From assembly GCA_027013225.1 (NCBI GenBank), contig JALUXU010000069.1:1-64000 (forward strand): a stretch of 64,000 bases of DNA. The letters are read 5' to 3'. This document shows positions 1-64,000 of the stretch, piece after piece (the first letter of the stretch is position 1; each line of letters opens with the position of its first letter). The notes below the pieces were generated by a model, which was given only the letters and a program-made list of their open reading frames with translations, ran no database searches and was not told the origin of the DNA. The position numbers and the translations under genes are program-made. Source of the DNA: Acidihalobacter sp. Its GTDB lineage: Bacteria; Pseudomonadota; Gammaproteobacteria; DSM-5130; Acidihalobacteraceae.

Positions 1-100
1 CGGGCAAAAGTTTGCCTTCGCGTTCCCATCGTCTCAGCGTTTGAGGCACGACGCCCAGGAACTCGCCGGCTTCGCGAATACTGACCATCTTACTAGACAT
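1..100 (-). CDS. IS607-type serine recombinase, N-terminal 33 codons (cut by window edge)
   Basis: Reading leftward from an ATG at 98-100 there are 33 codons, open to the edge, beginning MSSKMVSIREAGEFLG and continuing with PQTLRRWEREGKLLP. This is a MerR-like winged helix-turn-helix DNA-binding head: the SIREA...LGV...TLRRWE...GKL pattern is typical of IS607-family TnpA, in which this head precedes a serine-recombinase domain. A MerR-type regulator or excisionase would look similar over so short a piece, and the catalytic domain lies outside the window. It stands alone beside hflC, whose stop is at 289, and suggests that a second mobile element borders the hfl operon. Confidence 0.6.
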   Translation of the reverse strand, partial: MSSKMVSIREAGEFLGVVPQTLRRWEREGKLLP

Positions 101-190
101 GCTTAATTTGTATATGAACGCGCAATAGCGTGCAAGTAACTGCTTAACTGCTCGAGCCCTTCCGACAGCCAATAAGGGTCAGAAAAATTC

Positions 191-250
191 AAACCATTCA
201 ACCCCGACAGGGCAGGCCTTGCAGAGACCGCCATGTCGGGCGAATGGTTT
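191..250. repeat. Long imperfect inverted repeat (hairpin) downstream of hflC
   Basis: An arm at 191-209 (AAACCATTC, then CCCGACA) is answered by an arm at 234-250 (TGTCGGG, then GAATGGTTT), with 24 bases between. The arms differ only by a small bulge. It lies between the hflC stop (289) and the IS607-type recombinase start (100). There is no U-run after it on either strand, so it is not a standard intrinsic terminator. It may be a processing or attenuation hairpin at the end of the hfl operon, or part of a mobile-element end. Confidence 0.5.
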
Positions 251-288
251 CCTCTAACCCGCTTGCATCGAATCCAGCCTGGATTCCT

Positions 289-1164
289 CTATTTTCTCGC
301 CATCGATCCATTGGCATTGTTGAAGAACTGGAAGAACTGCGAATCAGGTTCCAGTATCAACACATCATTCTTGCCATTGAAGGTGTGTCTATAGGCCTTG
401 AGACTGCGGTAAAACGCATAGAAAGAAGGATCCTTCTGATATGCCTTGGCATAGATCTCCGTCGCCTTAGAGTCTCCTTCGCCTCGCAGAATCTGGGACT
501 TGCGGTAAGCATCGGCCAGAATTACGGTCCGCTCGCGATCAGCGTTTGCCCGAATGCGCTCAGCAGCTTCCTTACCTCGGGCGCGGAACTCGGCGGCCAC
601 CCTGGCCCGCTCAGCCTCCATGCGCCGGTACACCGATGAAGCCACTTCAGGCGGCAGATCGATGCGCTTGAGGCGCACGTCGACGACCTGAATGCCAAGC
701 GTCTTGGCCGCCTTGTCGGCCTGGCGCTCCACGGGACCGAGAATCTTGCTGCGCTCGCCGGCAACGGCTTGTTGAATGGTCAGTTTGCCGAATTCGCTTC
801 GCAAGGCGTCTTTCATTATCTGGGAAAGACGCAGCAAGGCGCGTTGTTCATCTCCTCGCGTGGAACGATAGTACTGGTCCAGATTGGCGATACGCCACAT
901 CACGAAGTAATCAACGATGACGTTTTTCTTCTCATTGGTAAGAAAACGTTCTGGCTGCGAATCCAGGGTCAGCAAGCGGGTGTCGAAATACTTCACCTCT
1001 TCGACGATCGGCAGCTTGAAATGCAATCCAGGACCGATATCGGTGCGTTTTATCTCACCTAGCTTGAGCAGTATGGCATGTTGCCCCTGCCACACTACAT
1101 AGGCGGACAGATAGATGCCGAGCCCGATGAGCGCCAGAACGATGGCGGCGATTTTTGTTTTCAT
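289..1164 (-). CDS. hflC: HflC, SPFH-domain regulator of the FtsH protease
   Basis: 291 aa; E. coli HflC is somewhat longer (about 334). A single membrane anchor lies at residues 4-24 and is followed by an SPFH/prohibitin domain (GQHAILLKLGEIKRTDIGPG... onward). A charged helical region rich in Glu/Arg/Ala (about 180-215) leads to a short C-terminal tail. HflC and HflK form a large periplasm-facing complex at the inner membrane that encloses FtsH and limits its attack on membrane proteins. The ATG lies one base after the hflK stop, so the two are translationally coupled. It is the last gene of the mutL-miaA-hfq-hflX-hflK-hflC series. Confidence 0.95.
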   Translation of the reverse strand: MKTKIAAIVLALIGLGIYLSAYVVWQGQHAILLKLGEIKRTDIGPGLHFKLPIVEEVKYFDTRLLTLDSQPERFLTNEKKNVIVDYFVMWRIANLDQYYRSTRGDEQRALLRLSQIMKDALRSEFGKLTIQQAVAGERSKILGPVERQADKAAKTLGIQVVDVRLKRIDLPPEVASSVYRRMEAERARVAAEFRARGKEAAERIRANADRERTVILADAYRKSQILRGEGDSKATEIYAKAYQKDPSFYAFYRSLKAYRHTFNGKNDVLILEPDSQFFQFFNNANGSMARK

Positions 1165-1165
1165 G

Positions 1166-2335
1166 TCAACGTCCTCCCCGGGCGCGTTGTTCCGCGCGCT
1201 GCAGGCGTTCCGCGGCCATAGCGGCGGCAGCCGTCAAGGGCGGCGTAGAAGTTGCTGTGCCATTTGCCGAGCCGCCAGCGCTTCCCGGCCGGGTTTCGCT
1301 GCCTGCACTCATAAGTTTATCCAATGGCAGGTAGAACAGGCTCTTGCCTTGTCCTTTGGTATCGACCAAGATCTTGGAACTATTGGCCAACACCGATTGC
1401 ATCGCATCCAGATAGAGCCGTTCTCTTGTCACCTTGGGCGCCTTGAGATAGGCCTTGAGCAGTTCATCGAACCGCGTGGCATCACCTTCGGCGCGCGCTA
1501 CCACCTGCTGTTTGTAAGCCTCGGCTTCCTGCGTAATGCGAGCCGCCTCGCCCCGTGCCTGCGGCAGGATGGAATTGGCATAGGCTTCGGCCTCGTTGCG
1601 ATAACGCACTTCGTCCTCACGCGCCTTGATGGCATCGGCAAAAGCGCTTTGTACCTGTTCGGGTGGTTGCGCGGATTGCAAGTTGACTTTTACCACTTGC
1701 AATCCCGCCTTGTAGCTATCCAGCGTGGTCTGCATGATCTGCTGGGTACGCAAGGCGATGTCAGCCCGCCCCGGGCCAACCACATAATCCATCTTGCTGT
1801 GCCCGACCACTTCACGGATCGCGCTTATCATGACATCGCGCAACACCATTTCTGGACTGCGCAAGTCAAACAGATATTCTTTTGGATTACTGATCCGGTA
1901 TTGCGCGGAAAGATCAACATCGACGATGTTTTCATCCTTGGTGAGCATCGCCGACTTGCTTTGGGCGCTGCGGATCTGCCCAATATCGACGACGTTCACG
2001 GATTCTATGGGTTGTGGCAAGTGCCAGTGAGGGCCCGGCAGGGTCTCTCCGGCAAATGAGCCAAAGCGCAAGACGACGCCTCGCTCTCCCGGTCCAACGA
2101 TGTAGAACCCCGACGCCAGCCAGCCGATCAACGCTACTGCGATAACAATTGCGATGGCTCCTGCTGGAAAGCCCGCCCCTCCGGACCCTTCACCTCGGCC
2201 ACGACCGCCGAGACGATCCATCCATTGTCGCAACCAGCGCTCAAGGTCAAAGCCGCCGGAGCCACCTCCACGCCCGCCCCCTCCCCAGGGATCTTTGTTG
2301 CCTGAATTGTTACTACCAGGTTCATTCCAAGGCAT
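1166..2335 (-). CDS. hflK: HflK, SPFH-domain partner of HflC
   Basis: 389 aa, close to the family's usual length. The N-terminal 57 residues are a cytoplasmic Gly/Arg-rich segment (runs such as GGGGRGGGSGG), typical of HflK. A transmembrane helix follows at about 60-78, then the SPFH domain (VGPGERGVVLRFG...). An Ala/Glu-rich helical region and a low-complexity tail (about 345-389, Ala/Gly/Ser/Thr then Arg) close the protein. It forms the FtsH-enclosing complex with HflC. A 181-bp gap separates it from hflX upstream; that gap shows no obvious terminator and may carry its own promoter. Confidence 0.95.
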   Translation of the reverse strand: MPWNEPGSNNSGNKDPWGGGGRGGGSGGFDLERWLRQWMDRLGGRGRGEGSGGAGFPAGAIAIVIAVALIGWLASGFYIVGPGERGVVLRFGSFAGETLPGPHWHLPQPIESVNVVDIGQIRSAQSKSAMLTKDENIVDVDLSAQYRISNPKEYLFDLRSPEMVLRDVMISAIREVVGHSKMDYVVGPGRADIALRTQQIMQTTLDSYKAGLQVVKVNLQSAQPPEQVQSAFADAIKAREDEVRYRNEAEAYANSILPQARGEAARITQEAEAYKQQVVARAEGDATRFDELLKAYLKAPKVTRERLYLDAMQSVLANSSKILVDTKGQGKSLFYLPLDKLMSAGSETRPGSAGGSANGTATSTPPLTAAAAMAAERLQRAEQRARGGR

Positions 2336-2516
2336 TAGCCATTACTCCATATCAAAAATCATAACCAGCGTCCATTGAATCACTCGCGACGAAGCCCCTT
2401 TTTCCGAAATCTTTCCATGCCCTGCGAGCGCGGGCTGCCATGCCATCAGGAGACTTTTTATTAATTAAATTTCCCGAAGTAATCAGGATATTCGGACCCA
2501 TGTGCAGCCAATTTCT

Positions 2517-3833
2517 TCAGCTTGATGATTCATTCAAGCTCGCGCCCCCCCTTTGCGGACGCCATTGGATGGACGACATATCCGACTGCCCAAGCATGTC
2601 ATTCAAGGTGGATTGCGGTAATTGAATTTCCAGCTCCATGCCGCCATCGGCCTCGACTTTCTCGTCGAGCACCGCACCGAGATCGAATAGTCGAGCCCGC
2701 AAGCACCCTTCGGCCGGACCCAGATGCATCCAGCCATGCGCCATGTCCGGCACGAAGTGGTGCGCCAACACCTCCATCAATGCATCGAGGCCCTGCCCTT
2801 GCTGCGCCGACACCCACATACGCTCTACACCCCCCTCGCCTTTAGTGTCGATATGCGGAAGTTCCCCTAGTAAATCTATCTTGTTATAGACCCGCATCAT
2901 CGGCCTATTCACCGCACCGATTTCCTCCAGCACCCGCTCTACGTGCGTAATTGTCTGCAATCGCTCGGGATCGGCCGCATCAACCACATGCAACAAAAGA
3001 TCGGCATCACGGGTTTCCTGCAAAGTGGCGTGGAATGCCGCGACCAACTCATGCGGCAAATCTCTCACGAACCCCACCGTATCGGCCAGAACGGCCTCGA
3101 TGCCGGGAGCCAACCCGATGCGCCTCAAGGTCGGATCTAAGGTGGCGAAAAGCTGATCGGCGGCGTGCACGCCAGCGCCGGAAAGGCGATTGAACAAGGT
3201 GGACTTGCCCGCATTGGTGTAACCCACCAGGGCAATGGTCGGCACTTGCGCCCTGCGCCGTGCTTGACGCCCCTGTTCACGTTGACGCCGAACGCGTTCA
3301 AGTTTGCGGCGGATCTGCTTGATGCGTCCAGACAACAAGCGCCGGTCGGTTTCCAGCTGGGTTTCGCCCGGCCCCCTTAAGCCGATGCCCCCCTTTTGAC
3401 GCTCCAGATGTGTCCATCCGCGCACGAGACGCGTAGCCAGATGATTCAGCTGAGCAAGTTCCACCTGGAGCTTGCCTTCATGGGAACGGGCTCTCTGGGC
3501 AAAAATATCCAGAATCAAACCGGTCCTATCCAGTACCCTGGCCTTGAACAAGGATTCAAGGTTGCGCTCCTGACTGGGGCTCAGTGAATGATTGAAGATC
3601 ACGAGTTGCGCACCACTAGACGCGATGCGCGCGGCGATCTCTTCAGCCTTGCCGCTGCCAACATAATATTTGGGATCGGGAGAACGCCGTCGCAAACGCA
3701 TGGTGGCGACAACATGGGCACCCGCCGAGCGCGCCAGTTCGGAAAACTCGTCGAGTTCGCGTTGATCGGAAATCTCGGCGAAATCGACATGTATCAACAA
3801 GGCCGATTCGCCGCTCTTGGGACGTTCAAACAA
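2517..3833 (-). CDS. hflX: HflX, ribosome-associated GTPase
   Basis: 438 aa. The N-terminal HflX domain (1-190) includes the LQVELAQL and GGIGLRGPGETQLE family signatures. The G domain has P-loop GYTNAGKS (204-211), G3 DTVGF (251-255) and G4 NKID (317-320). HflX binds the 50S subunit and rescues or splits stalled ribosomes, notably in heat stress. The start is a TTG at 3831-3833: translation from it gives MFERPKSGE, which lines up with the start of E. coli HflX (MFDRYDAGE), and no in-frame ATG fits. The Shine-Dalgarno is weak and the gap to hfq is 19 bp, so expression may depend on coupling to hfq. Confidence 0.95.
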   Translation of the reverse strand: MFERPKSGESALLIHVDFAEISDQRELDEFSELARSAGAHVVATMRLRRRSPDPKYYVGSGKAEEIAARIASSGAQLVIFNHSLSPSQERNLESLFKARVLDRTGLILDIFAQRARSHEGKLQVELAQLNHLATRLVRGWTHLERQKGGIGLRGPGETQLETDRRLLSGRIKQIRRKLERVRRQREQGRQARRRAQVPTIALVGYTNAGKSTLFNRLSGAGVHAADQLFATLDPTLRRIGLAPGIEAVLADTVGFVRDLPHELVAAFHATLQETRDADLLLHVVDAADPERLQTITHVERVLEEIGAVNRPMMRVYNKIDLLGELPHIDTKGEGGVERMWVSAQQGQGLDALMEVLAHHFVPDMAHGWMHLGPAEGCLRARLFDLGAVLDEKVEADGGMELEIQLPQSTLNDMLGQSDMSSIQWRPQRGGASLNESSS

Positions 3834-3852
3834 AATTCAGTGCGTTCTTTTT

Positions 3853-4107
3853 TTATTCGGCATCATCATGATCTTCTTCGTTTTCGTCTGCCAATGGCAG
3901 TTTGACAGGACGCGATGGAACCACAGTCGAAATCGCATGTTTATAGACCATCTGGCTGACGCTGTTTTTCAACAACACAACGAATTGATCAAACGATTCT
4001 ATCTGGCCTTGCAACTTGATGCCGTTGACTAGAAAGATGGACACCGGTATGCGTTCTTTGCGCAATATGTTGAGAAAAGGTTCTTGTAGGGTCTGTCCCT
4101 TGGACAT
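3853..4107 (-). CDS. hfq: Hfq, RNA chaperone
   Basis: 84 aa. The Sm core aligns with E. coli Hfq without gaps. Q8, the NGIKLQG strand (N28-G34), SFDQF (38-42) and the YKH motif (55-57) that lines the proximal sRNA-binding pore are all present. The C-terminal tail is short and very acidic ([11 protein letters not shown]), unlike the longer tail of the 102-aa E. coli protein. An acidic tip is known to compete with RNA for the core rim, so that function may be kept. It is the hexameric matchmaker of small RNAs and mRNAs. It lies 63 bp after miaA and directly before hflX. Confidence 0.97.
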
Positions 4108-4170
4108 GTGCTTAACTCCTGTTTTATTTATAGAGCGCGATGAGCAATCGCTTTATTTCGGGTAGCTATA

Positions 4171-5124
4171 TTAGCATGAGGTTTCGAGATAGTTAGCGAC
4201 GCTTGCATAAATTTTGCTCAACTTTAAATTGTCCGCCTCCCACCGCTCACAAGCCTGATCACGGCGCAGCCAGGTCATCTGCCGTTTGGCCAACTGGCGC
4301 GTGGCCGTAATTGCCTGAACGACCATTTCATCACGTTCGATTTCTCCGGCAAGATAGCGCCATACCTGGCGATACCCTACCGCCCGCATGGATGGAAAGG
4401 ACAGATCCAAGCCTGGTCTCTTATATAGGCGCTCCACTTCTTCTATCAAGCCTTCTTGAAGCATATTTACAAAACGAGTAAAAATTCGCTTGCTTAGCTT
4501 TTCCCGATCCGCGGGAACAAGCGCCAGACGCAGGGCCTCGAACGGTTGGGTTTGCTCTTTACGGCGATACTGCAGCTCACTCAGCGGCAATCCAGTCAGG
4601 CGATAGACCTCCAGGGCACGCTGTATTCGTTGTGGATCATTGGGATGAATACGTGCCGCCGCAACCGGATCGATGCGTTGCAGCTGTTCATGCAAGGCCG
4701 CCCACCCATGGCTGGCCGCTTCCTGTTCGATCGCCTCGCGAACAGCGGCATTGGCGGGCGGCAACGCCGACAGCCCTTCTTCCAGCGCGCGGAAATACAG
4801 CATCGTCCCTCCTACCAACAGAGGCACTTTGCCGTCCGCCCGAATCGATCGCATTTCTTCCAGGGCATCGGCACGAAATCGAGCAGCGGAGTAGGATTCT
4901 TCCGGGTCAAGAATATCGATCAGCCGGTGTGGCGCTTCGGCCAATACTTCTGGGCATGGCTTGGCGGTGCCGATGTTCATGCCCCGATAAACGAGCGCCG
5001 AATCCACGCTGATGATTTCCAAGGGAAAGCGACGCACCAACTCCAGGGCAAGACCGGTTTTCCCGGTGGCGGTCGGCCCCATCAGAATAATGGCCGAATG
5101 AGGATAATCCCCGGTCGTATTCAT
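4171..5124 (-). CDS. miaA: MiaA, tRNA dimethylallyltransferase
   Basis: 317 aa. The P-loop is GPTATGKT (16-23), followed by [16 protein letters not shown] (41-56), the substrate-binding signature of the IPP-transferase family. [10 protein letters not shown] motif is in the C-terminal half. The enzyme transfers dimethylallyl from DMAPP to N6 of A37 in tRNAs that read UNN codons. The ATG overlaps the mutL stop (5121-5124), so it is translationally coupled. A 63-bp spacer leads to hfq; in E. coli promoters for hfq lie inside miaA, and I cannot tell if that holds here. Confidence 0.96.
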
Positions 5125-6932
5125 CGCCCACGCAGAAACAATTTATCCAGCGCATCCAAACCGAGCTGGATCCAGGTGGGCCGGCCGTGATTGCATTGGT
5201 CGCTTCGCTCGGTACGCTCCATGTCACGCAGCAAACCGTTCATTTCTTCTAGAGTCAGACGCCTGTTGGCCCGCACCGCCCCATGACAGGCCATGGTCGA
5301 AAGCAGCGAATCGATACGCTCGTCGATGCGGGTGCTAACGCCGTACTCGAGAAAATCGGCCAAGATATCGCGTAACAATTGCGCCACATCCGCCTTGTTG
5401 AGTAAAGCCGGGACGCTGCGCACCCTGACACCTTCCGGGCCGATCCGATCGACCTCCAGCCCCAGACGCGCCAGCCATTCTCGCTGCTTCTCGGCGCACT
5501 CGGCTTCGCGGGGGCTCAAAGTCACGCTAAGCGGTAAGAGCAAAGGTTGAGCCGTGAGACGCTGTTCCCCCCATGATCGCTTGAGGCGTTCGTAAGTAAT
5601 GCGCTCATGGGCCGCGTGCATATCTACCAGCACAAGGCCTTCGGTATTCTCTGCGAGAATGTAGATTCCCTTGAGTTGTGCCAAGGCAAAACCGAGGGGA
5701 GGCCCCTCCTCTCTGGTGGCCCGGACAGCCTCCTCTTCTCCATAGAAACGCACATACGCCGACAATTGCTCACGCACGGCATTTTCGGGAGGCGAAGCGG
5801 ATGGATGTGTAGCCTTTTGCGCCTTGGGCACGTTGAAATCCAATTGAGGTGCGGGATGGGATTCGTGCGTTTTTGGCGTATTGGCGGAAACGCGCGACCC
5901 TTGATAGGAACCTCTTCCCTGGAGTCTTCCCGGTCGAGTTTCAGCCAAGGCCTCCTTCAAGGTGCGATGAACGTAATCATGCACCAATCGGCTCTCCCTA
6001 AATCGAACTTCGGCCTTGGCGGGATGGGCATTGACGTCCACCAATGCGGGATCCATCTCAAGAAACAGCAAGAAAGCGGGATGACGGCCATGATAGAGCA
6101 CGTCTTGATAAGCCAGGCGAACAGCATGTGATAACACTTTGTCCCGCACCATGCGGCCGTTGACGTAAAAATATTGCTGATCCGTCTGGGCTCGCGAATA
6201 AGCCGGCGCTGCTAACCAGCCATGCAAGCGCAGACCCGCCGCCTCATGCTGAACATGAAGCGCCTGTCCCATAAACGCCTTACCAAGCACTTCGGATACT
6301 CGATGTTCACGCGCCTCATCTGACTCAGCGGCACGAAGCTGGATTTGGGAGCGGCCATTGTGGGAGAGGCTCAAACTCACATCGAAACGACTCAAGCCAA
6401 TTTTGCGCGCCACTTCTTCGATATGCAGGTATTCCGTGCGTTCGGTACGCAGAAACTTTCGTCGTGCCGGTACGTTGAAGAATAGATCACGTACCTCGAC
6501 GGTGGTTCCCGGTGGATGAGGCGCCGGTTCCGGCTGGCCGAATTCCTCGCGTCCGTTACCGCGTAAGCGCCAACCCGACATCGCGCCCCGCTGACACGAA
6601 GTCAACGTGAGTCGCGAAACGGAGGCGATGCTGGGCAGTGCCTCGCCTCTGAATCCGAGGCTGCTTATATGCTCCAGATCGTCTAGTGACGCAATCTTGC
6701 TGGTGGCATGACGCGAAAGCGCCAGCGCCAATTCCTCACGAGAAATGCCGTTGCCATTGTCCCGCACCCGCATCAAACGCATACCGCCTTGCTCTATATC
6801 GATATCGATCCGGTTCGCGCCGGCATCCAGACTGTTTTCCAGCAATTCCTTAATTACCGAAGCAGGCCGCTCGATCACCTCGCCGGCGGCAATCTGGTTG
6901 ATCAATTGGGGGGAGAGACGTTGAATTGGCAT
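5121..6932 (-). CDS. mutL: MutL, mismatch-repair ATPase with endonuclease motifs
   Basis: 603 aa from the ATG at 6930-6932 ([19 protein letters not shown]). The GHKL ATPase has E29, N33, D58-x-G-x-G, ATSKI (76-80) and GFRGEAL (93-99). The C-terminal domain carries [12 protein letters not shown] at 437-448, matching the DQHA(X)2E(X)4E metal-binding site, plus ACHGAVRA (from 548) and CNHGRPT (about 580). These three motifs mark the latent-endonuclease MutL of species that lack MutH; E. coli MutL lacks them. An IS200/IS605-type element ends about 5-10 bp before the start codon. Its end provides AGGAGG (6944-6949), 11 bases from the ATG. The frame also stays open upstream to an ATG at 6990-6992 inside the element, which would add 20 residues. 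Confidence 0.96.
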
Positions 6933-6979
6933 GGAATTGACATCCTCCTCAGCCTGAAGGCCGGAGATTCCTACGGCGC

Positions 6980-7567
6980 TCAGGCGCGGCATCGAGCCGC
7001 CGCCGAGTCGCTTCGGCGGGTTCCTGCTGCTGGCGGCATTACCGCACCGCTCACTTCACAGGCGAACCGGGCGTGTCCCGCCCTTAGAGCATTGATCGCG
7101 CCGACCACATCGGCGTTTTCCTCGAAACCACACTCCACACACTCGAACCGGGCTTGCGTCTGGCGGTTGTCCGCCGACACATGGCGGCAACACGGACAGG
7201 CGCGGCTCGCGTTCCTGGGCGGCACGGCGATGAGATGCCCGCCGTTCCACGCCAGCTTGTAGTCCAGTTGGCGGCGGAACTCAAACCAGCCTTGATCGAG
7301 GATGGACTTATTCAGGCCCGACTTGGCCCGAACGTTTCTTCCCGGCGCATCGGCCAGCCAGGCCGTTTCTGTGCTGTTGCGCCACTCGGTGAGCCGCTTG
7401 CGCAGGCCCGCATAGCCCAGCTTTTTCTCACCGCGCTCGTAGCGGGCCTTCTGCAACGCCAACGCCTCGTTGAACACAAAGCGGCACGAGCCGGCGAAGC
7501 GACGCATTTGCCGCTCTTGCCGGCCGTCTGGCCGGAGTTCGTACTTGTAGGCTTGGAGTCGTTGCAT
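6980..7567 (-). pseudogene. tnpB: TnpB-type RNA-guided nuclease with internal in-frame deletion
   Basis: 195 aa from the ATG at 7565-7567 (MQRLQAYKYELRP); TnpB is usually about 370-420. Residues 1-75 match the N-terminal domain (RFAGSCRFVFNEALALQK, then TEWRNSTETAWLADAP). Residue 76 onward jumps to GRNVRAKSGLNKSILDQGW, which normally stands far downstream. The lost part includes RuvC-I with its catalytic Asp and RuvC-II with its Glu. The zinc ribbon (C124-x2-C127, C143-x2-C146) and the RuvC-III Asp (D153 in NADVVGAIN) remain. The reading frame is intact but the protein cannot be an active nuclease. An in-frame ATG (7577-7579) would add four residues. The 3' end overlaps the upstream extension of the mutL frame. 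Confidence 0.85.
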
Positions 7568-7590
7568 GCCTTGAATCATACTCTTGGTCT

Positions 7591-8004
7591 ATGAGCGATG
7601 AAAACGCTATCCGACACGGACGGCACTGCGTATTCAAGATGCACGTCCACTTGGTCTTTGTGGTGAAATACCGCCGCAGCGTGTTCGATGGCGACGCCAT
7701 CAACCGGCTACGTACCATCTTCGCCAAGACCTGCGTCGACTTCGAGGCGCTGCTGACCGAGATGGACGGTGAGGGCGATCATGCTCACCTGTTGGTGGAA
7801 TATCCACCCAATGTGGCGGTCTCCAACCTCGTGAACAGCCTCAAAGGCGTGTCCAGCCGTCTGCTGCGCAAAGAGCGGCCCGACATCCAGAAACGCTACT
7901 GGAAGGGCGTGCTGTGGTCGCCATCCTACTTCGCCTCAAGCCGTGGTGGCGCACCGATTTCCATCGTGCGCCAGTACATCGAACAGCAGCAGACACCCCA
8001 CTGA
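7591..8004 (+). CDS. tnpA: TnpA, Y1 (HUH) transposase of IS200/IS605 type
   Basis: 137 aa, the normal length. The HLVFVVKYRR strand near the N-terminus, the HUH motif (H64-A-H66 in GDHAHLLVE) and the YWKGVLWSPSYF segment are all present. The likely catalytic tyrosine is Y129 in the C-terminal helix (IVRQYIEQQ). This enzyme moves single-stranded DNA by cutting at subterminal hairpins and is often tied to lagging-strand replication. It is transcribed away from tnpB across a gap of about 23 bp that must hold both promoters. It appears complete, so the element could still be mobile or be cross-mobilised. Confidence 0.93.
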   Translation: MSDENAIRHGRHCVFKMHVHLVFVVKYRRSVFDGDAINRLRTIFAKTCVDFEALLTEMDGEGDHAHLLVEYPPNVAVSNLVNSLKGVSSRLLRKERPDIQKRYWKGVLWSPSYFASSRGGAPISIVRQYIEQQQTPH

Positions 8005-8011
8005 ACCCCAA

Positions 8012-8028
8012 GGACGGCTATGCCGTCC
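8012..8028. repeat. Perfect stem-loop at the tnpA-side end of the IS
   Basis: GGACGGC-TAT-GCCGTCC, a 7-bp stem with a 3-base loop, starts 8 bp after the tnpA stop. It fits the subterminal hairpins of IS200/IS605 ends, and could also lower read-through from tnpA. Confidence 0.7.
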
Positions 8029-8039
8029 GCGCTATCCTT

Positions 8040-8059
8040 CCCCGCCCTGAACGGCGGGG
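8040..8059. repeat. Second subterminal stem-loop of the IS
   Basis: CCCCGCC-CTGAAC-GGCGGGG, a 7-bp stem with a 6-base loop, lies just before the probable element boundary. The GC-only stem resembles transposase recognition hairpins of IS605-group elements. Confidence 0.7.
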
Positions 8060-8225
8060 CTTGTCGCGCGCGGGGGCAGCGGCGGTCCGTAAAAATGCCC
8101 GGACATGGATGGCGTGATCATGCCTACTAGAATGTTTTCACAGCTTTTCTCATGAACTTATACTGACGAGACCGCTGTTAGATGACGGAGCCCTGGCGAG
8201 ATTTATGCCGCCCGCGACGAAGATC

Positions 8226-9458
8226 TCATGAAAACGCCGCTTTCGCCCGTGATCTCGCCGCCAACAGGCTGCCCGGCGGAGCATTTTGGTCAAAATACTC
8301 CACGATGCCGGCATGCAACGCTCTGGCCATACGTTGCTGGAAAGCGGCCGTGCGCAACAATCGTTCTTCTGCAGGGTTAGAAATAAAGGCCGTTTCAACG
8401 AGAGCGGAAGGAATGTCGGGAGACTTAAGCACCACGAACGCCGCGCGTTCGATGGTACGCGAATGCAAGCGTATGACTTTGTTGATATTGGATTTCAGGT
8501 GCTCGCCCAGTTTGAAGCTTGCTTCCCGCGTTGCCCTCTGAGCCAGATCGACCAACACCGAAGCCACCTCGTTGCCCTTGTTAGAAAGATTGACGCCAGC
8601 GACCCGGTCGACCTCGTTCTGACGTTGCGCCAACAGGCGCGCTGCCTCAGATGAAGCGCCTCGCTCCGAAAGTACATAAACCGTAGACCCCTTCGGATAA
8701 CGATAGGGGGAGGCATCGGCATGAATGGAAACGAAAAGATCGGCTTGTTTTGCTCTGGCTTTCCGCAACCGCTCCCGCAGGCTAACAAATTGATCGCCAC
8801 GGCGAAGCATGTAGGGCCGCATACCGAGCGTTTTGCGAATCAGTGATTCGAGTCGACGGGCGATCTCCAACACTACCGTCTTTTCATACGTACCGCGTTT
8901 GCCGATAGCACCCGGATCCACTCCACCATGCCCCGGATCAATGGCAATCACCACGTCCCGCAGACGTCGGTTGGGCTGTGCCGATCCAGCACTGATTACC
9001 GGCGGGGGCTTGTCACTGGTCGATTCTTCCGTCAAATCGACCACCAATCGATAGCCTTTGCCGGCGTGGTTGGGATTTAACAGCAAACTGCTGGGACGGG
9101 CGGGCGCGGCGAGGTCTAAAACCACTCTAAGATCCGTCGCATGCCGGCGGGCATAACGTATCCCCCTAAGCAGGGCAAGGGGCTTGATGCGGATGTTTTC
9201 CGGAGCGCGCACCCGCTTGAAATCGATCACTACCCGCTCGGGTCGGGAAAGCGTGAACAAGCTATGGGCCACGGGGGCGCTGAGATCGAAGACAACCCGT
9301 GTCGCTTGGCCATACCGGCTGATGCGTACTCCCTTGACCGTGGCCAGGGGAGCGGCCAGAGCGCGCGGACTAACAAGCACTGCCGCCGCTGCGCCCGAAA
9401 TGCCCAACAGCTGGCGCAAGAACAGTCGGCGTTCGTGTTTGTCATCATTCCTGTCCAT
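8226..9458 (-). CDS. amiC: N-acetylmuramoyl-L-alanine amidase, AmiC-like, Tat-exported
   Basis: 410 aa from the ATG at 9456-9458, with GAGGG about 9 bases upstream; a GTG lies directly before it. The N-terminus has a twin-arginine signal (ERRLFLRQLLG, then a hydrophobic stretch ending ALA). An AMIN septal-ring domain follows (about 38-150). The Amidase_3 domain (about 165-390) shows the zinc ligands in DPGHGG, the Glu of TYEK and SIHADA, and the catalytic Glu in VETAFISN. It cleaves the amide bond between MurNAc and the peptide stem to split the septum. The position is that of amiB in the E. coli operon, but the Tat signal and the absence of a C-terminal LysM domain are AmiC features. An IS lies between it and mutL. 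Confidence 0.92.
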   Translation of the reverse strand: MDRNDDKHERRLFLRQLLGISGAAAAVLVSPRALAAPLATVKGVRISRYGQATRVVFDLSAPVAHSLFTLSRPERVVIDFKRVRAPENIRIKPLALLRGIRYARRHATDLRVVLDLAAPARPSSLLLNPNHAGKGYRLVVDLTEESTSDKPPPVISAGSAQPNRRLRDVVIAIDPGHGGVDPGAIGKRGTYEKTVVLEIARRLESLIRKTLGMRPYMLRRGDQFVSLRERLRKARAKQADLFVSIHADASPYRYPKGSTVYVLSERGASSEAARLLAQRQNEVDRVAGVNLSNKGNEVASVLVDLAQRATREASFKLGEHLKSNINKVIRLHSRTIERAAFVVLKSPDIPSALVETAFISNPAEERLLRTAAFQQRMARALHAGIVEYFDQNAPPGSLLAARSRAKAAFS

Positions 9459-9698
9459 CACATGACCCTCACGATGGCGGGCGGTCGTCTCTTTGAACCG
9501 GGATCCTGCTGAATTCGTGAAAATCCCCGGCGGGACGCTTTCCCCAGCCCGACCCTAGCGTTTTGCAAGTCTCTCGATGATCATGCAATCAAGCGCCAAA
9601 TGCAAGTAAAAATTTCTATGATTTATGAAGATAGCCGCCAAACCTGTGCTTTTACTTCAAGACCGGATAGAGGCTTCCAAACAGAATGCTCCATCAGC

Positions 9699-10163
9699 CT
9701 AAGGATGAATCGTTCGCGCAAGCGCTTGCACGAAATCATCCCGGCCGTGGCAGTGAAGAATGCGTCCGGGACGAGCGTACTCAAGCTCCAACGTCAGATC
9801 GGCCGGCAAAAGCAAATCTCCGGCGCGTTCCGGCCACTCGATAAGGGCGATAGCGTCAACACCGAGATAATCGCGTATTCCTATGAACTCGAGCTCTTGC
9901 GGATCGGCCAGGCGATAGAGATCGAAGTGATGCATTGTCCGATCAGCCAGGGTATAACTTTCCACCAGTGTATAAGTGGGGCTACGCACTGCGCCAGTGT
10001 ATCCAAGCGCGCGCAAATAGGCTCGAACCAGGCTGGTTTTCCCCGCTCCCAGTTCTCCACGCAAGAAAACCCGTGTTCCAGGAATCAATAGTTCCGCCAG
10101 AGGCGCTCCGAGCGCTGCGGTAGCCGCCTCGTCAGGCAAGTGAATCGTCGACATAGCCATCAT
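9699..10163 (-). CDS. tsaE: TsaE, tRNA threonylcarbamoyladenosine ATPase subunit
   Basis: 154 aa. The Walker A is GELGAGKTS (about 36-44), followed by VRSPTYTLVESY and HFDLYRL, both family signatures, and ALIEWPER. TsaE binds the TsaB-TsaD pair and supplies the ATPase needed for t6A37 synthesis in ANN-decoding tRNAs. Two further ATGs lie within the first four codons, so the exact start is uncertain. It is followed by a 240-bp gap before the amidase gene, longer than elsewhere in the series, so the amidase may have its own promoter. Confidence 0.95.
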   Translation of the reverse strand: MMAMSTIHLPDEAATAALGAPLAELLIPGTRVFLRGELGAGKTSLVRAYLRALGYTGAVRSPTYTLVESYTLADRTMHHFDLYRLADPQELEFIGIRDYLGVDAIALIEWPERAGDLLLPADLTLELEYARPGRILHCHGRDDFVQALARTIHP

Positions 10164-10292
10164 GCGGTCTAGGTAATATTCTTTTTTCCATTAAATAAAC
10201 ACCTCATTTCACGAGGCTGACGCGAATCTTGACCTTCACTTTCGCGCTCCTCTCAACAGCACGATCGGCTTTTGTTAAGCTTTCGGGAATCA

Positions 10293-11753
10293 CTAAGGAT
10301 TGATCAGTCGTGGAATTTCAATCGCCACATCTCCAGCCAGCAAACCGCGTTGGCCATGCTTAAGGGCAGCCACATCGCCCGCCGAGGCATGCAGGCAAAC
10401 GCCTTCGCGGGCCGCCTCGGCCGGAGGCAATCCCTGAGCCATCAAGGCAGCGATGATTCCAGTCAGGACATCGCCCATGCCGGCTGTAGCCATGCCTGGA
10501 TTGCCTGCTGCGCATACCGTAACTTCCTCTCTCGCCTGCACCAGCGTTCCCGCCCCCTTGAGCACGCAGACACCGCCATAACGGCCACTGATTTCCCGGA
10601 CGGCCGCAAAGCGGTCAAGCTGCACTTCTGCAGCACTGACGCCAAGCAAGCGGCCCGCTTCGGCAGGGTGAGGGGTCAGCACCCAGTCATCACGGCACAA
10701 GGGCGACTTTGCAAGGCGATTCAGTCCATCGGCATCGACTACCAAAGGTTTGCTTTCGCTCGTCACGCGGCTCCACAGCGCATCCCCCCATTCATCCAGC
10801 CCCATCCCCGGCCCGAGCGCCAACACGTCTGCCTTGGCCAGCAGAGGAGCAAGCGCATTTTCTCCTGAAATGCCACGCACCATCAATTCCCAGCGGCCGC
10901 TGTTGAGAAAAGAAGCATGCGCTGGATGCGTAGCGACGGTGACCAGACCGGCTCCGGTACGCAAAGCCGCCTCTCCTGCCAGGCGAACGGCGCCCGACAT
11001 GCCGGGCGCACCGCCTATGAGCAGGACATGACCATTTTCCCCCTTGTGAGATGATGGCGGGCGGGGTGGCAAAGGGCGAGATCCTTGCCGCAGAAAAGCA
11101 GCGGGAGCAAGGCGGGCGACGGCTTCAGGCGGCACATCCAAATCGGCGAAGACTGTTTCACCGCAGCAATCTGGCCCCAAACCCGTGTACAGCCCCCGCT
11201 TGCGCACGATAAAGCTCACCGTGAGAGCCGCACGCACCGTCACTCCTGGCGCGCTGCCCCGATCTGCATCCAGACCCGAAGGCACGTCCAGGGCCAACAC
11301 GTCTCGCCCCTCCAGAGCCTCAATGGCCGCCGCCCACTCTCCCTGGGGCGCGCGCGCAAGGCCCGTACCAAACAAACCATCCACATACAATGACGTCGAA
11401 GGCAGAGTGCCAGCGAACGACTCGACTCTACCGCCACAGGCCAGCCAATCAGCCAGAGCAAGGGAAGCTTCGCTGCCAGAATGGGGCCCACGGCCGAGCA
11501 TCACCACGCGCACCTCGAGGCCAGCGGCATGCGCCAGACGAGCCAGCACCAGCCCGTCGCCTCCATTATTGCCACTGCCGCAAACCACGCACAGCGATTG
11601 AGCCATGGGCCAGCGCCGGCGCAAGGCAACATAAGCCGCCTCGCCCGCGCGTTGCATCAAGTCATAGCCGGCGTAACCGAACTCCGTGATCAAACGTCGG
11701 TCGATGATGCGGGATTGCTCGGCGGTAAACAGCGGATAAATAGCGTCTTGCAT
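10293..11753 (-). CDS. nnr: Bifunctional NAD(P)H-hydrate epimerase / dehydratase
   Basis: 486 aa from the ATG at 11751-11753 (MQDAIYPLFTAEQ). The frame is open further upstream but that part has no family similarity and crosses the divergent queG promoter. The N-terminal YjeF_N epimerase domain has GSGNNGGDG (59-67). The C-terminal ADP-dependent dehydratase domain has the KGAGTLV strand and the GNPGMATAGMGDVLTG signature. The enzyme repairs NADH and NADPH damaged by hydration. It is first in the nnr-tsaE-ami-mutL series and divergent from queG, as in E. coli. Confidence 0.95.
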   Translation of the reverse strand: MQDAIYPLFTAEQSRIIDRRLITEFGYAGYDLMQRAGEAAYVALRRRWPMAQSLCVVCGSGNNGGDGLVLARLAHAAGLEVRVVMLGRGPHSGSEASLALADWLACGGRVESFAGTLPSTSLYVDGLFGTGLARAPQGEWAAAIEALEGRDVLALDVPSGLDADRGSAPGVTVRAALTVSFIVRKRGLYTGLGPDCCGETVFADLDVPPEAVARLAPAAFLRQGSRPLPPRPPSSHKGENGHVLLIGGAPGMSGAVRLAGEAALRTGAGLVTVATHPAHASFLNSGRWELMVRGISGENALAPLLAKADVLALGPGMGLDEWGDALWSRVTSESKPLVVDADGLNRLAKSPLCRDDWVLTPHPAEAGRLLGVSAAEVQLDRFAAVREISGRYGGVCVLKGAGTLVQAREEVTVCAAGNPGMATAGMGDVLTGIIAALMAQGLPPAEAAREGVCLHASAGDVAALKHGQRGLLAGDVAIEIPRLINP

Positions 11754-11804
11754 GCGGTAAAGTATAACCGCAATCATTCCAAAGTCTGCGCAAACAAAGT
11801 CCAC

Positions 11805-12896
11805 ATGAATCCCGTCACACCCGCTCAAGCCGAAGAACTCGCCCAGCGCATAAAAGCATGGGCGCGGGAACTTGGTTTTTTGGCGTGCGGGATCTCGGAC
11901 ACGCATCTTGAAGACGCCGAAACACGCCTGCAGAAGTGGCTGTCAGAGGGCATGCATGGCGAGATGGCGTGGATGGCGCGGCATGAAACCAAGCGCAGCC
12001 GTCCCTCAGAACTGGTGCCGGGCACCGTGCGGGTGATTTCGGTGCGCATGGATTATCTGCCGCCCGCCGGCGCGGATGCCGAAACGGTGCTGAACGTGCC
12101 GACCGCCGGCTACGTTTCGCGCTATGCGCTGGGTCGGGATTACCACAAGCTCATGCGCAAGCGCCTTCAGCGGCTGGCAGAACGCATCAGCGCAAGCATC
12201 GGCCCGTTCGGCTATCGCGCCTTCGTGGACAGCGCGCCGGTGATGGAAAAGCCCCTGGCGCAAAAGGCAGGGCTGGGCTGGATAGGCAAGCACACCAATC
12301 TGCTCGCACGCGAAGCCGGCTCCTGGTTTTTCCTGGGCGAGCTCTACACCGACCTGCCATTGCCGGTGGATACCCCGGGCGAGGCGCACTGCGGGCGCTG
12401 CATGGCCTGCCTGGATATTTGCCCCACGCAAGCCATCGTCGCGCCCTACCGCTTGGATGCGCGGCGCTGTATTTCTTATCTGACGATCGAGCTAAAAGGG
12501 GCCATTCCGATGGAATTCCGCCCTCTTGTCGGCAATCGCATTTACGGCTGTGACGATTGCCAACTGGTATGTCCATGGAACCGTTTCGCCCAAACGAGCA
12601 AAGAACCCGATTTCGCTCCCCGTCACGCGCTGGACGCGCCGAGGCTTGTGGAGCTGTTCGCCTGGAGCGAAGCCGAATTTCTCGCCCGCACCGAAGGCTC
12701 GGCCATCCGCCGCATCGGCCATGAGCGTTGGCTGCGCAACATCGCCGTGGCCTTGGGAAACGCGCCGGGCACGCCGGAGGTGATCGCGGCGCTCGAGGAA
12801 CGCGCCGACCATCCTTCGCCGCTGGTGCGCGAGCACGTGGGCTGGGCGCTAGCCCGCCACCGGCGCCGACTCAGCGCAGGTGCTTATAGTGATTGA
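11805..12896 (+). CDS. queG: QueG, epoxyqueuosine reductase
   Basis: 363 aa from the ATG at 11805-11807 ([11 protein letters not shown]). The catalytic Asp is D142 in VDSAPVMEK. Two Cys clusters, [12 protein letters not shown] (from 196) and [11 protein letters not shown] (from 249), bind two 4Fe-4S centres. C-terminal HEAT-like repeats contact tRNA. The cobalamin-dependent enzyme performs the last step of queuosine formation at the wobble base of GUN-decoding tRNAs. It is divergent from nnr across 51 bp. Its last 26 bases overlap the 3' end of pgi on the other strand. Confidence 0.95.
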
Positions 12897-14511
12897 TCAG
12901 GCCGTTGGTCGAGCTGTCGTGACTCGTCACCGGCCGCTCGTCGGCGAGTTCAGGCAGGATCGTGCGCGCTAGTTGCTTGCCCAGTTCCACGCCCCACTGG
13001 TCGAAGGAGTCGATGCCCCAGATCACGCCCTGCACGAAAATCTTGTGCTCATACAGGGCGATCAGCCGCCCCAGGCTGTAGGGTGTGATTTTTTCCATCA
13101 GCAATGAATTGCTTGGGCGGTTGCCGGGCATGACCTTGTGCGGGGCGAGGCGGTGCGCCGCGGCTTCGTCCATGCCCTGGGCCAGCAGCTCTGCGGTCAC
13201 CTCTTCCAGCGTGCGCCCTCGCATCAGCGCCTCGGGCTGGGCGAAGAAGTTGGACAGCAGGATGCGATGATGCTCTCCGACCGGATTGTGCGAAACCGCC
13301 GGCGCGATGAAATCGCAGGGGATCAGGCGCGTGCCCTGGTGGATGAGCTGATAGAAGGCGTGCTGGCCATTGGTGCCCGGCTCGCCCCACACCACCGGCC
13401 CGGTGGCGAAGTCCACCGCCCGCCCTTCGCGGTCCACATGCTTGCCGTTGCTCTCCATGTCGCCCTGCTGGAAATAGGCGGGGAAGCGCTCCAGATACTG
13501 GTCGTAGGGCAGGACGGCGTGGGTTTCTGCGCCGAAAAAGTTGATGTACCAAATGCCGATCAAGGCCAGAATCACCGGCATGTTCTCATCAAGCGGCGTC
13601 AGCCGGAAATGTTCGTCCATGGCGTGGGCGCCTTCGAGCAATGCCTCGAAACGGTCCATGCCGATGTACAGGGCGATGGACAGGCCGACCGCCGACCACA
13701 GGGAATAACGTCCGCCCACCCAGTCCCAGAACCGGAACATGTGATCGGTGTCGATGCCGAACTCGCGCACGCCCCGCTCGTTGGTGGACACGGCCACGAA
13801 ATGCCGCGCCACCGCCGCCTCGTCCTCATGGTAGTCGAGTAGCCACTCGCGCGCGGTGTGAGCGTTGGTCAGGGTTTCCTGGGTGGTGAAGGTCTTGGAA
13901 ACGACCACGAACAGCACCGTTTCCGGATCGACTTTGCGGAAGGTCTCGCGGATGGCGGTGCCGTCCACATTGGAGACGAAATGCACGTTCAGCCGCGGAT
14001 GGCCGTAGGGCGTGAGGGCGCGGCAGACCATTTCCGGCCCCAGATGGGAGCCGCCGATGCCGATGTTGACCACGTCGGTGATGGGCTTGCCGGTGAATCC
14101 CGTCCACTGCCCGGAATGGACCTTATCTACAAACCGGCGCATCTGCGCCAGCACCGCATTGACCTCGGGCATCACGTCCTTTCCCTGGTCGTAGATGGGG
14201 CGATTGGAGCGGTTGCGTAAAGCCACGTGCAGCACCGCACGGTCTTCGCTGACGTTGATATGTTCGCCTGCGAACATCTTGTCCCGCCACAACTCGACCT
14301 CGCGCTCGCGCGCCAGTTCCAGCAGCAGATCGAGGGTTTCGCGGTTGATGCGGTTCTTGGAATAGTCCAGCAGCAGATCGTCCATGCGTAGCGAGAAATG
14401 CTCGAAACGGTGCGGGTCAGCGGCGAACAGGCCGCGCATGTGCATGTCGCGCACGGTTTCGTAGTGCGCCCGCAGACGCTGCCAGATCTTCAAATGGTTA
14501 AGTTCGCTCAT
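12871..14511 (-). CDS. pgi: Glucose-6-phosphate isomerase
   Basis: 546 aa, the normal length. The SIS-fold enzyme shows [21 protein letters not shown] and, near the C-terminus, the family signature [12 protein letters not shown]. It interconverts glucose 6-phosphate and fructose 6-phosphate in the cytoplasm. The ATG overlaps the zwf stop (14508-14511), so the two are coupled and form a zwf-pgi operon. The 3' end is antisense to the last codons of queG. Confidence 0.97.
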
Positions 14512-16019
14512 TTCGGATAGGCCTCCTGTTCGTAGGCAGCCAGATCGATCGCATTGCGCCAGCGCTGATCCTCGCGATCGAACAGCCGGTTGGCTTCGCG
14601 CGGGCCCCAGCTGCCCGCAGGATAGGTGTGGATGAAATCACGCTCGATGGCCCAGACCCGCAGCACCGGATCGACCACCCGCCAGGCCCAGGCCACCTCG
14701 TCGTAGCGTAGAAACAGGGAATGATCGCCCTCGATCACGTCCAGCAGCAGGGCTTCGTAGGCGCCGAGCTGGCCCGCATCGGGCGCCGCATAACTGGCAT
14801 CGAGCTGCACGGTGCGAGTGCGCATTTCCAGTCCCGATTCCTTGACCTGCAATTCAATGCGCATGCATTCTTCCGGCTGGATGCCCAGTAACAGCCAGTT
14901 GGGCTTGAGCGCTTCCACCGCCGTCTCGCGAAACAATTGCTGCGGTGGATGCTTGAAGCGAATGGCGATCATCGAAGTATCGGCTGCCATGCGCTTGCCG
15001 GTGCGCAAATAAAAAGACACGCCCCGCCAGCGCCAATTGTCGATATACAGCTTTAAGGCGGCGAAGGTTTCAGTGGCGCTGTCGGATGGCACATCCTCTT
15101 CCTCGAGATAACCCGGCACCGCTTCGCCATCCACAACACCACGTGCATACTGGGCGCGGAAAGCATGAGCATGTACCGCCGACGGTGGAATCGGCCGGAT
15201 CGAACGCAAAACCTTTACCTTTTCATCCCGTAAGGCTTCGGCTTCCATGCATGCCGGCGGCTCCATGGCAACCAGTGTCAGCATTTGCATCAGGTGGCTC
15301 TGGATCATGTCGCGTAATGCGCCCGCACCGTCGTAATATTCAGCCCGCCCGCCGACACCTTGGCGCTCGGCATGAATGATCTGCACATGGTCGATGTAGT
15401 TGCGGTTCCACAACGGCTCAAGCAAAAGATTGGCGAAACGGAACACCAGTATATTCTGGATAGTCTCTTTACCCAGATAATGATCGATGCGAAAAATCTG
15501 TTCTTCCTGGAAGTACTTGTGTAGATTACTGTCGAGCATTTGAGCGCTCTCCAGGTCATACCCGAACGGTTTCTCCACCACAAGCCTCCGCCAACTGCCC
15601 GGCCTTTCCTGATTGAGGCCGGCCTTTGCGAGATTTTTACTTACAGCAGCGAACTCGGACGGAGGGATGGCGAGATAAAACACAAGATTGTCCGCCGGCA
15701 AATCCGGATCGCCATTCAGTCTGACCGTCAATGCCTCATAACAGCCTTGTTGACGCAAATCGCCTTCCATAAAATGCAAACGCCGGGCAAAACGGCCGAA
15801 GACCGCGGTGTCGAAGGCATTGCCGAAACTGACGCTCAAAGCGGCTTCCACCTCTCCTCGCCAAAGATCATCGTCCCAATCGCGGCGCCCCACGCCGATC
15901 ACCGCCACATCGGGAGGCAAGGATTCGGCCTTTTCCAAACGATACAGCGCCGGCAAGAGCTTGTTGACCGACAAATTGCCGGTAGCCCCAAAAATCACGA
16001 AACTGCAGGCCTTTTGCAT
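14508..16019 (-). CDS. zwf: Glucose-6-phosphate 1-dehydrogenase
   Basis: 503 aa. The nucleotide-binding motif is GATGNLS (11-17; GASGDL in most members), followed by VVEKPFG and the active-site signature RIDHYLGKE with its catalytic His. It oxidises glucose 6-phosphate to 6-phosphogluconolactone and makes NADPH, the entry to the oxidative pentose phosphate or Entner-Doudoroff route. It shares a transcript with pgi, so one operon controls the G6P branch point. Upstream a short dyad (16034-16039 / 16047-16052, AATCCT / AGGATT) could be an operator. It is divergent from glgA. Confidence 0.97.
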
Positions 16020-16159
16020 AGCTTCACCTCAATAATCCTCGATATCAGGATTGTAACGGCTTATGGAACGCATGTCCGGCCCAACTATGGACAAGCAGTA
16101 GCGTGGCGGCAAGAATAAGGCATTGAATTTTATGTCCTCACAAACCCCTGGAGTTGGGC

Positions 16160-17602
16160 ATGCGTATCCTTTTCGCCAGCAGCGAAGCGCGATCTCTCAT
16201 CAAAACCGGTGGCCTGGCCGATGTCAGTGCCGACCTACCCACCGCTCTTTCTGAACTCGGTCATGAAGTTCGATTGGTATTACCGGCCTATCTCGATAGC
16301 AAGGCGAAACACGCCTGGAAAAAGCTGGGCACACTCGCTCTGCCCCCTCCTTTTCCGCCCGTCGAGGTACTCGAGGGCATTTTGCCCGACAGCCAGGTAA
16401 GCGTCTGGCTGATCGATGCCCCTTTGTATTTCGACCGCGCTGGCAATCCCTATCTCTCGCCGGATGGGCATGAATGGCCGGATAATCACTTGCGTTTCGG
16501 GCTTTTCGGTCAAGCCATCGCCGACCTGGCACTGGGTGGCGCTCCCACGCACTGGCGCCCTGACATCCTCCATTGCAACGATTGGCAAACGGGGCTTGCG
16601 CCGGCATTGCTCTCCGATCGGCCTCATCGACCGGGTTGCGTATTCACCATTCACAATCTCGCCTATCAAGGACTGTTCCCGCGCTCGGCTTTCGATGAAC
16701 TCGAACTCCCCCATCATCTGTGGAATCCAGAAGCGCTGGAATTCTACGGCCAACTCTCTTTCATCAAGGGAGGCATTGCTTTTGCTGACCGCCTGACGAC
16801 GGTGAGTCCCACCTATGCACGGGAAATCCTCACTCCCGAACAAGGCGGCGGCCTGGAGGGGCTGCTGGCGAAGCGGGCGAATGTATTGACTGGCATTCTC
16901 AACGGCATAGACACTCATCTATGGGATCCACGGCATGATCGCTTCATTGCTCACCTCTACGACCCCACCGATCGCGCCGCGAAAGCCGTCAATACCTCAG
17001 CCCTGCGAACCGCATTGGGGTTGGAAAACATCGCCAGCCTCCCCTTGCTGGCTCACATCGGACGCCTGGTCGAACAAAAAGGCATCGACCTGATACTCAC
17101 GGCGCTAGAACCTCTGCTAGCAGCCGGACGTGCCCAGGCAGTGATTCTGGGCAGTGGCGAAAAACGCTTCGAACAGGGACTGGAGAAACTGGCGATGCGC
17201 TATCCCCGTATGATCGCTACCCGAATCGGCTACGACGAAGCGCTGGCACATCGTATCGAGGCAAGCGCCGATGCCTTTCTCATGCCGTCGCGTTTCGAAC
17301 CCTGCGGCCTTAATCAGATGTATAGCCTGCGCTACGGCACCGTGCCCATCGTCAGGCGCACCGGCGGCCTCGCCGATACGGTTATCGATGCCTCTCCCGA
17401 AGCACTCTTGGAGGGCAAGGCCAATGGATTCGTCTTCGACGAAATCAGCAGCGCCGCCCTGTCGGTGGCGATTGAACGGGCGCTGGACGCCTGGCACAAA
17501 CCCGACCTCTGGGCGGCACTGGTCGCCGCCGGCAGCGCCTGCGAATGCGATTGGCGAACGCGCGCCAGGGAATATGTGGAGCTTTACCGCCGCATGCTCT
17601 GA
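16160..17602 (+). CDS. glgA: Glycogen synthase (ADP-glucose type)
   Basis: 480 aa from the ATG at 16160-16162, with GGAG (16150-16153) correctly spaced; a TTG two codons upstream is less likely. The GT5 N-terminal domain has the ADP-glucose motif KTGGLADV (15-22). The C-terminal GT1-fold domain has GRLVEQKG and PSRFEPCGLNQMYSLRYGT, which contains the donor-site Glu. It lengthens alpha-1,4-glucan chains. No other glg gene is nearby. It is divergent from zwf-pgi, which places glucose-6-phosphate use and storage polymer synthesis side by side. Confidence 0.95.
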   Translation: MRILFASSEARSLIKTGGLADVSADLPTALSELGHEVRLVLPAYLDSKAKHAWKKLGTLALPPPFPPVEVLEGILPDSQVSVWLIDAPLYFDRAGNPYLSPDGHEWPDNHLRFGLFGQAIADLALGGAPTHWRPDILHCNDWQTGLAPALLSDRPHRPGCVFTIHNLAYQGLFPRSAFDELELPHHLWNPEALEFYGQLSFIKGGIAFADRLTTVSPTYAREILTPEQGGGLEGLLAKRANVLTGILNGIDTHLWDPRHDRFIAHLYDPTDRAAKAVNTSALRTALGLENIASLPLLAHIGRLVEQKGIDLILTALEPLLAAGRAQAVILGSGEKRFEQGLEKLAMRYPRMIATRIGYDEALAHRIEASADAFLMPSRFEPCGLNQMYSLRYGTVPIVRRTGGLADTVIDASPEALLEGKANGFVFDEISSAALSVAIERALDAWHKPDLWAALVAAGSACECDWRTRAREYVELYRRML

Positions 17603-17617
17603 ATATCATTCCCACAC

Positions 17618-17651
17618 TTCGGGTTATACTGCGCATGGTTCATAACCCGAA
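17618..17651. terminator. Perfect 10-bp inverted repeat after glgA
   Basis: TTCGGGTTAT (17618-17627) and ATAACCCGAA (17642-17651) form a perfect 10-bp stem with a 14-base loop, 16 bp after the glgA stop and 175 bp before ppc. The following bases (TATTTC) are only weakly U-rich. It may be a glgA terminator or a repressor site for ppc. Confidence 0.5.
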
Positions 17652-17825
17652 TATTTCACATCCATAGGACGCGATGATCGCGCCAGGACGGGCGTTCTCG
17701 GTCGACTATCGACTACATCGAACCGGCCCATTGCTATTTATCTTCCTCAAGGCACGGCAAAATGGCGGGAATAGGCTTATCCATCCCGTATTTTGCTATT
17801 ACACCATGTTGAAAAGAGTCTCGTT

Positions 17826-20636
17826 ATGAAGCAAGCCACTCCAACTTTGCTGCGACCTTATGACAAGCAACTACGCGCCCGCGTCAAGCTACTCGGCTCC
17901 CAGCTGGGGGAAATCTTGAGGGAGCACGCTGGCAGAAAAGTTTATTTTGCTGTCGAAACCTTACGCAAAGGTTACATCCGCCTCAGGCGACAGGAAGATC
18001 CTGCCTTGCGCGATCGCCTCATGAGATACATCGCCCGTCTGGACATCGACACTCTGGAACAAGTCATCCGCGCTTTCACCTGCTATTTCAGCCTCGTCAA
18101 CATCGCCGAAGAAGATCACGCCCACCGCTGGCGGCGGCAGCAAGTCTCGAAGGGAGAACGTTTCTGGCCCGGCTCTTTTGCCCGCACCATCCACGAACTG
18201 CAAGCCAACGGGCTACATGCCGACCAGTTGCAAACCCTGCTCGACCATTTGTGCTACAACCCGGTGATCACCGCCCATCCCACCGAAGCGCGGCGACGCA
18301 CCATCATGGAAATCCTGCGGCGCATCTTTCTGGTCAACGACCAGCTCAACCTGCGCCGCTGGGGGAAGCTGGAGCGCGAGGGATTGCTGGAGGATCTGCG
18401 CCGTGAAATCCTCACGCTCTGGCGCACCGACGAGGTGCGGATGCTCAAGCCAACAGTGCATGACGAAATCAGAAACGGTTTGTATTATTTCCGCGAAAGC
18501 CTGTTCGAAGCCGTGCCCTTGACCTATCGCTATGCCCAGCGGGCCATGGACCGCTACTACGGAGAAGGAGCAATCAACGTGCCAAGCTTCATTCGTTTCG
18601 GCAGCTGGATCGGCGGCGATCGCGACGGCAATCCCTATGTCAAACCGGAGACTACGGAATACGCGCTGCGACTGCAGATGCATGAAGCGCTCGAGGAATA
18701 TCATCGCCGCCTGGTCGATCTCGGCAAGCGCCTGACCCATTCTTTGCGTCTATGCAGTCCTTCGCCTGAATTCCTCGCCAGTCTGGAACTTGACCGAAAC
18801 ATCTGTGGCGGCGAATACGACGAAAAGCTCCCCGGCTTTACCAATGAGCCCTACCGCCGCAAGCTCTACACGATGCGCTGCCGCCTTCAGCACACCCTGG
18901 ATGCCGTCCGCCAGCGTTTGCGCGGTCATCCGGCCCGTTTGGACGCCGCCGCCTACCGCCACGCCGACCAACTGCTCAACGACCTGAAACTCATACGCGA
19001 TTCCTTGATCTCGCACGGCGATGCGCTCATCGCCAGCGGCGAATTACAAGACCTCATCCGTCTGGTCGAAACATTCGGATTCCATTTGCTCAAACTGGAT
19101 ATCCGCCAAGAGTCCAGCGTCCATACCCGTACCGTTGCCCAGATCATCGAACAACTTGCGCCGGGCCATGACTATTTAGGTATGGATGACGCAGCCCGTT
19201 GCCGCCTTCTGGGGCGCTTGATCGACACAGCCGTCCTGCCCACTTACGACCGAGCTCTGCTTGATGATGAGGCCCGGGAAACTCTGGCCGTATTCGCGAC
19301 CATAGGACGAATGCGTGAAGAGATAGGCGAAGATCCTTTCGGCAGCTACGTGATTTCGATGACCCATCAGGCCAGCCATGTGATCGAGGTTCTGTTTCTA
19401 GCCCGCCTGGCCGGCTTATGCGGCCGCACGGAAGAAGGACGCTTCTGCCACGTTCGCGCCGCGCCCTTGTTCGAAACCATCGAAGATCTAGCGCATATTC
19501 GCGACGTGCTTGGACGGTTGTTTTCCGCATCCGCCTACGACGGCATGCTCAAAGCAGCCGGCAATACCCAGGAAATCATGCTCGGCTACTCCGATTCCAC
19601 CAAGGACGGGGGCATTCTTGCCTCGGCTTGGGAACTCTATGAAGCACAGCGCCAGATCATCCAAATCACCCACGCGCACAACATTCATTGTCGCCTCTTC
19701 CATGGCCGTGGGGGCACTGTCGCCCGCGGCGGCGGTCCAACGCACGAGGCCATCATCGCTCAACCGCCAGGCACCGTGGAAGGTGAGATCAAGTTCACGG
19801 AACAAGGAGAAGTGCTCTACTACCGCTATGGTCACCAGGAAACCGCCGTGCATGAACTGACGCTGGGCAGTACCGGCCTGCTCAAGGCCAGCCTCGGCCT
19901 GGTACGCGAGATCCACGCCGATCGCGCGCCCTATCTGCAAACCGCAGCCGAACTCGCGGTTCTTGGCGAGGAGGCCTACCACGATCTGATCGACCGCACC
20001 CCCGGTCTGATCGACTTTTTCTATGAGGCGACACCAGTCAGCGAAATCGGGCGTCTCAACATCGGCTCGCGCCCTTCGCACCGAAAAAGCAGCGACCGCA
20101 GCAAGTCATCCATCCGCGCCATCCCCTGGGTATTTGGCTGGGCCCAGGCCCGTTACACCTTGCCAGGGTGGTATGGCATCGGTACGGCATTGAAACGCTG
20201 GCGTGGCGATGACCCGGAACGACTCGCGCTGCTGCGCGCTATGTATCAGGAATGGCCCTTCATGCGCGTCCTGCTGAGCAACATTCAGATGTCTCTGTTC
20301 AAGGCCGATATGCGCACCGCGGCCGAATACACCAGCTTGGTTCATGATCAAGCGCTCGCGCGGCAGATTCATCAGCGTATCGCCGAGGAATACGCGATGA
20401 GTGTCGAGGAAATCCTGACCGTCACCGGGACGGAAGAACTGCTGACGGAAAATCCGACACTGGCGCTCTCGCTGAGCCGCCGCAATCCCTATCTGGATCC
20501 ACTCAATCACATTCAGATCATTCTTCTGCAACGCTATCGTCACGCACAGAATGAAACACCCGAAAATAATCTCTGGCTAGGCCCTTTGCTGCGTTCCATC
20601 AAAGGAATCGCCATTGGCCAGCGCAACACCGGATGA
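17826..20636 (+). CDS. ppc: Phosphoenolpyruvate carboxylase
   Basis: 936 aa from the ATG at 17826-17828 (MKQATPTLLRPYD); the frame is open 11 codons further upstream without family similarity. Signature motifs are VITAHPTEARRRT with the catalytic His, GYSDSTKDGG, and FHGRGGTVARGGGP with the mobile loop. The C-terminus ends RNTG as in nearly all members. It fixes bicarbonate on PEP to give oxaloacetate, the main anaplerotic route. It appears monocistronic, with an 83-bp gap to the next gene. Confidence 0.97.
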   Translation: MKQATPTLLRPYDKQLRARVKLLGSQLGEILREHAGRKVYFAVETLRKGYIRLRRQEDPALRDRLMRYIARLDIDTLEQVIRAFTCYFSLVNIAEEDHAHRWRRQQVSKGERFWPGSFARTIHELQANGLHADQLQTLLDHLCYNPVITAHPTEARRRTIMEILRRIFLVNDQLNLRRWGKLEREGLLEDLRREILTLWRTDEVRMLKPTVHDEIRNGLYYFRESLFEAVPLTYRYAQRAMDRYYGEGAINVPSFIRFGSWIGGDRDGNPYVKPETTEYALRLQMHEALEEYHRRLVDLGKRLTHSLRLCSPSPEFLASLELDRNICGGEYDEKLPGFTNEPYRRKLYTMRCRLQHTLDAVRQRLRGHPARLDAAAYRHADQLLNDLKLIRDSLISHGDALIASGELQDLIRLVETFGFHLLKLDIRQESSVHTRTVAQIIEQLAPGHDYLGMDDAARCRLLGRLIDTAVLPTYDRALLDDEARETLAVFATIGRMREEIGEDPFGSYVISMTHQASHVIEVLFLARLAGLCGRTEEGRFCHVRAAPLFETIEDLAHIRDVLGRLFSASAYDGMLKAAGNTQEIMLGYSDSTKDGGILASAWELYEAQRQIIQITHAHNIHCRLFHGRGGTVARGGGPTHEAIIAQPPGTVEGEIKFTEQGEVLYYRYGHQETAVHELTLGSTGLLKASLGLVREIHADRAPYLQTAAELAVLGEEAYHDLIDRTPGLIDFFYEATPVSEIGRLNIGSRPSHRKSSDRSKSSIRAIPWVFGWAQARYTLPGWYGIGTALKRWRGDDPERLALLRAMYQEWPFMRVLLSNIQMSLFKADMRTAAEYTSLVHDQALARQIHQRIAEEYAMSVEEILTVTGTEELLTENPTLALSLSRRNPYLDPLNHIQIILLQRYRHAQNETPENNLWLGPLLRSIKGIAIGQRNTG

Positions 20637-20719
20637 GTCGCTAGAATAAAACCCTTGTTTTCTAATATATATGCTACATTCATCGCTCAGAAACTCGCAC
20701 TCAAAGACCTCAATGAACC

Positions 20720-22123
20720 ATGATCAGTAATACGCGAGGACCACGGCTATCCAAAAGTGTGGCTGCTTTCATGTTCATTCAAGGAGGGATCGCCTTCGGT
20801 TCGGTGTATCTTGCCGCTGAGCTGCGATTCCTCTTCGATCCCGAAATCAACGCCTACCTTGAAGACTTATGGCCGAGTGCACTGACATTCGCCGCCATGA
20901 CTGTTCTCGGCCTCGCTTCCATCGGCCTCTACCGGCAGCAACTTCGCGGCAACCTCAGCCAGGTGCTCCTGCAAATCGCCTTCGGCATCGTGATTGCCAT
21001 GATCGGCACGGCGTTGATTTTCTATCTCATCCCTTCCATCTATATTGGCCGTGGCGTCATTTCTTTGGCCATGCTGCTGACTTTTTTGGGCGCTATATGC
21101 TCTCAACTCATTTTTCTCAAACTGCTGGATCACGAAGCGTTCAAGCAAAGAGTGCTGATGTATGGCGCCGGCCAGAATGCGCAAGCCCTGATGGAGCGGC
21201 TACAACGAAAATCCGATCAGCGCCGGTTCCACATCGTTGGTTTCGTTCCTGTCTCAGGAGAATCCGCGTGCATTCCCGAAGACCATCACATCCACGCTGA
21301 TGAAACTGATCTTGTGAACCTCGCGCAACGGGAAAGAGTGGACGAAATCGTGATCGTCATGGACGAAAAGCGCAACCAACTACCACTTGAGCAATTGCTC
21401 ACGCTCAAATTCAGCGGGCTGAAAATAAGAAATGCGAGCGACTTCTATGAGCATTACATGGGCAAGCTCAAAGTCGATCTCATGCCGCCATCGTCTCTCA
21501 TTTTCGCCTCCGGTTTCGAACGGAACAATCGCGAGGAAATCCTGAAACGGATGCTTGATATTGGGGTTTCAACAACCATGCTCGTATTGCTATGGCCAAT
21601 CATGTTGCTGACCGCGTTCGCGATCCGGCTCGAAGACGGCTGGCGCGCGCCCATCCTGTATCGGCAGACCCGCGTCGGCCGCTATGAAACACCGTTCAAG
21701 GTTCTCAAGTTCCGCAGCATGCGCCCCAATGCCGAGGCCGATGGCAAGGCTCGCTGGGCGACCACTAACGACAACCGCATTACCCGCGTAGGCGGCTTCA
21801 TTCGCAAGTACCGCATTGACGAACTGCCGCAATTGTTCAATGTGCTCGCAGGTCAGATGAGCCTCGTGGGGCCGCGTCCGGAACGCCCTGAATTCGTGGC
21901 CAGGCTCAGCCAGAACATCCCCTATTACAACCTCAGGCACAACGTCCGCCCTGGTGTCACCGGTTGGGCCCAGATTTCCTATCCCTACGGAGCCACCGAG
22001 CGTGATGCGCTGGAAAAACTACAATACGACCTGTATTACGTCAAATACGCGAACCTGCTTTTCGACCTTTATATCCTGCTCGGCACGGTCGAAGTAATCC
22101 TTATGCGCAAAGGAGGCCGCTGA
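20720..22123 (+). CDS. PEP-CTERM-locus undecaprenyl-phosphate sugar-1-phosphate transferase
   Basis: 467 aa. There are four to five N-terminal membrane helices (about 12-125), then a Rossmann-like region (VLMYGAGQNAQALMERL, about 140-260). The last 190 residues are a bacterial sugar transferase domain after one more helix (about 280-305). Signatures are KFRSMRPNAEAD, YRIDELPQLFNVLAGQMS and GPRPERPEFV. It should load the first sugar of an exopolysaccharide repeat onto undecaprenyl phosphate at the inner membrane. The subfamily is the one usually found beside PrsK/PrsR. It is first in the plus-strand prs cluster, 21 bp before prsK. Confidence 0.9.
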   Translation: MISNTRGPRLSKSVAAFMFIQGGIAFGSVYLAAELRFLFDPEINAYLEDLWPSALTFAAMTVLGLASIGLYRQQLRGNLSQVLLQIAFGIVIAMIGTALIFYLIPSIYIGRGVISLAMLLTFLGAICSQLIFLKLLDHEAFKQRVLMYGAGQNAQALMERLQRKSDQRRFHIVGFVPVSGESACIPEDHHIHADETDLVNLAQRERVDEIVIVMDEKRNQLPLEQLLTLKFSGLKIRNASDFYEHYMGKLKVDLMPPSSLIFASGFERNNREEILKRMLDIGVSTTMLVLLWPIMLLTAFAIRLEDGWRAPILYRQTRVGRYETPFKVLKFRSMRPNAEADGKARWATTNDNRITRVGGFIRKYRIDELPQLFNVLAGQMSLVGPRPERPEFVARLSQNIPYYNLRHNVRPGVTGWAQISYPYGATERDALEKLQYDLYYVKYANLLFDLYILLGTVEVILMRKGGR

Positions 22124-22144
22124 GGCGGCCCGGTTCCGGCTGAC

Positions 22145-24232
22145 ATGGCCGAACTCACTCCGCTTGCCTGGGCCACATTCGGCAGCTACACCGCTGGCGC
22201 CGTCGCTTTCGGCCTGCTCAGCACCCTTCTCCTAATCAACCGTCAGCGAAGACTATTGGGCGCTGCGTTTTTCTTGGCTTGCCTGATCAATGCACTGTGG
22301 CTGGGCTTTCTTGCCAGCTGGCCCTGGCTGCCTGCTCTGCCTTGGCCGACGGTACCTGGCAGTGAATCGCTGCGGGATGCCGCCTGGCTGTTCTTTCTCG
22401 CCCGGCTGCTGCGTGGAGAATCTTCCCAGGCACGCACGGCCAATCGCACTCTGGCAGCGGCTGCCTTGGTGCTGCCACTCGGCTGGTTCGTCTGGGCGGT
22501 GTGGCCCGGCCCCGTTTTGCCGCCGTCAAGAACTGCCTATCTAATGGGTGGACTGATCATTGCCGTATTCGCATTATTCCTGCTGGAGCAATTCTGGCGC
22601 AATCTGGTGCCTGAACGGCGCTGGGCACTCAAATACCTTGCCATCGGCATGGCCACTTTCTTCGCCTATGATTTGCTGCTCTACTCCCAGGGGATGCTCT
22701 ATCATCACATCTCGCCCGACTTGTGGGCCGCACGCGGTGCGGTAGCCGTTCTCAGCGCGCCGCTGCTGGCGGTGGCCGCCGCTCGCGACCCCGACTGGTC
22801 CGGCGAACTTTTTGTCTCCCGCCGGCTGGTGTTTCGCACCACGATCCTGCTTGCCGCTGGCCTCTATCTGCTGCTCATGGCTGCTGGCGGCTACTACATC
22901 CGCAATTTCGGTGGAAGCTGGGGCGAGTTCTGGCAAATCGTATTCCTGTCCGCAGCGGTGACAGGAGGCGTGGTATTGCTGGCGTCAGCACAGGTGCGCG
23001 CCCGCATCAGGGTCTTTCTGCTTAAGAATTTTCACGCCTACCATTACGAGTACCGCGAAGAGTGGCAACGCCTGATCCACAGGCTCTACCGTCCGCAAGA
23101 TGCGCGATCGCCTCAGGAGCGCGCTGCCGATGCGCTGGCGGCGCTACTCGACACGCCGGGCACGGCCTTGTTCATTCGTGACGAAGCGGCGGGTAGCGAC
23201 TACGTCCCTGCCGTCATCAGCGCCATTGCCATCCCTCCACAAACGCATGAGTCTGCCGACAGCCCCATGATCCGATTCCTGAAGCGCACGCAATGGATCA
23301 TCGATGCCGACACTCTCACACAAGACCGCCGCCTTCACCCTGATCTCGAACTTGCAGAGTGGTTGGGAAATGTGCCCCGCTGGTGGCTCCTGGTGCCGCT
23401 TGCCCTGGATGACGATCTCATCGGCTTTGTTGTCCTGACCCGCCCGCGTGCGCCGCGCCGTCTCGACTGGGAAGATCGCGATCTGATCAAGGTCGTGGCG
23501 CTGCAACTGGCCGCTTACCTGGCCCAGCACCAAGCATCCCAGGCGCTCAGCCAGGCGCGTCAATTTCAGGCATTCACCCAGATGAGCACTTTCCTCATGC
23601 ATGACCTGAAGAATCTCATCGCCCAGCAGCAACTGTTGGTGAAGAACGCGGCCAGGCACAAGCGCAATCCGGAATTCGTGGACGACATGATCGCCACCAT
23701 CGACAACTCAGTACAACGCATGACTCGCTTGCTGGAACAGCTGCGCGGAAGCGAGGCCGTTACCCGCCGCCCATTGCGGGTGCTCGACGTCTTGCAGGCC
23801 GAAGCCGAGCGCACCGCCGACCGCAAACCCAAGGCACGGATCCACAGCCCGCCCGAAGTCACCGGAGCCCACATTGCGGCCGATCCACAAGCGTTCGCCA
23901 TGGTCTTGCATCACCTCATCCGCAACGCCCAAGATGCCACGCCCGAAGAAGGAGTAATTCGGGTTACACTCGAGCTTTTTGGAAACTGGGTAATCATCGA
24001 CGTAAGCGACACCGGCTGTGGCATGAGTGAGGATTTTATACGCGACCACCTGTTCACCCCCTTCGACTCCACCAAAGCGGCGAGGGGAATGGGCATTGGC
24101 GCTTTCCAGATCAGAACTTTCGCCCGTGAACATGGCGGCTCGGTGGATGTCGAAAGCCGCCCCGGCCAGGGCACCCGCTTTCGCCTGCGCCTGCCGCGCT
24201 ACGTTGACGACGACCGAGATGACCGACCATGA
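22145..24232 (+). CDS. prsK: PrsK, PEP-CTERM system sensor histidine kinase
   Basis: 695 aa. About eight hydrophobic segments fill residues 8-285, then a GAF-like domain (about 315-455). The histidine is H486 in STFLMHDLKNLIAQ, followed by a HATPase_c domain with the N box (RNAQDA) and G1 box DTGCGM (from 622). The multi-pass sensor plus cytoplasmic GAF layout is that of PrsK, the kinase linked to exosortase/PEP-CTERM loci. It should autophosphorylate and pass phosphate to PrsR. Its stop overlaps the prsR start (24229-24232). Confidence 0.92.
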   Translation: MAELTPLAWATFGSYTAGAVAFGLLSTLLLINRQRRLLGAAFFLACLINALWLGFLASWPWLPALPWPTVPGSESLRDAAWLFFLARLLRGESSQARTANRTLAAAALVLPLGWFVWAVWPGPVLPPSRTAYLMGGLIIAVFALFLLEQFWRNLVPERRWALKYLAIGMATFFAYDLLLYSQGMLYHHISPDLWAARGAVAVLSAPLLAVAAARDPDWSGELFVSRRLVFRTTILLAAGLYLLLMAAGGYYIRNFGGSWGEFWQIVFLSAAVTGGVVLLASAQVRARIRVFLLKNFHAYHYEYREEWQRLIHRLYRPQDARSPQERAADALAALLDTPGTALFIRDEAAGSDYVPAVISAIAIPPQTHESADSPMIRFLKRTQWIIDADTLTQDRRLHPDLELAEWLGNVPRWWLLVPLALDDDLIGFVVLTRPRAPRRLDWEDRDLIKVVALQLAAYLAQHQASQALSQARQFQAFTQMSTFLMHDLKNLIAQQQLLVKNAARHKRNPEFVDDMIATIDNSVQRMTRLLEQLRGSEAVTRRPLRVLDVLQAEAERTADRKPKARIHSPPEVTGAHIAADPQAFAMVLHHLIRNAQDATPEEGVIRVTLELFGNWVIIDVSDTGCGMSEDFIRDHLFTPFDSTKAARGMGIGAFQIRTFAREHGGSVDVESRPGQGTRFRLRLPRYVDDDRDDRP

Positions 24233-25581
24233 AGAATGAGCATCGCCCCCTGCTGATCGTGGAAGACGACCCCGGCCTCGCCCGCCAGCTCCGCTGGTCG
24301 CTGGAAAAATACCAGCCCGTGTTCGCCTCCGACCGGGAAGAAGCCCTCGCGCTCGTACGCAAGCACCGGCCCGCCGTGGTGCTTCAGGATCTCGGCCTGC
24401 CGCCCGACACCAACGGCACCGACGAAGGCATGGCCTGTCTGCAGGAAATCCTCAGGCTGGCGCCCGACACCAAGGTCATCGTCGTCACCGGCAACGGCGA
24501 CCAGAGCAGCGCGGTGCGGGCCATCGGCCTCGGTGCCTGGGACTTCCACGCCAAGCCGCTCGACCTGGACGTGCTCGGAATCCTCATCGAACGCGCGCAG
24601 CGCATCTGGGCGCTGGAACAGGAACACCGCGCACTGCAGCAAACTGCCGCATCGCCGCTGTCCGGCATCATCGCCGCCAGCCAGAACATGCTCGCCGTAC
24701 TGCGCCAGGTCGAGAAAGTCGCGCCCACCCGCGCCACCGTCCTCATCCAGGGCGAGACCGGCACCGGCAAGGAACTCATCGCCCGCGCCCTGCACCGCCT
24801 CAGCGAACGCGCCGGGCAGGCCTTCGTCGCCATCAACTGCGCCGCCATCCCCGACACGCTCCTCGAAAGTGAGCTTTTCGGCTATGAAAAGGGCGCGTTT
24901 ACCGGCGCGGCCCGGCAGACTCCGGGCAAGATCGAGCTGGCCGACCAGGGCACCCTGTTTCTGGACGAAATCGGCGACATGCCGCTGGATTTGCAGGCCA
25001 AGATGCTGCGTTTCCTGCAGGAACGCGTGATCGAACGCCTGGGAGGTCGCCGCGAAATAGCGGTGGATGTCCGCATCCTGTGCGCCACTCACCGCGACCT
25101 GGCCGAGCTGATCAAAAGCGGCGCCTTTCGTGAAGACCTGTATTACCGTATCAGCGAAATCGTGATCCAGATTCCGCCCCTGCGCGAACGCAGGAGTGAT
25201 GCCATCCCAATCGCGCAGGCGCTGCTACGACGCGCCGCAGAACAGCATGGCCGCACGATTCGCGGATTCACGCCGGACGCGCTGCAGGCGATAGAACATT
25301 ACCCCTGGCCCGGCAACGTCCGGGAAATGGAAAACCGCATCAACCGCGCCGCCATCATGGCCGAAAATGCCATGATCGATGCTGGCGATCTTGACCTTGA
25401 GGGAGAGAGCGACAAGCCGTTTCCCACCCTCAAGACGATCCGCGAAAACGCCGAACGCGAGGCCCTGGAACGCGCCCTGGGCGCTGCCGCCGGTAATTTA
25501 AGCAAAGCGGCCGAACTGCTCGGTATTTCCCGGCCGACACTCTATGACCTGTTGAAACGTCATCACCTCACTACGCAATGA
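24229..25581 (+). CDS. prsR: PrsR, sigma-54-dependent response regulator of the PEP-CTERM system
   Basis: 450 aa. The receiver domain has phospho-acceptor D54 ([10 protein letters not shown]) and K109. The AAA+ sigma-54 interaction domain has Walker A GETGTGKE (175-182), the GAFTGA loop (222-227) that touches sigma-54, and FLDEIGDM as Walker B. A Fis-type helix-turn-helix ends the protein ([21 protein letters not shown]). All parts needed for an enhancer-binding activator are intact. A likely target is the PEP-CTERM gene at 28789-29580, which has a sigma-54 promoter. It is coupled to prsK by a 4-bp overlap. Confidence 0.93.
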
Positions 25582-25603
25582 CTCATCTCTCACCGGAGTC
25601 CTC

Positions 25604-28402
25604 ATGAAAACATCGATCCGCCGCCTCCCCGTCACGATCATCCTGATGGTGGCCACCAGCCTGCTGCTGACGGCTTGCAACCATTCCTCCCCCCAGGCCC
25701 GCATCGAGCAGGCCCAGCAAGACATGGCCAAAGGCCAATCGCGAACCGCGCTCATCATTCTGCGCAATGTGGTCAAAAAAGATCCGCAAAACGCACAGGC
25801 CCGCATCCTGCTTGGCAGCGTGCTGTATCGCCTCGGCAATCCGGCGTCCGCGGCGGCGCAATTGCAGCAGGCCGCGGCGAAGACTGCGCTCCCCCCCCAG
25901 GCCCAATTCGATCTGGCCGAAGCGCTCCTGCAGACCGGCCACTTCGATGAGGCCGAGAAAGCCGCCCGGGCCATCCCGGCGAAAACCGAGACCATGGCGG
26001 CGCGCAAACTCGCCCTGCTCGGCATCATCGCCGTGCAAAAGAAAGAGTTATCGCATGCGAAGTCCCTGTTCTCCCAGGCCTTGGCCAAAGACCCCAAATC
26101 GGGCACCGCCCTGATCGGCCAAGGCTTGCTGGCGCTGGCCGAAGGCAATCCGCGGCTGGCCGACGCCAAGGCCGACGCGGCCCTGGCCATCGCCCCCCAA
26201 AATGCCCTGGCCTGGCTCGTCAAGGGCGATGCCGCCCTGGCCGAATTGCACGTGCAGGATGCGGCAAATGCCCTGCAAAAAGCCGTGGACATCGGACCGC
26301 CCAGCCTGTCTCCTTATCAGAGCTTCGTCGCGCGGGGTCGGTTGGCGCAGGCCGAGCTCACCCTGGGACGCCGCAAAGACGCCCTGAAAAACGTCGAAAT
26401 CATGCTCAAACAGGCCCCCAAGGCCCCCTTCCCGAATTTCCTGCGCGGTCTGATCGCCTATCAGAACAAGAATTACCAAACCGCGGCCAACCATCTGCAA
26501 ATCGCCCTCAACGCCGACCCCTACAATGTGCGCGCGCTCACGCTGCTGGGCGCCGCGGAAGCCGCGCAAGGGCAGAATCTACTGGCACAGAACCACCTGT
26601 CCAGCGCCTTGGGGATAAACCCCAATGATTCCATGGCGCGTCGCCAACTGGCCGAACTGCTGTTACGCACCGACCAGACCGCGCAGGCCATACAGACCAT
26701 TACCGCCGGCGCCGCTCCGGGCACGGCCAGCCAGCTCATCCTCTCCCTCTTCCCCTCGAACAGCGAGGCGATCAAGACACTCGCGGCCCTGAGCCGTGAA
26801 CTGCCGCAAAGCGACAAGGTGCGTCTGGCGCTGGCACAGGCGATGCTGGAGAGCGGAGAAAACCAGCAGGCGCTCACCCTGCTCGACCAGCTGAAAAGCG
26901 CCACCGGAAACGCTGCATTGAATGCCCTGCGGCTCAAGGCCATGGCCTACCTCAGAGCGCATCAAACGGCCAAGGCACTCGCCATCGCCGCGCAGCTCGC
27001 CGGGCAAGCGCCGCCGAGCACCGGCGCCTTGAAGCTGGCCGCTGCCATTTATGCCGCCGCGAAGCGGCCTGCCATGGCCGAAGCCGTACTCCGCCGGGCC
27101 CAACGCCTAGTGCCCAGAAACGCAGACATCGCCGACTTGTTGGGCGACCTGCTGCTGCGTCAGGGGCGATTGACGAATGCCCGCGGCGCCTTCGACAAAG
27201 CGCTCACCGCGCGGCCGGGCGATTTGTTTGCCCTGCTCTCGCTGGCCCGCATCGACGCATTGCAAAACCGCCCCGCCGCCATGCTCCAACGCCTGCAACA
27301 GGCGCATGCCGCGCATCCGGCCGCCCTGCCACCGCTGGTGATGCTCAGCCGTTATTACCTGCTCGACAAACAACCGCAGCTCGCCCTGGGCTATGCTCAG
27401 CAGGCCGTTGCCATAAAGCCGGACAATCCCGGACTGCTGACCTTGCTCGGTAGCGCGCAACTCGCCGCCCTGCGACCGGCTGCCGCCTTGCAATCCTTCC
27501 ATGCCGCCGCACAAGCCGCGCCGGATCAACCCCGCTATGCCCTCAACCTGGCGGCCGCCCTGCTGGCGCAAAAGCAATACACCCAGGCGCGCGCGATGCT
27601 TACGCGCGTGGTCGCCGCGCACCCCGACAATGTCGCCGCGGCGCGCGCCCTCGCCTTCACCGAACTCGAGCTCGATCAGCCGCAAAAGGCGCTTGCCGTC
27701 GCCACCCGCCTGGCGGCGAGCGGGCAAGCGCGCCTTGCTGCCCAGGGATGGATGCTGGAAGGCGACCTGCGGTACGCGCAAAAACACTACGCCGCCGCCG
27801 AAGCCGCGTACGTGAAGGCGCAGCAGCGCCAGCCAAGCGCCGCGCTGGCGCTGCGCCAATTCCTGGCGCGCCAGCACGGTGCATTGGCCGATCCGACGCA
27901 GCCACTGCGCCGCTGGCTGAAAGCCCATCCGCAGGATACGGCCATCCGCCAGATACTAGCGACTTATGAACTCGAAACCGGCGACTACGCCCAAGCCAAA
28001 ACCAACTACCGGCGGATATTGCAGCAGCAGCCTGACAATCCCATCGCCAACAACAACCTGGCGTGGCTGATCGGCCGGCATGACCCGCACAAGGCGCTGC
28101 CCTACGCCGAGCGGGCGCATCGGGCCGCCCCCGATCTGCCACAGATCGACGACACGCTCGGTTGGTTGCTGGTTCGCAGCGGTCAGGCCAAACGCGCCCT
28201 GCCATTGCTTCGCCGGGCAGCGCAGGCCGAACCTGGCACCGCCGCAGTGCAATATCACTATGCGGCCGCGCTGGCCGCCAGCGGCCTCAGCGCACAGGCC
28301 ATTGGCCGGCTCGAAAAACTGTTGGCGAAACCGGCGGCCCCCTTCACCGAGCGAAACGCCGCTGAAGCCTTGCTACGGCGCCTGAAAGGCGGGGCTGGCT
28401 GA
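25604..28402 (+). CDS. prsT: PrsT, TPR-repeat lipoprotein of the PEP-CTERM system
   Basis: 932 aa. An N-terminal lipoprotein signal ends with the lipobox LLTAC (Cys25). The rest is a chain of more than twenty tetratricopeptide repeats, visible as recurring A-x-x-x-L-G-x-x-L/A-x-x-x-G patterns. This is the large TPR protein that follows prsK-prsR in exosortase loci and is probably a periplasmic scaffold for exopolysaccharide export or assembly; its exact role is not known. It lies 22 bp after prsR with a GGAG Shine-Dalgarno. GC content is very high and the protein is Ala-rich. Confidence 0.9.
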   Translation: MKTSIRRLPVTIILMVATSLLLTACNHSSPQARIEQAQQDMAKGQSRTALIILRNVVKKDPQNAQARILLGSVLYRLGNPASAAAQLQQAAAKTALPPQAQFDLAEALLQTGHFDEAEKAARAIPAKTETMAARKLALLGIIAVQKKELSHAKSLFSQALAKDPKSGTALIGQGLLALAEGNPRLADAKADAALAIAPQNALAWLVKGDAALAELHVQDAANALQKAVDIGPPSLSPYQSFVARGRLAQAELTLGRRKDALKNVEIMLKQAPKAPFPNFLRGLIAYQNKNYQTAANHLQIALNADPYNVRALTLLGAAEAAQGQNLLAQNHLSSALGINPNDSMARRQLAELLLRTDQTAQAIQTITAGAAPGTASQLILSLFPSNSEAIKTLAALSRELPQSDKVRLALAQAMLESGENQQALTLLDQLKSATGNAALNALRLKAMAYLRAHQTAKALAIAAQLAGQAPPSTGALKLAAAIYAAAKRPAMAEAVLRRAQRLVPRNADIADLLGDLLLRQGRLTNARGAFDKALTARPGDLFALLSLARIDALQNRPAAMLQRLQQAHAAHPAALPPLVMLSRYYLLDKQPQLALGYAQQAVAIKPDNPGLLTLLGSAQLAALRPAAALQSFHAAAQAAPDQPRYALNLAAALLAQKQYTQARAMLTRVVAAHPDNVAAARALAFTELELDQPQKALAVATRLAASGQARLAAQGWMLEGDLRYAQKHYAAAEAAYVKAQQRQPSAALALRQFLARQHGALADPTQPLRRWLKAHPQDTAIRQILATYELETGDYAQAKTNYRRILQQQPDNPIANNNLAWLIGRHDPHKALPYAERAHRAAPDLPQIDDTLGWLLVRSGQAKRALPLLRRAAQAEPGTAAVQYHYAAALAASGLSAQAIGRLEKLLAKPAAPFTERNAAEALLRRLKGGAG

Positions 28403-28709
28403 ACGGCCAAGGGTCCACCCTCGCCCAGGCGTCCAGCCATGGCCGACCTGATGCGAGATGCGCGCATCCTCCGCTGTGAGCGGTTCCACGCCTTATTGCT
28501 CTGCTCGCCGCGTCTTGGTAATGAGCAACGAAGCACGGTCACAACACATGAGAAAACCTCGCAACCGCCTGCAGCGCGGCGCCGGCCGTGAAATTCGCTC
28601 AGCCGTTCAGTCGAGAGTGCATCCAGCGGCGCGGCTTCGGCGGCCGCCCGCGCCGATGACGCCTGAATGCATCTTCCGGTTTACGCCCTCATGCGCTTTT
28701 GCCACGGAC
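28403..28709. other. Non-coding stretch between convergent prsT and the PEP-CTERM gene
   Basis: Together with the two hairpins that follow, this fills the 386 bp between the prsT stop (28402) and the PEP-CTERM gene stop (28789), which face each other. I see no credible gene in it: the short open frames lack a Shine-Dalgarno and family similarity. In exosortase loci the xrtA gene often follows prsT, but nothing resembling it is present. Confidence 0.6.
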
Positions 28710-28734
28710 AAAAAAATCGCCCCTGAAGGGCGAT
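28710..28734 (-). terminator. Intrinsic terminator of the PEP-CTERM gene
   Basis: Read on the minus strand, the stem ATCGCCC / GGGCGAT with a 5-base loop is followed by a run of seven T (plus positions 28710-28716). It stands about 55 bp after the PEP-CTERM gene stop and is a standard rho-independent terminator. Confidence 0.85.
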
Positions 28735-28740
28735 AAGGAC

Positions 28741-28759
28741 GACCGGCACGAAGCCGGTC
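28741..28759. repeat. Second perfect stem-loop after the PEP-CTERM gene
   Basis: GACCGGC-ACGAA-GCCGGTC, a 7-bp stem with a 5-base loop, lies between the gene stop (28789) and the terminator. It has no T-run of its own and may protect the transcript's 3' end. Confidence 0.6.
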
Positions 28760-28788
28760 GCGAAACTGAATAAAAACCGAACGCCGGA

Positions 28789-29580
28789 TCAGACCGTCTT
28801 GCCTTGCGAACGGCGGTAACGCCAGCCGAGCAGCCCCATCAACGCCAGACCCAGCCCCATCATGCCGAGATCGCTGGGTTCAGGCAGAGCGTTCGTGGCT
28901 TGCCCTGAGAGACTGGAGTTATAACCACTGCTCGGATAGAAAGTGCCGGTGGCGATATAGGTAAACGAATAGTATTTGTTGCCACTTGCACTCGTTTGGG
29001 CTGAGTTGGGCGCGCCGGTGCCGGGACCGACCTGCGCGTTCGTCGTAAATGCGTTAGAGGTAAACGAAGACCCATTGCCATAGGTATGCGAAGCGATCAG
29101 GTTGCCGGTGCCGAATGCGGAGTTGTCCGCATTCCAGTATTCGCTCAGAGTGAATCGGGATGCCTGTGTGATACCGATGTCCTGCTGCAAGATATTGACC
29201 GGCAACGGATTGGTCAGGTTCTGCACGGTGAACTCGACGGTGCCGATGATGGGACTTCCGCTAAAAGGTGCAAGCGTTAATGCGTTAGACAAGTTAAGAG
29301 TATACTTATCACCGATAGCATTGCCGCTGAATTGCCCATCAGTTCTGAAATTGGAGACGGGACTCGGGCAACTGCTGCCGCTGCAAGCGGCCGTGATCGA
29401 CCCCCCGGCCGTCGCCACATCCTGATTCAAAGTCGATCCGCTCAGCAGGGTGGAACCTCCCTGAGTCAGTGTGTATTTGAGGCTAATGACCTGAGCCGAG
29501 GCCGCCAGCGGCGCGCCGATCAGGACGGCGGCCGCGAGGCCCGCCAAGAGTTTGGGGGTGAATATGCGTGTCTTGTTCAT
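28789..29580 (-). CDS. PEP-CTERM sorting-domain exported protein
   Basis: 263 aa from the ATG at 29578-29580 (MNKTRIFTPKLL), with AGGAG 9 bases upstream. The N-terminal signal peptide ends near ASA (about 30-33). The mature part is Ser/Thr/Asn/Gly-rich with no known enzyme fold. The C-terminus is a full sorting signal: PEP at 233-235, a hydrophobic helix at 238-253, then a basic tail (R254, R256, R257, K261). Exosortases recognise and cut at this signal. The protein is therefore a predicted substrate, probably an extracellular or matrix protein. It has its own sigma-54 promoter and terminator, so it forms a single-gene unit. Confidence 0.93.
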   Translation of the reverse strand: MNKTRIFTPKLLAGLAAAVLIGAPLAASAQVISLKYTLTQGGSTLLSGSTLNQDVATAGGSITAACSGSSCPSPVSNFRTDGQFSGNAIGDKYTLNLSNALTLAPFSGSPIIGTVEFTVQNLTNPLPVNILQQDIGITQASRFTLSEYWNADNSAFGTGNLIASHTYGNGSSFTSNAFTTNAQVGPGTGAPNSAQTSASGNKYYSFTYIATGTFYPSSGYNSSLSGQATNALPEPSDLGMMGLGLALMGLLGWRYRRSQGKTV

Positions 29581-29648
29581 TGTTTCATGCTCCTGATGGG
29601 ATTTCCAAATCGAATCTTCGCTGCCAAGGCGCGGCTTGTCTTTGTCAA

Positions 29649-29664
29649 AGCACATTGCATGCCA
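29649..29664 (-). promoter_or_regulatory. Sigma-54 (-24/-12) promoter of the PEP-CTERM gene
   Basis: The minus strand reads TGGCATGCAATGTGCT. Against the consensus TGGCACG-N4-TTGCW it keeps the -24 GG and the -12 GC exactly ten bases apart, with two mismatches in the remaining defined positions. It ends about 69 bases before the start codon, leaving a leader of roughly 57 bases. The sigma-54 activator PrsR is encoded 3.2 kb away. Confidence 0.75.
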
Positions 29665-29707
29665 ATACGTGCTACTCATTGTAATAACAGATATTATTCT
29701 GACTCTG

Positions 29708-29723
29708 CTCGCGAAATTGCGAG
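29708..29723. promoter_or_regulatory. Dyad upstream of the sigma-54 promoter (candidate activator site)
   Basis: CTCGC-GAAATT-GCGAG is a perfect 5-bp dyad with a 6-base spacer, 44-59 bp upstream of the -24 element. Enhancer-binding proteins use such dyads, often further upstream. The assignment to PrsR is a guess from position. Confidence 0.3.
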
Positions 29724-29798
29724 ATCTTATGGCCAATTTGTAAAATTTTCCGACAGTTTTCCAATGCGTCCCCGCCCGCTGCCATGGCGCGACCGTGC

Positions 29799-30905
29799 TC
29801 ATTTGGCGTCTTTGCATACTTTCCTGCGCAGGCTGGCCGCCACCCGTGGGGCGGTCTGCCCATCCCACAAAGGCGGCGCATCCCGCCTATCCCGCCTTGA
29901 CAGTTCACGCATCGCGGATTCCAGCCCGGCCGGATCTGTTAGGCGGTTTGTCCCTTGAATCAAGGTGATAGGCCGTTCCGTACTGTCCCGCAAGGTCAGG
30001 CAGGGAATGCCGAGATAAGTGGTCTCTTCCTGAATGCCGCCGGAGTCGGTGATCACCGCTCTGGCGCCGAGCACCAGATTCATGAACGCGACATAGCCGA
30101 GCGGTTCGAGCAAAGTGATGCCGGAATGGGCCGCCAGCCGGGTGTAAAGTTTTCCGACAATGAGCCGCTGGCGGGTGCGGGGATGCACAGGAAACGCCAG
30201 CGGCAGATCGTCGGCCACCGCGCACAGGGCATCGGCCAGGCGGGCCAGGGTGGCGGGGTCGTCCACGTTGGACGGCCGGTGCAGGGTGACCACGGCGTAA
30301 GCGCCCTCGCGCAGACCCAGCGCGGCGCGGGTGCCGTCCGCCTCGATACGGCCGCGCATCAGCTCGAAAGCGTCGATCATGATGTTGCCCACGCATTCTA
30401 TGCGCCCCGGCGCGATGCCCTCGCGCAGCAGGTTCTGGTCTGCGTCCTCGGAGGGCGTCCACAGCAGGCTGGCCAGCTGATCGGTGAGCACGCGGTTGAT
30501 TTCCTCGGGCATGCGCCGGTCGCCGCTGCGCAGTCCGGCCTCGAGATGGGCCACCGGAATCCCCAGCTTGGCGGCGACCAGAGCGCAGGACAGCGTGGCG
30601 TTGACGTCGCCGGCGACCACGATCCAGTCCGGCGGATCATGCCGGCATCGCGCCTCGTAAGCCAGCAGCACGCCGGCGGTCTGCGCGGCGTGGCTGCCGC
30701 TGCCCACGCCCAGCGCAGCATGCGGCTCGGGCAAGCCGAAGTCTTCCCTGAACACGCGGGACATTTCGGGATCGTAGTGCTGGCCGGCGTCCACCAGCCG
30801 GGGTTCGCACCAGCTCGCATCGCGCAAGGCGCGGTACAGCGGGCCGATCTTCATGTAATTGGGCCGCGCCGCCACGATGAGGTCGATCCGTGGCCTGCGG
30901 TTCAC
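29799..30905 (-). CDS. wecB: UDP-N-acetylglucosamine 2-epimerase, non-hydrolysing (WecB-like)
   Basis: 368 aa from a GTG at 30903-30905, giving VNRRPRIDLIVAARPNYMK. The GTG overlaps the stop of the upstream glycosyltransferase (GTGA), which decides the start. Catalytic and binding motifs are VVAGDVNATLS, HLEAGLRSGDRRMPEEINRV, TLHRPSNVDD and TDSGGIQEETTYLGIP. It makes UDP-ManNAc from UDP-GlcNAc for surface polysaccharide. It is the last gene of the minus-strand polysaccharide operon; the PEP-CTERM gene follows after 218 bp under separate control. Confidence 0.92.
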   Translation of the reverse strand: MNRRPRIDLIVAARPNYMKIGPLYRALRDASWCEPRLVDAGQHYDPEMSRVFREDFGLPEPHAALGVGSGSHAAQTAGVLLAYEARCRHDPPDWIVVAGDVNATLSCALVAAKLGIPVAHLEAGLRSGDRRMPEEINRVLTDQLASLLWTPSEDADQNLLREGIAPGRIECVGNIMIDAFELMRGRIEADGTRAALGLREGAYAVVTLHRPSNVDDPATLARLADALCAVADDLPLAFPVHPRTRQRLIVGKLYTRLAAHSGITLLEPLGYVAFMNLVLGARAVITDSGGIQEETTYLGIPCLTLRDSTERPITLIQGTNRLTDPAGLESAMRELSRRDRRDAPPLWDGQTAPRVAASLRRKVCKDAK

Positions 30906-32161
30906 GCAGCGCCTCCCGTGATCTGTTCGAGCAGGCGGGCGAGCCGGGCCGCGCCCTCGGTGCGGGCGTGTCGCTCCGGCAGGGGCGCGAGCGGCTGGCC
31001 GCGCGCCGCCCTGGCCCGGCTCAAAAAACTTTGCAGCTGCGCGGCGGCGCTTGTGGTATCTCCGGCATCGGCGACCGTGGCGATCGCTTCGGTTTGCAGC
31101 AGGCGCGCCGACTCCCCGTCGGGATCGACGAGCGCGAAGACCGGCTTGCCCAGGCCAAGGTATTCGTACGCCTTGGCCGGAATCTGGGCGTTGAAGCGGG
31201 TGCCCTGCAACAGCAAAAGCCCGTCCGCTTCGAGTTGTTCGCGCAAGGCTTCGGCGCGCGGCAGGACGGGGGCGAAATCCACCCAATCGCCGAGACCGTA
31301 TCGAGACCGAAGTTCAAGATAAGCGCCCTGCTCCGGGGTGCCCGCCACCCCGCGCAATGTCACCCGCAACCCTTCGGGCGGCGCCCCGCCCGCCGCGCGC
31401 AAGCGGGACAATACCCGGAACAAGGGTTCGGGGCTGCGCCCCTCCGGATACAGGGCCCCGCTGTGCAACAGGCGCAAGGGGCCGCCGGGGGGCTGAACGC
31501 GGGCAAGCTCATGGGCCCGGCGGGCGGCCAGGATGTTTTCATCGTAGCCATTGGGAATCAGCTCGAAGCGCACGCGATGCTCGGCATAATGCCTCTGATA
31601 GGCCTCGCGCGCGCCTTCGGTGACGAACACGCAGGCGCTTGCCTGCCGGATGACCCGGGCTTCCAGCGCCATTTGCCAGTTGCAGTCGCGCGCGGTATTC
31701 GGCATTTCGGCATAGGCCATGGGATCGCGGAAATCGGCGATCCAGGGCAGGCCGCTGCGCGCCTGCAGTTCGGCCGCGATCCAGTGCGCGGTGGCAATGG
31801 GAAAAGTGGACCAGACCGCCCGCGGCCGGAACTTTTCGATCAGCCGGCGCCCGCGCGGCACGGCGCCGATTCGCCATGAGGCCCAGCGATCGGGCCGTGC
31901 GAAACGTGCCGGATAGCGGCCGAACAGCCCCAGGTGGCGCTTGGCATCCAGCGCGAAACTGCGAAACACGCGCCCGGCGAATTCGTCATCCGACAACAGG
32001 CTGGCGTCCCGGCGCGGATAGGCGATAGTGCTCGGGGCGAGGATGAGCGGCTCCCAGCCGGCGTCGCGCAGGCCGCGCGCCATGGACAGCGTGCGCAAGG
32101 TGCCGCTGACCTCGCCGCAGGGCGGGAAGTGCCAGGCCACCATAAGAATATTTTTGTCCAT
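30902..32161 (-). CDS. Glycosyltransferase family 4-like enzyme
   Basis: 419 aa from the ATG at 32159-32161 (MDKNILMVAWHFPP). The N-terminal Rossmann domain starts with the HFPP...SGTLRTLSMARGL acceptor motif. The C-terminal GT-B domain has LLHSGALYPEGR and the donor-site block IPAKAYEYLGLGKPVFAL. Sugar and acceptor are unknown. The sequence is typical of exopolysaccharide GT4 enzymes that act at the inner membrane. It is translationally coupled to the downstream epimerase, whose UDP-ManNAc product or a derivative could be its donor; that is inference. Confidence 0.85.
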   Translation of the reverse strand: MDKNILMVAWHFPPCGEVSGTLRTLSMARGLRDAGWEPLILAPSTIAYPRRDASLLSDDEFAGRVFRSFALDAKRHLGLFGRYPARFARPDRWASWRIGAVPRGRRLIEKFRPRAVWSTFPIATAHWIAAELQARSGLPWIADFRDPMAYAEMPNTARDCNWQMALEARVIRQASACVFVTEGAREAYQRHYAEHRVRFELIPNGYDENILAARRAHELARVQPPGGPLRLLHSGALYPEGRSPEPLFRVLSRLRAAGGAPPEGLRVTLRGVAGTPEQGAYLELRSRYGLGDWVDFAPVLPRAEALREQLEADGLLLLQGTRFNAQIPAKAYEYLGLGKPVFALVDPDGESARLLQTEAIATVADAGDTTSAAAQLQSFLSRARAARGQPLAPLPERHARTEGAARLARLLEQITGGAA

Positions 32162-32183
32162 TTTGCGCTCGCCGCCTTTCAAT

Positions 32184-32342
32184 TCAATGCCGCACAGCCA
32201 GAGTCAAGGCGAGCAGGCTCAGCCACACGGCGGCCGCGCCCAGACCGATGCGCCGCGCCGGCCACGGCGTGATTCGCCACAGCCAATCGGCCGCCAGCAG
32301 GCACAGCGTGCTTTCGAGCAGCATGAGAGCAGCCAGCTTCAT
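32184..32342 (-). CDS. Small membrane protein, 52 aa, in the polysaccharide operon
   Basis: Not recognised. The frame reads MKLAALMLLESTLCLLAADW, then a short Arg-containing turn (RITPWPARR), then a second hydrophobic stretch (LGAAAVWLSLLALTLAV) and RH. Two membrane helices with a basic loop between them are predicted. It starts 10 bp after the psd-like stop and ends 22 bp before the glycosyltransferase ATG, so it fits the operon spacing. It is high-GC like its neighbours. It may be a small accessory subunit of a membrane polysaccharide complex; homologues would be needed to confirm that it is translated. Confidence 0.6.
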   Translation of the reverse strand: MKLAALMLLESTLCLLAADWLWRITPWPARRIGLGAAAVWLSLLALTLAVRH

Positions 32343-32352
32343 GCGCTATGCC

Positions 32353-33018
32353 TCATCGGTCTTCCACTTTCGTCTCCCCGGCCCGCACGCGCTGTCCCAC
32401 GCGCAGCGCGCAAGGCCAGTCAGCGGGCATTTCCAGCACCACGGTACTGCCCAGCAAGATACGCCCCAGCCGCTGTCCACGCCTCACCGCCTCGCCGGCC
32501 TCGACCCAGACTTCGATGCGCCGCGCCGCGAGGCTGGTGATCAAGCGCACCGCCACCGTGCCGCGCGAACTTCGAATGCGCACGCGTTTTTGCACCGGGC
32601 AGGTCTTGGCGCGCAGGAAGGCAAACTCGCGTCCCTCGCCATCCATGAAATTGTCGCCCTTATTCTCAACCGCTTCGACCACCCCATCGCAAGGGCTGCG
32701 CTGCACATGCACATCCCAGAAGCTGAGCGCGATGACCACATAACGGATGCCGTCCTGCACGTCCAGAGAAGTCACCAGCCCGTCCGCCGGGGCCAGCAAC
32801 CCCGATCCCGGTGGCGGATGCCTTTTTGGGTCGCGCTCGAAGAAACGGCGGAAACCGGAGGCCACCCGGCCATTTTCCAGCCAGTGTCGAACCTGCGCCT
32901 CGGGCCAGCGGCGCCTGGGCGGAAGAAACGGGCGAATCAAAGGCGACGGGTGCGGGAAGTGCCATGCCCAGAGCAGCAGCACAACGAGGCAAACGGCGAT
33001 GATCAGAATCGACAGCAT
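32353..33018 (-). CDS. Phosphatidylserine decarboxylase-like protein
   Basis: 221 aa, the size of the short PSD type. An N-terminal membrane helix (3-19) is followed by LLAPADGLVTSL, then SFWDVHVQRSPCDG, which is the PSD substrate-site block with Asp-x-His. The self-cleavage site is LGST, where Ser191 would become the pyruvoyl group. The family decarboxylates phosphatidylserine to phosphatidylethanolamine. No phosphatidylserine synthase gene is nearby and the neighbours are polysaccharide genes, so it may be a second PSD or act on another serine-linked lipid. The start lies 63 bp after the ydcF-like gene. Confidence 0.8.
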   Translation of the reverse strand: MLSILIIAVCLVVLLLWAWHFPHPSPLIRPFLPPRRRWPEAQVRHWLENGRVASGFRRFFERDPKRHPPPGSGLLAPADGLVTSLDVQDGIRYVVIALSFWDVHVQRSPCDGVVEAVENKGDNFMDGEGREFAFLRAKTCPVQKRVRIRSSRGTVAVRLITSLAARRIEVWVEAGEAVRRGQRLGRILLGSTVVLEMPADWPCALRVGQRVRAGETKVEDR

Positions 33019-33081
33019 GTTTTTCTATGCCCACCCGCGGGGGACTTTCGCAGACACGCTGATCTCAGGGTATTTCGATAT

Positions 33082-33939
33082 CTATTGCATGTGACCATCC
33101 GGGGTCCTCGTGCTTGAAATTTGAGCGATCGTCCGTCCGTTAACGGGCGCTGGAAACCAGCTGGGTATCCAGCCCCGCAAGCGATAATAGACCAATCCCA
33201 GCCATTCATGCGCGGCCCAGTCGGCCAGAGTGAGTCCCTGAGACAATCCCGGCAGCCAGGCAGCGCCATTTGCCCGGGTATGATAATCGACTGGATACGG
33301 CACCACCGGCCATCCGATCGCGCGGAAACAGCCCACCGCGCGCGGCATATCGGCCGCCGAGGTCACCAGTAGCCACACCTGGCCAGGTTTCGGATCGACA
33401 AGGCGATAGGTAAACAGGGCATTCTCGCGCGTGTTCCGGCTTCTGCTTTCGAATTCCATGCGTCGGGGAGAAATGCCGAGAGACAGGAACAAACGGCGCG
33501 CCACCTGCGCTTCCGATCCCTTGCCGCCGAAGGGACTGGCGTTGCCTCCGGTGAATACAAGCCGCGCATGAGGATAGCGACGCGCCAGTTGCAGGAAGGC
33601 CAGCAGGCGATCCCCACGAATATTCAGGGCGGTGACGTGGCGCTCCAGGCTCACTGGCAGATCAATCGCGCCGCCCAACAAGATGATACCGGTCACTTTC
33701 GTCGGCATAGGATCAGGTCGCGGGAAACGATCCTCCAGTGGACGCAGCATCCACACGCCCGCCGGTGTGACCGCAACCGTGACGAGACCGCCGAATCCCA
33801 GTGTCAGCAGTAAAAAAGCCAGAACACGCATCCGCCTTGAGGCCAGAAGCAGCAAACCCAGCAGCGCAAGCTCCACGAGCAGCATGCCTGGCCGAATGAA
33901 CAGCTCGATCAGCTTGACGATAGAGAATATTGAGATCAT
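33082..33939 (-). CDS. YdcF/ElyC-family (DUF218) membrane protein
   Basis: 285 aa. Two N-terminal hydrophobic segments (about 15-35 and 40-62) precede a DUF218 domain. That domain has GIILLGGAIDL, HARLVFTGGNASPFGG, ESRSRNTRENA and WLLVTSAADMPRAV. E. coli ElyC and SanA of this family act on envelope integrity and the lipid carrier for peptidoglycan and surface polymers; the biochemical reaction is unproven. It is the first gene of the minus-strand polysaccharide operon and divergent from the beta-helix gene. Confidence 0.85.
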   Translation of the reverse strand: MISIFSIVKLIELFIRPGMLLVELALLGLLLLASRRMRVLAFLLLTLGFGGLVTVAVTPAGVWMLRPLEDRFPRPDPMPTKVTGIILLGGAIDLPVSLERHVTALNIRGDRLLAFLQLARRYPHARLVFTGGNASPFGGKGSEAQVARRLFLSLGISPRRMEFESRSRNTRENALFTYRLVDPKPGQVWLLVTSAADMPRAVGCFRAIGWPVVPYPVDYHTRANGAAWLPGLSQGLTLADWAAHEWLGLVYYRLRGWIPSWFPAPVNGRTIAQISSTRTPDGHMQ

Positions 33940-34060
33940 GGGCGATATTCAGGTGGCCGGATTCTTTGCAAAAGACTATAAAAGGGCGTTGAAAAGACGG
34001 GAAAGTTAATTTCCAACACCCTGACGGTTCAGTTTTCACTATATATAAAGGAGAAAGACA

Positions 34061-35020
34061 ATGCCTATATCCTCCTGCGCGAAACATGGCCGGCGATTGG
34101 CATGTACCCTCGGCTTGCTGTTGGGTGGACTGGCGATAGCCGTCCCGATCAAGGCCGAGGTTCTCCAGGTCGGTCCCGGCCAAGCCTATCGCATCCCCAG
34201 CGCCGCGGCCCGCGTCGCCAAGACCGGGGACATCGTCCGAATCGCGCCCGGCCTCTACCACGATTGCGCCGTATGGCGCGCAAACAACCTTCTTATCGAA
34301 GGCGCCGGCCCGGGTGTCGTGCTGAGAGGCAAGACCTGCCAGGGCAAGGCCATTTTCGTCATCACGGGCAATCACGTCACCGTGCGGGGCATCCGCTTCG
34401 AGAAGGCACGGGTTCCCGATGGCAATGGCGCGGGCATCCGCGCATCGGGCCGGTATCTGTCCGTCATCGATGACCAGTTCATCGACAATCAAGAAGGCAT
34501 TCTCGCCGGCAACATTCCAGGCGGCCGCATCGTCATCCGCCACAGCCGCTTCATCCACAACGGCACCTGCATATCGAGGCTGGGTTGCGCCCACGGCGTA
34601 TATGTCGGCCATATCGCCCTGCTGAAGATCATCGACTCGGTGTTTTACGCCACCCAGGTCGGCCATGACATCAAGTCAAGGGCGCTGAAAACCGTGCTTA
34701 TCGGCAACCGCATCGAAGACGGCCCCGACGGCACCGCAAGTTACGAAGTGGACATTCCCAATGGCGGAACGCTCATCATGCACGGCAATATCATCGAAAA
34801 AGGGCCGAACAGCGACAACCACGGCACGGCGATCATGATCGGGGAAGCGGGGAACCTGCAACCCTCGCAAGGAATCCTCGTGCAAAACAACACCTTCATC
34901 AACAATGGCCCGCCCACTGTGTTCGTGCGCAATTTGACGCCGACGCCAGCCCGTCTGGCCAACAACATCTTCAAAGGCAATGAGACAACGCCGCTCGTGG
35001 GCAAGGGTCCTATACATTAG
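34061..35020 (+). CDS. Exported right-handed beta-helix protein
   Basis: 319 aa. A signal peptide covers about 1-32 (basic start, then LGLLLGGLAIAVPIKA). The mature part starts with the LQVGPGQAYRIPSAAARVAKTGDIVRIAPG block typical of parallel beta-helix (NosD/pectate-lyase-like) proteins. It continues with repeats of about 22-25 residues (NNLLIEGAG, NHVTVRGIRF, GRIVIRHSRF, ALLKIIDSVF). Such folds bind or cut polysaccharides; no catalytic triad can be assigned. AAGGAG stands ahead of the ATG. It lies next to the polysaccharide operon, so a periplasmic role in polymer handling is possible. Confidence 0.82.
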   Translation: MPISSCAKHGRRLACTLGLLLGGLAIAVPIKAEVLQVGPGQAYRIPSAAARVAKTGDIVRIAPGLYHDCAVWRANNLLIEGAGPGVVLRGKTCQGKAIFVITGNHVTVRGIRFEKARVPDGNGAGIRASGRYLSVIDDQFIDNQEGILAGNIPGGRIVIRHSRFIHNGTCISRLGCAHGVYVGHIALLKIIDSVFYATQVGHDIKSRALKTVLIGNRIEDGPDGTASYEVDIPNGGTLIMHGNIIEKGPNSDNHGTAIMIGEAGNLQPSQGILVQNNTFINNGPPTVFVRNLTPTPARLANNIFKGNETTPLVGKGPIH

Positions 35021-35234
35021 CGCCCATTCATGCGCCGGGACAGCTGAAACGGCCCCGAATCTCTCATTCGGCCGCTGGTGAAACCTGATAGACTGCTGAT
35101 TGGCAACAGCATGCTTTATCTATTGTCAAACAGCGAAATGTAACTGGGCTCACGCATTCTCGCGTCCTAAGGATAAAACTCTCGAGCGTGCTTACTCCCA
35201 ACCCTTTGTTCTTTCTCATTACACGCGTATTTTC

Positions 35235-36737
35235 ATGATCAGATTTTTCCGCCTTTTCAGAATCCTCCCTTTTTTCTTTCTTGGCTTTGCTCATCCAGGC
35301 ATGGCGTCCGGATTGTTTCCAGACAATGCCGAGTGGTTCAACGTCAGCAGACCGCTGACCAATACCGATTTGGCCGGGCGGGTCGTATTGCTGGATTTTT
35401 TCACGCCGGGTTGCATCAACTGCATCCACACCTTGCCGGAGCTCAAGCGCTTGCAACGAGAATTTGGCGATCGCCTCTTGATCATAGGGGTCAATTCACC
35501 CAAGTTTACCGCTTCACAAAAAGCATCCAATATCAAGGGATTCATCGCCCGGTATCATTTGCGGTACCCCATCGTGACCGATAAGGGGATGAGCCTGTGG
35601 CGCCTCTATCATGTCTATGCCTGGCCTACCCAGATTTTGTTGGGGCCGAGATTGCAGCCGGTAGAAACCTTCGTCGGCGAAGGCCATTACGCCGCCATCC
35701 GCGCCGCCGTCATCAAAACCCTCGACCGCTCGCAGGCGAGTGGTTTGCTTGAAGACCGGCCTTTGCCCTTGCAGAGCCCTCCCGCTGGCCATGGCCGCTT
35801 GCTTCAACCTGGCAAGGTAGCCGTAGCGGGTCAGTGGGTGGCTGTGAGCGATACAGGCCACAATCGCATCCTTTTATTCAATCGCCATGGCAAGCTTCTG
35901 CTCACCATCGGGTCAGGTCTATCCGGCAGAACCGACGGTCCCTCGCAAAGCGCCCGTTTCGACAGTCCTCAAGGGCTCGCCTTCAAGGGCGACTCGCTGT
36001 ATGTCGCCGATACCGGCAACCAGCTGATCCGCCGGATTCGTTTGCCTGAAGGTACGGTTTCGACGGTGGCCGGCACCGGTCATAGAGCGTATGGCATTCA
36101 GGGTATGCATACCGCCCTTAAAACCAGCCTGAATTCGCCTTGGGGCCTGGAATTCGTAGGCGATACGCTATACATCGCCATGGCGGGAGACAACCAGGTC
36201 TGGCGCTATGAAATATCAACCGGTCTGATCGGACCTTACGCAGGAAGTGGGCGCGAAGGTTTATCCAAAGGTTCATTGCTGCATGCGCGCTTTGCCCAAA
36301 GCAGCGGGCTGGCCTATCACCGCGGAACACTCTATGTGGCCAACCCCGAATCCTCATCGGTGAGCACTATCGATATGGCCTCAGGACGGGTGAATATACT
36401 CATTGGCCTCGGCCTGTTCGAATTCGGCTTCCGCGATGGGCCTTCTCCAGAGGCATTGCTTCAGCATGACCAGGGACTGGCGTGGCTGGATGGTAAACTC
36501 TACATTGCGGACACGTTCAACAACGCCATTCGCGTTTATGATCCTCCCAGCCAGCGCGTCACCACCCTGAGCCGCGCGCTCAATTACCCGGGAGGAGTGG
36601 CGAAGTTTTCCGATCACACCCTTCTGGTGGCGGACACCAATGCCAACCGGCTGGTTTTGCTCGACATCCGCACCGCCAAGGTTGAACCCTGGCCGGTTAC
36701 CGGAGTGCCCTTGGCCGCCTCAGCCGGCACGCATTGA
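35235..36737 (+). CDS. Exported thioredoxin-like / NHL-repeat protein
   Basis: 500 aa from the ATG at 35235-35237 (MIRFFRLFRILP). A signal peptide covers about 1-25. A thioredoxin-like domain (about 40-165) carries CINC at C60-C63 after FFTPG, the AhpC/TlpA-type context. The rest is a six-bladed NHL beta-propeller (about 185-490) with recurring LYVADTGNQLIRRI-like strands. The layout resembles NHLRC2-type proteins. The redox partner and ligand are unknown. The gene stands alone between the beta-helix gene and rnhB, and its 3' end faces rnhB across 33 bp. Confidence 0.85.
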   Translation: MIRFFRLFRILPFFFLGFAHPGMASGLFPDNAEWFNVSRPLTNTDLAGRVVLLDFFTPGCINCIHTLPELKRLQREFGDRLLIIGVNSPKFTASQKASNIKGFIARYHLRYPIVTDKGMSLWRLYHVYAWPTQILLGPRLQPVETFVGEGHYAAIRAAVIKTLDRSQASGLLEDRPLPLQSPPAGHGRLLQPGKVAVAGQWVAVSDTGHNRILLFNRHGKLLLTIGSGLSGRTDGPSQSARFDSPQGLAFKGDSLYVADTGNQLIRRIRLPEGTVSTVAGTGHRAYGIQGMHTALKTSLNSPWGLEFVGDTLYIAMAGDNQVWRYEISTGLIGPYAGSGREGLSKGSLLHARFAQSSGLAYHRGTLYVANPESSSVSTIDMASGRVNILIGLGLFEFGFRDGPSPEALLQHDQGLAWLDGKLYIADTFNNAIRVYDPPSQRVTTLSRALNYPGGVAKFSDHTLLVADTNANRLVLLDIRTAKVEPWPVTGVPLAASAGTH

Positions 36738-36770
36738 CGCCCTTGTGATGGCTGTTTCTGCCAGTCCTTA

Positions 36771-37346
36771 TCAGCCTTGCCCCATGGCCTTTCTTACAGG
36801 GGCGAAACTCGCTCGATGACAGGGGCAGGGACCATGACGCATCAAAGCCTTGATATGCTGCGTGGTAGCATAGCCCTTGTGGCTGGCAAACCCGTATAAC
36901 GGATAGCGGGCATCGAGCATCCGCATGGTCTCGTCACGCGCTACTTTAGCCAATATCGAAGCGGCGCTGATGACGGGAACGCGTTCGTCCCCTCTCACCA
37001 GGGTTTTTGCCGGACAAGGCAAATTAGAGGGCAACTGGTTACCATCGATCAATGCGCTGTCGGCTGGCACCGTAAGCGTTTCCAGTGCCCTGCGCATGGC
37101 CAGTAAGCTGGCCTGTAGGATATTGAGCCGGTCGATTTCGACCACGCTAGCTTCGGCAATCGCCCAAGAGATCGCCTTTTCGCGAATCTCAGCCGCCAGA
37201 CGTTCGCGTTTACATGCGTTGAGTTTTTTGGAGTCGGCCAAGCCCTCAATGGGCCGATGCGGGTCGAGAATCACCGCCGCCGCCATGACAGAACCCGCCA
37301 GCGGGCCGCGTCCCGCCTCATCCACTCCCGCAACCAATGGTGTCAT
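36771..37346 (-). CDS. rnhB: Ribonuclease HII
   Basis: 191 aa. The active-site motif is [12 protein letters not shown] with D9 and E10; LIDGN and the DET helix supply the remaining acidic ligands. It cuts at single ribonucleotides in duplex DNA and starts ribonucleotide excision repair. The ATG overlaps the lpxB stop (ATGA), so it ends the lipid A gene string, a position known from many Proteobacteria. Confidence 0.96.
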
Positions 37347-38497
37347 CGCAAAGTCCCTGTCAATTCGAGAACGGCCTTGGCAGCCCGTTCACTGCCGCCG
37401 CCTTGCAATTGGCGATGAATCTCATGGAACCGACTCGTCTGGCGGTGCCGCGCTTGTGGTTCGTATAGCAGGGGATCTATCGCTTCCGCCAGGGCCTGTG
37501 GTGAAACGGCATCCTGGATGAACTCTGGAACCAGCCTCTCGCGGGCAAGCAGATTCGGCAAGGAATACCACTCCACCCGCATCAATTTCAAGTGCTTGAT
37601 CAATTGGTAGCTCGACGGCGCCAAGCGATAAGCAACTACCATCGGCCGTTTAAGCAACATCGCTTCAAGCGTTGCCGTGCCAGAGGCAAGAAGAACAGCG
37701 TCAGCGGCGGCCATTGCCTCATGAGAGCGTCCATCATAAATGGCAAGGGGCAAATCCGCGGCAATTTTCATGCGCAACGCGGTAAAGATCCGCTTCGCCT
37801 CCAGTGTGGCCATAGGGGCGATAAAGCGCATATCCGGATGACGGGCGGAGAGAATCTTTGCAGCGCGCAGAAAATCCGGGGCCAGCCGCGCAACTTCGCC
37901 GCTGCGGCTTCCGGGAAGCAAGGCCAGCACGGGGCCGCCTTCTGCATGCAAATCCAGCGCCCGACGCGCTACCTGGCGGTCCGTATGCTCCTGAATCTGC
38001 TCAGCGAGGGGGTGACCGGTAAATACAACCGGCACACCGTGCTGCAGATAAAAGTCGGCTTCGAAGGGGAACAAGGTGAGCATCAAATCCACACTGCGAG
38101 CGATCTTACGTATCCGGTATCCACGCCAGGCCCAAACTGAGGGACTGACATAATGTACCGTGGGGATGCCGGCCTGGCGCAGCTTTGTTTCGATCCCAAG
38201 ATTGAAATCCGGCGCATCGATGCCGATAAAAACATCGGGCGGCGCTTCTATGAAATGACGAATCACGCGATGCCGAAGGCGCAACAACTCAGGTAGGCGC
38301 TTGAGCGGTTCCACCAGCCCCATAACAGCGAGTTTTTCCGCCGGTGCCAATACGTGGCACCCCGCCGCCTGCATGCGGGGGCCAGCGATCCCTTCGAAGC
38401 GAACCTCTGGAATATGGTTTCTAAGCGACTCGATCAACGACGCCGCGATCAGATCGCCGGAAGTTTCACCCGCGACGAGTCCGACCCGGAACGCCAT
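37343..38497 (-). CDS. lpxB: Lipid-A-disaccharide synthase
   Basis: 384 aa, GT19 family. The N-terminal motif [17 protein letters not shown], then [22 protein letters not shown] and [13 protein letters not shown] are family hallmarks. It joins UDP-2,3-diacyl-GlcN to lipid X, making the beta-1,6 disaccharide at the inner membrane's inner face. The start overlaps the lpxA stop by one base (TGATG) and the stop overlaps the rnhB start, so all three are coupled. Confidence 0.97.
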
Positions 38498-39264
38498 CAG
38501 CGTATGATGCTGCGTTTGCTGCTTTCGAGAAACCTCACCAAACGCTTTATCTCGGGAGAATCTTCTTCCTTGCGAAGGGCATCTATGGCCTCCTCCAGGC
38601 GCATGCCGTTTCGATAAAGTATTTTATAGGCGCGGCGCAAGGTGGAAATTTGTTCGGCGCTGAAGCCTTTGCGTTTCAGACCTTCGATATTGAGTCCATG
38701 TGGGGCCGCAAGATTGCCGCCCGCCATCATGTAGGGGGGAACATCTTTATGCAAGGCCGTTCCCATGGCTGTAAACGCATATGCGCCCACGCGCACGAAT
38801 TGATGCACCAAAGTAAAACCACCCAGCACGGCATCGTCTTCGATGACTACATGACCGGCCAGGGTCGCGCCATTGGCGAAAACCGTGTTGTTCCCCACGA
38901 CGCAGTCGTGAGCGATATGGACATAGGCCATTATCCAATTGTCATCGCCGATCCGCGTGTGCCCAAGAGCCTGTTTTGTGCCCCGATTGAAAGTGCAATA
39001 CTCGCGAATCAGATTTCTATCGCCAATGATGAGTTCAGTCCTTTCACCCTTGTACTTTTTGTCTTGCGGGTCCGTGCCCAATGAAGCAAAAGGGGATATT
39101 TTGTTGTCCTTGCCTATGTGCGTCGGCCCTTCAATCACCGCATGGGCGCCTATGGATGAGCCTGATCCGATCCAGACTTCCCGACCAATGACTGCATAGG
39201 GGCCGACAGTGACATTCTCATCCAGTTCAGCCTTGGGATCGATGACTGCGGTGGGATGAATCAT
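38497..39264 (-). CDS. lpxA: UDP-N-acetylglucosamine acyltransferase
   Basis: 255 aa. The left-handed beta-helix of hexapeptide repeats starts at [18 protein letters not shown]. The active-site region is [21 protein letters not shown], with the catalytic-type His in the preceding turns ([13 protein letters not shown]). A C-terminal helical domain follows. It carries out the first step of lipid A synthesis with an acyl-ACP donor. Coupled by 4-bp overlap with fabZ and by one base with lpxB. Confidence 0.97.
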
Positions 39265-39716
39265 GCCTCGATCTCACGACCTGCGCACATCAGTTCGGCA
39301 CTTGCCGCCAATTCGCCTTTCACCCGCGCCTGTCCATCGAATTTCCACATATCGCGTTTAACCCGCTGCAACTCCACATACAGCTCGAGTTGATCTCCCG
39401 GTTCCACCGGTTTCTTGAACCGCGCCTTGTCTATGGAAACGAACAGATAAAGGAAGTTTTCCGATGGCTTTTCATCACGGGACTGGAACGCCAGCAAGCC
39501 TGTCGCCTGAGCCATGGCCTCGAGTATCAACACACCCGGCATGACAGGCCGATGAGGGAAATGTCCCTGAAAGAACGGTTCGTTGATACTGACATTCTTG
39601 ATCGCCTTGAGCCACTTACCCACTTCATAATCTACGACCCGATCAACCAGCAGGAATGGATAGCGATGCGGCAAACTTTGCATGATCTGGTTGATATCGA
39701 GTTCTTTCAAGTCCAT
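39261..39716 (-). CDS. fabZ: 3-hydroxyacyl-ACP dehydratase FabZ
   Basis: 151 aa, hotdog fold. The catalytic pair is H52 and E66 in the block [13 protein letters not shown] / [21 protein letters not shown] near the N-terminus is also characteristic. It dehydrates 3-hydroxyacyl-ACP in fatty-acid elongation and competes with LpxA for hydroxyacyl-ACP, which explains its place between lpxD and lpxA. The gap to lpxD is 117 bp, unusually wide for this set. Confidence 0.97.
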
Positions 39717-39833
39717 ACCCTCATGAGTGATTTTTGGATTTTATTACTAATTGATGCATCGTCAATCTCTCGAAATCGAATAACTAGCCAATGCAACTTT
39801 GGGCTAGATACATTAGACACGCCCAGACATAAA

Positions 39834-40898
39834 CTACCGTTCGATTTCCTTTGCTTGTTTACTCAGTTCCTTCTTGAGCGCAACAATTTCGGATTCCAGT
39901 CGCTTCATTTTTCTTGCCATATCGTCCAAATGCCGCAATCGAGCCATGTTTTTCTGCCATTGCCGCATCGATTGTGCCGGCAAACTGGAAGAATAGGCGC
40001 CAGGCTCCTTAATATCGCTAGCTATAAGACTCATGCCCGTCACATGGACATTATCAGCGATGGCAAGATGTCCAGCGATACCCACGCCGCCGCCTATGGT
40101 GCAATCGCGGCCTATCACTGCGCTTCCCGCTATTCCAACGCAGCCGGCTATGGCTGTGTTTTCCCCTATATGAACATTGTGGGCAACTTGAATTTGATTA
40201 TCCAGCTTGACGCCATTTTCTATCCGGGTATCCTCGATAGCTCCCCTGTCGATAGTGGTATTGGCGCCAATTTCGACATCGTCTCCCACTATAACGCGCC
40301 CGATTTGAGGCACTTTTATCCATTTGCCATCCTCTTTGGCCAGCCCAAAGCCATCCGCCCCGATAACAGCGCCAGGTTGAATAACGCAGCGTTTCCCCAC
40401 CGCACAGTCGGCACCAATGAAGACTCGGGCGATGAGGCGGGAGTGGTCGCCGACCCATGCGCCCGCCTCAACGACACAACCGGGACCAATCACTACGTCT
40501 TCCCCGATGCGACTACCGGGGCCGACATAGGCAAAAGGACCAATATGAGCGCTGGCCGCTATTTCAGCTTCGGGATGAACAACAGCGCTGGAATGTATGC
40601 CTGTTTCGACGGGTGGATCGGGATAGAGCAAAGCGATGGCGCGGGCGAATGCGGCGTGAGGATTGCCTACAATCAGCGCAGGTGCGGGGCATTTATCCGC
40701 CCATTCTTTGTCGATGAGGACAGCTCCGGCACGCGTGCGCTGCAAAGCTTGATAATGCATGCGCTGGCCTAGCATGAAGCTGAGATCGCTGGACGTGGCC
40801 GAATGGAGAGCCGCCACGCCCCCTATGCGGGCGTGGGCATCGCCCCCCCTGAGTTCTGCATTTAGGCCCTTGGCCAATTCAGCAAGCGTCAAGTCCAT
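39834..40898 (-). CDS. lpxD: UDP-3-O-acylglucosamine N-acyltransferase
   Basis: 354 aa from the ATG at 40896-40898 ([16 protein letters not shown]); the frame extends 22 codons upstream without family similarity. An N-terminal uridine-binding domain is followed by the hexapeptide beta-helix. The catalytic His lies in [21 protein letters not shown], with another conserved His in [17 protein letters not shown]-terminal charged helix (about 320-354) ends the protein. It adds the second hydroxyacyl chain in lipid A synthesis. Confidence 0.96.
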
Positions 40899-41072
40899 AT
40901 TTCTCAATTTTTTCCCTTGACAAGGAAACCGAAAAAAAATATTGCCAAGCAGCAAGTCATCCACAGAGGAACTTGTTATTTGCTCTCATGTTCATCGGAG
41001 GCTCCATGGCAGCGCGTTAAGGATCCGACTTTGCAGGGACTGTAACCAACGGTCGAACAAGCTGATGCACTT

Positions 41073-41582
41073 CTATCTGCTTCCCATTTCCCGCAGTACC
41101 TGAGCGGTCAAATCCACTCGTTTACTGGCATAAGCCACGCCGCTGCTTAGTATCATGTCGTACCCGTCGCGTTTTGCGACCTTGGTGATCGCCAAGGAAA
41201 TTTTCTTCTGCAACCCCTGTAGCAATTCGGTGCGCTTAGCACTCACATCGGCATTGAAACTGGCCATGGTGCTGTTGAACTTGCTCATTTCTTCGCGCAA
41301 TTTCTTTTCGGCCGCGGTTTTGCTGGCGGCCGACATAACGGCGGCATTCCGCCGCAGATTGGCCTCCTGTTGACGGATGGCATCGCGTTGGGCGACCAGC
41401 GCCTTTTCGCGTGCACCAAATTCCTGCTTGAGCAGGTTTTCAGCCGCCTTCACTTGTGGGGCCTTGGCCATGATTTCTTGTATATTGACGAAACCGATCC
41501 GTTCGGCGGCAGCTGCCGAGCCGATGGATAAAAACGAAAGCGCAGCCACCAGCAGGGTCAAAAACAAGTACTTGTTACGCAT
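41073..41582 (-). CDS. skp: OmpH/Skp-family periplasmic chaperone
   Basis: 169 aa from the ATG at 41580-41582, with AGGAG upstream. A signal peptide runs to about residue 25 (GSAAAA). The mature protein starts ERIGFVNIQEIM, then has long charged helices (about 45-130) for the Skp tentacles, and a short C-terminal strand segment (GYDMILSSGVAYASKRVDLT). Skp holds unfolded outer-membrane proteins on their way to BamA, the product of the gene directly upstream (21-bp gap). Confidence 0.94.
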   Translation of the reverse strand: MRNKYLFLTLLVAALSFLSIGSAAAAERIGFVNIQEIMAKAPQVKAAENLLKQEFGAREKALVAQRDAIRQQEANLRRNAAVMSAASKTAAEKKLREEMSKFNSTMASFNADVSAKRTELLQGLQKKISLAITKVAKRDGYDMILSSGVAYASKRVDLTAQVLREMGSR

Positions 41583-41603
41583 GGGTCTCTCCTCGTTTGT
41601 CAT

Positions 41604-43922
41604 TTAGAAATAAGTGCCAATGTTGAATTGGAAAATCTGGGTCTGATCGGTTGAGTGCACGTTGAACGGCTTGGCCAGACTGAAGGACAAAGGACCTATG
41701 GGCGACAGCCATTCGAGGGCAATGCCCGCGGAACTGCGCAATGCGCTCGCTTTGAAATCATTGTAGCTGGCAAAAACGTTTCCGGTATCGACGAAGGCGC
41801 TCATACGGATCGAATTTGCATGTCCAAGGAACGGTACCGGAAACAATAACGAAGCCCGAGCAATCGTTTTGAAATCACCCCCGACTGGCTGCCCCGTCGT
41901 GGGGTCGAGGGGACCGAGCGTGCTGGTTTTGAAACCGGCAACCGAAGTCATCCCGCCGGCATAATAGCGATCGAAGAACGGCAGGCTGGAAATGCCGCCG
42001 TAACCGCTTCCGTAATCGACGGAGCCACTGAATTTGGCTGTCAGCCAGGAAGTCAACGGCAGGTATTCCTGATTGAAATAGCCTAGCTTGTAATACTTAA
42101 TGGTACTTCCCGGCGTGACCAGATACAGGTTCAGTCCTTGATAATTACCCGAAGTGGGGAAAATCGTACGGTTGCGAGTGTCATGAGTGATGCCGGCCGA
42201 CAAATTGAATAGATTGTAGCGTGTTCCATGCTTGGAGATAAAACTGGAGACCGTCTCCGACGGTGTTTGTCCCTCGGTGACCTTGAGATTCTGAAAGCCG
42301 AATCCGGCATTGAGGGTGTCGTATTCAGTCAGAGGGATACCGTAGCTCAATGAGGCGCCAATTCGATTGGCGCTGTAATTGACGATATCGACTTTTGAAG
42401 TATTGGTGCGCTGGTAATAGAGGCTGATGGTACGGCTTACCCCATTGATCGTGGCATAGGGGTTGGTATAGCTCAGATTGTAGAGGGTATTGATCTTGCT
42501 GGTGTTGACATTGACACTGGCTGCATTGCCCGTGCCCATGAAATTGCTGCTGTTCACGCCGACGCTGAAAATGACCCCCTCGAACTGGGAATAGCCGATA
42601 CTCGCGGAAAAGCTGCTGGCCAAACGATCATGCAGATAGATGTCCAGGTCAACCTGGTTGTTGGTTCCGGGCACACGCCGAGTATTGATGTTCACTGATT
42701 TAACGAAAGGTAAACGCTGCAGGCGCATCTTGGACAATTCGATCAGCCGAGTCGAATAAAGCGCGCCTTCCAACTGGCGCATCTCACGGCGAAAGACGTT
42801 ACTCGAGGTGGAGTGATTACCATAAAAACGGATCTGACGGACGTAATAACGTCGGCCCGGATCAATGAAGAAGGTCAGATTAACCGTCTTAGTTCTCTTG
42901 TTAACGTCGGGGATAGGATTGATATTGGCAAAGGCATAGCCCTTGTCGCCATAGCGATTCTGCAATGCTTTGATGCTGTTCAGCACCTTCTTGCGGGAAA
43001 ATGTCTGGCCCGGCTTCACCAGCAATAACTTGCGCAATTCAGATTTTGGATACAGCAGCCGCCCCTGCAGTGAAACAACGCCGATCTTGTATTTCGAACC
43101 TTCTTGGATATTCAGGGTGACGTAAGCCTGTCTATGAGTAGGCGTGAGCGCGGTTTGATAGGAATTCAGGGCGTAATCAACAAAGCCATGATTCAAATAA
43201 AAATCGGCAAGTTGGTTCAATGCCTGGTCAACTCGCGCTTGAGAGTATTGATTGCGATTACTCCAGAATGCCCACCACGGCTTGGGACCGATATCGAGCA
43301 GATTGCGCAAGCGATTCTCCGAATAAGATTTATTACCAACGATCACCACCTGCTTGACGGTGGCCGTTTTGCCTTCAATGATATGAATGTCGATATTGAC
43401 CCGGTTTCTGGGTAATTTCTGCACTCGGGTTTCGACTTTTACGTTGTATTTTCCGCGGGCGTAATACTGATCCAGAAGTTGATTCTTTAGATCCGCGAGA
43501 ACATCTTGCTTGAAAACCTGCCCCTTGACGATGCCGGCCTGCTGCAAGGCTTTTTTCAAGCGGCTCGTCTTGATCAGATGATTGCCTCTGATTTTGATTT
43601 CATTGATGGCCGGCCGTTCATGCAGATCGATAATCAGCACGCTCCCTTGACGATAGATACTGATACGATCGAAAAAGCCGGTGGCGTATAAGGCATCGAT
43701 AATTTTCGGTGTGTCCCGGTCATGAAACACCTCGCCAACATGAACGGGCAGATAGCTGAACACCGTATTGGGAGAAATGCGTTGCAAGCCGCGCAGTTCT
43801 ATGTTGGTGATCTTGAAGCCTCCTCCATCTTGCGGTGACGTTTGTGCCTTCGCGGAAAGCGACAGCAACAGAACCATGAATAACACGACAGAAAAAACAG
43901 AAAAGAAACGGTTTACAGTCAT
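41604..43922 (-). CDS. bamA: BamA, outer-membrane protein assembly factor
   Basis: 772 aa. A signal peptide covers 1-26 (ending SAKA). Five POTRA domains follow to about residue 425, then a 16-strand barrel ending in GTYF with the terminal aromatic. It inserts beta-barrel proteins in the outer membrane. The L6 loop motif, normally (V/I)RG(F/Y), reads VAGF at 661-664: the Arg is replaced by Ala (codon GCC at 41937-41939), although the context YYAGGMTSVAGFKTSTLGP is otherwise normal. The start overlaps the rseP stop by one base. Confidence 0.96.
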   Translation of the reverse strand: MTVNRFFSVFSVVLFMVLLLSLSAKAQTSPQDGGGFKITNIELRGLQRISPNTVFSYLPVHVGEVFHDRDTPKIIDALYATGFFDRISIYRQGSVLIIDLHERPAINEIKIRGNHLIKTSRLKKALQQAGIVKGQVFKQDVLADLKNQLLDQYYARGKYNVKVETRVQKLPRNRVNIDIHIIEGKTATVKQVVIVGNKSYSENRLRNLLDIGPKPWWAFWSNRNQYSQARVDQALNQLADFYLNHGFVDYALNSYQTALTPTHRQAYVTLNIQEGSKYKIGVVSLQGRLLYPKSELRKLLLVKPGQTFSRKKVLNSIKALQNRYGDKGYAFANINPIPDVNKRTKTVNLTFFIDPGRRYYVRQIRFYGNHSTSSNVFRREMRQLEGALYSTRLIELSKMRLQRLPFVKSVNINTRRVPGTNNQVDLDIYLHDRLASSFSASIGYSQFEGVIFSVGVNSSNFMGTGNAASVNVNTSKINTLYNLSYTNPYATINGVSRTISLYYQRTNTSKVDIVNYSANRIGASLSYGIPLTEYDTLNAGFGFQNLKVTEGQTPSETVSSFISKHGTRYNLFNLSAGITHDTRNRTIFPTSGNYQGLNLYLVTPGSTIKYYKLGYFNQEYLPLTSWLTAKFSGSVDYGSGYGGISSLPFFDRYYAGGMTSVAGFKTSTLGPLDPTTGQPVGGDFKTIARASLLFPVPFLGHANSIRMSAFVDTGNVFASYNDFKASALRSSAGIALEWLSPIGPLSFSLAKPFNVHSTDQTQIFQFNIGTYF

Positions 43923-45295
43923 TAACCGAGCAACCTGTGTATGTCATTGTAAAAAGCCAGTGCCATCAATGCGCTCAGCAGTATGATGCCAATTTTTTGC
44001 CCTGCGATTTGCGCCGCCTCCGATAGAGGTTGGCCGCGGACGAACTCTATTGCCAGGTAAAACAACTGTCCCCCATCAAGCAACGGCACTGGCAGAAAAT
44101 TCAGTACGCCAAGGCTCACGCTCACGATCGCGAGAAAACCGAGGAAAGCAGAGATACCGATAGCGGCTGAAATACCCGCATATTCTGCAATAGTCACCGG
44201 CCCGCTCAGATTGCTCAATGAGGCCTGTCCGATAATCATGCGGCCTAGAACCTGGAATGTCAGCACCGCCATGCTCCAGGTTTGTTGCGCCCCCTGAAGG
44301 AGAGCCTCGCCCGGACCATATTTGACCGTGACCTGCAGGCGTTTTCTATACTCAGGCGGGATGAAACCCTCCACCTGGGCATCGATGAATCCTTCCGCCT
44401 TGCCGTTTACTTGACGCACCGAAGGAACCACCGTGATCTGTTTCTGTTTTCCGCCCCGCTCAATCAAGAAAACCAGTGGCTTGCCAGGGTGCGTTTTTAT
44501 CTCTTGGATCCAGCTTGCCACCGAAACAACTGGTTGACCATTCACGGCAACAATGCGGTCACCCCGATGAAGCCCCGCGCGAGCGGCTGCGCCACCTGGC
44601 AACGCTTTTAGAATAATGGGAATGGAAGGGCGCCAGATACTTAAGCCAAGACGATGTAGCACTTCGGGCTTCGACTTGAGTATATTCAAACTGCGGACGT
44701 CGAGAACACGTTTTTCAACAGTTCCCGCAGGCGTTTTCAGATCGAGCGTGATGCCATTCCCGCCAAGCGAATCCTCAAGCATCGCCATTCTCGCCTGCTG
44801 CCAGCTTTCCACTTTCCGGCCATCGACAGCAAGGATGAGATCCTGTGGCGCGAGTCCCGCTTGCGCGGCGATGCTTCCAGGTGTGACATGGCCCACATAA
44901 GGCCGTATGCCTTGCACGCCGATCATATACATCAAGGCATAGAGGACGATGGCGAGAAGAAAATTAGCCGTCGGGCCAGCCGCCACGATGGCCATTCGCT
45001 GCCATACGGGCTTGCGATTGAAGGCCTGATCGCGCAACTCTTCCGGCACTTCACCTTCACGCTCGTCGAGCAATTTCACATAACCGCCAAACGGAATGGC
45101 CGCTATGGCGTATTCGGTTCCATCACGCCCATGCCAAGACCATAAGGGACGCCCAAACCCAACGGAAAAACGCAGCACGCGCACGCCCATATGCCTTGCC
45201 ATCCAGAAATGGCCATACTCATGAATCGTCACCAGCACACTGATGGCGACCAAGAATGCCAGAACACTCCAGAGAATACCGGCAAGTTCCGTCAT
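43922..45295 (-). CDS. rseP: RseP, site-2 intramembrane metalloprotease
   Basis: 457 aa. The zinc site is HEYGH (25-29) in the first membrane helix. Two PDZ domains lie in the periplasm (about 115-195 and 205-295). The third metal ligand is in [13 protein letters not shown] near the C-terminus. About four helices in all. It cuts anti-sigma factor RseA to release sigma-E and clears signal-peptide remnants. Placing it before bamA joins the sensor of outer-membrane stress to the assembly machinery. Its ATG overlaps the dxr stop. Confidence 0.96.
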
Positions 45296-46494
45296 GCGTT
45301 GAAACGCCTGTCTCTAGGATCCGCTACTAGACGGCGGGCATAGGAACGCGCAGCACTATCCCATTCGATCACGGTCTCAAGTGAATCCGCCTGTGCATGT
45401 CCGAGTGCATGCAGCGTCTGCTCAATCACCTCGGGTATGGTGGTAAACGCCAATTCACCTTTCAAAAAGGCCTCCACAGCAATTTCATTGGCCGCATTCA
45501 ACACGGCTGTGGCCGTGCCTCCCAAACGCAAAGCCTCATACGCCAGACCAAGGCAGGGAAAATGCGCCTGGTCAGCCGCCTGAAAATCAAGCCGAGCGAT
45601 GTCTATAAGATTGAGCGGCTCCACCCCTGCGTCGATGCGCTCCGGCCAGGCCATGGCATGGGCAATGGGCGTGCGCATGTCTGGATTACCCAACTGCGCA
45701 AGCACGGAACCGTCGCGGTACGCCACCATGGAATGGATTACACTCTGGGGATGCACGACAACATCGATCATCTCGGGCGGAGCGTCGAAGAGCCAATGCG
45801 CCTCGATCACCTCGAGCCCCTTGTTCATCAAGGTCGCCGAATCGACGGAGATCTTGCGTCCCATGCTCCAGTTTGGGTGAGCACATGCCTGCTCCGGCGT
45901 AACTTCCCGCAAGGACTCCAAGGAAGCATTACGGAACGGACCGCCAGAAGCTGTGAGTAGAACGCGGCTCACGCCCACGGCTTGCAAACCCCGATTAAAA
46001 TCCGGCGGCATGCATTGAAAAATAGCGTTGTGTTCACTATCTATGGGCAGCAAGGTAATGTTGCGCTCCCGCACTTCGCGCATGAATAAATCGCCAGCCA
46101 TCACCAAAGATTCCTTGTTGGCGAGTAACACGCGCTTGTCAGAACGCACCGCCGCCAGAGTGGGTTGCAGGCCTGCCGCGCCAACGATGGCTGCCATAAC
46201 CATGGTGGCGTCCGGCTGAGCCGCCAACTCCGCCAGCCCATCGGGCCCCGCCAATACGCGAGTGTCCAGGCCGGCATGGCGCAATCTGTCTTTGAGCTCA
46301 GATGCCAGGGTCGCGTCTGCGATGCCAGCATAAGCCGGCCTGTGAATCATGCACAATTCGGCCAAACGTTCGATATCGCGATGAGCCGACAATCCAACCA
46401 CCCGATAGCGATCAGGATGACGCGCCACCACATCCAGCGTGCTGGCGCCGATACTGCCTGTCGCACCCAGTACGACGATTCCTTGTGCTGTCAT
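45292..46494 (-). CDS. dxr: 1-deoxy-D-xylulose 5-phosphate reductoisomerase
   Basis: 400 aa from the ATG at 46492-46494 ([19 protein letters not shown]). The NADPH motif GATGSIG is at 10-16. Metal and substrate motifs are [20 protein letters not shown] and [18 protein letters not shown]. It makes MEP, the first committed step of the non-mevalonate isoprenoid path. Its products feed UppS, encoded two genes upstream. It overlaps cdsA by 4 bp and rseP by 4 bp. Confidence 0.97.
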
Positions 46495-47309
46495 TGAATG
46501 TGTCCTCCAAGCAACCACATCCCCAGCAGGAAGATGGGGGCGGCGGCCAAATGGCTGTCCAGACGGTCGAGTGCACCACCATGGCCGGGGAGAACATGCC
46601 CGCTGTCTTTGACGCCGGCCACGCGCTTGAGGAGACTTTCAAACAAATCACCGCCAATGGAAACGAAGGTTGTCATCATCACTACTCCAACAAAGGCGGA
46701 TCGCCATAACCCACTGTCATCCACAAACGCAAACGCTCCGATAATGGCCATGATCAATCCCATGGCCCACTCGCCCATGGCGCCTTCCCACGTTTTCCCC
46801 GGACTGAGCGCAGGGGCCATCTTGTGCATTCCATAGCGCTTGCCAACGAAATAAGCGGCGCTATCCGCCAATGCGGCCAGCGCCACAAGATACACCATCA
46901 GCCAGGGATCGTAACGATGCAGGAGCACCAGAGCGGTCCAGGCGGGAATCAATGCCAAAGGTGCCGCCCAACGCATCCACTTTTGCATCAGGATACGATC
47001 CCAGGAAGGTTGCCAGAGCCACAGCAACGCCGTGGCGAATAACCACCAAATGCACCCAATCACGATAACAACCCAGTCGGCGCTCCAACGAATGCTTTCC
47101 CAGGCGATCACGGCGAATGCGAATATGCATACCAAGTATAGACTTCTCTTCCACCAATCACTCAACCCGGTCAGAACCGCCCACTCATTGGCCGCCTCCA
47201 AAAAAAACACGAGTAAAACAACCGCCATCCAAAAAGTGCTTAAACTGAGAATGAGCACCAGCATCATTACAGCCAATACCAAGCCAGTCAAAATACGTGT
47301 TTTATCCAT
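46491..47309 (-). CDS. cdsA: CDP-diglyceride synthase (phosphatidate cytidylyltransferase)
   Basis: 272 aa from the ATG at 47307-47309 (MDKTRILTG), which overlaps the uppS stop by 8 bases; a longer frame upstream runs inside uppS and is not used. About eight membrane helices. The family signature near the C-terminus is [21 protein letters not shown] with its metal-binding Asp residues. It makes CDP-diacylglycerol, the precursor of all phospholipids. The string uppS-cdsA-dxr-rseP is tightly overlapped. Confidence 0.95.
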
Positions 47310-48054
47310 TATCAGCGGCTTGGATTTGCTCGTCGGTTCGCCCGAAACGACGCTGACGTTTGGCATAATCCTCCAAGGCGGCCCGCAAGGATTTGGACCC
47401 GAAGTCCGGCCAAAGCTCTTCGCTGAAATAAAGCTCGGTATAGGCCATTTGCCAAAGTAAAAAATTACTAAGACGCTTTTCACCACCGGTGCGAATGAAT
47501 AAATCAGGATCTGGCAACTCATGCGTTGACAGAAATTCCTGCAAACTGATGCCACTTTCCGATGAAAGCACCTTGCCTGCTTTAAGGCAGGCTCCGGCAT
47601 ACTGTCGGGCCGCTTGCTCTATGTCCCATCGGCCTCCGTAGTTGGCGGCAATCACCAGCGTCATCATCCGATTCGCCTCGGTATGCCTCTCAGCATTTTC
47701 CATCTCCGAACGTAATTTTTCGTTGAAGGCCGACCGGTCCCCTATGAACGTTATCCTCACCCCCTTTGCGTGCAATTTGTCCCACTCGCGTCGCAATGCG
47801 GCGAGGAAAAGATCCATCAAAGTATTCACCTCTACGGCAGGGCGCCTCCAATTTTCACTGCTGAAAGCGAACAAAGTCAAAACGCCGATACCATGCTCCA
47901 GGCAGTCGGCAATGACTTCCCGGGCGGCATTGACTCCCCGTCTATGGCCTTCAGTTCTGGGTAAGTGCCGGGCACGCGCCCAACGGCCGTTACCATCCAT
48001 TACGATGGCAATATGTTTTGGTATGTTGCTTTTTGGATGATTGGGATGCGACAC
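47302..48054 (-). CDS. uppS: Undecaprenyl diphosphate synthase
   Basis: 250 aa. The cis-prenyltransferase motif HIAIVMDGNGRWAR has the catalytic Asp. Further blocks are HRRGVNAAR, LTLFAFSSENWRRP, AANYGGRWDI and DLFIRTGGEKRLSNFLLWQ. It makes C55-PP, the carrier for peptidoglycan, O-antigen and exopolysaccharide, including the polymer that the 20720-22123 transferase would start. Confidence 0.97.
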   Translation of the reverse strand: MSHPNHPKSNIPKHIAIVMDGNGRWARARHLPRTEGHRRGVNAAREVIADCLEHGIGVLTLFAFSSENWRRPAVEVNTLMDLFLAALRREWDKLHAKGVRITFIGDRSAFNEKLRSEMENAERHTEANRMMTLVIAANYGGRWDIEQAARQYAGACLKAGKVLSSESGISLQEFLSTHELPDPDLFIRTGGEKRLSNFLLWQMAYTELYFSEELWPDFGSKSLRAALEDYAKRQRRFGRTDEQIQAADNG

Positions 48055-48159
48055 GGAGGCACAGATGGGGTGGTTTCGGGAATTCAGGGTATTCGGCCGT
48101 TTCTTGTTCCTATGGATACGCCCATCCCAACGTAAGGGGAACGCATAATCATTGATCAG

Positions 48160-48717
48160 TCAGATCTCCATCAGTTCGTTTTCTTTGTGCGCCAGCATTT
48201 CATCGATCAGAACAATGTATTGATCTGTGAGTTTTTGAACCCTGTCCTCGGCGCGATGCGCATCATCCTCGGAAATTTCTTTCTCCTTCACCAGCAATTT
48301 CAGATCATTGTTGGCATCACGACGAATATTCCGAATGGCGACCTTTGCGTTTTCAGCCTCATGCCGCACCACCCGCACCAGCTCCTTGCGCCGTTCCTCG
48401 GTGAGCGGTGGCATGGGAACGCGTATGACCATTCCGGCGGTGGCTGGATTCAATCCAAGATCGGACGTCATGATGGCCTTTTCAATCGGTCCGACCATTG
48501 TTTTCTCCCACGGGGTGATACTCAATGTACGGGAGTCCTCTATCGCAATTTTCGCCACCTGGTTGAGCGGCGTTTGCGAACCGTAATACTCCACAGTGAT
48601 GTGATCGAGCAGGCTGGGCGTAGCGCGACCGGTTCGAATTTTTGAGAACTCGACCTTCAGCGCATCCAGACTTTTCTTCATCCGCGTTTCCGCGTCCTTG
48701 AGGATTTCATTAATCAT
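48160..48717 (-). CDS. frr: Ribosome recycling factor
   Basis: 185 aa, full length. The three-helix bundle starts [45 protein letters not shown] and [15 protein letters not shown]-type blocks are all present (here [13 protein letters not shown]). It splits post-termination ribosomes together with EF-G. It stands 5 bp after pyrH, the usual neighbour. Confidence 0.97.
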
Positions 48718-48722
48718 ATGCT

Positions 48723-49454
48723 TTACCGCTCTACGAGAGTGCCTATGGGTTCGCCAAGTATGATGCGTTTCAGGTGCCCCGGCTGGTAAATATTAAATAC
48801 CCTTAGGGGGATATCGTTGTCACGACACATTACCAAGGCGGTTGCATCCATCACGCCCAGTTTTTCGGATAGTGCCTGATCATAGCTTAGACGCTCATAT
48901 CGATTGGCTTTTGGATTGCGCATGGGATCACTGTCGTAGACACCATCAACCTTGGTTCCCTTGAGCATGAGATCAGCCTTGATCTCGCTGGCGCGCAAGC
49001 TGGCGGCCGTGTCAGTGGTAAAATACGGGTTACCAGTACCCGCGGCGAATACGACCAGACGGCCTTTTTCCAGATGTCTGATGGCGCGGCGCAAGATATA
49101 GTCTTCGCAGATCTGATTGATCTTGAGAGCAGACATTACACGGCAGTACGCCCCTTGGCGCTCAATAGCATCTTGCATCGCCAAGGCGTTCATCACCGTG
49201 GCCAACATGCCGACCTGGTCTGCAGTAACCCGCTCCATCCCGCCCTCAGCCAGACCAGCGCCGCGAAACAGGTTGCCGCCGCCGATTACCATAGCCAATT
49301 GCACCCCCATGCGCGAGACTTCCGCCACCTCTGCCGCGAGACGTCCGATCATGGCCGGATCGATTCCGAAATCGCCTTCCCCCATCAAAACCTCACCGCT
49401 CAACTTGAGCAATACTCTGCGAAAACCAGGTCTAGGAAATTCCGTCTGTGTCAT
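48723..49454 (-). CDS. pyrH: UMP kinase
   Basis: 243 aa. The amino-acid-kinase fold has [21 protein letters not shown], and [17 protein letters not shown]. It turns UMP into UDP and is GTP-activated and UTP-inhibited in enterobacteria. The gap upstream to tsf is 344 bp, so pyrH-frr probably has a promoter separate from rpsB-tsf. Confidence 0.97.
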
Positions 49455-49798
49455 CTGATACTCAGCCTCACGTACTCACAGTTCAGAGCGCTTCGCCCCA
49501 TGTCTCAGGCTCGCGGGTAAAACTCCGGCGTGCGTTTTACGCTCAATCCTTGAAGTTATCGCTACAAATCCGCCCTGAATTCCCCAGGGCCACAACTTTC
49601 AGTACATACCCCGGACCTTCCTCTCATCGAATCAAACAGTTGCGCGCTTGATCCGCGTTTAGCCATCCGTCGCCCGCCCGAAACCCTGGATCAACCAGGG
49701 CCTCACCAACAACCTGGAAAAGCGACAAGAGATACAAGCTATTTGAGAGGCATGTCGTGAAGACGCATATGGAGGCGCGCCTCACGACTTGGCCTGCA
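49455..49798. other. 344-bp spacer between tsf and pyrH with two hairpins
   Basis: No gene is seen. There are two inverted repeats: GTCGTGA (49754-49760) with TCACGAC (49782-49788), and the compact CCCTGG-ATCAA-CCAGGG at 49684-49700. Neither has a T-run on the minus strand. They may end or process the rpsB-tsf transcript. The pyrH promoter should lie in the remaining part, but no clear -35/-10 pair stands out. Confidence 0.5.
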
Positions 49799-50677
49799 TC
49801 AGGAAGCGTTTACTTGAGCCATAACTTCTTCGGCGAAGTTCTCGGCTTTTTTCTCGATCCCTTCACCCACTTCGTAGCGAATAAAACGATTGACGCGAGC
49901 GCCCTTGCCTTCAAGCAACTGTCCGACAGTGATATCCGGCTGCTTCACAAAAGGCTGGCCAAGCAAAGTGATTTCGCCGATGAATTTGCGCATCCTGCCT
50001 TCCACCATTTTTTCTATGATTTCCGGTGGCTTTCCGCTCTCGGCGGCCTGGGCTGAATAAATTTCGCGTTCTTTGTCTATCATTTCGGCAGGCACCTGAT
50101 CCTGATCCACGCACACCGGTTTGCTGGCAGCAATGTGCATACACACATCGCGGGCAAGAGCTTCATCGCCCCCCTCAACTTCCGCCACCACGCCAATGCG
50201 TACTCCATGGCGATAAGTGCCCATTTGCCCACTTTCGATTTTCAGGATATCAAAGCGCCGCACCTGGACATTTTCCCCGACTTTTGCCACCAATTCCTGG
50301 CGAATCTCCTCCAGGGGCTTGCCATTCGCTTCGAGCTGCATCAAGGACTCGATATCGGCGGGCTCAGCGGCCAGAGCCACCTCAGCCACCATGTTGGCGA
50401 ACCGATCGAAATTTTCGTCCTTGCCGACGAAATCGGTTTCGCAATTGATTTCCACCAAAGCCGCTTTACGCCCATCTTCAGATGGAGCAACGACAATCTG
50501 CCCTTCACTGGCAACACGCCCGGCTTTTTTCACCGCTTTTGCGGCACCGGATTTACGCATTGCCTCGATAGCGGCTTCCATGTCGCCGCCTGCTTCAACC
50601 AGCGCTTTTTTGCATTCCATCATGCCCGCGCCTGTACGCTCACGGAGCTCTTTTACTTGACTCGCCGTGATTTGCAT
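49799..50677 (-). CDS. tsf: Elongation factor Ts
   Basis: 292 aa from the ATG at 50675-50677 ([26 protein letters not shown]), with GGAGG upstream. The [10 protein letters not shown] motif contacts EF-Tu. It is the nucleotide exchange factor for EF-Tu. It lies 60 bp after rpsB in the conserved rpsB-tsf operon. Confidence 0.97.
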
Positions 50678-50737
50678 GTCTTTTCCTCCAGATAAAAATT
50701 CGTTGCTTTCGGTATCGAACGGTCGAGGCAAACTGGC

Positions 50738-51499
50738 TTAGTTAGCAACGACCCCGTCGGGGGAGGCGCTTTCAGTCACTTCAACGAAGTCCTCATTCTC
50801 CCCCTTGCTCACTTGCGCTGCCAGCTTGGCTTCGTTAATCGCATCGGCAGCAGCGGTCACATAAAGCTGGATTGCGCGCATGGCATCATCGTTACCTGGT
50901 ATCACATAGTCGATGTCATCAGGTGAATTGTTGCTATCGACGATACCCACAACGGGAATACCCAATTTTTTAGCCTCATTGACTGCAATCCGCTCATGCC
51001 CCACGTCAATGACGAACAATGCGTCAGGCAGCCTTTCCATGTCCTTGATACCACCCAGGCTTTTCTCAAGTTTTTGCATTTCCCGGCGCAAGGTCAATGC
51101 CTCTTTCTTGCTCAAGCGGTCGAAAGCGCCTTCCTTTTCCTGTTCTTCGAGATCTTTCAACCGCTTGATGGACTGGCGCACCGTCTTGAAATTGGTGAGC
51201 ATACCGCCCAACCAGCGCTGATTCACATAGGGCATGCCGCAACGCTCTGCTTCCTCACGCACCACCTCGCGCGCGGCTCTCTTGGTACCAACAAAAAGGA
51301 TTTTTTTGTTTTGCGCTGCAAGCTTGCCTAGAAAATTCAGAGCGTCATTAAAGAGCGGCAGCGTTTTTTCGAGATTGATGATGTGAATACGGTTGCGTTC
51401 CCCGAAAATGAATTCAGCCATTTTGGGGTTCCAGTAGCGGGTTTGATGTCCGAAATGAACGCCCGCTTCCAACATTTGGCGCATGGTAACATTAGCCAT
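50738..51499 (-). CDS. rpsB: 30S ribosomal protein S2
   Basis: 253 aa from the ATG at 51497-51499 ([25 protein letters not shown]), with GAGGAG ahead. Conserved blocks are [24 protein letters not shown] and the [15 protein letters not shown] region. The upstream frame up to 51562 is not used. In related bacteria S2 represses its own operon through the leader; the 275-bp divergent region to map is long enough, but I cannot identify the motif. Confidence 0.97.
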
Positions 51500-51774
51500 G
51501 ATGTTACTCCTCATAAAGTTTGGGTTGGACCTCCACGCATCCCGCCAGACAACCCGCTGCAATCATGATGATTCAGCAAGCACCCCGTCAGACGTGACGA
51601 TGCATGTGTGTCGTTGATCAAAATTCGCGATGTCAGGAATGGTAGTCATATTCCGACTGCCAATCTGCACCATTTTGCTCGGAATTGCGTCCGAAGCCGG
51701 CGCTTTATACCATAATCCCCTCTTTTCAACCAGCCGCCAACTACCCGCAGGGCGCAAAGCAACCGAAGGTCATT

Positions 51775-52566
51775 ATGCCAGTTTCCATAAAAACCCCTGA
51801 AGAAATCAAAAAGATGCGAGTCGCCGGCAGGCTTGCAGCTGAAGTGCTTGAGATGATTGCCCCCCATGTGCAGCCGGGGATAACCACCGAAGAACTCGAT
51901 CGCATTTGTCATGACTACATCGTCAACGAGCAGCAGGCCATCCCTGCTCCGCTCAATTACCATGGCTTCCCTCGATCCATCTGCACCTCCATCAATCATC
52001 AGGTCTGCCATGGAATTCCATCAAATCGGCGACTCAAGAATGGCGACATAATCAACGTCGATATCACTGTGATCAAAGACGGATATCACGGCGACACCAG
52101 CATGATGTTCCAGGTAGGAAAAACGTCGGTAATGGCGCAGCGCATCTGCAAAATAGCGCATGAAGCGCTATGGATCGGTTTGCGAATGGTCGCCCCTGGT
52201 GTACGCCTGGGAGATATTGGACACGCCATTCAGACATATGTTGAAAACCAAAACGCCAGCGTGGTTCGGGAGTACTGCGGACATGGTATTGGCAAAAACT
52301 TCCATGAAGAGCCTCAAGTACTCCATTACGGCACGCCGAACAGCGGTCTCGAGCTGAAACCCGGCATGACATTCACCATCGAGCCGATGGTGAATGTCGG
52401 ACGCGCGGCGGTCAAGGTGCTCCCTGACGGCTGGACAGTGGTTACCAAGGATCACAGCCTGTCAGCGCAGTGGGAACATACGGTGCTGGTAACCGAAACG
52501 GGCCACGAAATACTTACCTTGCGTAAAGACGAACGCGAATCACCCGAAAAGGATTTGGCCGAATGA
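51775..52566 (+). CDS. map: Methionine aminopeptidase, type I
   Basis: 263 aa from the ATG at 51775-51777 (MPVSIKTPEEIKKMRVAG). All five metal ligands are present in IINVDITVIKDGYHGD, CGHGIGKNFHE, FTIEPMVNVG and WEHTVLVTE. It removes the initiator Met from nascent proteins. It is divergent from rpsB and overlaps glnD by 4 bp, an order common in Proteobacteria. Confidence 0.97.
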   Translation: MPVSIKTPEEIKKMRVAGRLAAEVLEMIAPHVQPGITTEELDRICHDYIVNEQQAIPAPLNYHGFPRSICTSINHQVCHGIPSNRRLKNGDIINVDITVIKDGYHGDTSMMFQVGKTSVMAQRICKIAHEALWIGLRMVAPGVRLGDIGHAIQTYVENQNASVVREYCGHGIGKNFHEEPQVLHYGTPNSGLELKPGMTFTIEPMVNVGRAAVKVLPDGWTVVTKDHSLSAQWEHTVLVTETGHEILTLRKDERESPEKDLAE

Positions 52567-55274
52567 CAACAAACCCTGAAATCGTTCAGACGCTTTATTG
52601 GCCACCCAGCCTCGATGTCCATTTTGACCTTGAATTCGAGCTACAGGGCTTTCGTACCCAAGAAGACAAGACGCAGGCCGGCAAAACGCTGCTGCAAAAA
52701 GCGAGGCAGGCATTTGAGGCGGCCTTCAAAGCTGGCGTGGTAGCCGATGATCTCGTGCATGGGCGCGCCTTTCTCGTCGATCGTATTCTGCAAATCGTAT
52801 GGCAAGAGCATACGCTGGACGAGTATTCGGACTTGAGCTTGATAGCAGTCGGCGGCTACGGACGGGGCGAGCTCCTTCCCGCTTCAGACATCGATCTCTT
52901 GTTGTTGTGCTCCAACACTCCCAACGATAACAGTTGCGAGAAAATCTCCAAATACATTCGCCAACTCTGGGACATGGGGCTGAAAGTGGGACACAGCGTA
53001 CGCACGCTGGATGAATGTGAAGCCGAGGCCATCAAAGACGTGACTGTCGTCACCAATCTGATGGAGAGTCGCCTGCTGGCGGGGCATGAGCCGTTATTCG
53101 GGAAGATGTTGGCTTGCATCGACCCGGATCACATTTGGCCGAGTCGCCAGTTCTTCGAGGCCAAGCTTGAAGAACAAAAGCACCGCCATCGCAAATTCGG
53201 CGATTCGGCCTATGGTCTCGAACCTAATATTAAGGAAGGCCCGGGGGGATTGCGCGACATTCAAATGATTGGCTGGGTCAGCAAGCGGCACCTACGCGCG
53301 CGCCGCATGAGCGAATTGGTCCACCATGGCTTCCTTACCCATGACGAATACATCGAACTGAAGGCAGGACAAACCTATCTATGGCGTCTGCGGTTTGCAT
53401 TGCATACCTTGACGGGGCGCAGTGAAGACCGCTTGCTGTTCGACCACCAGCGGGCCTTAGCGGAGCTCTTTGGCTACCACGACGAAAATGCCAACCTGGG
53501 CGTTGAACAATTCATGCAAGCCTATTACCGAACCGTCATGCGCCTCGAAAGACTCAATGAAATGCTTCTTCAGCATTATAAGGAAGCCATTCTCTATGCC
53601 GACGTCGCCTCCCAACCCATCGTCCTGAATGCGCATTTTCAGATGCGCCTTGGATTCATCGAGGTGCGCGATACCGGGGTTTTCGAAACTCACCCATCCG
53701 CCCTGCTTGAGCTCTTTCTTATCAGCGCCCGACACCCACAAATTCAGGGCGTACGAGCCAGCACCATCCGCCTGTTGAGGCAATACCGTCATCTGATCGA
53801 CGAAAAATTTCGCCAGGATCCTGTCAATCATGCACTGTTCCTGGACATTCTGCGGCAACCAAAAGGCGTCACCCACCAACTGCGACGCATGAATCGCTAC
53901 GGCATTCTGCCAGCCTACATCCCCCCTTTCGCTCAGATTGTGGGGCGCATGCAATACGATCTATTCCATATTTATACCGTGGATGAACACACCCTAATGG
54001 TGGTGCGCAACATCCGCCGCTACAGCCTTCCCGAATTTGCCGAGGAAACGCCTGGTTGCGACAAGATTTTCGCCCGCATTCCGGCTCCGGAAGTGCTTTA
54101 TCTTGCCGCTCTTTTCCATGATATCGGAAAGGGTCGCGGAGGGAACCATGCGGAACTCGGCGCCGCTGACGCTGAAAAATTCTGCCGTCTTCACCACCTG
54201 CCGGAAAACCAGATCCAGCTGGTTTCCTGGCTGGTGCGCAATCACCTGCTGATGTCGATGACTGCTCAACGTAAAGACATAGGCGATCCGGAAGTCATAC
54301 GTACGTTTGCTAAGCAAGTGGGGAGCACACAGTATCTCGACCATCTCTATTTGCTCACCATTGCCGATATTCGCGCCACCAATCCCTCCCTATGGAACAG
54401 TTGGCGCCAGAGCTTGCTCACAGAGCTGTATCAATCCACCACCAATGCCTTGGAAGCCGACTTGCAGATTCCAAGCAAGGAAAATGAATTGATCGCCGAA
54501 ATTCAGAACGATGCGCTCAAACTGTTGCGCCGGGCGCATATTCCCTTGCGCGCCGCTCTTTCATTGTGGGAGGAGATGAGTGAAGACTACTTTCTCCGTC
54601 ATACCGCCGATGAGATCGCTTGGCATACCCAAGTGCTGATCGAGTGTGGAGAAGGCAGGACACCGCTAATTCACATTCGTCTGGAGAGCGCTCGCGGAGG
54701 CAGCGAAATCTGCGTCTATAGTGAAGACAAACCTTATCTTTTCGCGCATGTCACCACCACGCTGGATCGCCTTGGACTCGATATCGTGGACGCCCGATTG
54801 AGCACTGCAAGGCATGGGCGAGTCTTGGATACCTTCATCGTCCTGGAAGAAAACGGCCTGCCGATTACAGATGAATATCGCTTGCAAGAGATCAAAGAAC
54901 AACTCGGCGAAACAATGAAACATCTCGATACGCCGCCCAAACCTCTCAAACGCCGACTGCCTCAGCGATTGCGACATTTTGAAGTACCCACCCAGATCGA
55001 TTTCATTCCTCAGCCGGAATCTCATGAAACCGCAATACTATTGCGAACTAGCAACCGGCCCGGCCTGCTCTCTGCAATTGCGCAGGTTCTCGCCGCCGCC
55101 CATCTGAGGTTGCACAGTGCGCGTATCGCTACGATCGGCGAACAGGTTGAGGATATTTTCTTTGTCAGCGAAGAAGATGGAGATGCCTTGCTTGATCTTT
55201 CCCGCCAACAAGAAATCCGCCTTGCCATCCAAAACGCACTTTCCGATCGCCAGAACGAGGCAGCATCTGCCTAA
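52563..55274 (+). CDS. glnD: GlnD, PII uridylyltransferase / uridylyl-removing enzyme
   Basis: 903 aa. The nucleotidyltransferase site is GGYGRGELLPASDIDLLLL. The HD hydrolase domain has ALFHDIGKGRGGNH. Two C-terminal ACT domains (about 705-790 and 815-895) sense glutamine. It modifies PII proteins according to glutamine level and so sets nitrogen control; in many bacteria this reaches sigma-54 promoters through NtrC. Coupled to map by ATGA overlap. Confidence 0.97.
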   Translation: MTTNPEIVQTLYWPPSLDVHFDLEFELQGFRTQEDKTQAGKTLLQKARQAFEAAFKAGVVADDLVHGRAFLVDRILQIVWQEHTLDEYSDLSLIAVGGYGRGELLPASDIDLLLLCSNTPNDNSCEKISKYIRQLWDMGLKVGHSVRTLDECEAEAIKDVTVVTNLMESRLLAGHEPLFGKMLACIDPDHIWPSRQFFEAKLEEQKHRHRKFGDSAYGLEPNIKEGPGGLRDIQMIGWVSKRHLRARRMSELVHHGFLTHDEYIELKAGQTYLWRLRFALHTLTGRSEDRLLFDHQRALAELFGYHDENANLGVEQFMQAYYRTVMRLERLNEMLLQHYKEAILYADVASQPIVLNAHFQMRLGFIEVRDTGVFETHPSALLELFLISARHPQIQGVRASTIRLLRQYRHLIDEKFRQDPVNHALFLDILRQPKGVTHQLRRMNRYGILPAYIPPFAQIVGRMQYDLFHIYTVDEHTLMVVRNIRRYSLPEFAEETPGCDKIFARIPAPEVLYLAALFHDIGKGRGGNHAELGAADAEKFCRLHHLPENQIQLVSWLVRNHLLMSMTAQRKDIGDPEVIRTFAKQVGSTQYLDHLYLLTIADIRATNPSLWNSWRQSLLTELYQSTTNALEADLQIPSKENELIAEIQNDALKLLRRAHIPLRAALSLWEEMSEDYFLRHTADEIAWHTQVLIECGEGRTPLIHIRLESARGGSEICVYSEDKPYLFAHVTTTLDRLGLDIVDARLSTARHGRVLDTFIVLEENGLPITDEYRLQEIKEQLGETMKHLDTPPKPLKRRLPQRLRHFEVPTQIDFIPQPESHETAILLRTSNRPGLLSAIAQVLAAAHLRLHSARIATIGEQVEDIFFVSEEDGDALLDLSRQQEIRLAIQNALSDRQNEAASA

Positions 55275-55340
55275 TTCATGGGCGATATGAGCATCTAAAG
55301 ACGTTATACTTTCGTTCCACGACATTCAGCCCTGTAGCCG

Positions 55341-56537
55341 ATGAATCCGGATCTCAACCACCTGCAAGCCTATCCATTCGAGAAATTGGCAGCGCTTTTC
55401 GGCTCGATTGAACCCAATTCTCAGCTAGCCCGAATCGCTTTCTCGATAGGAGAACCCAAGCATCCGACCCCAACGCTTATACAGGAGGCGCTGCTGGAAC
55501 ACTTGCATGGCCTTGGAACCTATCCCGCCACACGTGGCGAGCCGGCATTACGTGAAGCCATTTCCGCTTGGCTCGCTCGGCGTTTTGATCTCCATGAGAT
55601 GCCTATCGACCCTGAAACACAAGTGCTTCCGGTCAATGGCACGCGGGAGGCATTGTTCGCCTTCGCGCAAACCGTCATCGACCGGACGCGCCCCTCCAAG
55701 GTTCTGATGCCCAACCCTTTTTACCAAATCTATGAAGGGGCCGCCTTACTCGCCGGTGCCGAGCCTGTCTATCTTGATTGCACTGAGAAAACGGCTTTTC
55801 TGCCGGATCTCGACGCTGTTTCCGAGACAACCTGGGATCAGTGCCAGCTTTTCTATCTATGCTCGCCGGGGAACCCCACCGGCGCGGTCGCCTCGGAGGA
55901 ATGGCTGAAGAAGCTCTTGGCGCTGGCCGAACGCCATGATTTCATCATCGCCTCGGATGAATGCTACAGCGAAATCTACCTCGACGAAGAGTCCCCGCCA
56001 CCAGGACTGCTAGGAGCCTGTGAACGCGCCGGACAACAAAATTTTCGGCGTTGCGTGGTCTTCCACAGCCTGTCAAAGCGTTCCAACGCCCCCGGCCTAC
56101 GGTCTGGCTTCGTGGCGGGCGATACGGATGTGATTCAGCAATTTTTGCGCTATCGCACTTACCATGGATGCGCCATGCCGCCGCCCACACAAGCCGCAAG
56201 CATGGCTGCGTGGAAAGACGAAACGCATGTACAAAAGAACCGGGAGGAATACAGGACCAAATTCAATGCCGTCATTGAGATTCTTTCGCCGGTACTGCCG
56301 GTGGATCATCCCAAGGGTGGATTTTATCTTTGGGTCAAGACGCCGATCGATGACCGGGAATTCGCGCAAAAACTTTATGCCCAGCAAAATGTCGTCGTGC
56401 TACCCGGCCGATTTCTTTCCCGTTCTCATCAGGGCACCGACCCAGGCGCCGAAAGGGTACGCATTGCTTTGGTCGCGCCACTCGATGAGTGTATCGAAGG
56501 TGCCCGACGGATACGCCGTTTCATCGAATCCCTTTGA
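55341..56537 (+). CDS. dapC: Succinyldiaminopimelate transaminase
   Basis: 398 aa, fold-type I PLP enzyme. The PLP lysine is in HSLSKRSNAPGLRSGF. Other blocks are LCSPGNPTGAV and ASDECYSEIY. The start MNPDLNHLQAYPFEKLAALF and the place before dapD fit DapC of the succinylase lysine/DAP pathway. It converts N-succinyl-2-amino-6-ketopimelate to N-succinyl-DAP. The gap to dapD is 40 bp. Confidence 0.92.
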   Translation: MNPDLNHLQAYPFEKLAALFGSIEPNSQLARIAFSIGEPKHPTPTLIQEALLEHLHGLGTYPATRGEPALREAISAWLARRFDLHEMPIDPETQVLPVNGTREALFAFAQTVIDRTRPSKVLMPNPFYQIYEGAALLAGAEPVYLDCTEKTAFLPDLDAVSETTWDQCQLFYLCSPGNPTGAVASEEWLKKLLALAERHDFIIASDECYSEIYLDEESPPPGLLGACERAGQQNFRRCVVFHSLSKRSNAPGLRSGFVAGDTDVIQQFLRYRTYHGCAMPPPTQAASMAAWKDETHVQKNREEYRTKFNAVIEILSPVLPVDHPKGGFYLWVKTPIDDREFAQKLYAQQNVVVLPGRFLSRSHQGTDPGAERVRIALVAPLDECIEGARRIRRFIESL

Positions 56538-56577
56538 TAAACCGACCCGACTACAATAAATCCAACAGGAGTAAGCT

Positions 56578-57399
56578 ATGAATGACATCAAGACCGTGAT
56601 CGAACAAGCTTTTGAGCGCCGTGCCGACATCACCCCCAGATCGGTAGAAACGCACGTCAAGGATGCCGTCCTCGCGGCCATCGCCCAGATAGATTCCGGC
56701 GAACTTCGCGTGGCTGAGAAAATCGACGGTCGATGGGTCGTTAATGAATGGCTGAAAAAAGCAGTCTTGCTGGCATTCAGAATCTGGGACAATGAATTTA
56801 TTAAAGGCGGATTTACCAATTATTTCGACAAAGTACCCTCCAAATACGCCGACTACAATGCACGGGAGTTTCGCGCCAGTGGTGTCCGCGTCGTGCCGCC
56901 GGCTACGGCTCGATTCGGTGCTTACATCGCCCCTAACGTCGTTCTAATGCCTTCTTATGTGAATATAGGCGCTTATGTCGACTCGGGTACCATGGTGGAC
57001 ACTTGGGCCACGGTAGGATCTTGCGCGCAAATCGGCAAGAACGTGCACCTTTCAGGTGGGGTGGGCATCGGAGGTGTACTGGAGCCTTTGCAGGCAGCGC
57101 CTACGATCATTGAAGATGATTGTTTCATCGGCGCCCGTTCGGAAATCGTGGAAGGTGTCATCGTCGAAAAAGGGGCTGTCATCTCGATGGGCGTATATAT
57201 AGGCCAGAGCACGAAGATTTATGACCGCGAAACAGGCGAGGTTGTCTATGGGCGCGTTCCAGCAGGCGCAGTCGTCGTTCCCGGCAACTTGCCCTCTAAT
57301 GATGGGCGTTACAGCCTGTATTGCGCTGTAATCGTAAAGCGTGTCGATGAAAAAACCCGTGCTAAGGTGGGTATTAATGAATTACTTCGATCCATTTGA
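56578..57399 (+). CDS. dapD: Tetrahydrodipicolinate N-succinyltransferase
   Basis: 273 aa. An N-terminal helical domain is followed by a hexapeptide-repeat beta-helix with [35 protein letters not shown] and the [15 protein letters not shown] block. AGGAG precedes the ATG. It succinylates tetrahydrodipicolinate, the step before DapC. The stop overlaps a TTG that could begin the yccF-like gene. Confidence 0.97.
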
Positions 57400-57404
57400 C
57401 CCTA

Positions 57405-57824
57405 ATGATGCGTGATTTTCTCAGATTGCTTCTGAACCTTCTCTGGCTCATTCTGGGAGGGTTGCCGATGGCGCTGGCATGGTGGCTTGCCGGCTTGTTG
57501 ATGGTAATCAGCATTATCGGCATTCCCTGGGCAAAAGCCGCTTTCGTCATTGGACGATTTTCTCTATGGCCTTTTGGATATCGAGTGGCCGATCGACGCG
57601 ATCTTTTCGGCCATTCGGATATTGGCAGCGGCCCTCTGGGCATGATCGGAAACATCATATGGTTTGTCCTTGCCGGCCTCTGGTTAAGTATCGGACACCT
57701 GCTCTCCGCGCTTTTATGCTTTATCACCATCATCGGCATACCGTTCGGCCTGCAGCATCTCAAGCTGGCGCAAATCTCCCTGTTTCCTATCGGTAAAACC
57801 GTCGTTCCTATCGATTCGCAATGA
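57405..57824 (+). CDS. YccF-domain inner-membrane protein
   Basis: 139 aa from the ATG at 57405; an ATG three bases later and a TTG at 57396 overlapping the dapD stop are also possible. Two copies of a YccF-type hydrophobic unit are seen: NLLWLILGGLPMALAWWLAGL...IGIPWAKAAF, and IIWFVLAGLWLSIGHLLSA...IGIPFGLQHLKLA. Function is unknown. It stands between dapD and the arsC-like gene, overlapping the latter by 4 bp, so it belongs to the dap transcript, an unusual place for this family. Confidence 0.85.
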   Translation: MMRDFLRLLLNLLWLILGGLPMALAWWLAGLLMVISIIGIPWAKAAFVIGRFSLWPFGYRVADRRDLFGHSDIGSGPLGMIGNIIWFVLAGLWLSIGHLLSALLCFITIIGIPFGLQHLKLAQISLFPIGKTVVPIDSQ

Positions 57825-58180
57825 GTATCGAAATATACGGCATCAAAAACTGCGATACGGTTCGCAAAGCCCGCCGCTGGCTTGAAGCGCACCACATTGA
57901 TTATCAGTTTCATGATTTCCAAGCCGAAGGTTTGGATCCCGAAAAACTGGAGCAATGGATCAAAACAAAGGGATGGGACACCTTGCTCAATCGGCGCAGC
58001 ACAACTTGGCGCAATCTCTCCGACGAGTGCAAAGCCAACCTTGATGAATCTGGCGCGCTTCGGTTGATGATCAACTATCCGACTCTCATCAAAAGACCTG
58101 TGCTCGAATTTGGAAGCACTCTACTGGTCGGTTTCGATCCAGAGAGATATAACAAAATCCTTAAGGGATCATATACATGA
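57821..58180 (+). CDS. ArsC/Spx-family protein (YffB-like)
   Basis: 119 aa. A thioredoxin-fold ArsC-type domain begins [20 protein letters not shown] with C11. [19 protein letters not shown] near the end matches YffB. The group is named after arsenate reductase, but members next to dapE have no shown arsenate activity and may act in thiol chemistry. It overlaps yccF upstream and dapE downstream by 4 bp each. The arsC-like/dapE pairing is conserved in many Gammaproteobacteria. Confidence 0.88.
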
Positions 58181-59310
58181 GTCTTAGCAACACCGTTGAA
58201 CTGGCGTGCCAACTGATCGAGCGCCCTTCCGTAACACCAAGAGACGAAGGCTGCATGGATTTGATTGCAAAGCACCTTCTTCCCTTGGGTTTCGAAGAAG
58301 AAGCATTGAATTTCGGTGAGGTTACCAACCGCTGGTTTCGACGTAACGGCACCGCCCCCCTGTTCGTTTTTGCGGGGCATACGGACGTGGTACCCAGTGG
58401 TCCGCCTGAAAAATGGCATACCCCACCCTTTATGCCCACCATAAAAGATGACATCCTCTATGGCCGCGGCGCTGCGGACATGAAAGGCAGTATCGCGGCG
58501 TTTGTTACCGCCTGCAAACGCTTTTTAGATCGACATCCAGATCATCACGGCTCCATCGCGCTTTTACTCACTAGTGATGAAGAAGGCCCTGCGGTAAACG
58601 GCACGCGGCGGGTCATCGAAACCCTTTCCTCCCGCGGAGAGCACATCGATTGGTGCCTGGTTGGTGAGCCTTCAAGCAGCCGTGAACTCGCGGATACGAT
58701 CAAAAATGGCCGCCGCGGCTCTCTTTCTGGCAAGCTTGTTATTTTGGGTCGCCAGGGACATGTGGCGTATCCACAACTCGCAATCAATCCCATCCATCAA
58801 GGGCTTCCCGCGCTGGCAGAACTTGCGAAAATACACTGGGATGAAGGGAATTCCTTTTTCCCCCCCACTTCCTTCCAGATTTCCAATATAGCCGCTGGAA
58901 ACGGAGCAGGAAATGTGATCCCTGGAGAGATGAGTGTGGACTTCAATTTCCGGTTTTCAACAGAGCTGAACGAGAGAGAGATCAAGAAGCGGGTGCATGC
59001 AATCCTGGACAAGTATGGATTGAACTATCAGCTGGAATGGACATTGTCTGGCTTGCCATTTATCACGCCTGAAGGAGAACTTCTCGGTGCGGCGTATGAC
59101 GCCATTACCGAGATCACAGGCAAATCACCCGAAATATCGACCGCCGGCGGCACTTCAGATGGTAGATTTATTGCCCCCACTGGCGCTCAGGTTATCGAAC
59201 TCGGCCCCATAAATGCAAGCATTCACCAGATAGACGAACATGTCCGAATCTCCGAACTCGATCGGCTCAGCTTGATCTACGAGCGTATCCTCGAATGTTT
59301 GTTGTCATAA
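58177..59310 (+). CDS. dapE: Succinyl-diaminopimelate desuccinylase
   Basis: 377 aa, M20 metallopeptidase fold. Zinc ligands and catalytic residues lie in [21 protein letters not shown] and [27 protein letters not shown] near the C-terminus binds substrate. It hydrolyses N-succinyl-LL-DAP to LL-DAP for lysine and peptidoglycan. Last gene of dapC-dapD-yccF-arsC-dapE. Confidence 0.97.
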
Positions 59311-59357
59311 GAAACCAACCACGGCAATAAGGCCTAGCGTCGCATGGACGACGCTGC

Positions 59358-59834
59358 TCATGAGCTGGGATTTTTGCGAGGCCGGCCACGTTTTCTCTTC
59401 GCCTCCCCCACCTTTTGAACCTTTGCAAGCTCTTTATTGCTCCAGTTGGCAACGAATTTTGCCATTGCTTTTTGTTGTTTTTCAAACAACTTCAAAGCGG
59501 CTTTCTCGCGTTGTTTAGATGCCTTGAGTTCATCTTTAAGCGCCTTGATTTGCTCTTGCGCCTTTTCAATCTTCCTCTGGTATCGAGTCTCGATCTGACG
59601 TTCAAGTTCCATCACCAGTGAAAGCGCTTTCGGGGGACGGCCTCTCTTGCCATTGGCAGCCACAGATGACTTAGGCGGTCTGCCACGGCGACGTGGCGAG
59701 GGGCTTGCATCTTGCGAATTTTTACGTGGACGCCCCCGCCCCCTTTTAGGGAGCGCCGGGGCTTCCTCGGGAATGCTTTCAGAAGACTCGGGATCCCCCA
59801 TCTTCAGTTCAGTGTTCTCGTCATTATCCATCAT
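59358..59834 (-). CDS. Four-AT-hook, coiled-coil protein
   Basis: 158 aa; the second codon is also ATG. Not matched to a named family. An acidic N-terminus (about 1-27) is followed by three AT-hook cores, RGRPRK (33-38), RGRPPK (50-55) and RGRPPK (64-69), and a fourth RGRPRK stands at 149-154. Between them lies a long charged helix likely to form a coiled coil (about 76-128). AT-hooks grip the minor groove of AT-rich DNA, so a nucleoid-type or regulatory DNA-bridging protein is likely. It faces dapE tail to tail. An ISL3-type element lies just upstream. AlgP-like histone-like proteins are a distant comparison. Confidence 0.8.
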   Translation of the reverse strand: MMDNDENTELKMGDPESSESIPEEAPALPKRGRGRPRKNSQDASPSPRRRGRPPKSSVAANGKRGRPPKALSLVMELERQIETRYQRKIEKAQEQIKALKDELKASKQREKAALKLFEKQQKAMAKFVANWSNKELAKVQKVGEAKRKRGRPRKNPSS

Positions 59835-59949
59835 AATTCTCAGCGCTTGAGTTTCAAGAAATATCTATAAGAATATCTTTTAAGATGACACCTTGAGAAA
59901 ATATCGACAGTACAATCATATCAATTTTCCATCTTAAATTATTATTTAT

Positions 59950-59974
59950 GGCTCTTCACCAAATGAGGTGGGTA
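59950..59974. repeat. Left terminal inverted repeat of the ISL3-type element
   Basis: Starts GGCTCTTCACC and ends GTGGGTA; mirrored at 60557-60581 with about six differences. Confidence 0.75.
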
Positions 59975-59978
59975 ACGG

Positions 59979-60539
59979 TCACCAGCTGACTCCCTCTAGG
60001 TAGAGATCGAGTCCGCCAAGGTGGAAATAAATAGCGTTGGCAAAGCGCTCCTTGTTGCGGAAGCCATGGCTCCGAACCTTGATGGCCTTGATGCGGCTGT
60101 TGATGCCCTCGGCAGGTCCGTTGCCGACCTTCAGAAGGATGGCATTCCAGCTCAGGCCCATCAGGCGCGCCACTGCCGCGGTCGAGGCTTCCTTCAACCA
60201 GTCAATGACCAATGCTTCGAACATCGCGGTGAAGTCCGAATTGGGCTCGGCCCATGGCGCGGATGTCGTCATCACGCCGTGCTCAGGGCATTCCACTCGT
60301 GGCACGTCGGCCTCCAGGTTCGTCTTGTACTGACACGTATCCAGGCGGCGCCAGCGACGACGACGTGAGTCGTAACCTGGTGCCGGCTTGCCACAGGTTG
60401 GGCAACATAGCTGTGCACCTGTCTTTCGCTCCACGTGGACGGCGACTTGCCTCCTGGGGCATGTATCAACCTCCACATCTGTAACCTGCCAAAGCGCCTG
60501 AATACCCAGTATCCGGGTGTTTAGATCAATGTCTCTCAT
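59979..60539 (-). pseudogene. ISL3 transposase with internal deletion
   Basis: 186 aa, against 400 or more for the family. The N-terminal part has the ISL3 zinc-finger region (CCPTCGKPAPGYD from 45, then RVECPEHGV around 82-89) and the start of the helix-turn-helix (VARLMGLSW). At about residue 134-137 it jumps to the C-terminal segment NGPAEGINSRIKAIK and RFANAIYFHLGGLDLY. The DDE catalytic core between these is missing. The frame is kept through the junction. The product could still bind element ends but cannot transpose. Confidence 0.85.
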
Positions 60540-60556
60540 GCTGCCCTACGCTAAAC

Positions 60557-60581
60557 TACCCACTCGATCAGGGGAAGAGCC
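60557..60581. repeat. Right terminal inverted repeat of the ISL3-type element
   Basis: Reads TACCCACTCG...GAAGAGCC on plus, the partner of 59950-59974. Its last two C bases also form the foot of the palindrome at 60580-60605. Confidence 0.75.
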
Positions 60582-60605
60582 AGATATATTAATGAATATA
60601 TCTGG
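60580..60605 (+). terminator. Perfect 11-bp palindrome, terminator-like, at the ISL3 boundary
   Basis: CCAGATATATT, loop AATG, then AATATATCTGG, followed by CTTTTGGTTTT. A perfect 11-bp stem with a 4-base loop and a T-rich tail on plus looks like an intrinsic terminator, but the stem is AT-rich and the T-run is broken. It may have ended a transcript from the dapE side before the ISL3 insertion. Confidence 0.55.
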
Positions 60606-60760
60606 CTTTTGGTTTTGAGGTTCAATTTAAAAGCCATTGAAGTCTTGCATGCAGCAAAAATTCCATCGGAACCAGATAACGTAGGCTTGCGCCTTACTTT
60701 TTCCCAAACATTCTTTTTTACCCGCCAGAGCGCACTCCGATAATCTCTCCAAAAGCATTT

Positions 60761-61816
60761 TTACCTGATTCTTGCTAATATCGCCAGACTCAGCAGACCT
60801 ACGAGTAATAAGGGGACAAATGCACTGAAAAACGGGGGGACGCCATATATCAAGCCGACTCGGGTTATCAATTGATTGCCGAAGTAAAATCCCACTCCAA
60901 GAATAACGCCGACAAACAAGCGCTGCCCCCCTCCTCCCGTTCTAAGTGAACCAAATGCAAAGGGTACGGCCAGAATCAGCATCACCAAAGCCGAAAGCGG
61001 AGTGGCGAGCCGTTGCCAAAATGCAAGCGCATAACGAGAATCATCCAAGTTATTGGCACGCAAATAAGACATGTATTGGAAAAGCTCCATGGCACTCATA
61101 TCTTCGGGCCTGGTATTCAAAAAACCAAACAAATCAGGGTTGACAAGCTGCGCCTGCACAATCTGTTGGGGCCGTTCTAAGGTTATCTTTCCGTTTGCAA
61201 AGCGAGTAATGACTACCTGCTTCAAAACCCAGCGATCATTCCTGTAGGATGCCGTGGTCGCATGGGTGATTGAATGGAGACGATTATCGGATTTTACCGC
61301 GTAAATCGTAATACCGTTGAGTAGCTGCTTGCCGATAACACGCGAAATATGAATATACTCATTCCCATCTTTCGCCCAGACATTTTGCCCCTGAGTGGCT
61401 ACCGATGAACCGGCTTTGGCCTGCAATAACATGGATTGAGCCAGTCGTTCGCCCGCCGGCACCAACCATTCACCAAACGCTATAGCAAAAAGCATCATCA
61501 AAACGCCGGCCCGCAAAACGGCGCGGATCACTCCACCAATAGAAACACCCGCAGCACGCATGGCTATCAATTCACTATTGGCCGCCAAGTTTCCAAGGCT
61601 CAATAAAGAGCCGATCAACACCGCACTTGGAAACAATTCATACAATCTGCGAGGTTCGGTATAAATGGATAAAAGCAATGAGCGCCCAAAACCAACACCC
61701 GCGTGATTCATTTGTGTCAAGAACCCGAACACCCAATCCAGTAAACCGAGAACCAGCAAAGCCAGCGCGGAACCAGAAAGGATGGCGCGAAACAAATAGG
61801 CGTCGATTATTTTCAT
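60761..61816 (-). CDS. lptG: LptG, lipopolysaccharide export permease
   Basis: 351 aa from the ATG at 61814-61816 (MKIIDAYLFRAILSG). Six membrane helices surround a large periplasmic jellyroll domain (about 130-265). With LptF and LptB2 it extracts LPS from the inner membrane and passes it to LptC. Its start overlaps the lptF stop by 4 bp. The window's lipid A genes supply the cargo of this exporter. Confidence 0.95.
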   Translation of the reverse strand: MKIIDAYLFRAILSGSALALLVLGLLDWVFGFLTQMNHAGVGFGRSLLLSIYTEPRRLYELFPSAVLIGSLLSLGNLAANSELIAMRAAGVSIGGVIRAVLRAGVLMMLFAIAFGEWLVPAGERLAQSMLLQAKAGSSVATQGQNVWAKDGNEYIHISRVIGKQLLNGITIYAVKSDNRLHSITHATTASYRNDRWVLKQVVITRFANGKITLERPQQIVQAQLVNPDLFGFLNTRPEDMSAMELFQYMSYLRANNLDDSRYALAFWQRLATPLSALVMLILAVPFAFGSLRTGGGGQRLFVGVILGVGFYFGNQLITRVGLIYGVPPFFSAFVPLLLVGLLSLAILARIR

Positions 61817-62880
61817 AGCGCGACCTGATGGCGACGCCACCACCAGAGTAAAAACCCCAGCCCAAGCATCAATGCGTGTGGCCACCACATACCCAACCAG
61901 GATAATTCATGTCCCCGGACCATCCAAGATTTGGCCAGGATTATGAGATTTGCATAGAAAACATAAATGAGTATCGCCACGGCAAGACGGCCAAAACGGC
62001 CTTGACGGGGGCGCACATAACTAAGTGGCACAGCTATGAAACATAAAATCAAAGCCGTAATAGGCACGGCAAACCGCCATTGCAGTTCCGCCATGGCGCC
62101 TCTTCCGCCATGGCGCAGTAACTCCCCGACGGGCAAGGCACTAAGACGATTATTCGATAGGCTCACCGGCGGTATTTTTAGAGTGGTCTGATAGCGTTGG
62201 AATTGCAAAATACGGTAGTCGGCCTGCCCCATAGTGCCCTCATATCTTATTCCCTGATCAAGCTCGATCGAGCGTGTGCCAGCAGCCAGATTCGTACTCT
62301 GTGAACCGCTTTTTGCCAGTACAACTATTTCTTTTCCATGTTGACCTGAACGCAAAAAAATGTGTTCCATGCCCCCATGCTTGCTTAATGCCCCAATGAA
62401 ACCCACTAGTCGTCCCGATGCCAAATCGACAAACTGTCCGGCCTCCACCGCTGCCACATTCAATTGTTGCTGGCCTTCGCGTCCTATGGCGTCGCTTTTT
62501 GCCGATACCCACGGATAGACATATAACATCAACCATAAAAGCACGAGCGCGAGCGGTAATACGAGAATCAGTATGCCCCCATACAAGCGGGCCGATCCAA
62601 AACCAGCCGCTTGCATAGCGGTCATCTCGCTGTCACGGTAGAGACGTCCAAGCGTCAACATGATGGCAAGAAACAAAGTTACGGGCGTCAACATGATCAT
62701 CGCCTTGATGCTTTCCATCAAAACTAGAGGCGCTAGCACATCGATAGGCAACCCACCTGCCACGATCACGCCGAGAAGACGCACGAACAAAGCGCCAATG
62801 ATGACCATGCCGAGAACCAACCCAACAGCAATTTGGGCGAGAAATATTTCGCGAATAAGATAGCGATCAATTATCCGCAT
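61813..62880 (-). CDS. lptF: LptF, lipopolysaccharide export permease
   Basis: 355 aa, MRIIDRYLIREIFLAQ start. Six helices and a central jellyroll domain, the same plan as LptG. Helix 2-3 region GRLYRDSEMTAMQAAGFG is the coupling-helix motif that touches LptB. It is first of the lptFG pair and divergent from pepA across 289 bp, as in E. coli. Confidence 0.95.
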   Translation of the reverse strand: MRIIDRYLIREIFLAQIAVGLVLGMVIIGALFVRLLGVIVAGGLPIDVLAPLVLMESIKAMIMLTPVTLFLAIMLTLGRLYRDSEMTAMQAAGFGSARLYGGILILVLPLALVLLWLMLYVYPWVSAKSDAIGREGQQQLNVAAVEAGQFVDLASGRLVGFIGALSKHGGMEHIFLRSGQHGKEIVVLAKSGSQSTNLAAGTRSIELDQGIRYEGTMGQADYRILQFQRYQTTLKIPPVSLSNNRLSALPVGELLRHGGRGAMAELQWRFAVPITALILCFIAVPLSYVRPRQGRFGRLAVAILIYVFYANLIILAKSWMVRGHELSWLGMWWPHALMLGLGFLLWWWRRHQVAL

Positions 62881-63169
62881 TACTAAGCGGCCCTATAACG
62901 TTTTGATATCTTTTCATTGTGGGACATACCGTGTGATAAATTTTTCGTAAAATCACCAGAAATCATCAATCTGATACATTCCATCAAACCGACGGCCCAT
63001 AAATCGATACGATATTAGCGAAGATATTACAATTGGGTGGAGAGATATTTGGAACGGGGATCAAGAGGACGTATCATCATTTCAGTGCGAGCGGCATAAT
63101 TTTGCCATAATACGACCACATTCTGGATCATCTGGCATTACCTTCGATGTTGCTCACCAAGGAGCCCTC
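62881..63169. promoter_or_regulatory. Divergent lptF / pepA promoter region
   Basis: 289 bp, AT-rich compared with the genes on both sides, with no open frame of note. It must hold outward promoters for both lptFG and pepA. AAGGAG (63159-63164) is the pepA ribosome site. I cannot fix -35/-10 boxes with confidence. Confidence 0.6.
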
Positions 63170-64000
63170 ATGGAATACAAAATCGTCAACTCCAATCTGA
63201 AGAAGCTAAAAACACCTTGCTTAATCGTCGGCATGCACCAAAATGCCCGCAATCATCAACTTATCGCTACCATCGACGCCTTCACAGAAGGATGGCTTGG
63301 CAAGCAACTCGACCGTGGAGATTTCTCAGGACGAAAAGGTCAAACCTTATATTTGTATGATCCACCGGGCATGAAGGCGGAACGGCTACTCCTGGTCGGC
63401 TGTGGAAAGGAAAAAGATTTTGCCGAGCGCAGCTATATCGAAACCCACCGCACCGTCATAGATTCTCTCAGCAACACCACCATCAAGCGCGCGGTCACCA
63501 CACTTCCATCACTCAAGGTGGGAGAACGGGACTCGGATTGGAAAACTCATCAGGCCATTTTGACGTGCGAGGCCGCCATTTATTGCTTCGACGAATATAA
63601 AACCGATGAGGGAAATCCCAAGCCTTCGCTTGAGGTCCTCGATTTATGGATGAATGATCCGCCGAATGAACAACGCATCTTATTGGCCACTGCCGTAGCT
63701 CATGGCGTGGCTTTTGCGAAGGATTTGGCCAATCAGCCAGGAAACGTATGCACGCCTACCTATCTGGCCAAACAAGCCCGCGCCTTGAAAAAGAGGTTTT
63801 CCGATATCGATGTCGATATTTTGGACGAAGCCGAGATGGAAAAACTTGGCATGGGAGCATTTCTCGCCGTCTCCAAAGGTAGCGACCAACCAGGCAAGCT
63901 GATTGTTATACATTACCGGGGAGGAGCGGAAGAAGCCAACCCCATTGCCCTGGTCGGCAAAGGAATCACCTTCGATACCGGAGGCATTTCCCTAAAACCG
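63170..64000 (+). CDS. pepA: Leucyl aminopeptidase PepA (3' part beyond window)
   Basis: 277 codons are inside the window, starting at the ATG 63170-63172 (MEYKIVNSNLKKLKTPCLIV) after AAGGAG. The N-terminal macro-like domain is followed by AKDLANQPGNVCTPTYLA and then the start of the M17 catalytic domain. That domain shows ALVGKGITFDTGGISLKP, whose Lys and Asp bind the two metals. It removes N-terminal residues from peptides; E. coli PepA also binds DNA in Xer recombination and carAB control. The second half with the remaining ligands is not visible. Confidence 0.95.
   Translation, partial: MEYKIVNSNLKKLKTPCLIVGMHQNARNHQLIATIDAFTEGWLGKQLDRGDFSGRKGQTLYLYDPPGMKAERLLLVGCGKEKDFAERSYIETHRTVIDSLSNTTIKRAVTTLPSLKVGERDSDWKTHQAILTCEAAIYCFDEYKTDEGNPKPSLEVLDLWMNDPPNEQRILLATAVAHGVAFAKDLANQPGNVCTPTYLAKQARALKKRFSDIDVDILDEAEMEKLGMGAFLAVSKGSDQPGKLIVIHYRGGAEEANPIALVGKGITFDTGGISLKP

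Follow-up and report, generated by a model that had tools for sequence, protein, structure and literature searches.

A candidate PrsR box and sigma-54 promoter ahead of the single recognisable PEP-CTERM gene of an Acidihalobacter genome, and the spacing of such pairs across the class

Introduction

The closest described system is the element that Haft et al. (2006; PMC1569441) reported ahead of 99 among 167 PEP-CTERM genes from Proteobacteria. In the available text of that paper, the element is composed of a 17-nt motif 1, which ends in TTTACA and is sometimes repeated, a spacer of 62.8 nt on average (SD 10.6, range 32-92), and a -24/-12 motif 2 that ends 23-221 nt ahead of the start codon. 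A phylogenetic profile tied the element to PrsR, PrsK and PrsT, the stimulus of PrsK being called obscure, and a single PEP-CTERM gene was also described in Rhodospirillum rubrum. In Zoogloea resiniphila, pepA is controlled by PrsK-PrsR and RpoN, and mutants in prsK and prsR still made polysaccharide and lost their flocs (Gao et al., 2018, as reported in PMC9012009). For pepA of Aquincola tertiaricarbonis RN12, which has a -24/-12 motif, the start site and the dependence on RpoN1 were measured (PMC9850573). At the qrr enhancers of the Vibrio LuxO-sigma-54 system, the distance between activator and promoter tolerates changes of about a helical turn (PMC4740811).

The locus of Acidihalobacter sp. 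described here shares with the 2006 element motif 1, the spacer, the -24/-12 motif, the distance to the ATG, the lone PEP-CTERM gene and the presence of PrsK, PrsR and PrsT. It differs in that extra sites were never within coding regions according to the available text of Haft et al., whereas here a second box lies inside wecB, and in that quantised spacing is not stated in that text. As in Aquincola, the PEP-CTERM gene stands beside prsT with a terminator-like hairpin between them, but here both genes converge, and control was shown there by experiment whereas here it is predicted from sequence. The circuit proposed is the same as in Zoogloea, although that is another genus with many PEP-CTERM genes, in place of the one found here; the Vibrio system differs in its activator and in its targets.

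Results

The window, i.e. the whole stretch of 64,000 nucleotides that was analysed, carries on its plus strand the genes epsB2 (glycosyltransferase, 20720..22123, TIGR03013), prsK (histidine kinase, 22145..24232, TIGR02916), prsR (response regulator, 24229..25581, TIGR02915) and prsT (TPR lipoprotein, 25604..28402, TIGR02917), all of them encoding proteins that score above the equivalog or subfamily cut-offs of the NCBIfam models. This array, at 20720-28402, converges on the PEP-CTERM gene. The preliminary description had placed a PrsR with a GAFTGA loop 3.2 kb away, and both details hold: the loop corresponds to residues 222-227, and a distance of 3.2 kb separates the end of prsR from the 3' end of the PEP-CTERM gene, compared with 4.1 kb to the promoter. 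Contig C58 carries the gene for RpoN (500.6 bits, cut-off 277), and contig C59 that for exosortase A (XrtA; 290 bits, cut-off 208), together with the EPS cluster. The genome encodes both components of an XrtA/PEP-CTERM sorting system, exosortase A and a TIGR02595 substrate, as well as the PrsK, PrsR and PrsT expected from the work of 2006.

The PEP-CTERM gene (28789..29580, minus strand) encodes a protein of 263 aa with the tail PEPSDLGMMGLGLALMGLLGWRYRR, which scores 17.7 bits against TIGR02595 (cut-off 16) and 19.5 bits against PF07589, just below the cut-off of 20.7. A whole-genome search with TIGR02595 gave this gene as the one match above cut-off, a search in which a divergent substrate could be missed; PF07589 at E 0.001 gave no match in this genome or in 14 controls, and TIGR02595 was used instead. 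A terminator of its own had also been attributed to the gene. A terminator-like hairpin followed by a T run is present 3' of it on the same strand (28716..28734), but it is plausible and not proven, because the scan returned two such sites and shuffled sequences gave 1.8 on average. A wecB-type UDP-GlcNAc 2-epimerase ORF (29799..31286), with homology from residue 133 on, lies upstream on this strand after a gap of 218 nt.

A pattern search identified the -24/-12 sequence TTGGCATGCAATGTGCT on the minus strand (29665-29649), with 11 of 13 consensus positions. The GG at 29663-29662 is followed by ten bases and by the GC at 29651-29650, and 68 nt separate the 17-mer from the ATG at 29580, thus confirming the GG-N10-GC spacing claimed earlier ahead of this start codon. 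The element is real. Its -12 half reads GTGC and not TTGC, which counts against a PrsR-activated, sigma-54-dependent promoter. Such patterns are at chance level in the whole 64-kb window, where TGGCAN7TGC has six matches compared with 4.65 expected and 16 sites reach at least 10/13, four of these at least 11/13; the pattern was for this reason rejected as stand-alone evidence, and the promoter is significant only together with the PrsR box. A 13/13 consensus, TTGGCACGTTGATTGCT, was found at 18569-18585 (minus strand), antisense within ppc, and no PrsR box with up to one mismatch was found near it. From the position of the 17-mer, transcription would be expected to start near 29638, and the promoter is predicted to depend on RpoN in this organism.

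The proximal candidate PrsR box, TGTCGGAAAATTTTACA, corresponds to Haft motif 1 and lies at 29739..29755 on the minus strand, 73 nt upstream of the promoter 17-mer, the gap from the end of the box to the GG being 75. As far as the available text of Haft et al. (2006) describes motif 1, the box fits it, with 17 nt that end in TTTACA; its 73-nt spacer, followed by GG-N10-GC, and the 68 nt from motif 2 to the start codon are both inside the published ranges. Since the pattern TGTCGRN6TTACA has only four exact matches in the 2.27-Mb genome, about 2e-4 boxes are expected in the 218-nt gap on the strand of the gene. This 17-mer, just outside the stretch first flagged, is likely the PrsR site, and phylogenetic co-occurrence suggests that PrsR may bind there. 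A box on contig C31 lies inside a 113-aa ORF, has a -24/-12 score of 7/13 and was taken as a chance match, and a one-mismatch box at C69:69613, with a -24/-12 score of 10 at a gap of 45, falls outside the spacing clusters described below and was not taken up.

A PrsR-type box is also found ahead of two PEP-CTERM genes in G001, the other genome of the genus. One of them is syntenic, as it adjoins prsT-prsR-prsK-epsB2, with gene order and box-promoter pair kept next to a different upstream gene. When both syntenic proteins were compared by BLASTP (28789-29580 vs. L118:6589-7404), only the 29-residue tail aligned, with 72% identity. Promoter and sorting tag appear, then, to be kept between the two species while the passenger differs. 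Between its PEP-CTERM gene and prsT, G001 has a ThiF-like gene, so assigned by eye, and an exosortase-associated acyltransferase (TIGR03694; L118:7549-9556), both absent from the window.

If the pattern were fortuitous and the gene transcribed from elsewhere, e.g. by read-through from wecB, the chance frequency of the -24/-12 sequence alone would be accounted for, and the scan listed no terminator between wecB and the PEP-CTERM gene on their strand. This explanation is nevertheless extremely improbable: an exact box has the low expectation given above even before a promoter is required, box and promoter are also kept in the sister species, there next to another upstream gene, and no sigma-70-like site was found on the strand of the gene in the promoter/terminator scan.

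The spacer contains the dyad noticed in the preliminary description, CTCGCGAAATTGCGAG (29708..29723, no strand assigned), with arms CTCGC and GCGAG around GAAATT; the box stands 16 nt beyond it, upstream. The dyad is indeed present upstream of the promoter, but it does not behave as an activator site. CTCGCN6GCGAG occurs at five places genome-wide, compared with four for a backwards control, and is absent from the spacers of both G001 promoters. A role as the PrsR binding site would gain from the fact that a dyad with GC-rich 5-bp arms appears in just 0.9% of shuffles of the window spacer (37% for a 5-bp dyad of any sequence). Across the pairs among the matches listed, GC-rich dyads were found in 12 of 105 spacers vs. 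5.7 expected, without common sequence. Given its background frequency, its lack of conservation and the fact that the link to PrsR is carried by another sequence, the dyad was rejected as the PrsR site, a role we regard as very unlikely.

The association of the proximal box with PrsR was analysed in 274 genomes of the class, 73 of them with PrsR above cut-off. The pair box-N50-80-GGN10GC occurs in 100 genomes, corresponding to 57 of the 73 PrsR-bearing and 43 of the 201 others (Fisher p 1.6e-17, relatedness uncorrected). Site totals were 188 vs. 16 controls in the PrsR-bearing genomes and 60 vs. 28 controls elsewhere. Against the association counts that 16 of the 73 PrsR-bearing genomes lack the pair as the pattern was written, and that the pair is present in 43 genomes with no PrsR above cut-off. 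An NtrC-like activator other than PrsR could work at the box of a real promoter, and at least five proteins of NtrC type in this genome match the PrsR model with E values up to 1e-50, to which the 43 genomes with a pair and no PrsR above cut-off may be added. However, a single site is present in most of these 43 genomes, which together reach only about double the control count, and there is genetic evidence for PrsK/PrsR in Zoogloea (in the available text of PMC9012009), making another activator improbable. Five genomes without PrsR above the family cut-off (G130, G209, G097, G032 and G200) have at least three pairs each, for which a missing contig, a divergent PrsR or chance are possible reasons.

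For the spacing analysis, all 114 listed places of the PrsR-bearing genomes were used apart from G111:C2:179783 (a duplicate) and, in G065, G226 and G250, one overlapping place per genome, with G000 and G001 entered separately. The 73 genomes were also scanned at gaps of 22-52 and 79-109, which added 26 further regions; seven places were left out, six from one scan and, from the other, one of G173 that is a near-copy of one in G026. The resulting set comprises 114 distinct pairs of box and GGC-N8-TGC from 37 genomes, among the matches listed. Pairs below 9/13 against the promoter consensus were left out of the IHF, second-box, dyad, PEP-CTERM-ORF and later period analyses, which reduced the set to 103-105 pairs depending on duplicate removal, the IHF analysis also being done without the window.

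Among the matches listed, a PEP-CTERM-like ORF followed 49 of 105 pairs, compared with 0 of 105 when the opposite strand of that DNA was read; the count of 49 may be low because several downstream ORFs run off the stretch examined. Looser regular-expression labels (54 of 114 pairs, among the matches listed) included false positives, and the stricter rule gave the former value. At L246, L251 and L262, pairs with gaps of 97-100 precede similar short ORFs that end near FRDFDAxAFRSLxE without a PEP-CTERM tail, possibly a non-PEP-CTERM target of PrsR.

The gaps between box end and GG were not evenly distributed. Among the matches listed, the 114 pairs fall at 50-54, 61-66, 74-80, 82-89, 96-100 and 104-109, with cluster means of 52.4, 64.2, 76.2, 86.2, 97.5 and 107.5, and none has a gap of 55-60, 67-73 or 90-95. 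The best period was 11.3 bp (nR2 55.9), a strength reached by none of 5000 jittered sets (maximum 12.1), and with one site per genome (37 genomes) the median nR2 was 18.2, again among the matches listed. Pairs were few (1 to 10) with five of six control patterns; with the promoter pattern reverse-complemented there were nine, with some phasing. As the preferred distances were first suggested by a subset of loci, the remaining 95 pairs were tested separately, with an nR2 of 52.3 and identical empty intervals (among the matches listed). With the period fixed at 11, the gaps up to 80 predict 22 of the 23 longer gaps within a quarter turn, and 20 to 22 of 23 with periods fixed from 10.5 to 11.25; when the period was left free on the gaps up to 80, prediction of the longer gaps failed, with 14 of 23 inside a quarter turn. 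The longer gaps alone were periodic too, none of 3000 jittered sets being as strong; these tests likewise refer to pairs among the matches listed. The gap of 75 in the window and that of 109 in the syntenic G001 promoter are in phase at period 11, although half of random gaps would be in phase too. No mention of helical phasing for PEP-CTERM genes was found in the literature searched, including the available text of Haft et al. (2006; PMC1569441).

The spacers were also scored with the nine-position consensus of IHF. Among the matches listed, 49 of 104 other promoters have an IHF-like sequence with 8 or 9 of 9 positions in the spacer, compared with about 13 expected from shuffles, and 23 of these 49 sites share one orientation and lie 30-32 nt before the promoter 17-mer. 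In the spacer of the window no IHF-like site was found, the best score being 6/9, a result against full conformity of this promoter.

A second box-like 17-mer, TGTCGGAAAACTTTACA, a near-copy of the proximal box, lies 404 bp upstream of it on the minus strand, inside the coding sequence of wecB (30143..30159); no GG-N10-GC follows it at gaps of 20-129. Promoters with a second box are frequent: among the matches listed, 25 of 103 have an exact one in the 600 bp upstream, on the same strand, vs. one on the opposite strand and two downstream as controls, and all three promoters of the genus have one (at 404, 212 and 180 bp). The distal box encodes the WecB residues IVGKLYT, and constraint on the protein is an unlikely cause of it, because the three PDB alignments listed, whose chains are closely related to one another, show no conservation of this stretch. 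Box-to-box distances up to 225 bp have a weaker periodicity, with about 0.1% of jittered sets as strong for 20 distances and 1.3% for the 17 distinct ones (among the matches listed). The distal box may be in use as well.

As to INDEPENDENCE from polysaccharide, even with one mismatch allowed no box was found ahead of epsB2-prsK-prsR-prsT, and contig C59, with the exosortase and EPS genes, has its sole exact box past the 3' end of the EPS cluster. The earlier claim that the PEP-CTERM gene is controlled independently of the polysaccharide operon fits the sequence to this extent. The stretch around the C59 box (L119:1912-2087) is 83% identical over 179 positions to the DNA upstream of the second G001 PEP-CTERM gene, and the similarity surrounds the distal box of that gene and stops just after it; no GG-N10-GC follows the C59 box at gaps of 20-129. 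The simplest reading would be that this lineage has lost that gene, of whose control region a relic survives, its gain in G001 being a possible alternative.

Discussion

The data argue for a PrsR-activated, sigma-54-dependent promoter of the class described by Haft et al. (2006) that drives the single PEP-CTERM gene, a reading to which we assign a probability of about 0.87. The boxes, the promoter pattern, the class-wide spacing rule and every gene of the circuit are seen directly in the sequences. Phosphorylated PrsR would bind the TGTCGRN6TTACA boxes, the proximal one at 29739-29755 and probably also the distal one at 30143-30159 in wecB, and would reach the sigma-54 RNA polymerase at 29665-29649 through a DNA loop, for which the box has to occupy a fixed helical face with respect to the promoter, at a gap of 75 here. 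Opening of the promoter would give a monocistronic transcript that ends after the hairpin at 28734-28716, and exosortase A, whose gene lies on a different contig, would process the exported protein at its PEP-CTERM tail.

The circuit that had been deduced at the outset, from PrsK-PrsR through a sigma-54 promoter to the PEP-CTERM gene, is well supported, with all its genes, a box and a promoter present, but it was already in print. It is not new because it was predicted by Haft et al. (2006), and the work on Zoogloea and Aquincola, in the text available, has been reported in its experimental support. The present analysis adds the correct box, the rule of helical spacing, a second box that lies within a coding sequence and a genome with a single recognisable substrate. 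On balance we favour a helical rule in which the box faces one side of the DNA with respect to the sigma-54 promoter and often has the support of a second box further upstream, here that in wecB, with the whole regulatory and sorting apparatus serving one recognisable substrate. With the box on one face, its position would shift by whole turns, as from 75 here to 109 in the sister species.

PEP-CTERM proteins reportedly keep the flocs of activated-sludge bacteria together, and the promoter would be their on-switch. The corrected box, together with the spacing rule, should help to predict PrsR targets from sequence, and the question of what PrsK senses could be put simply in a genome with one recognisable substrate.
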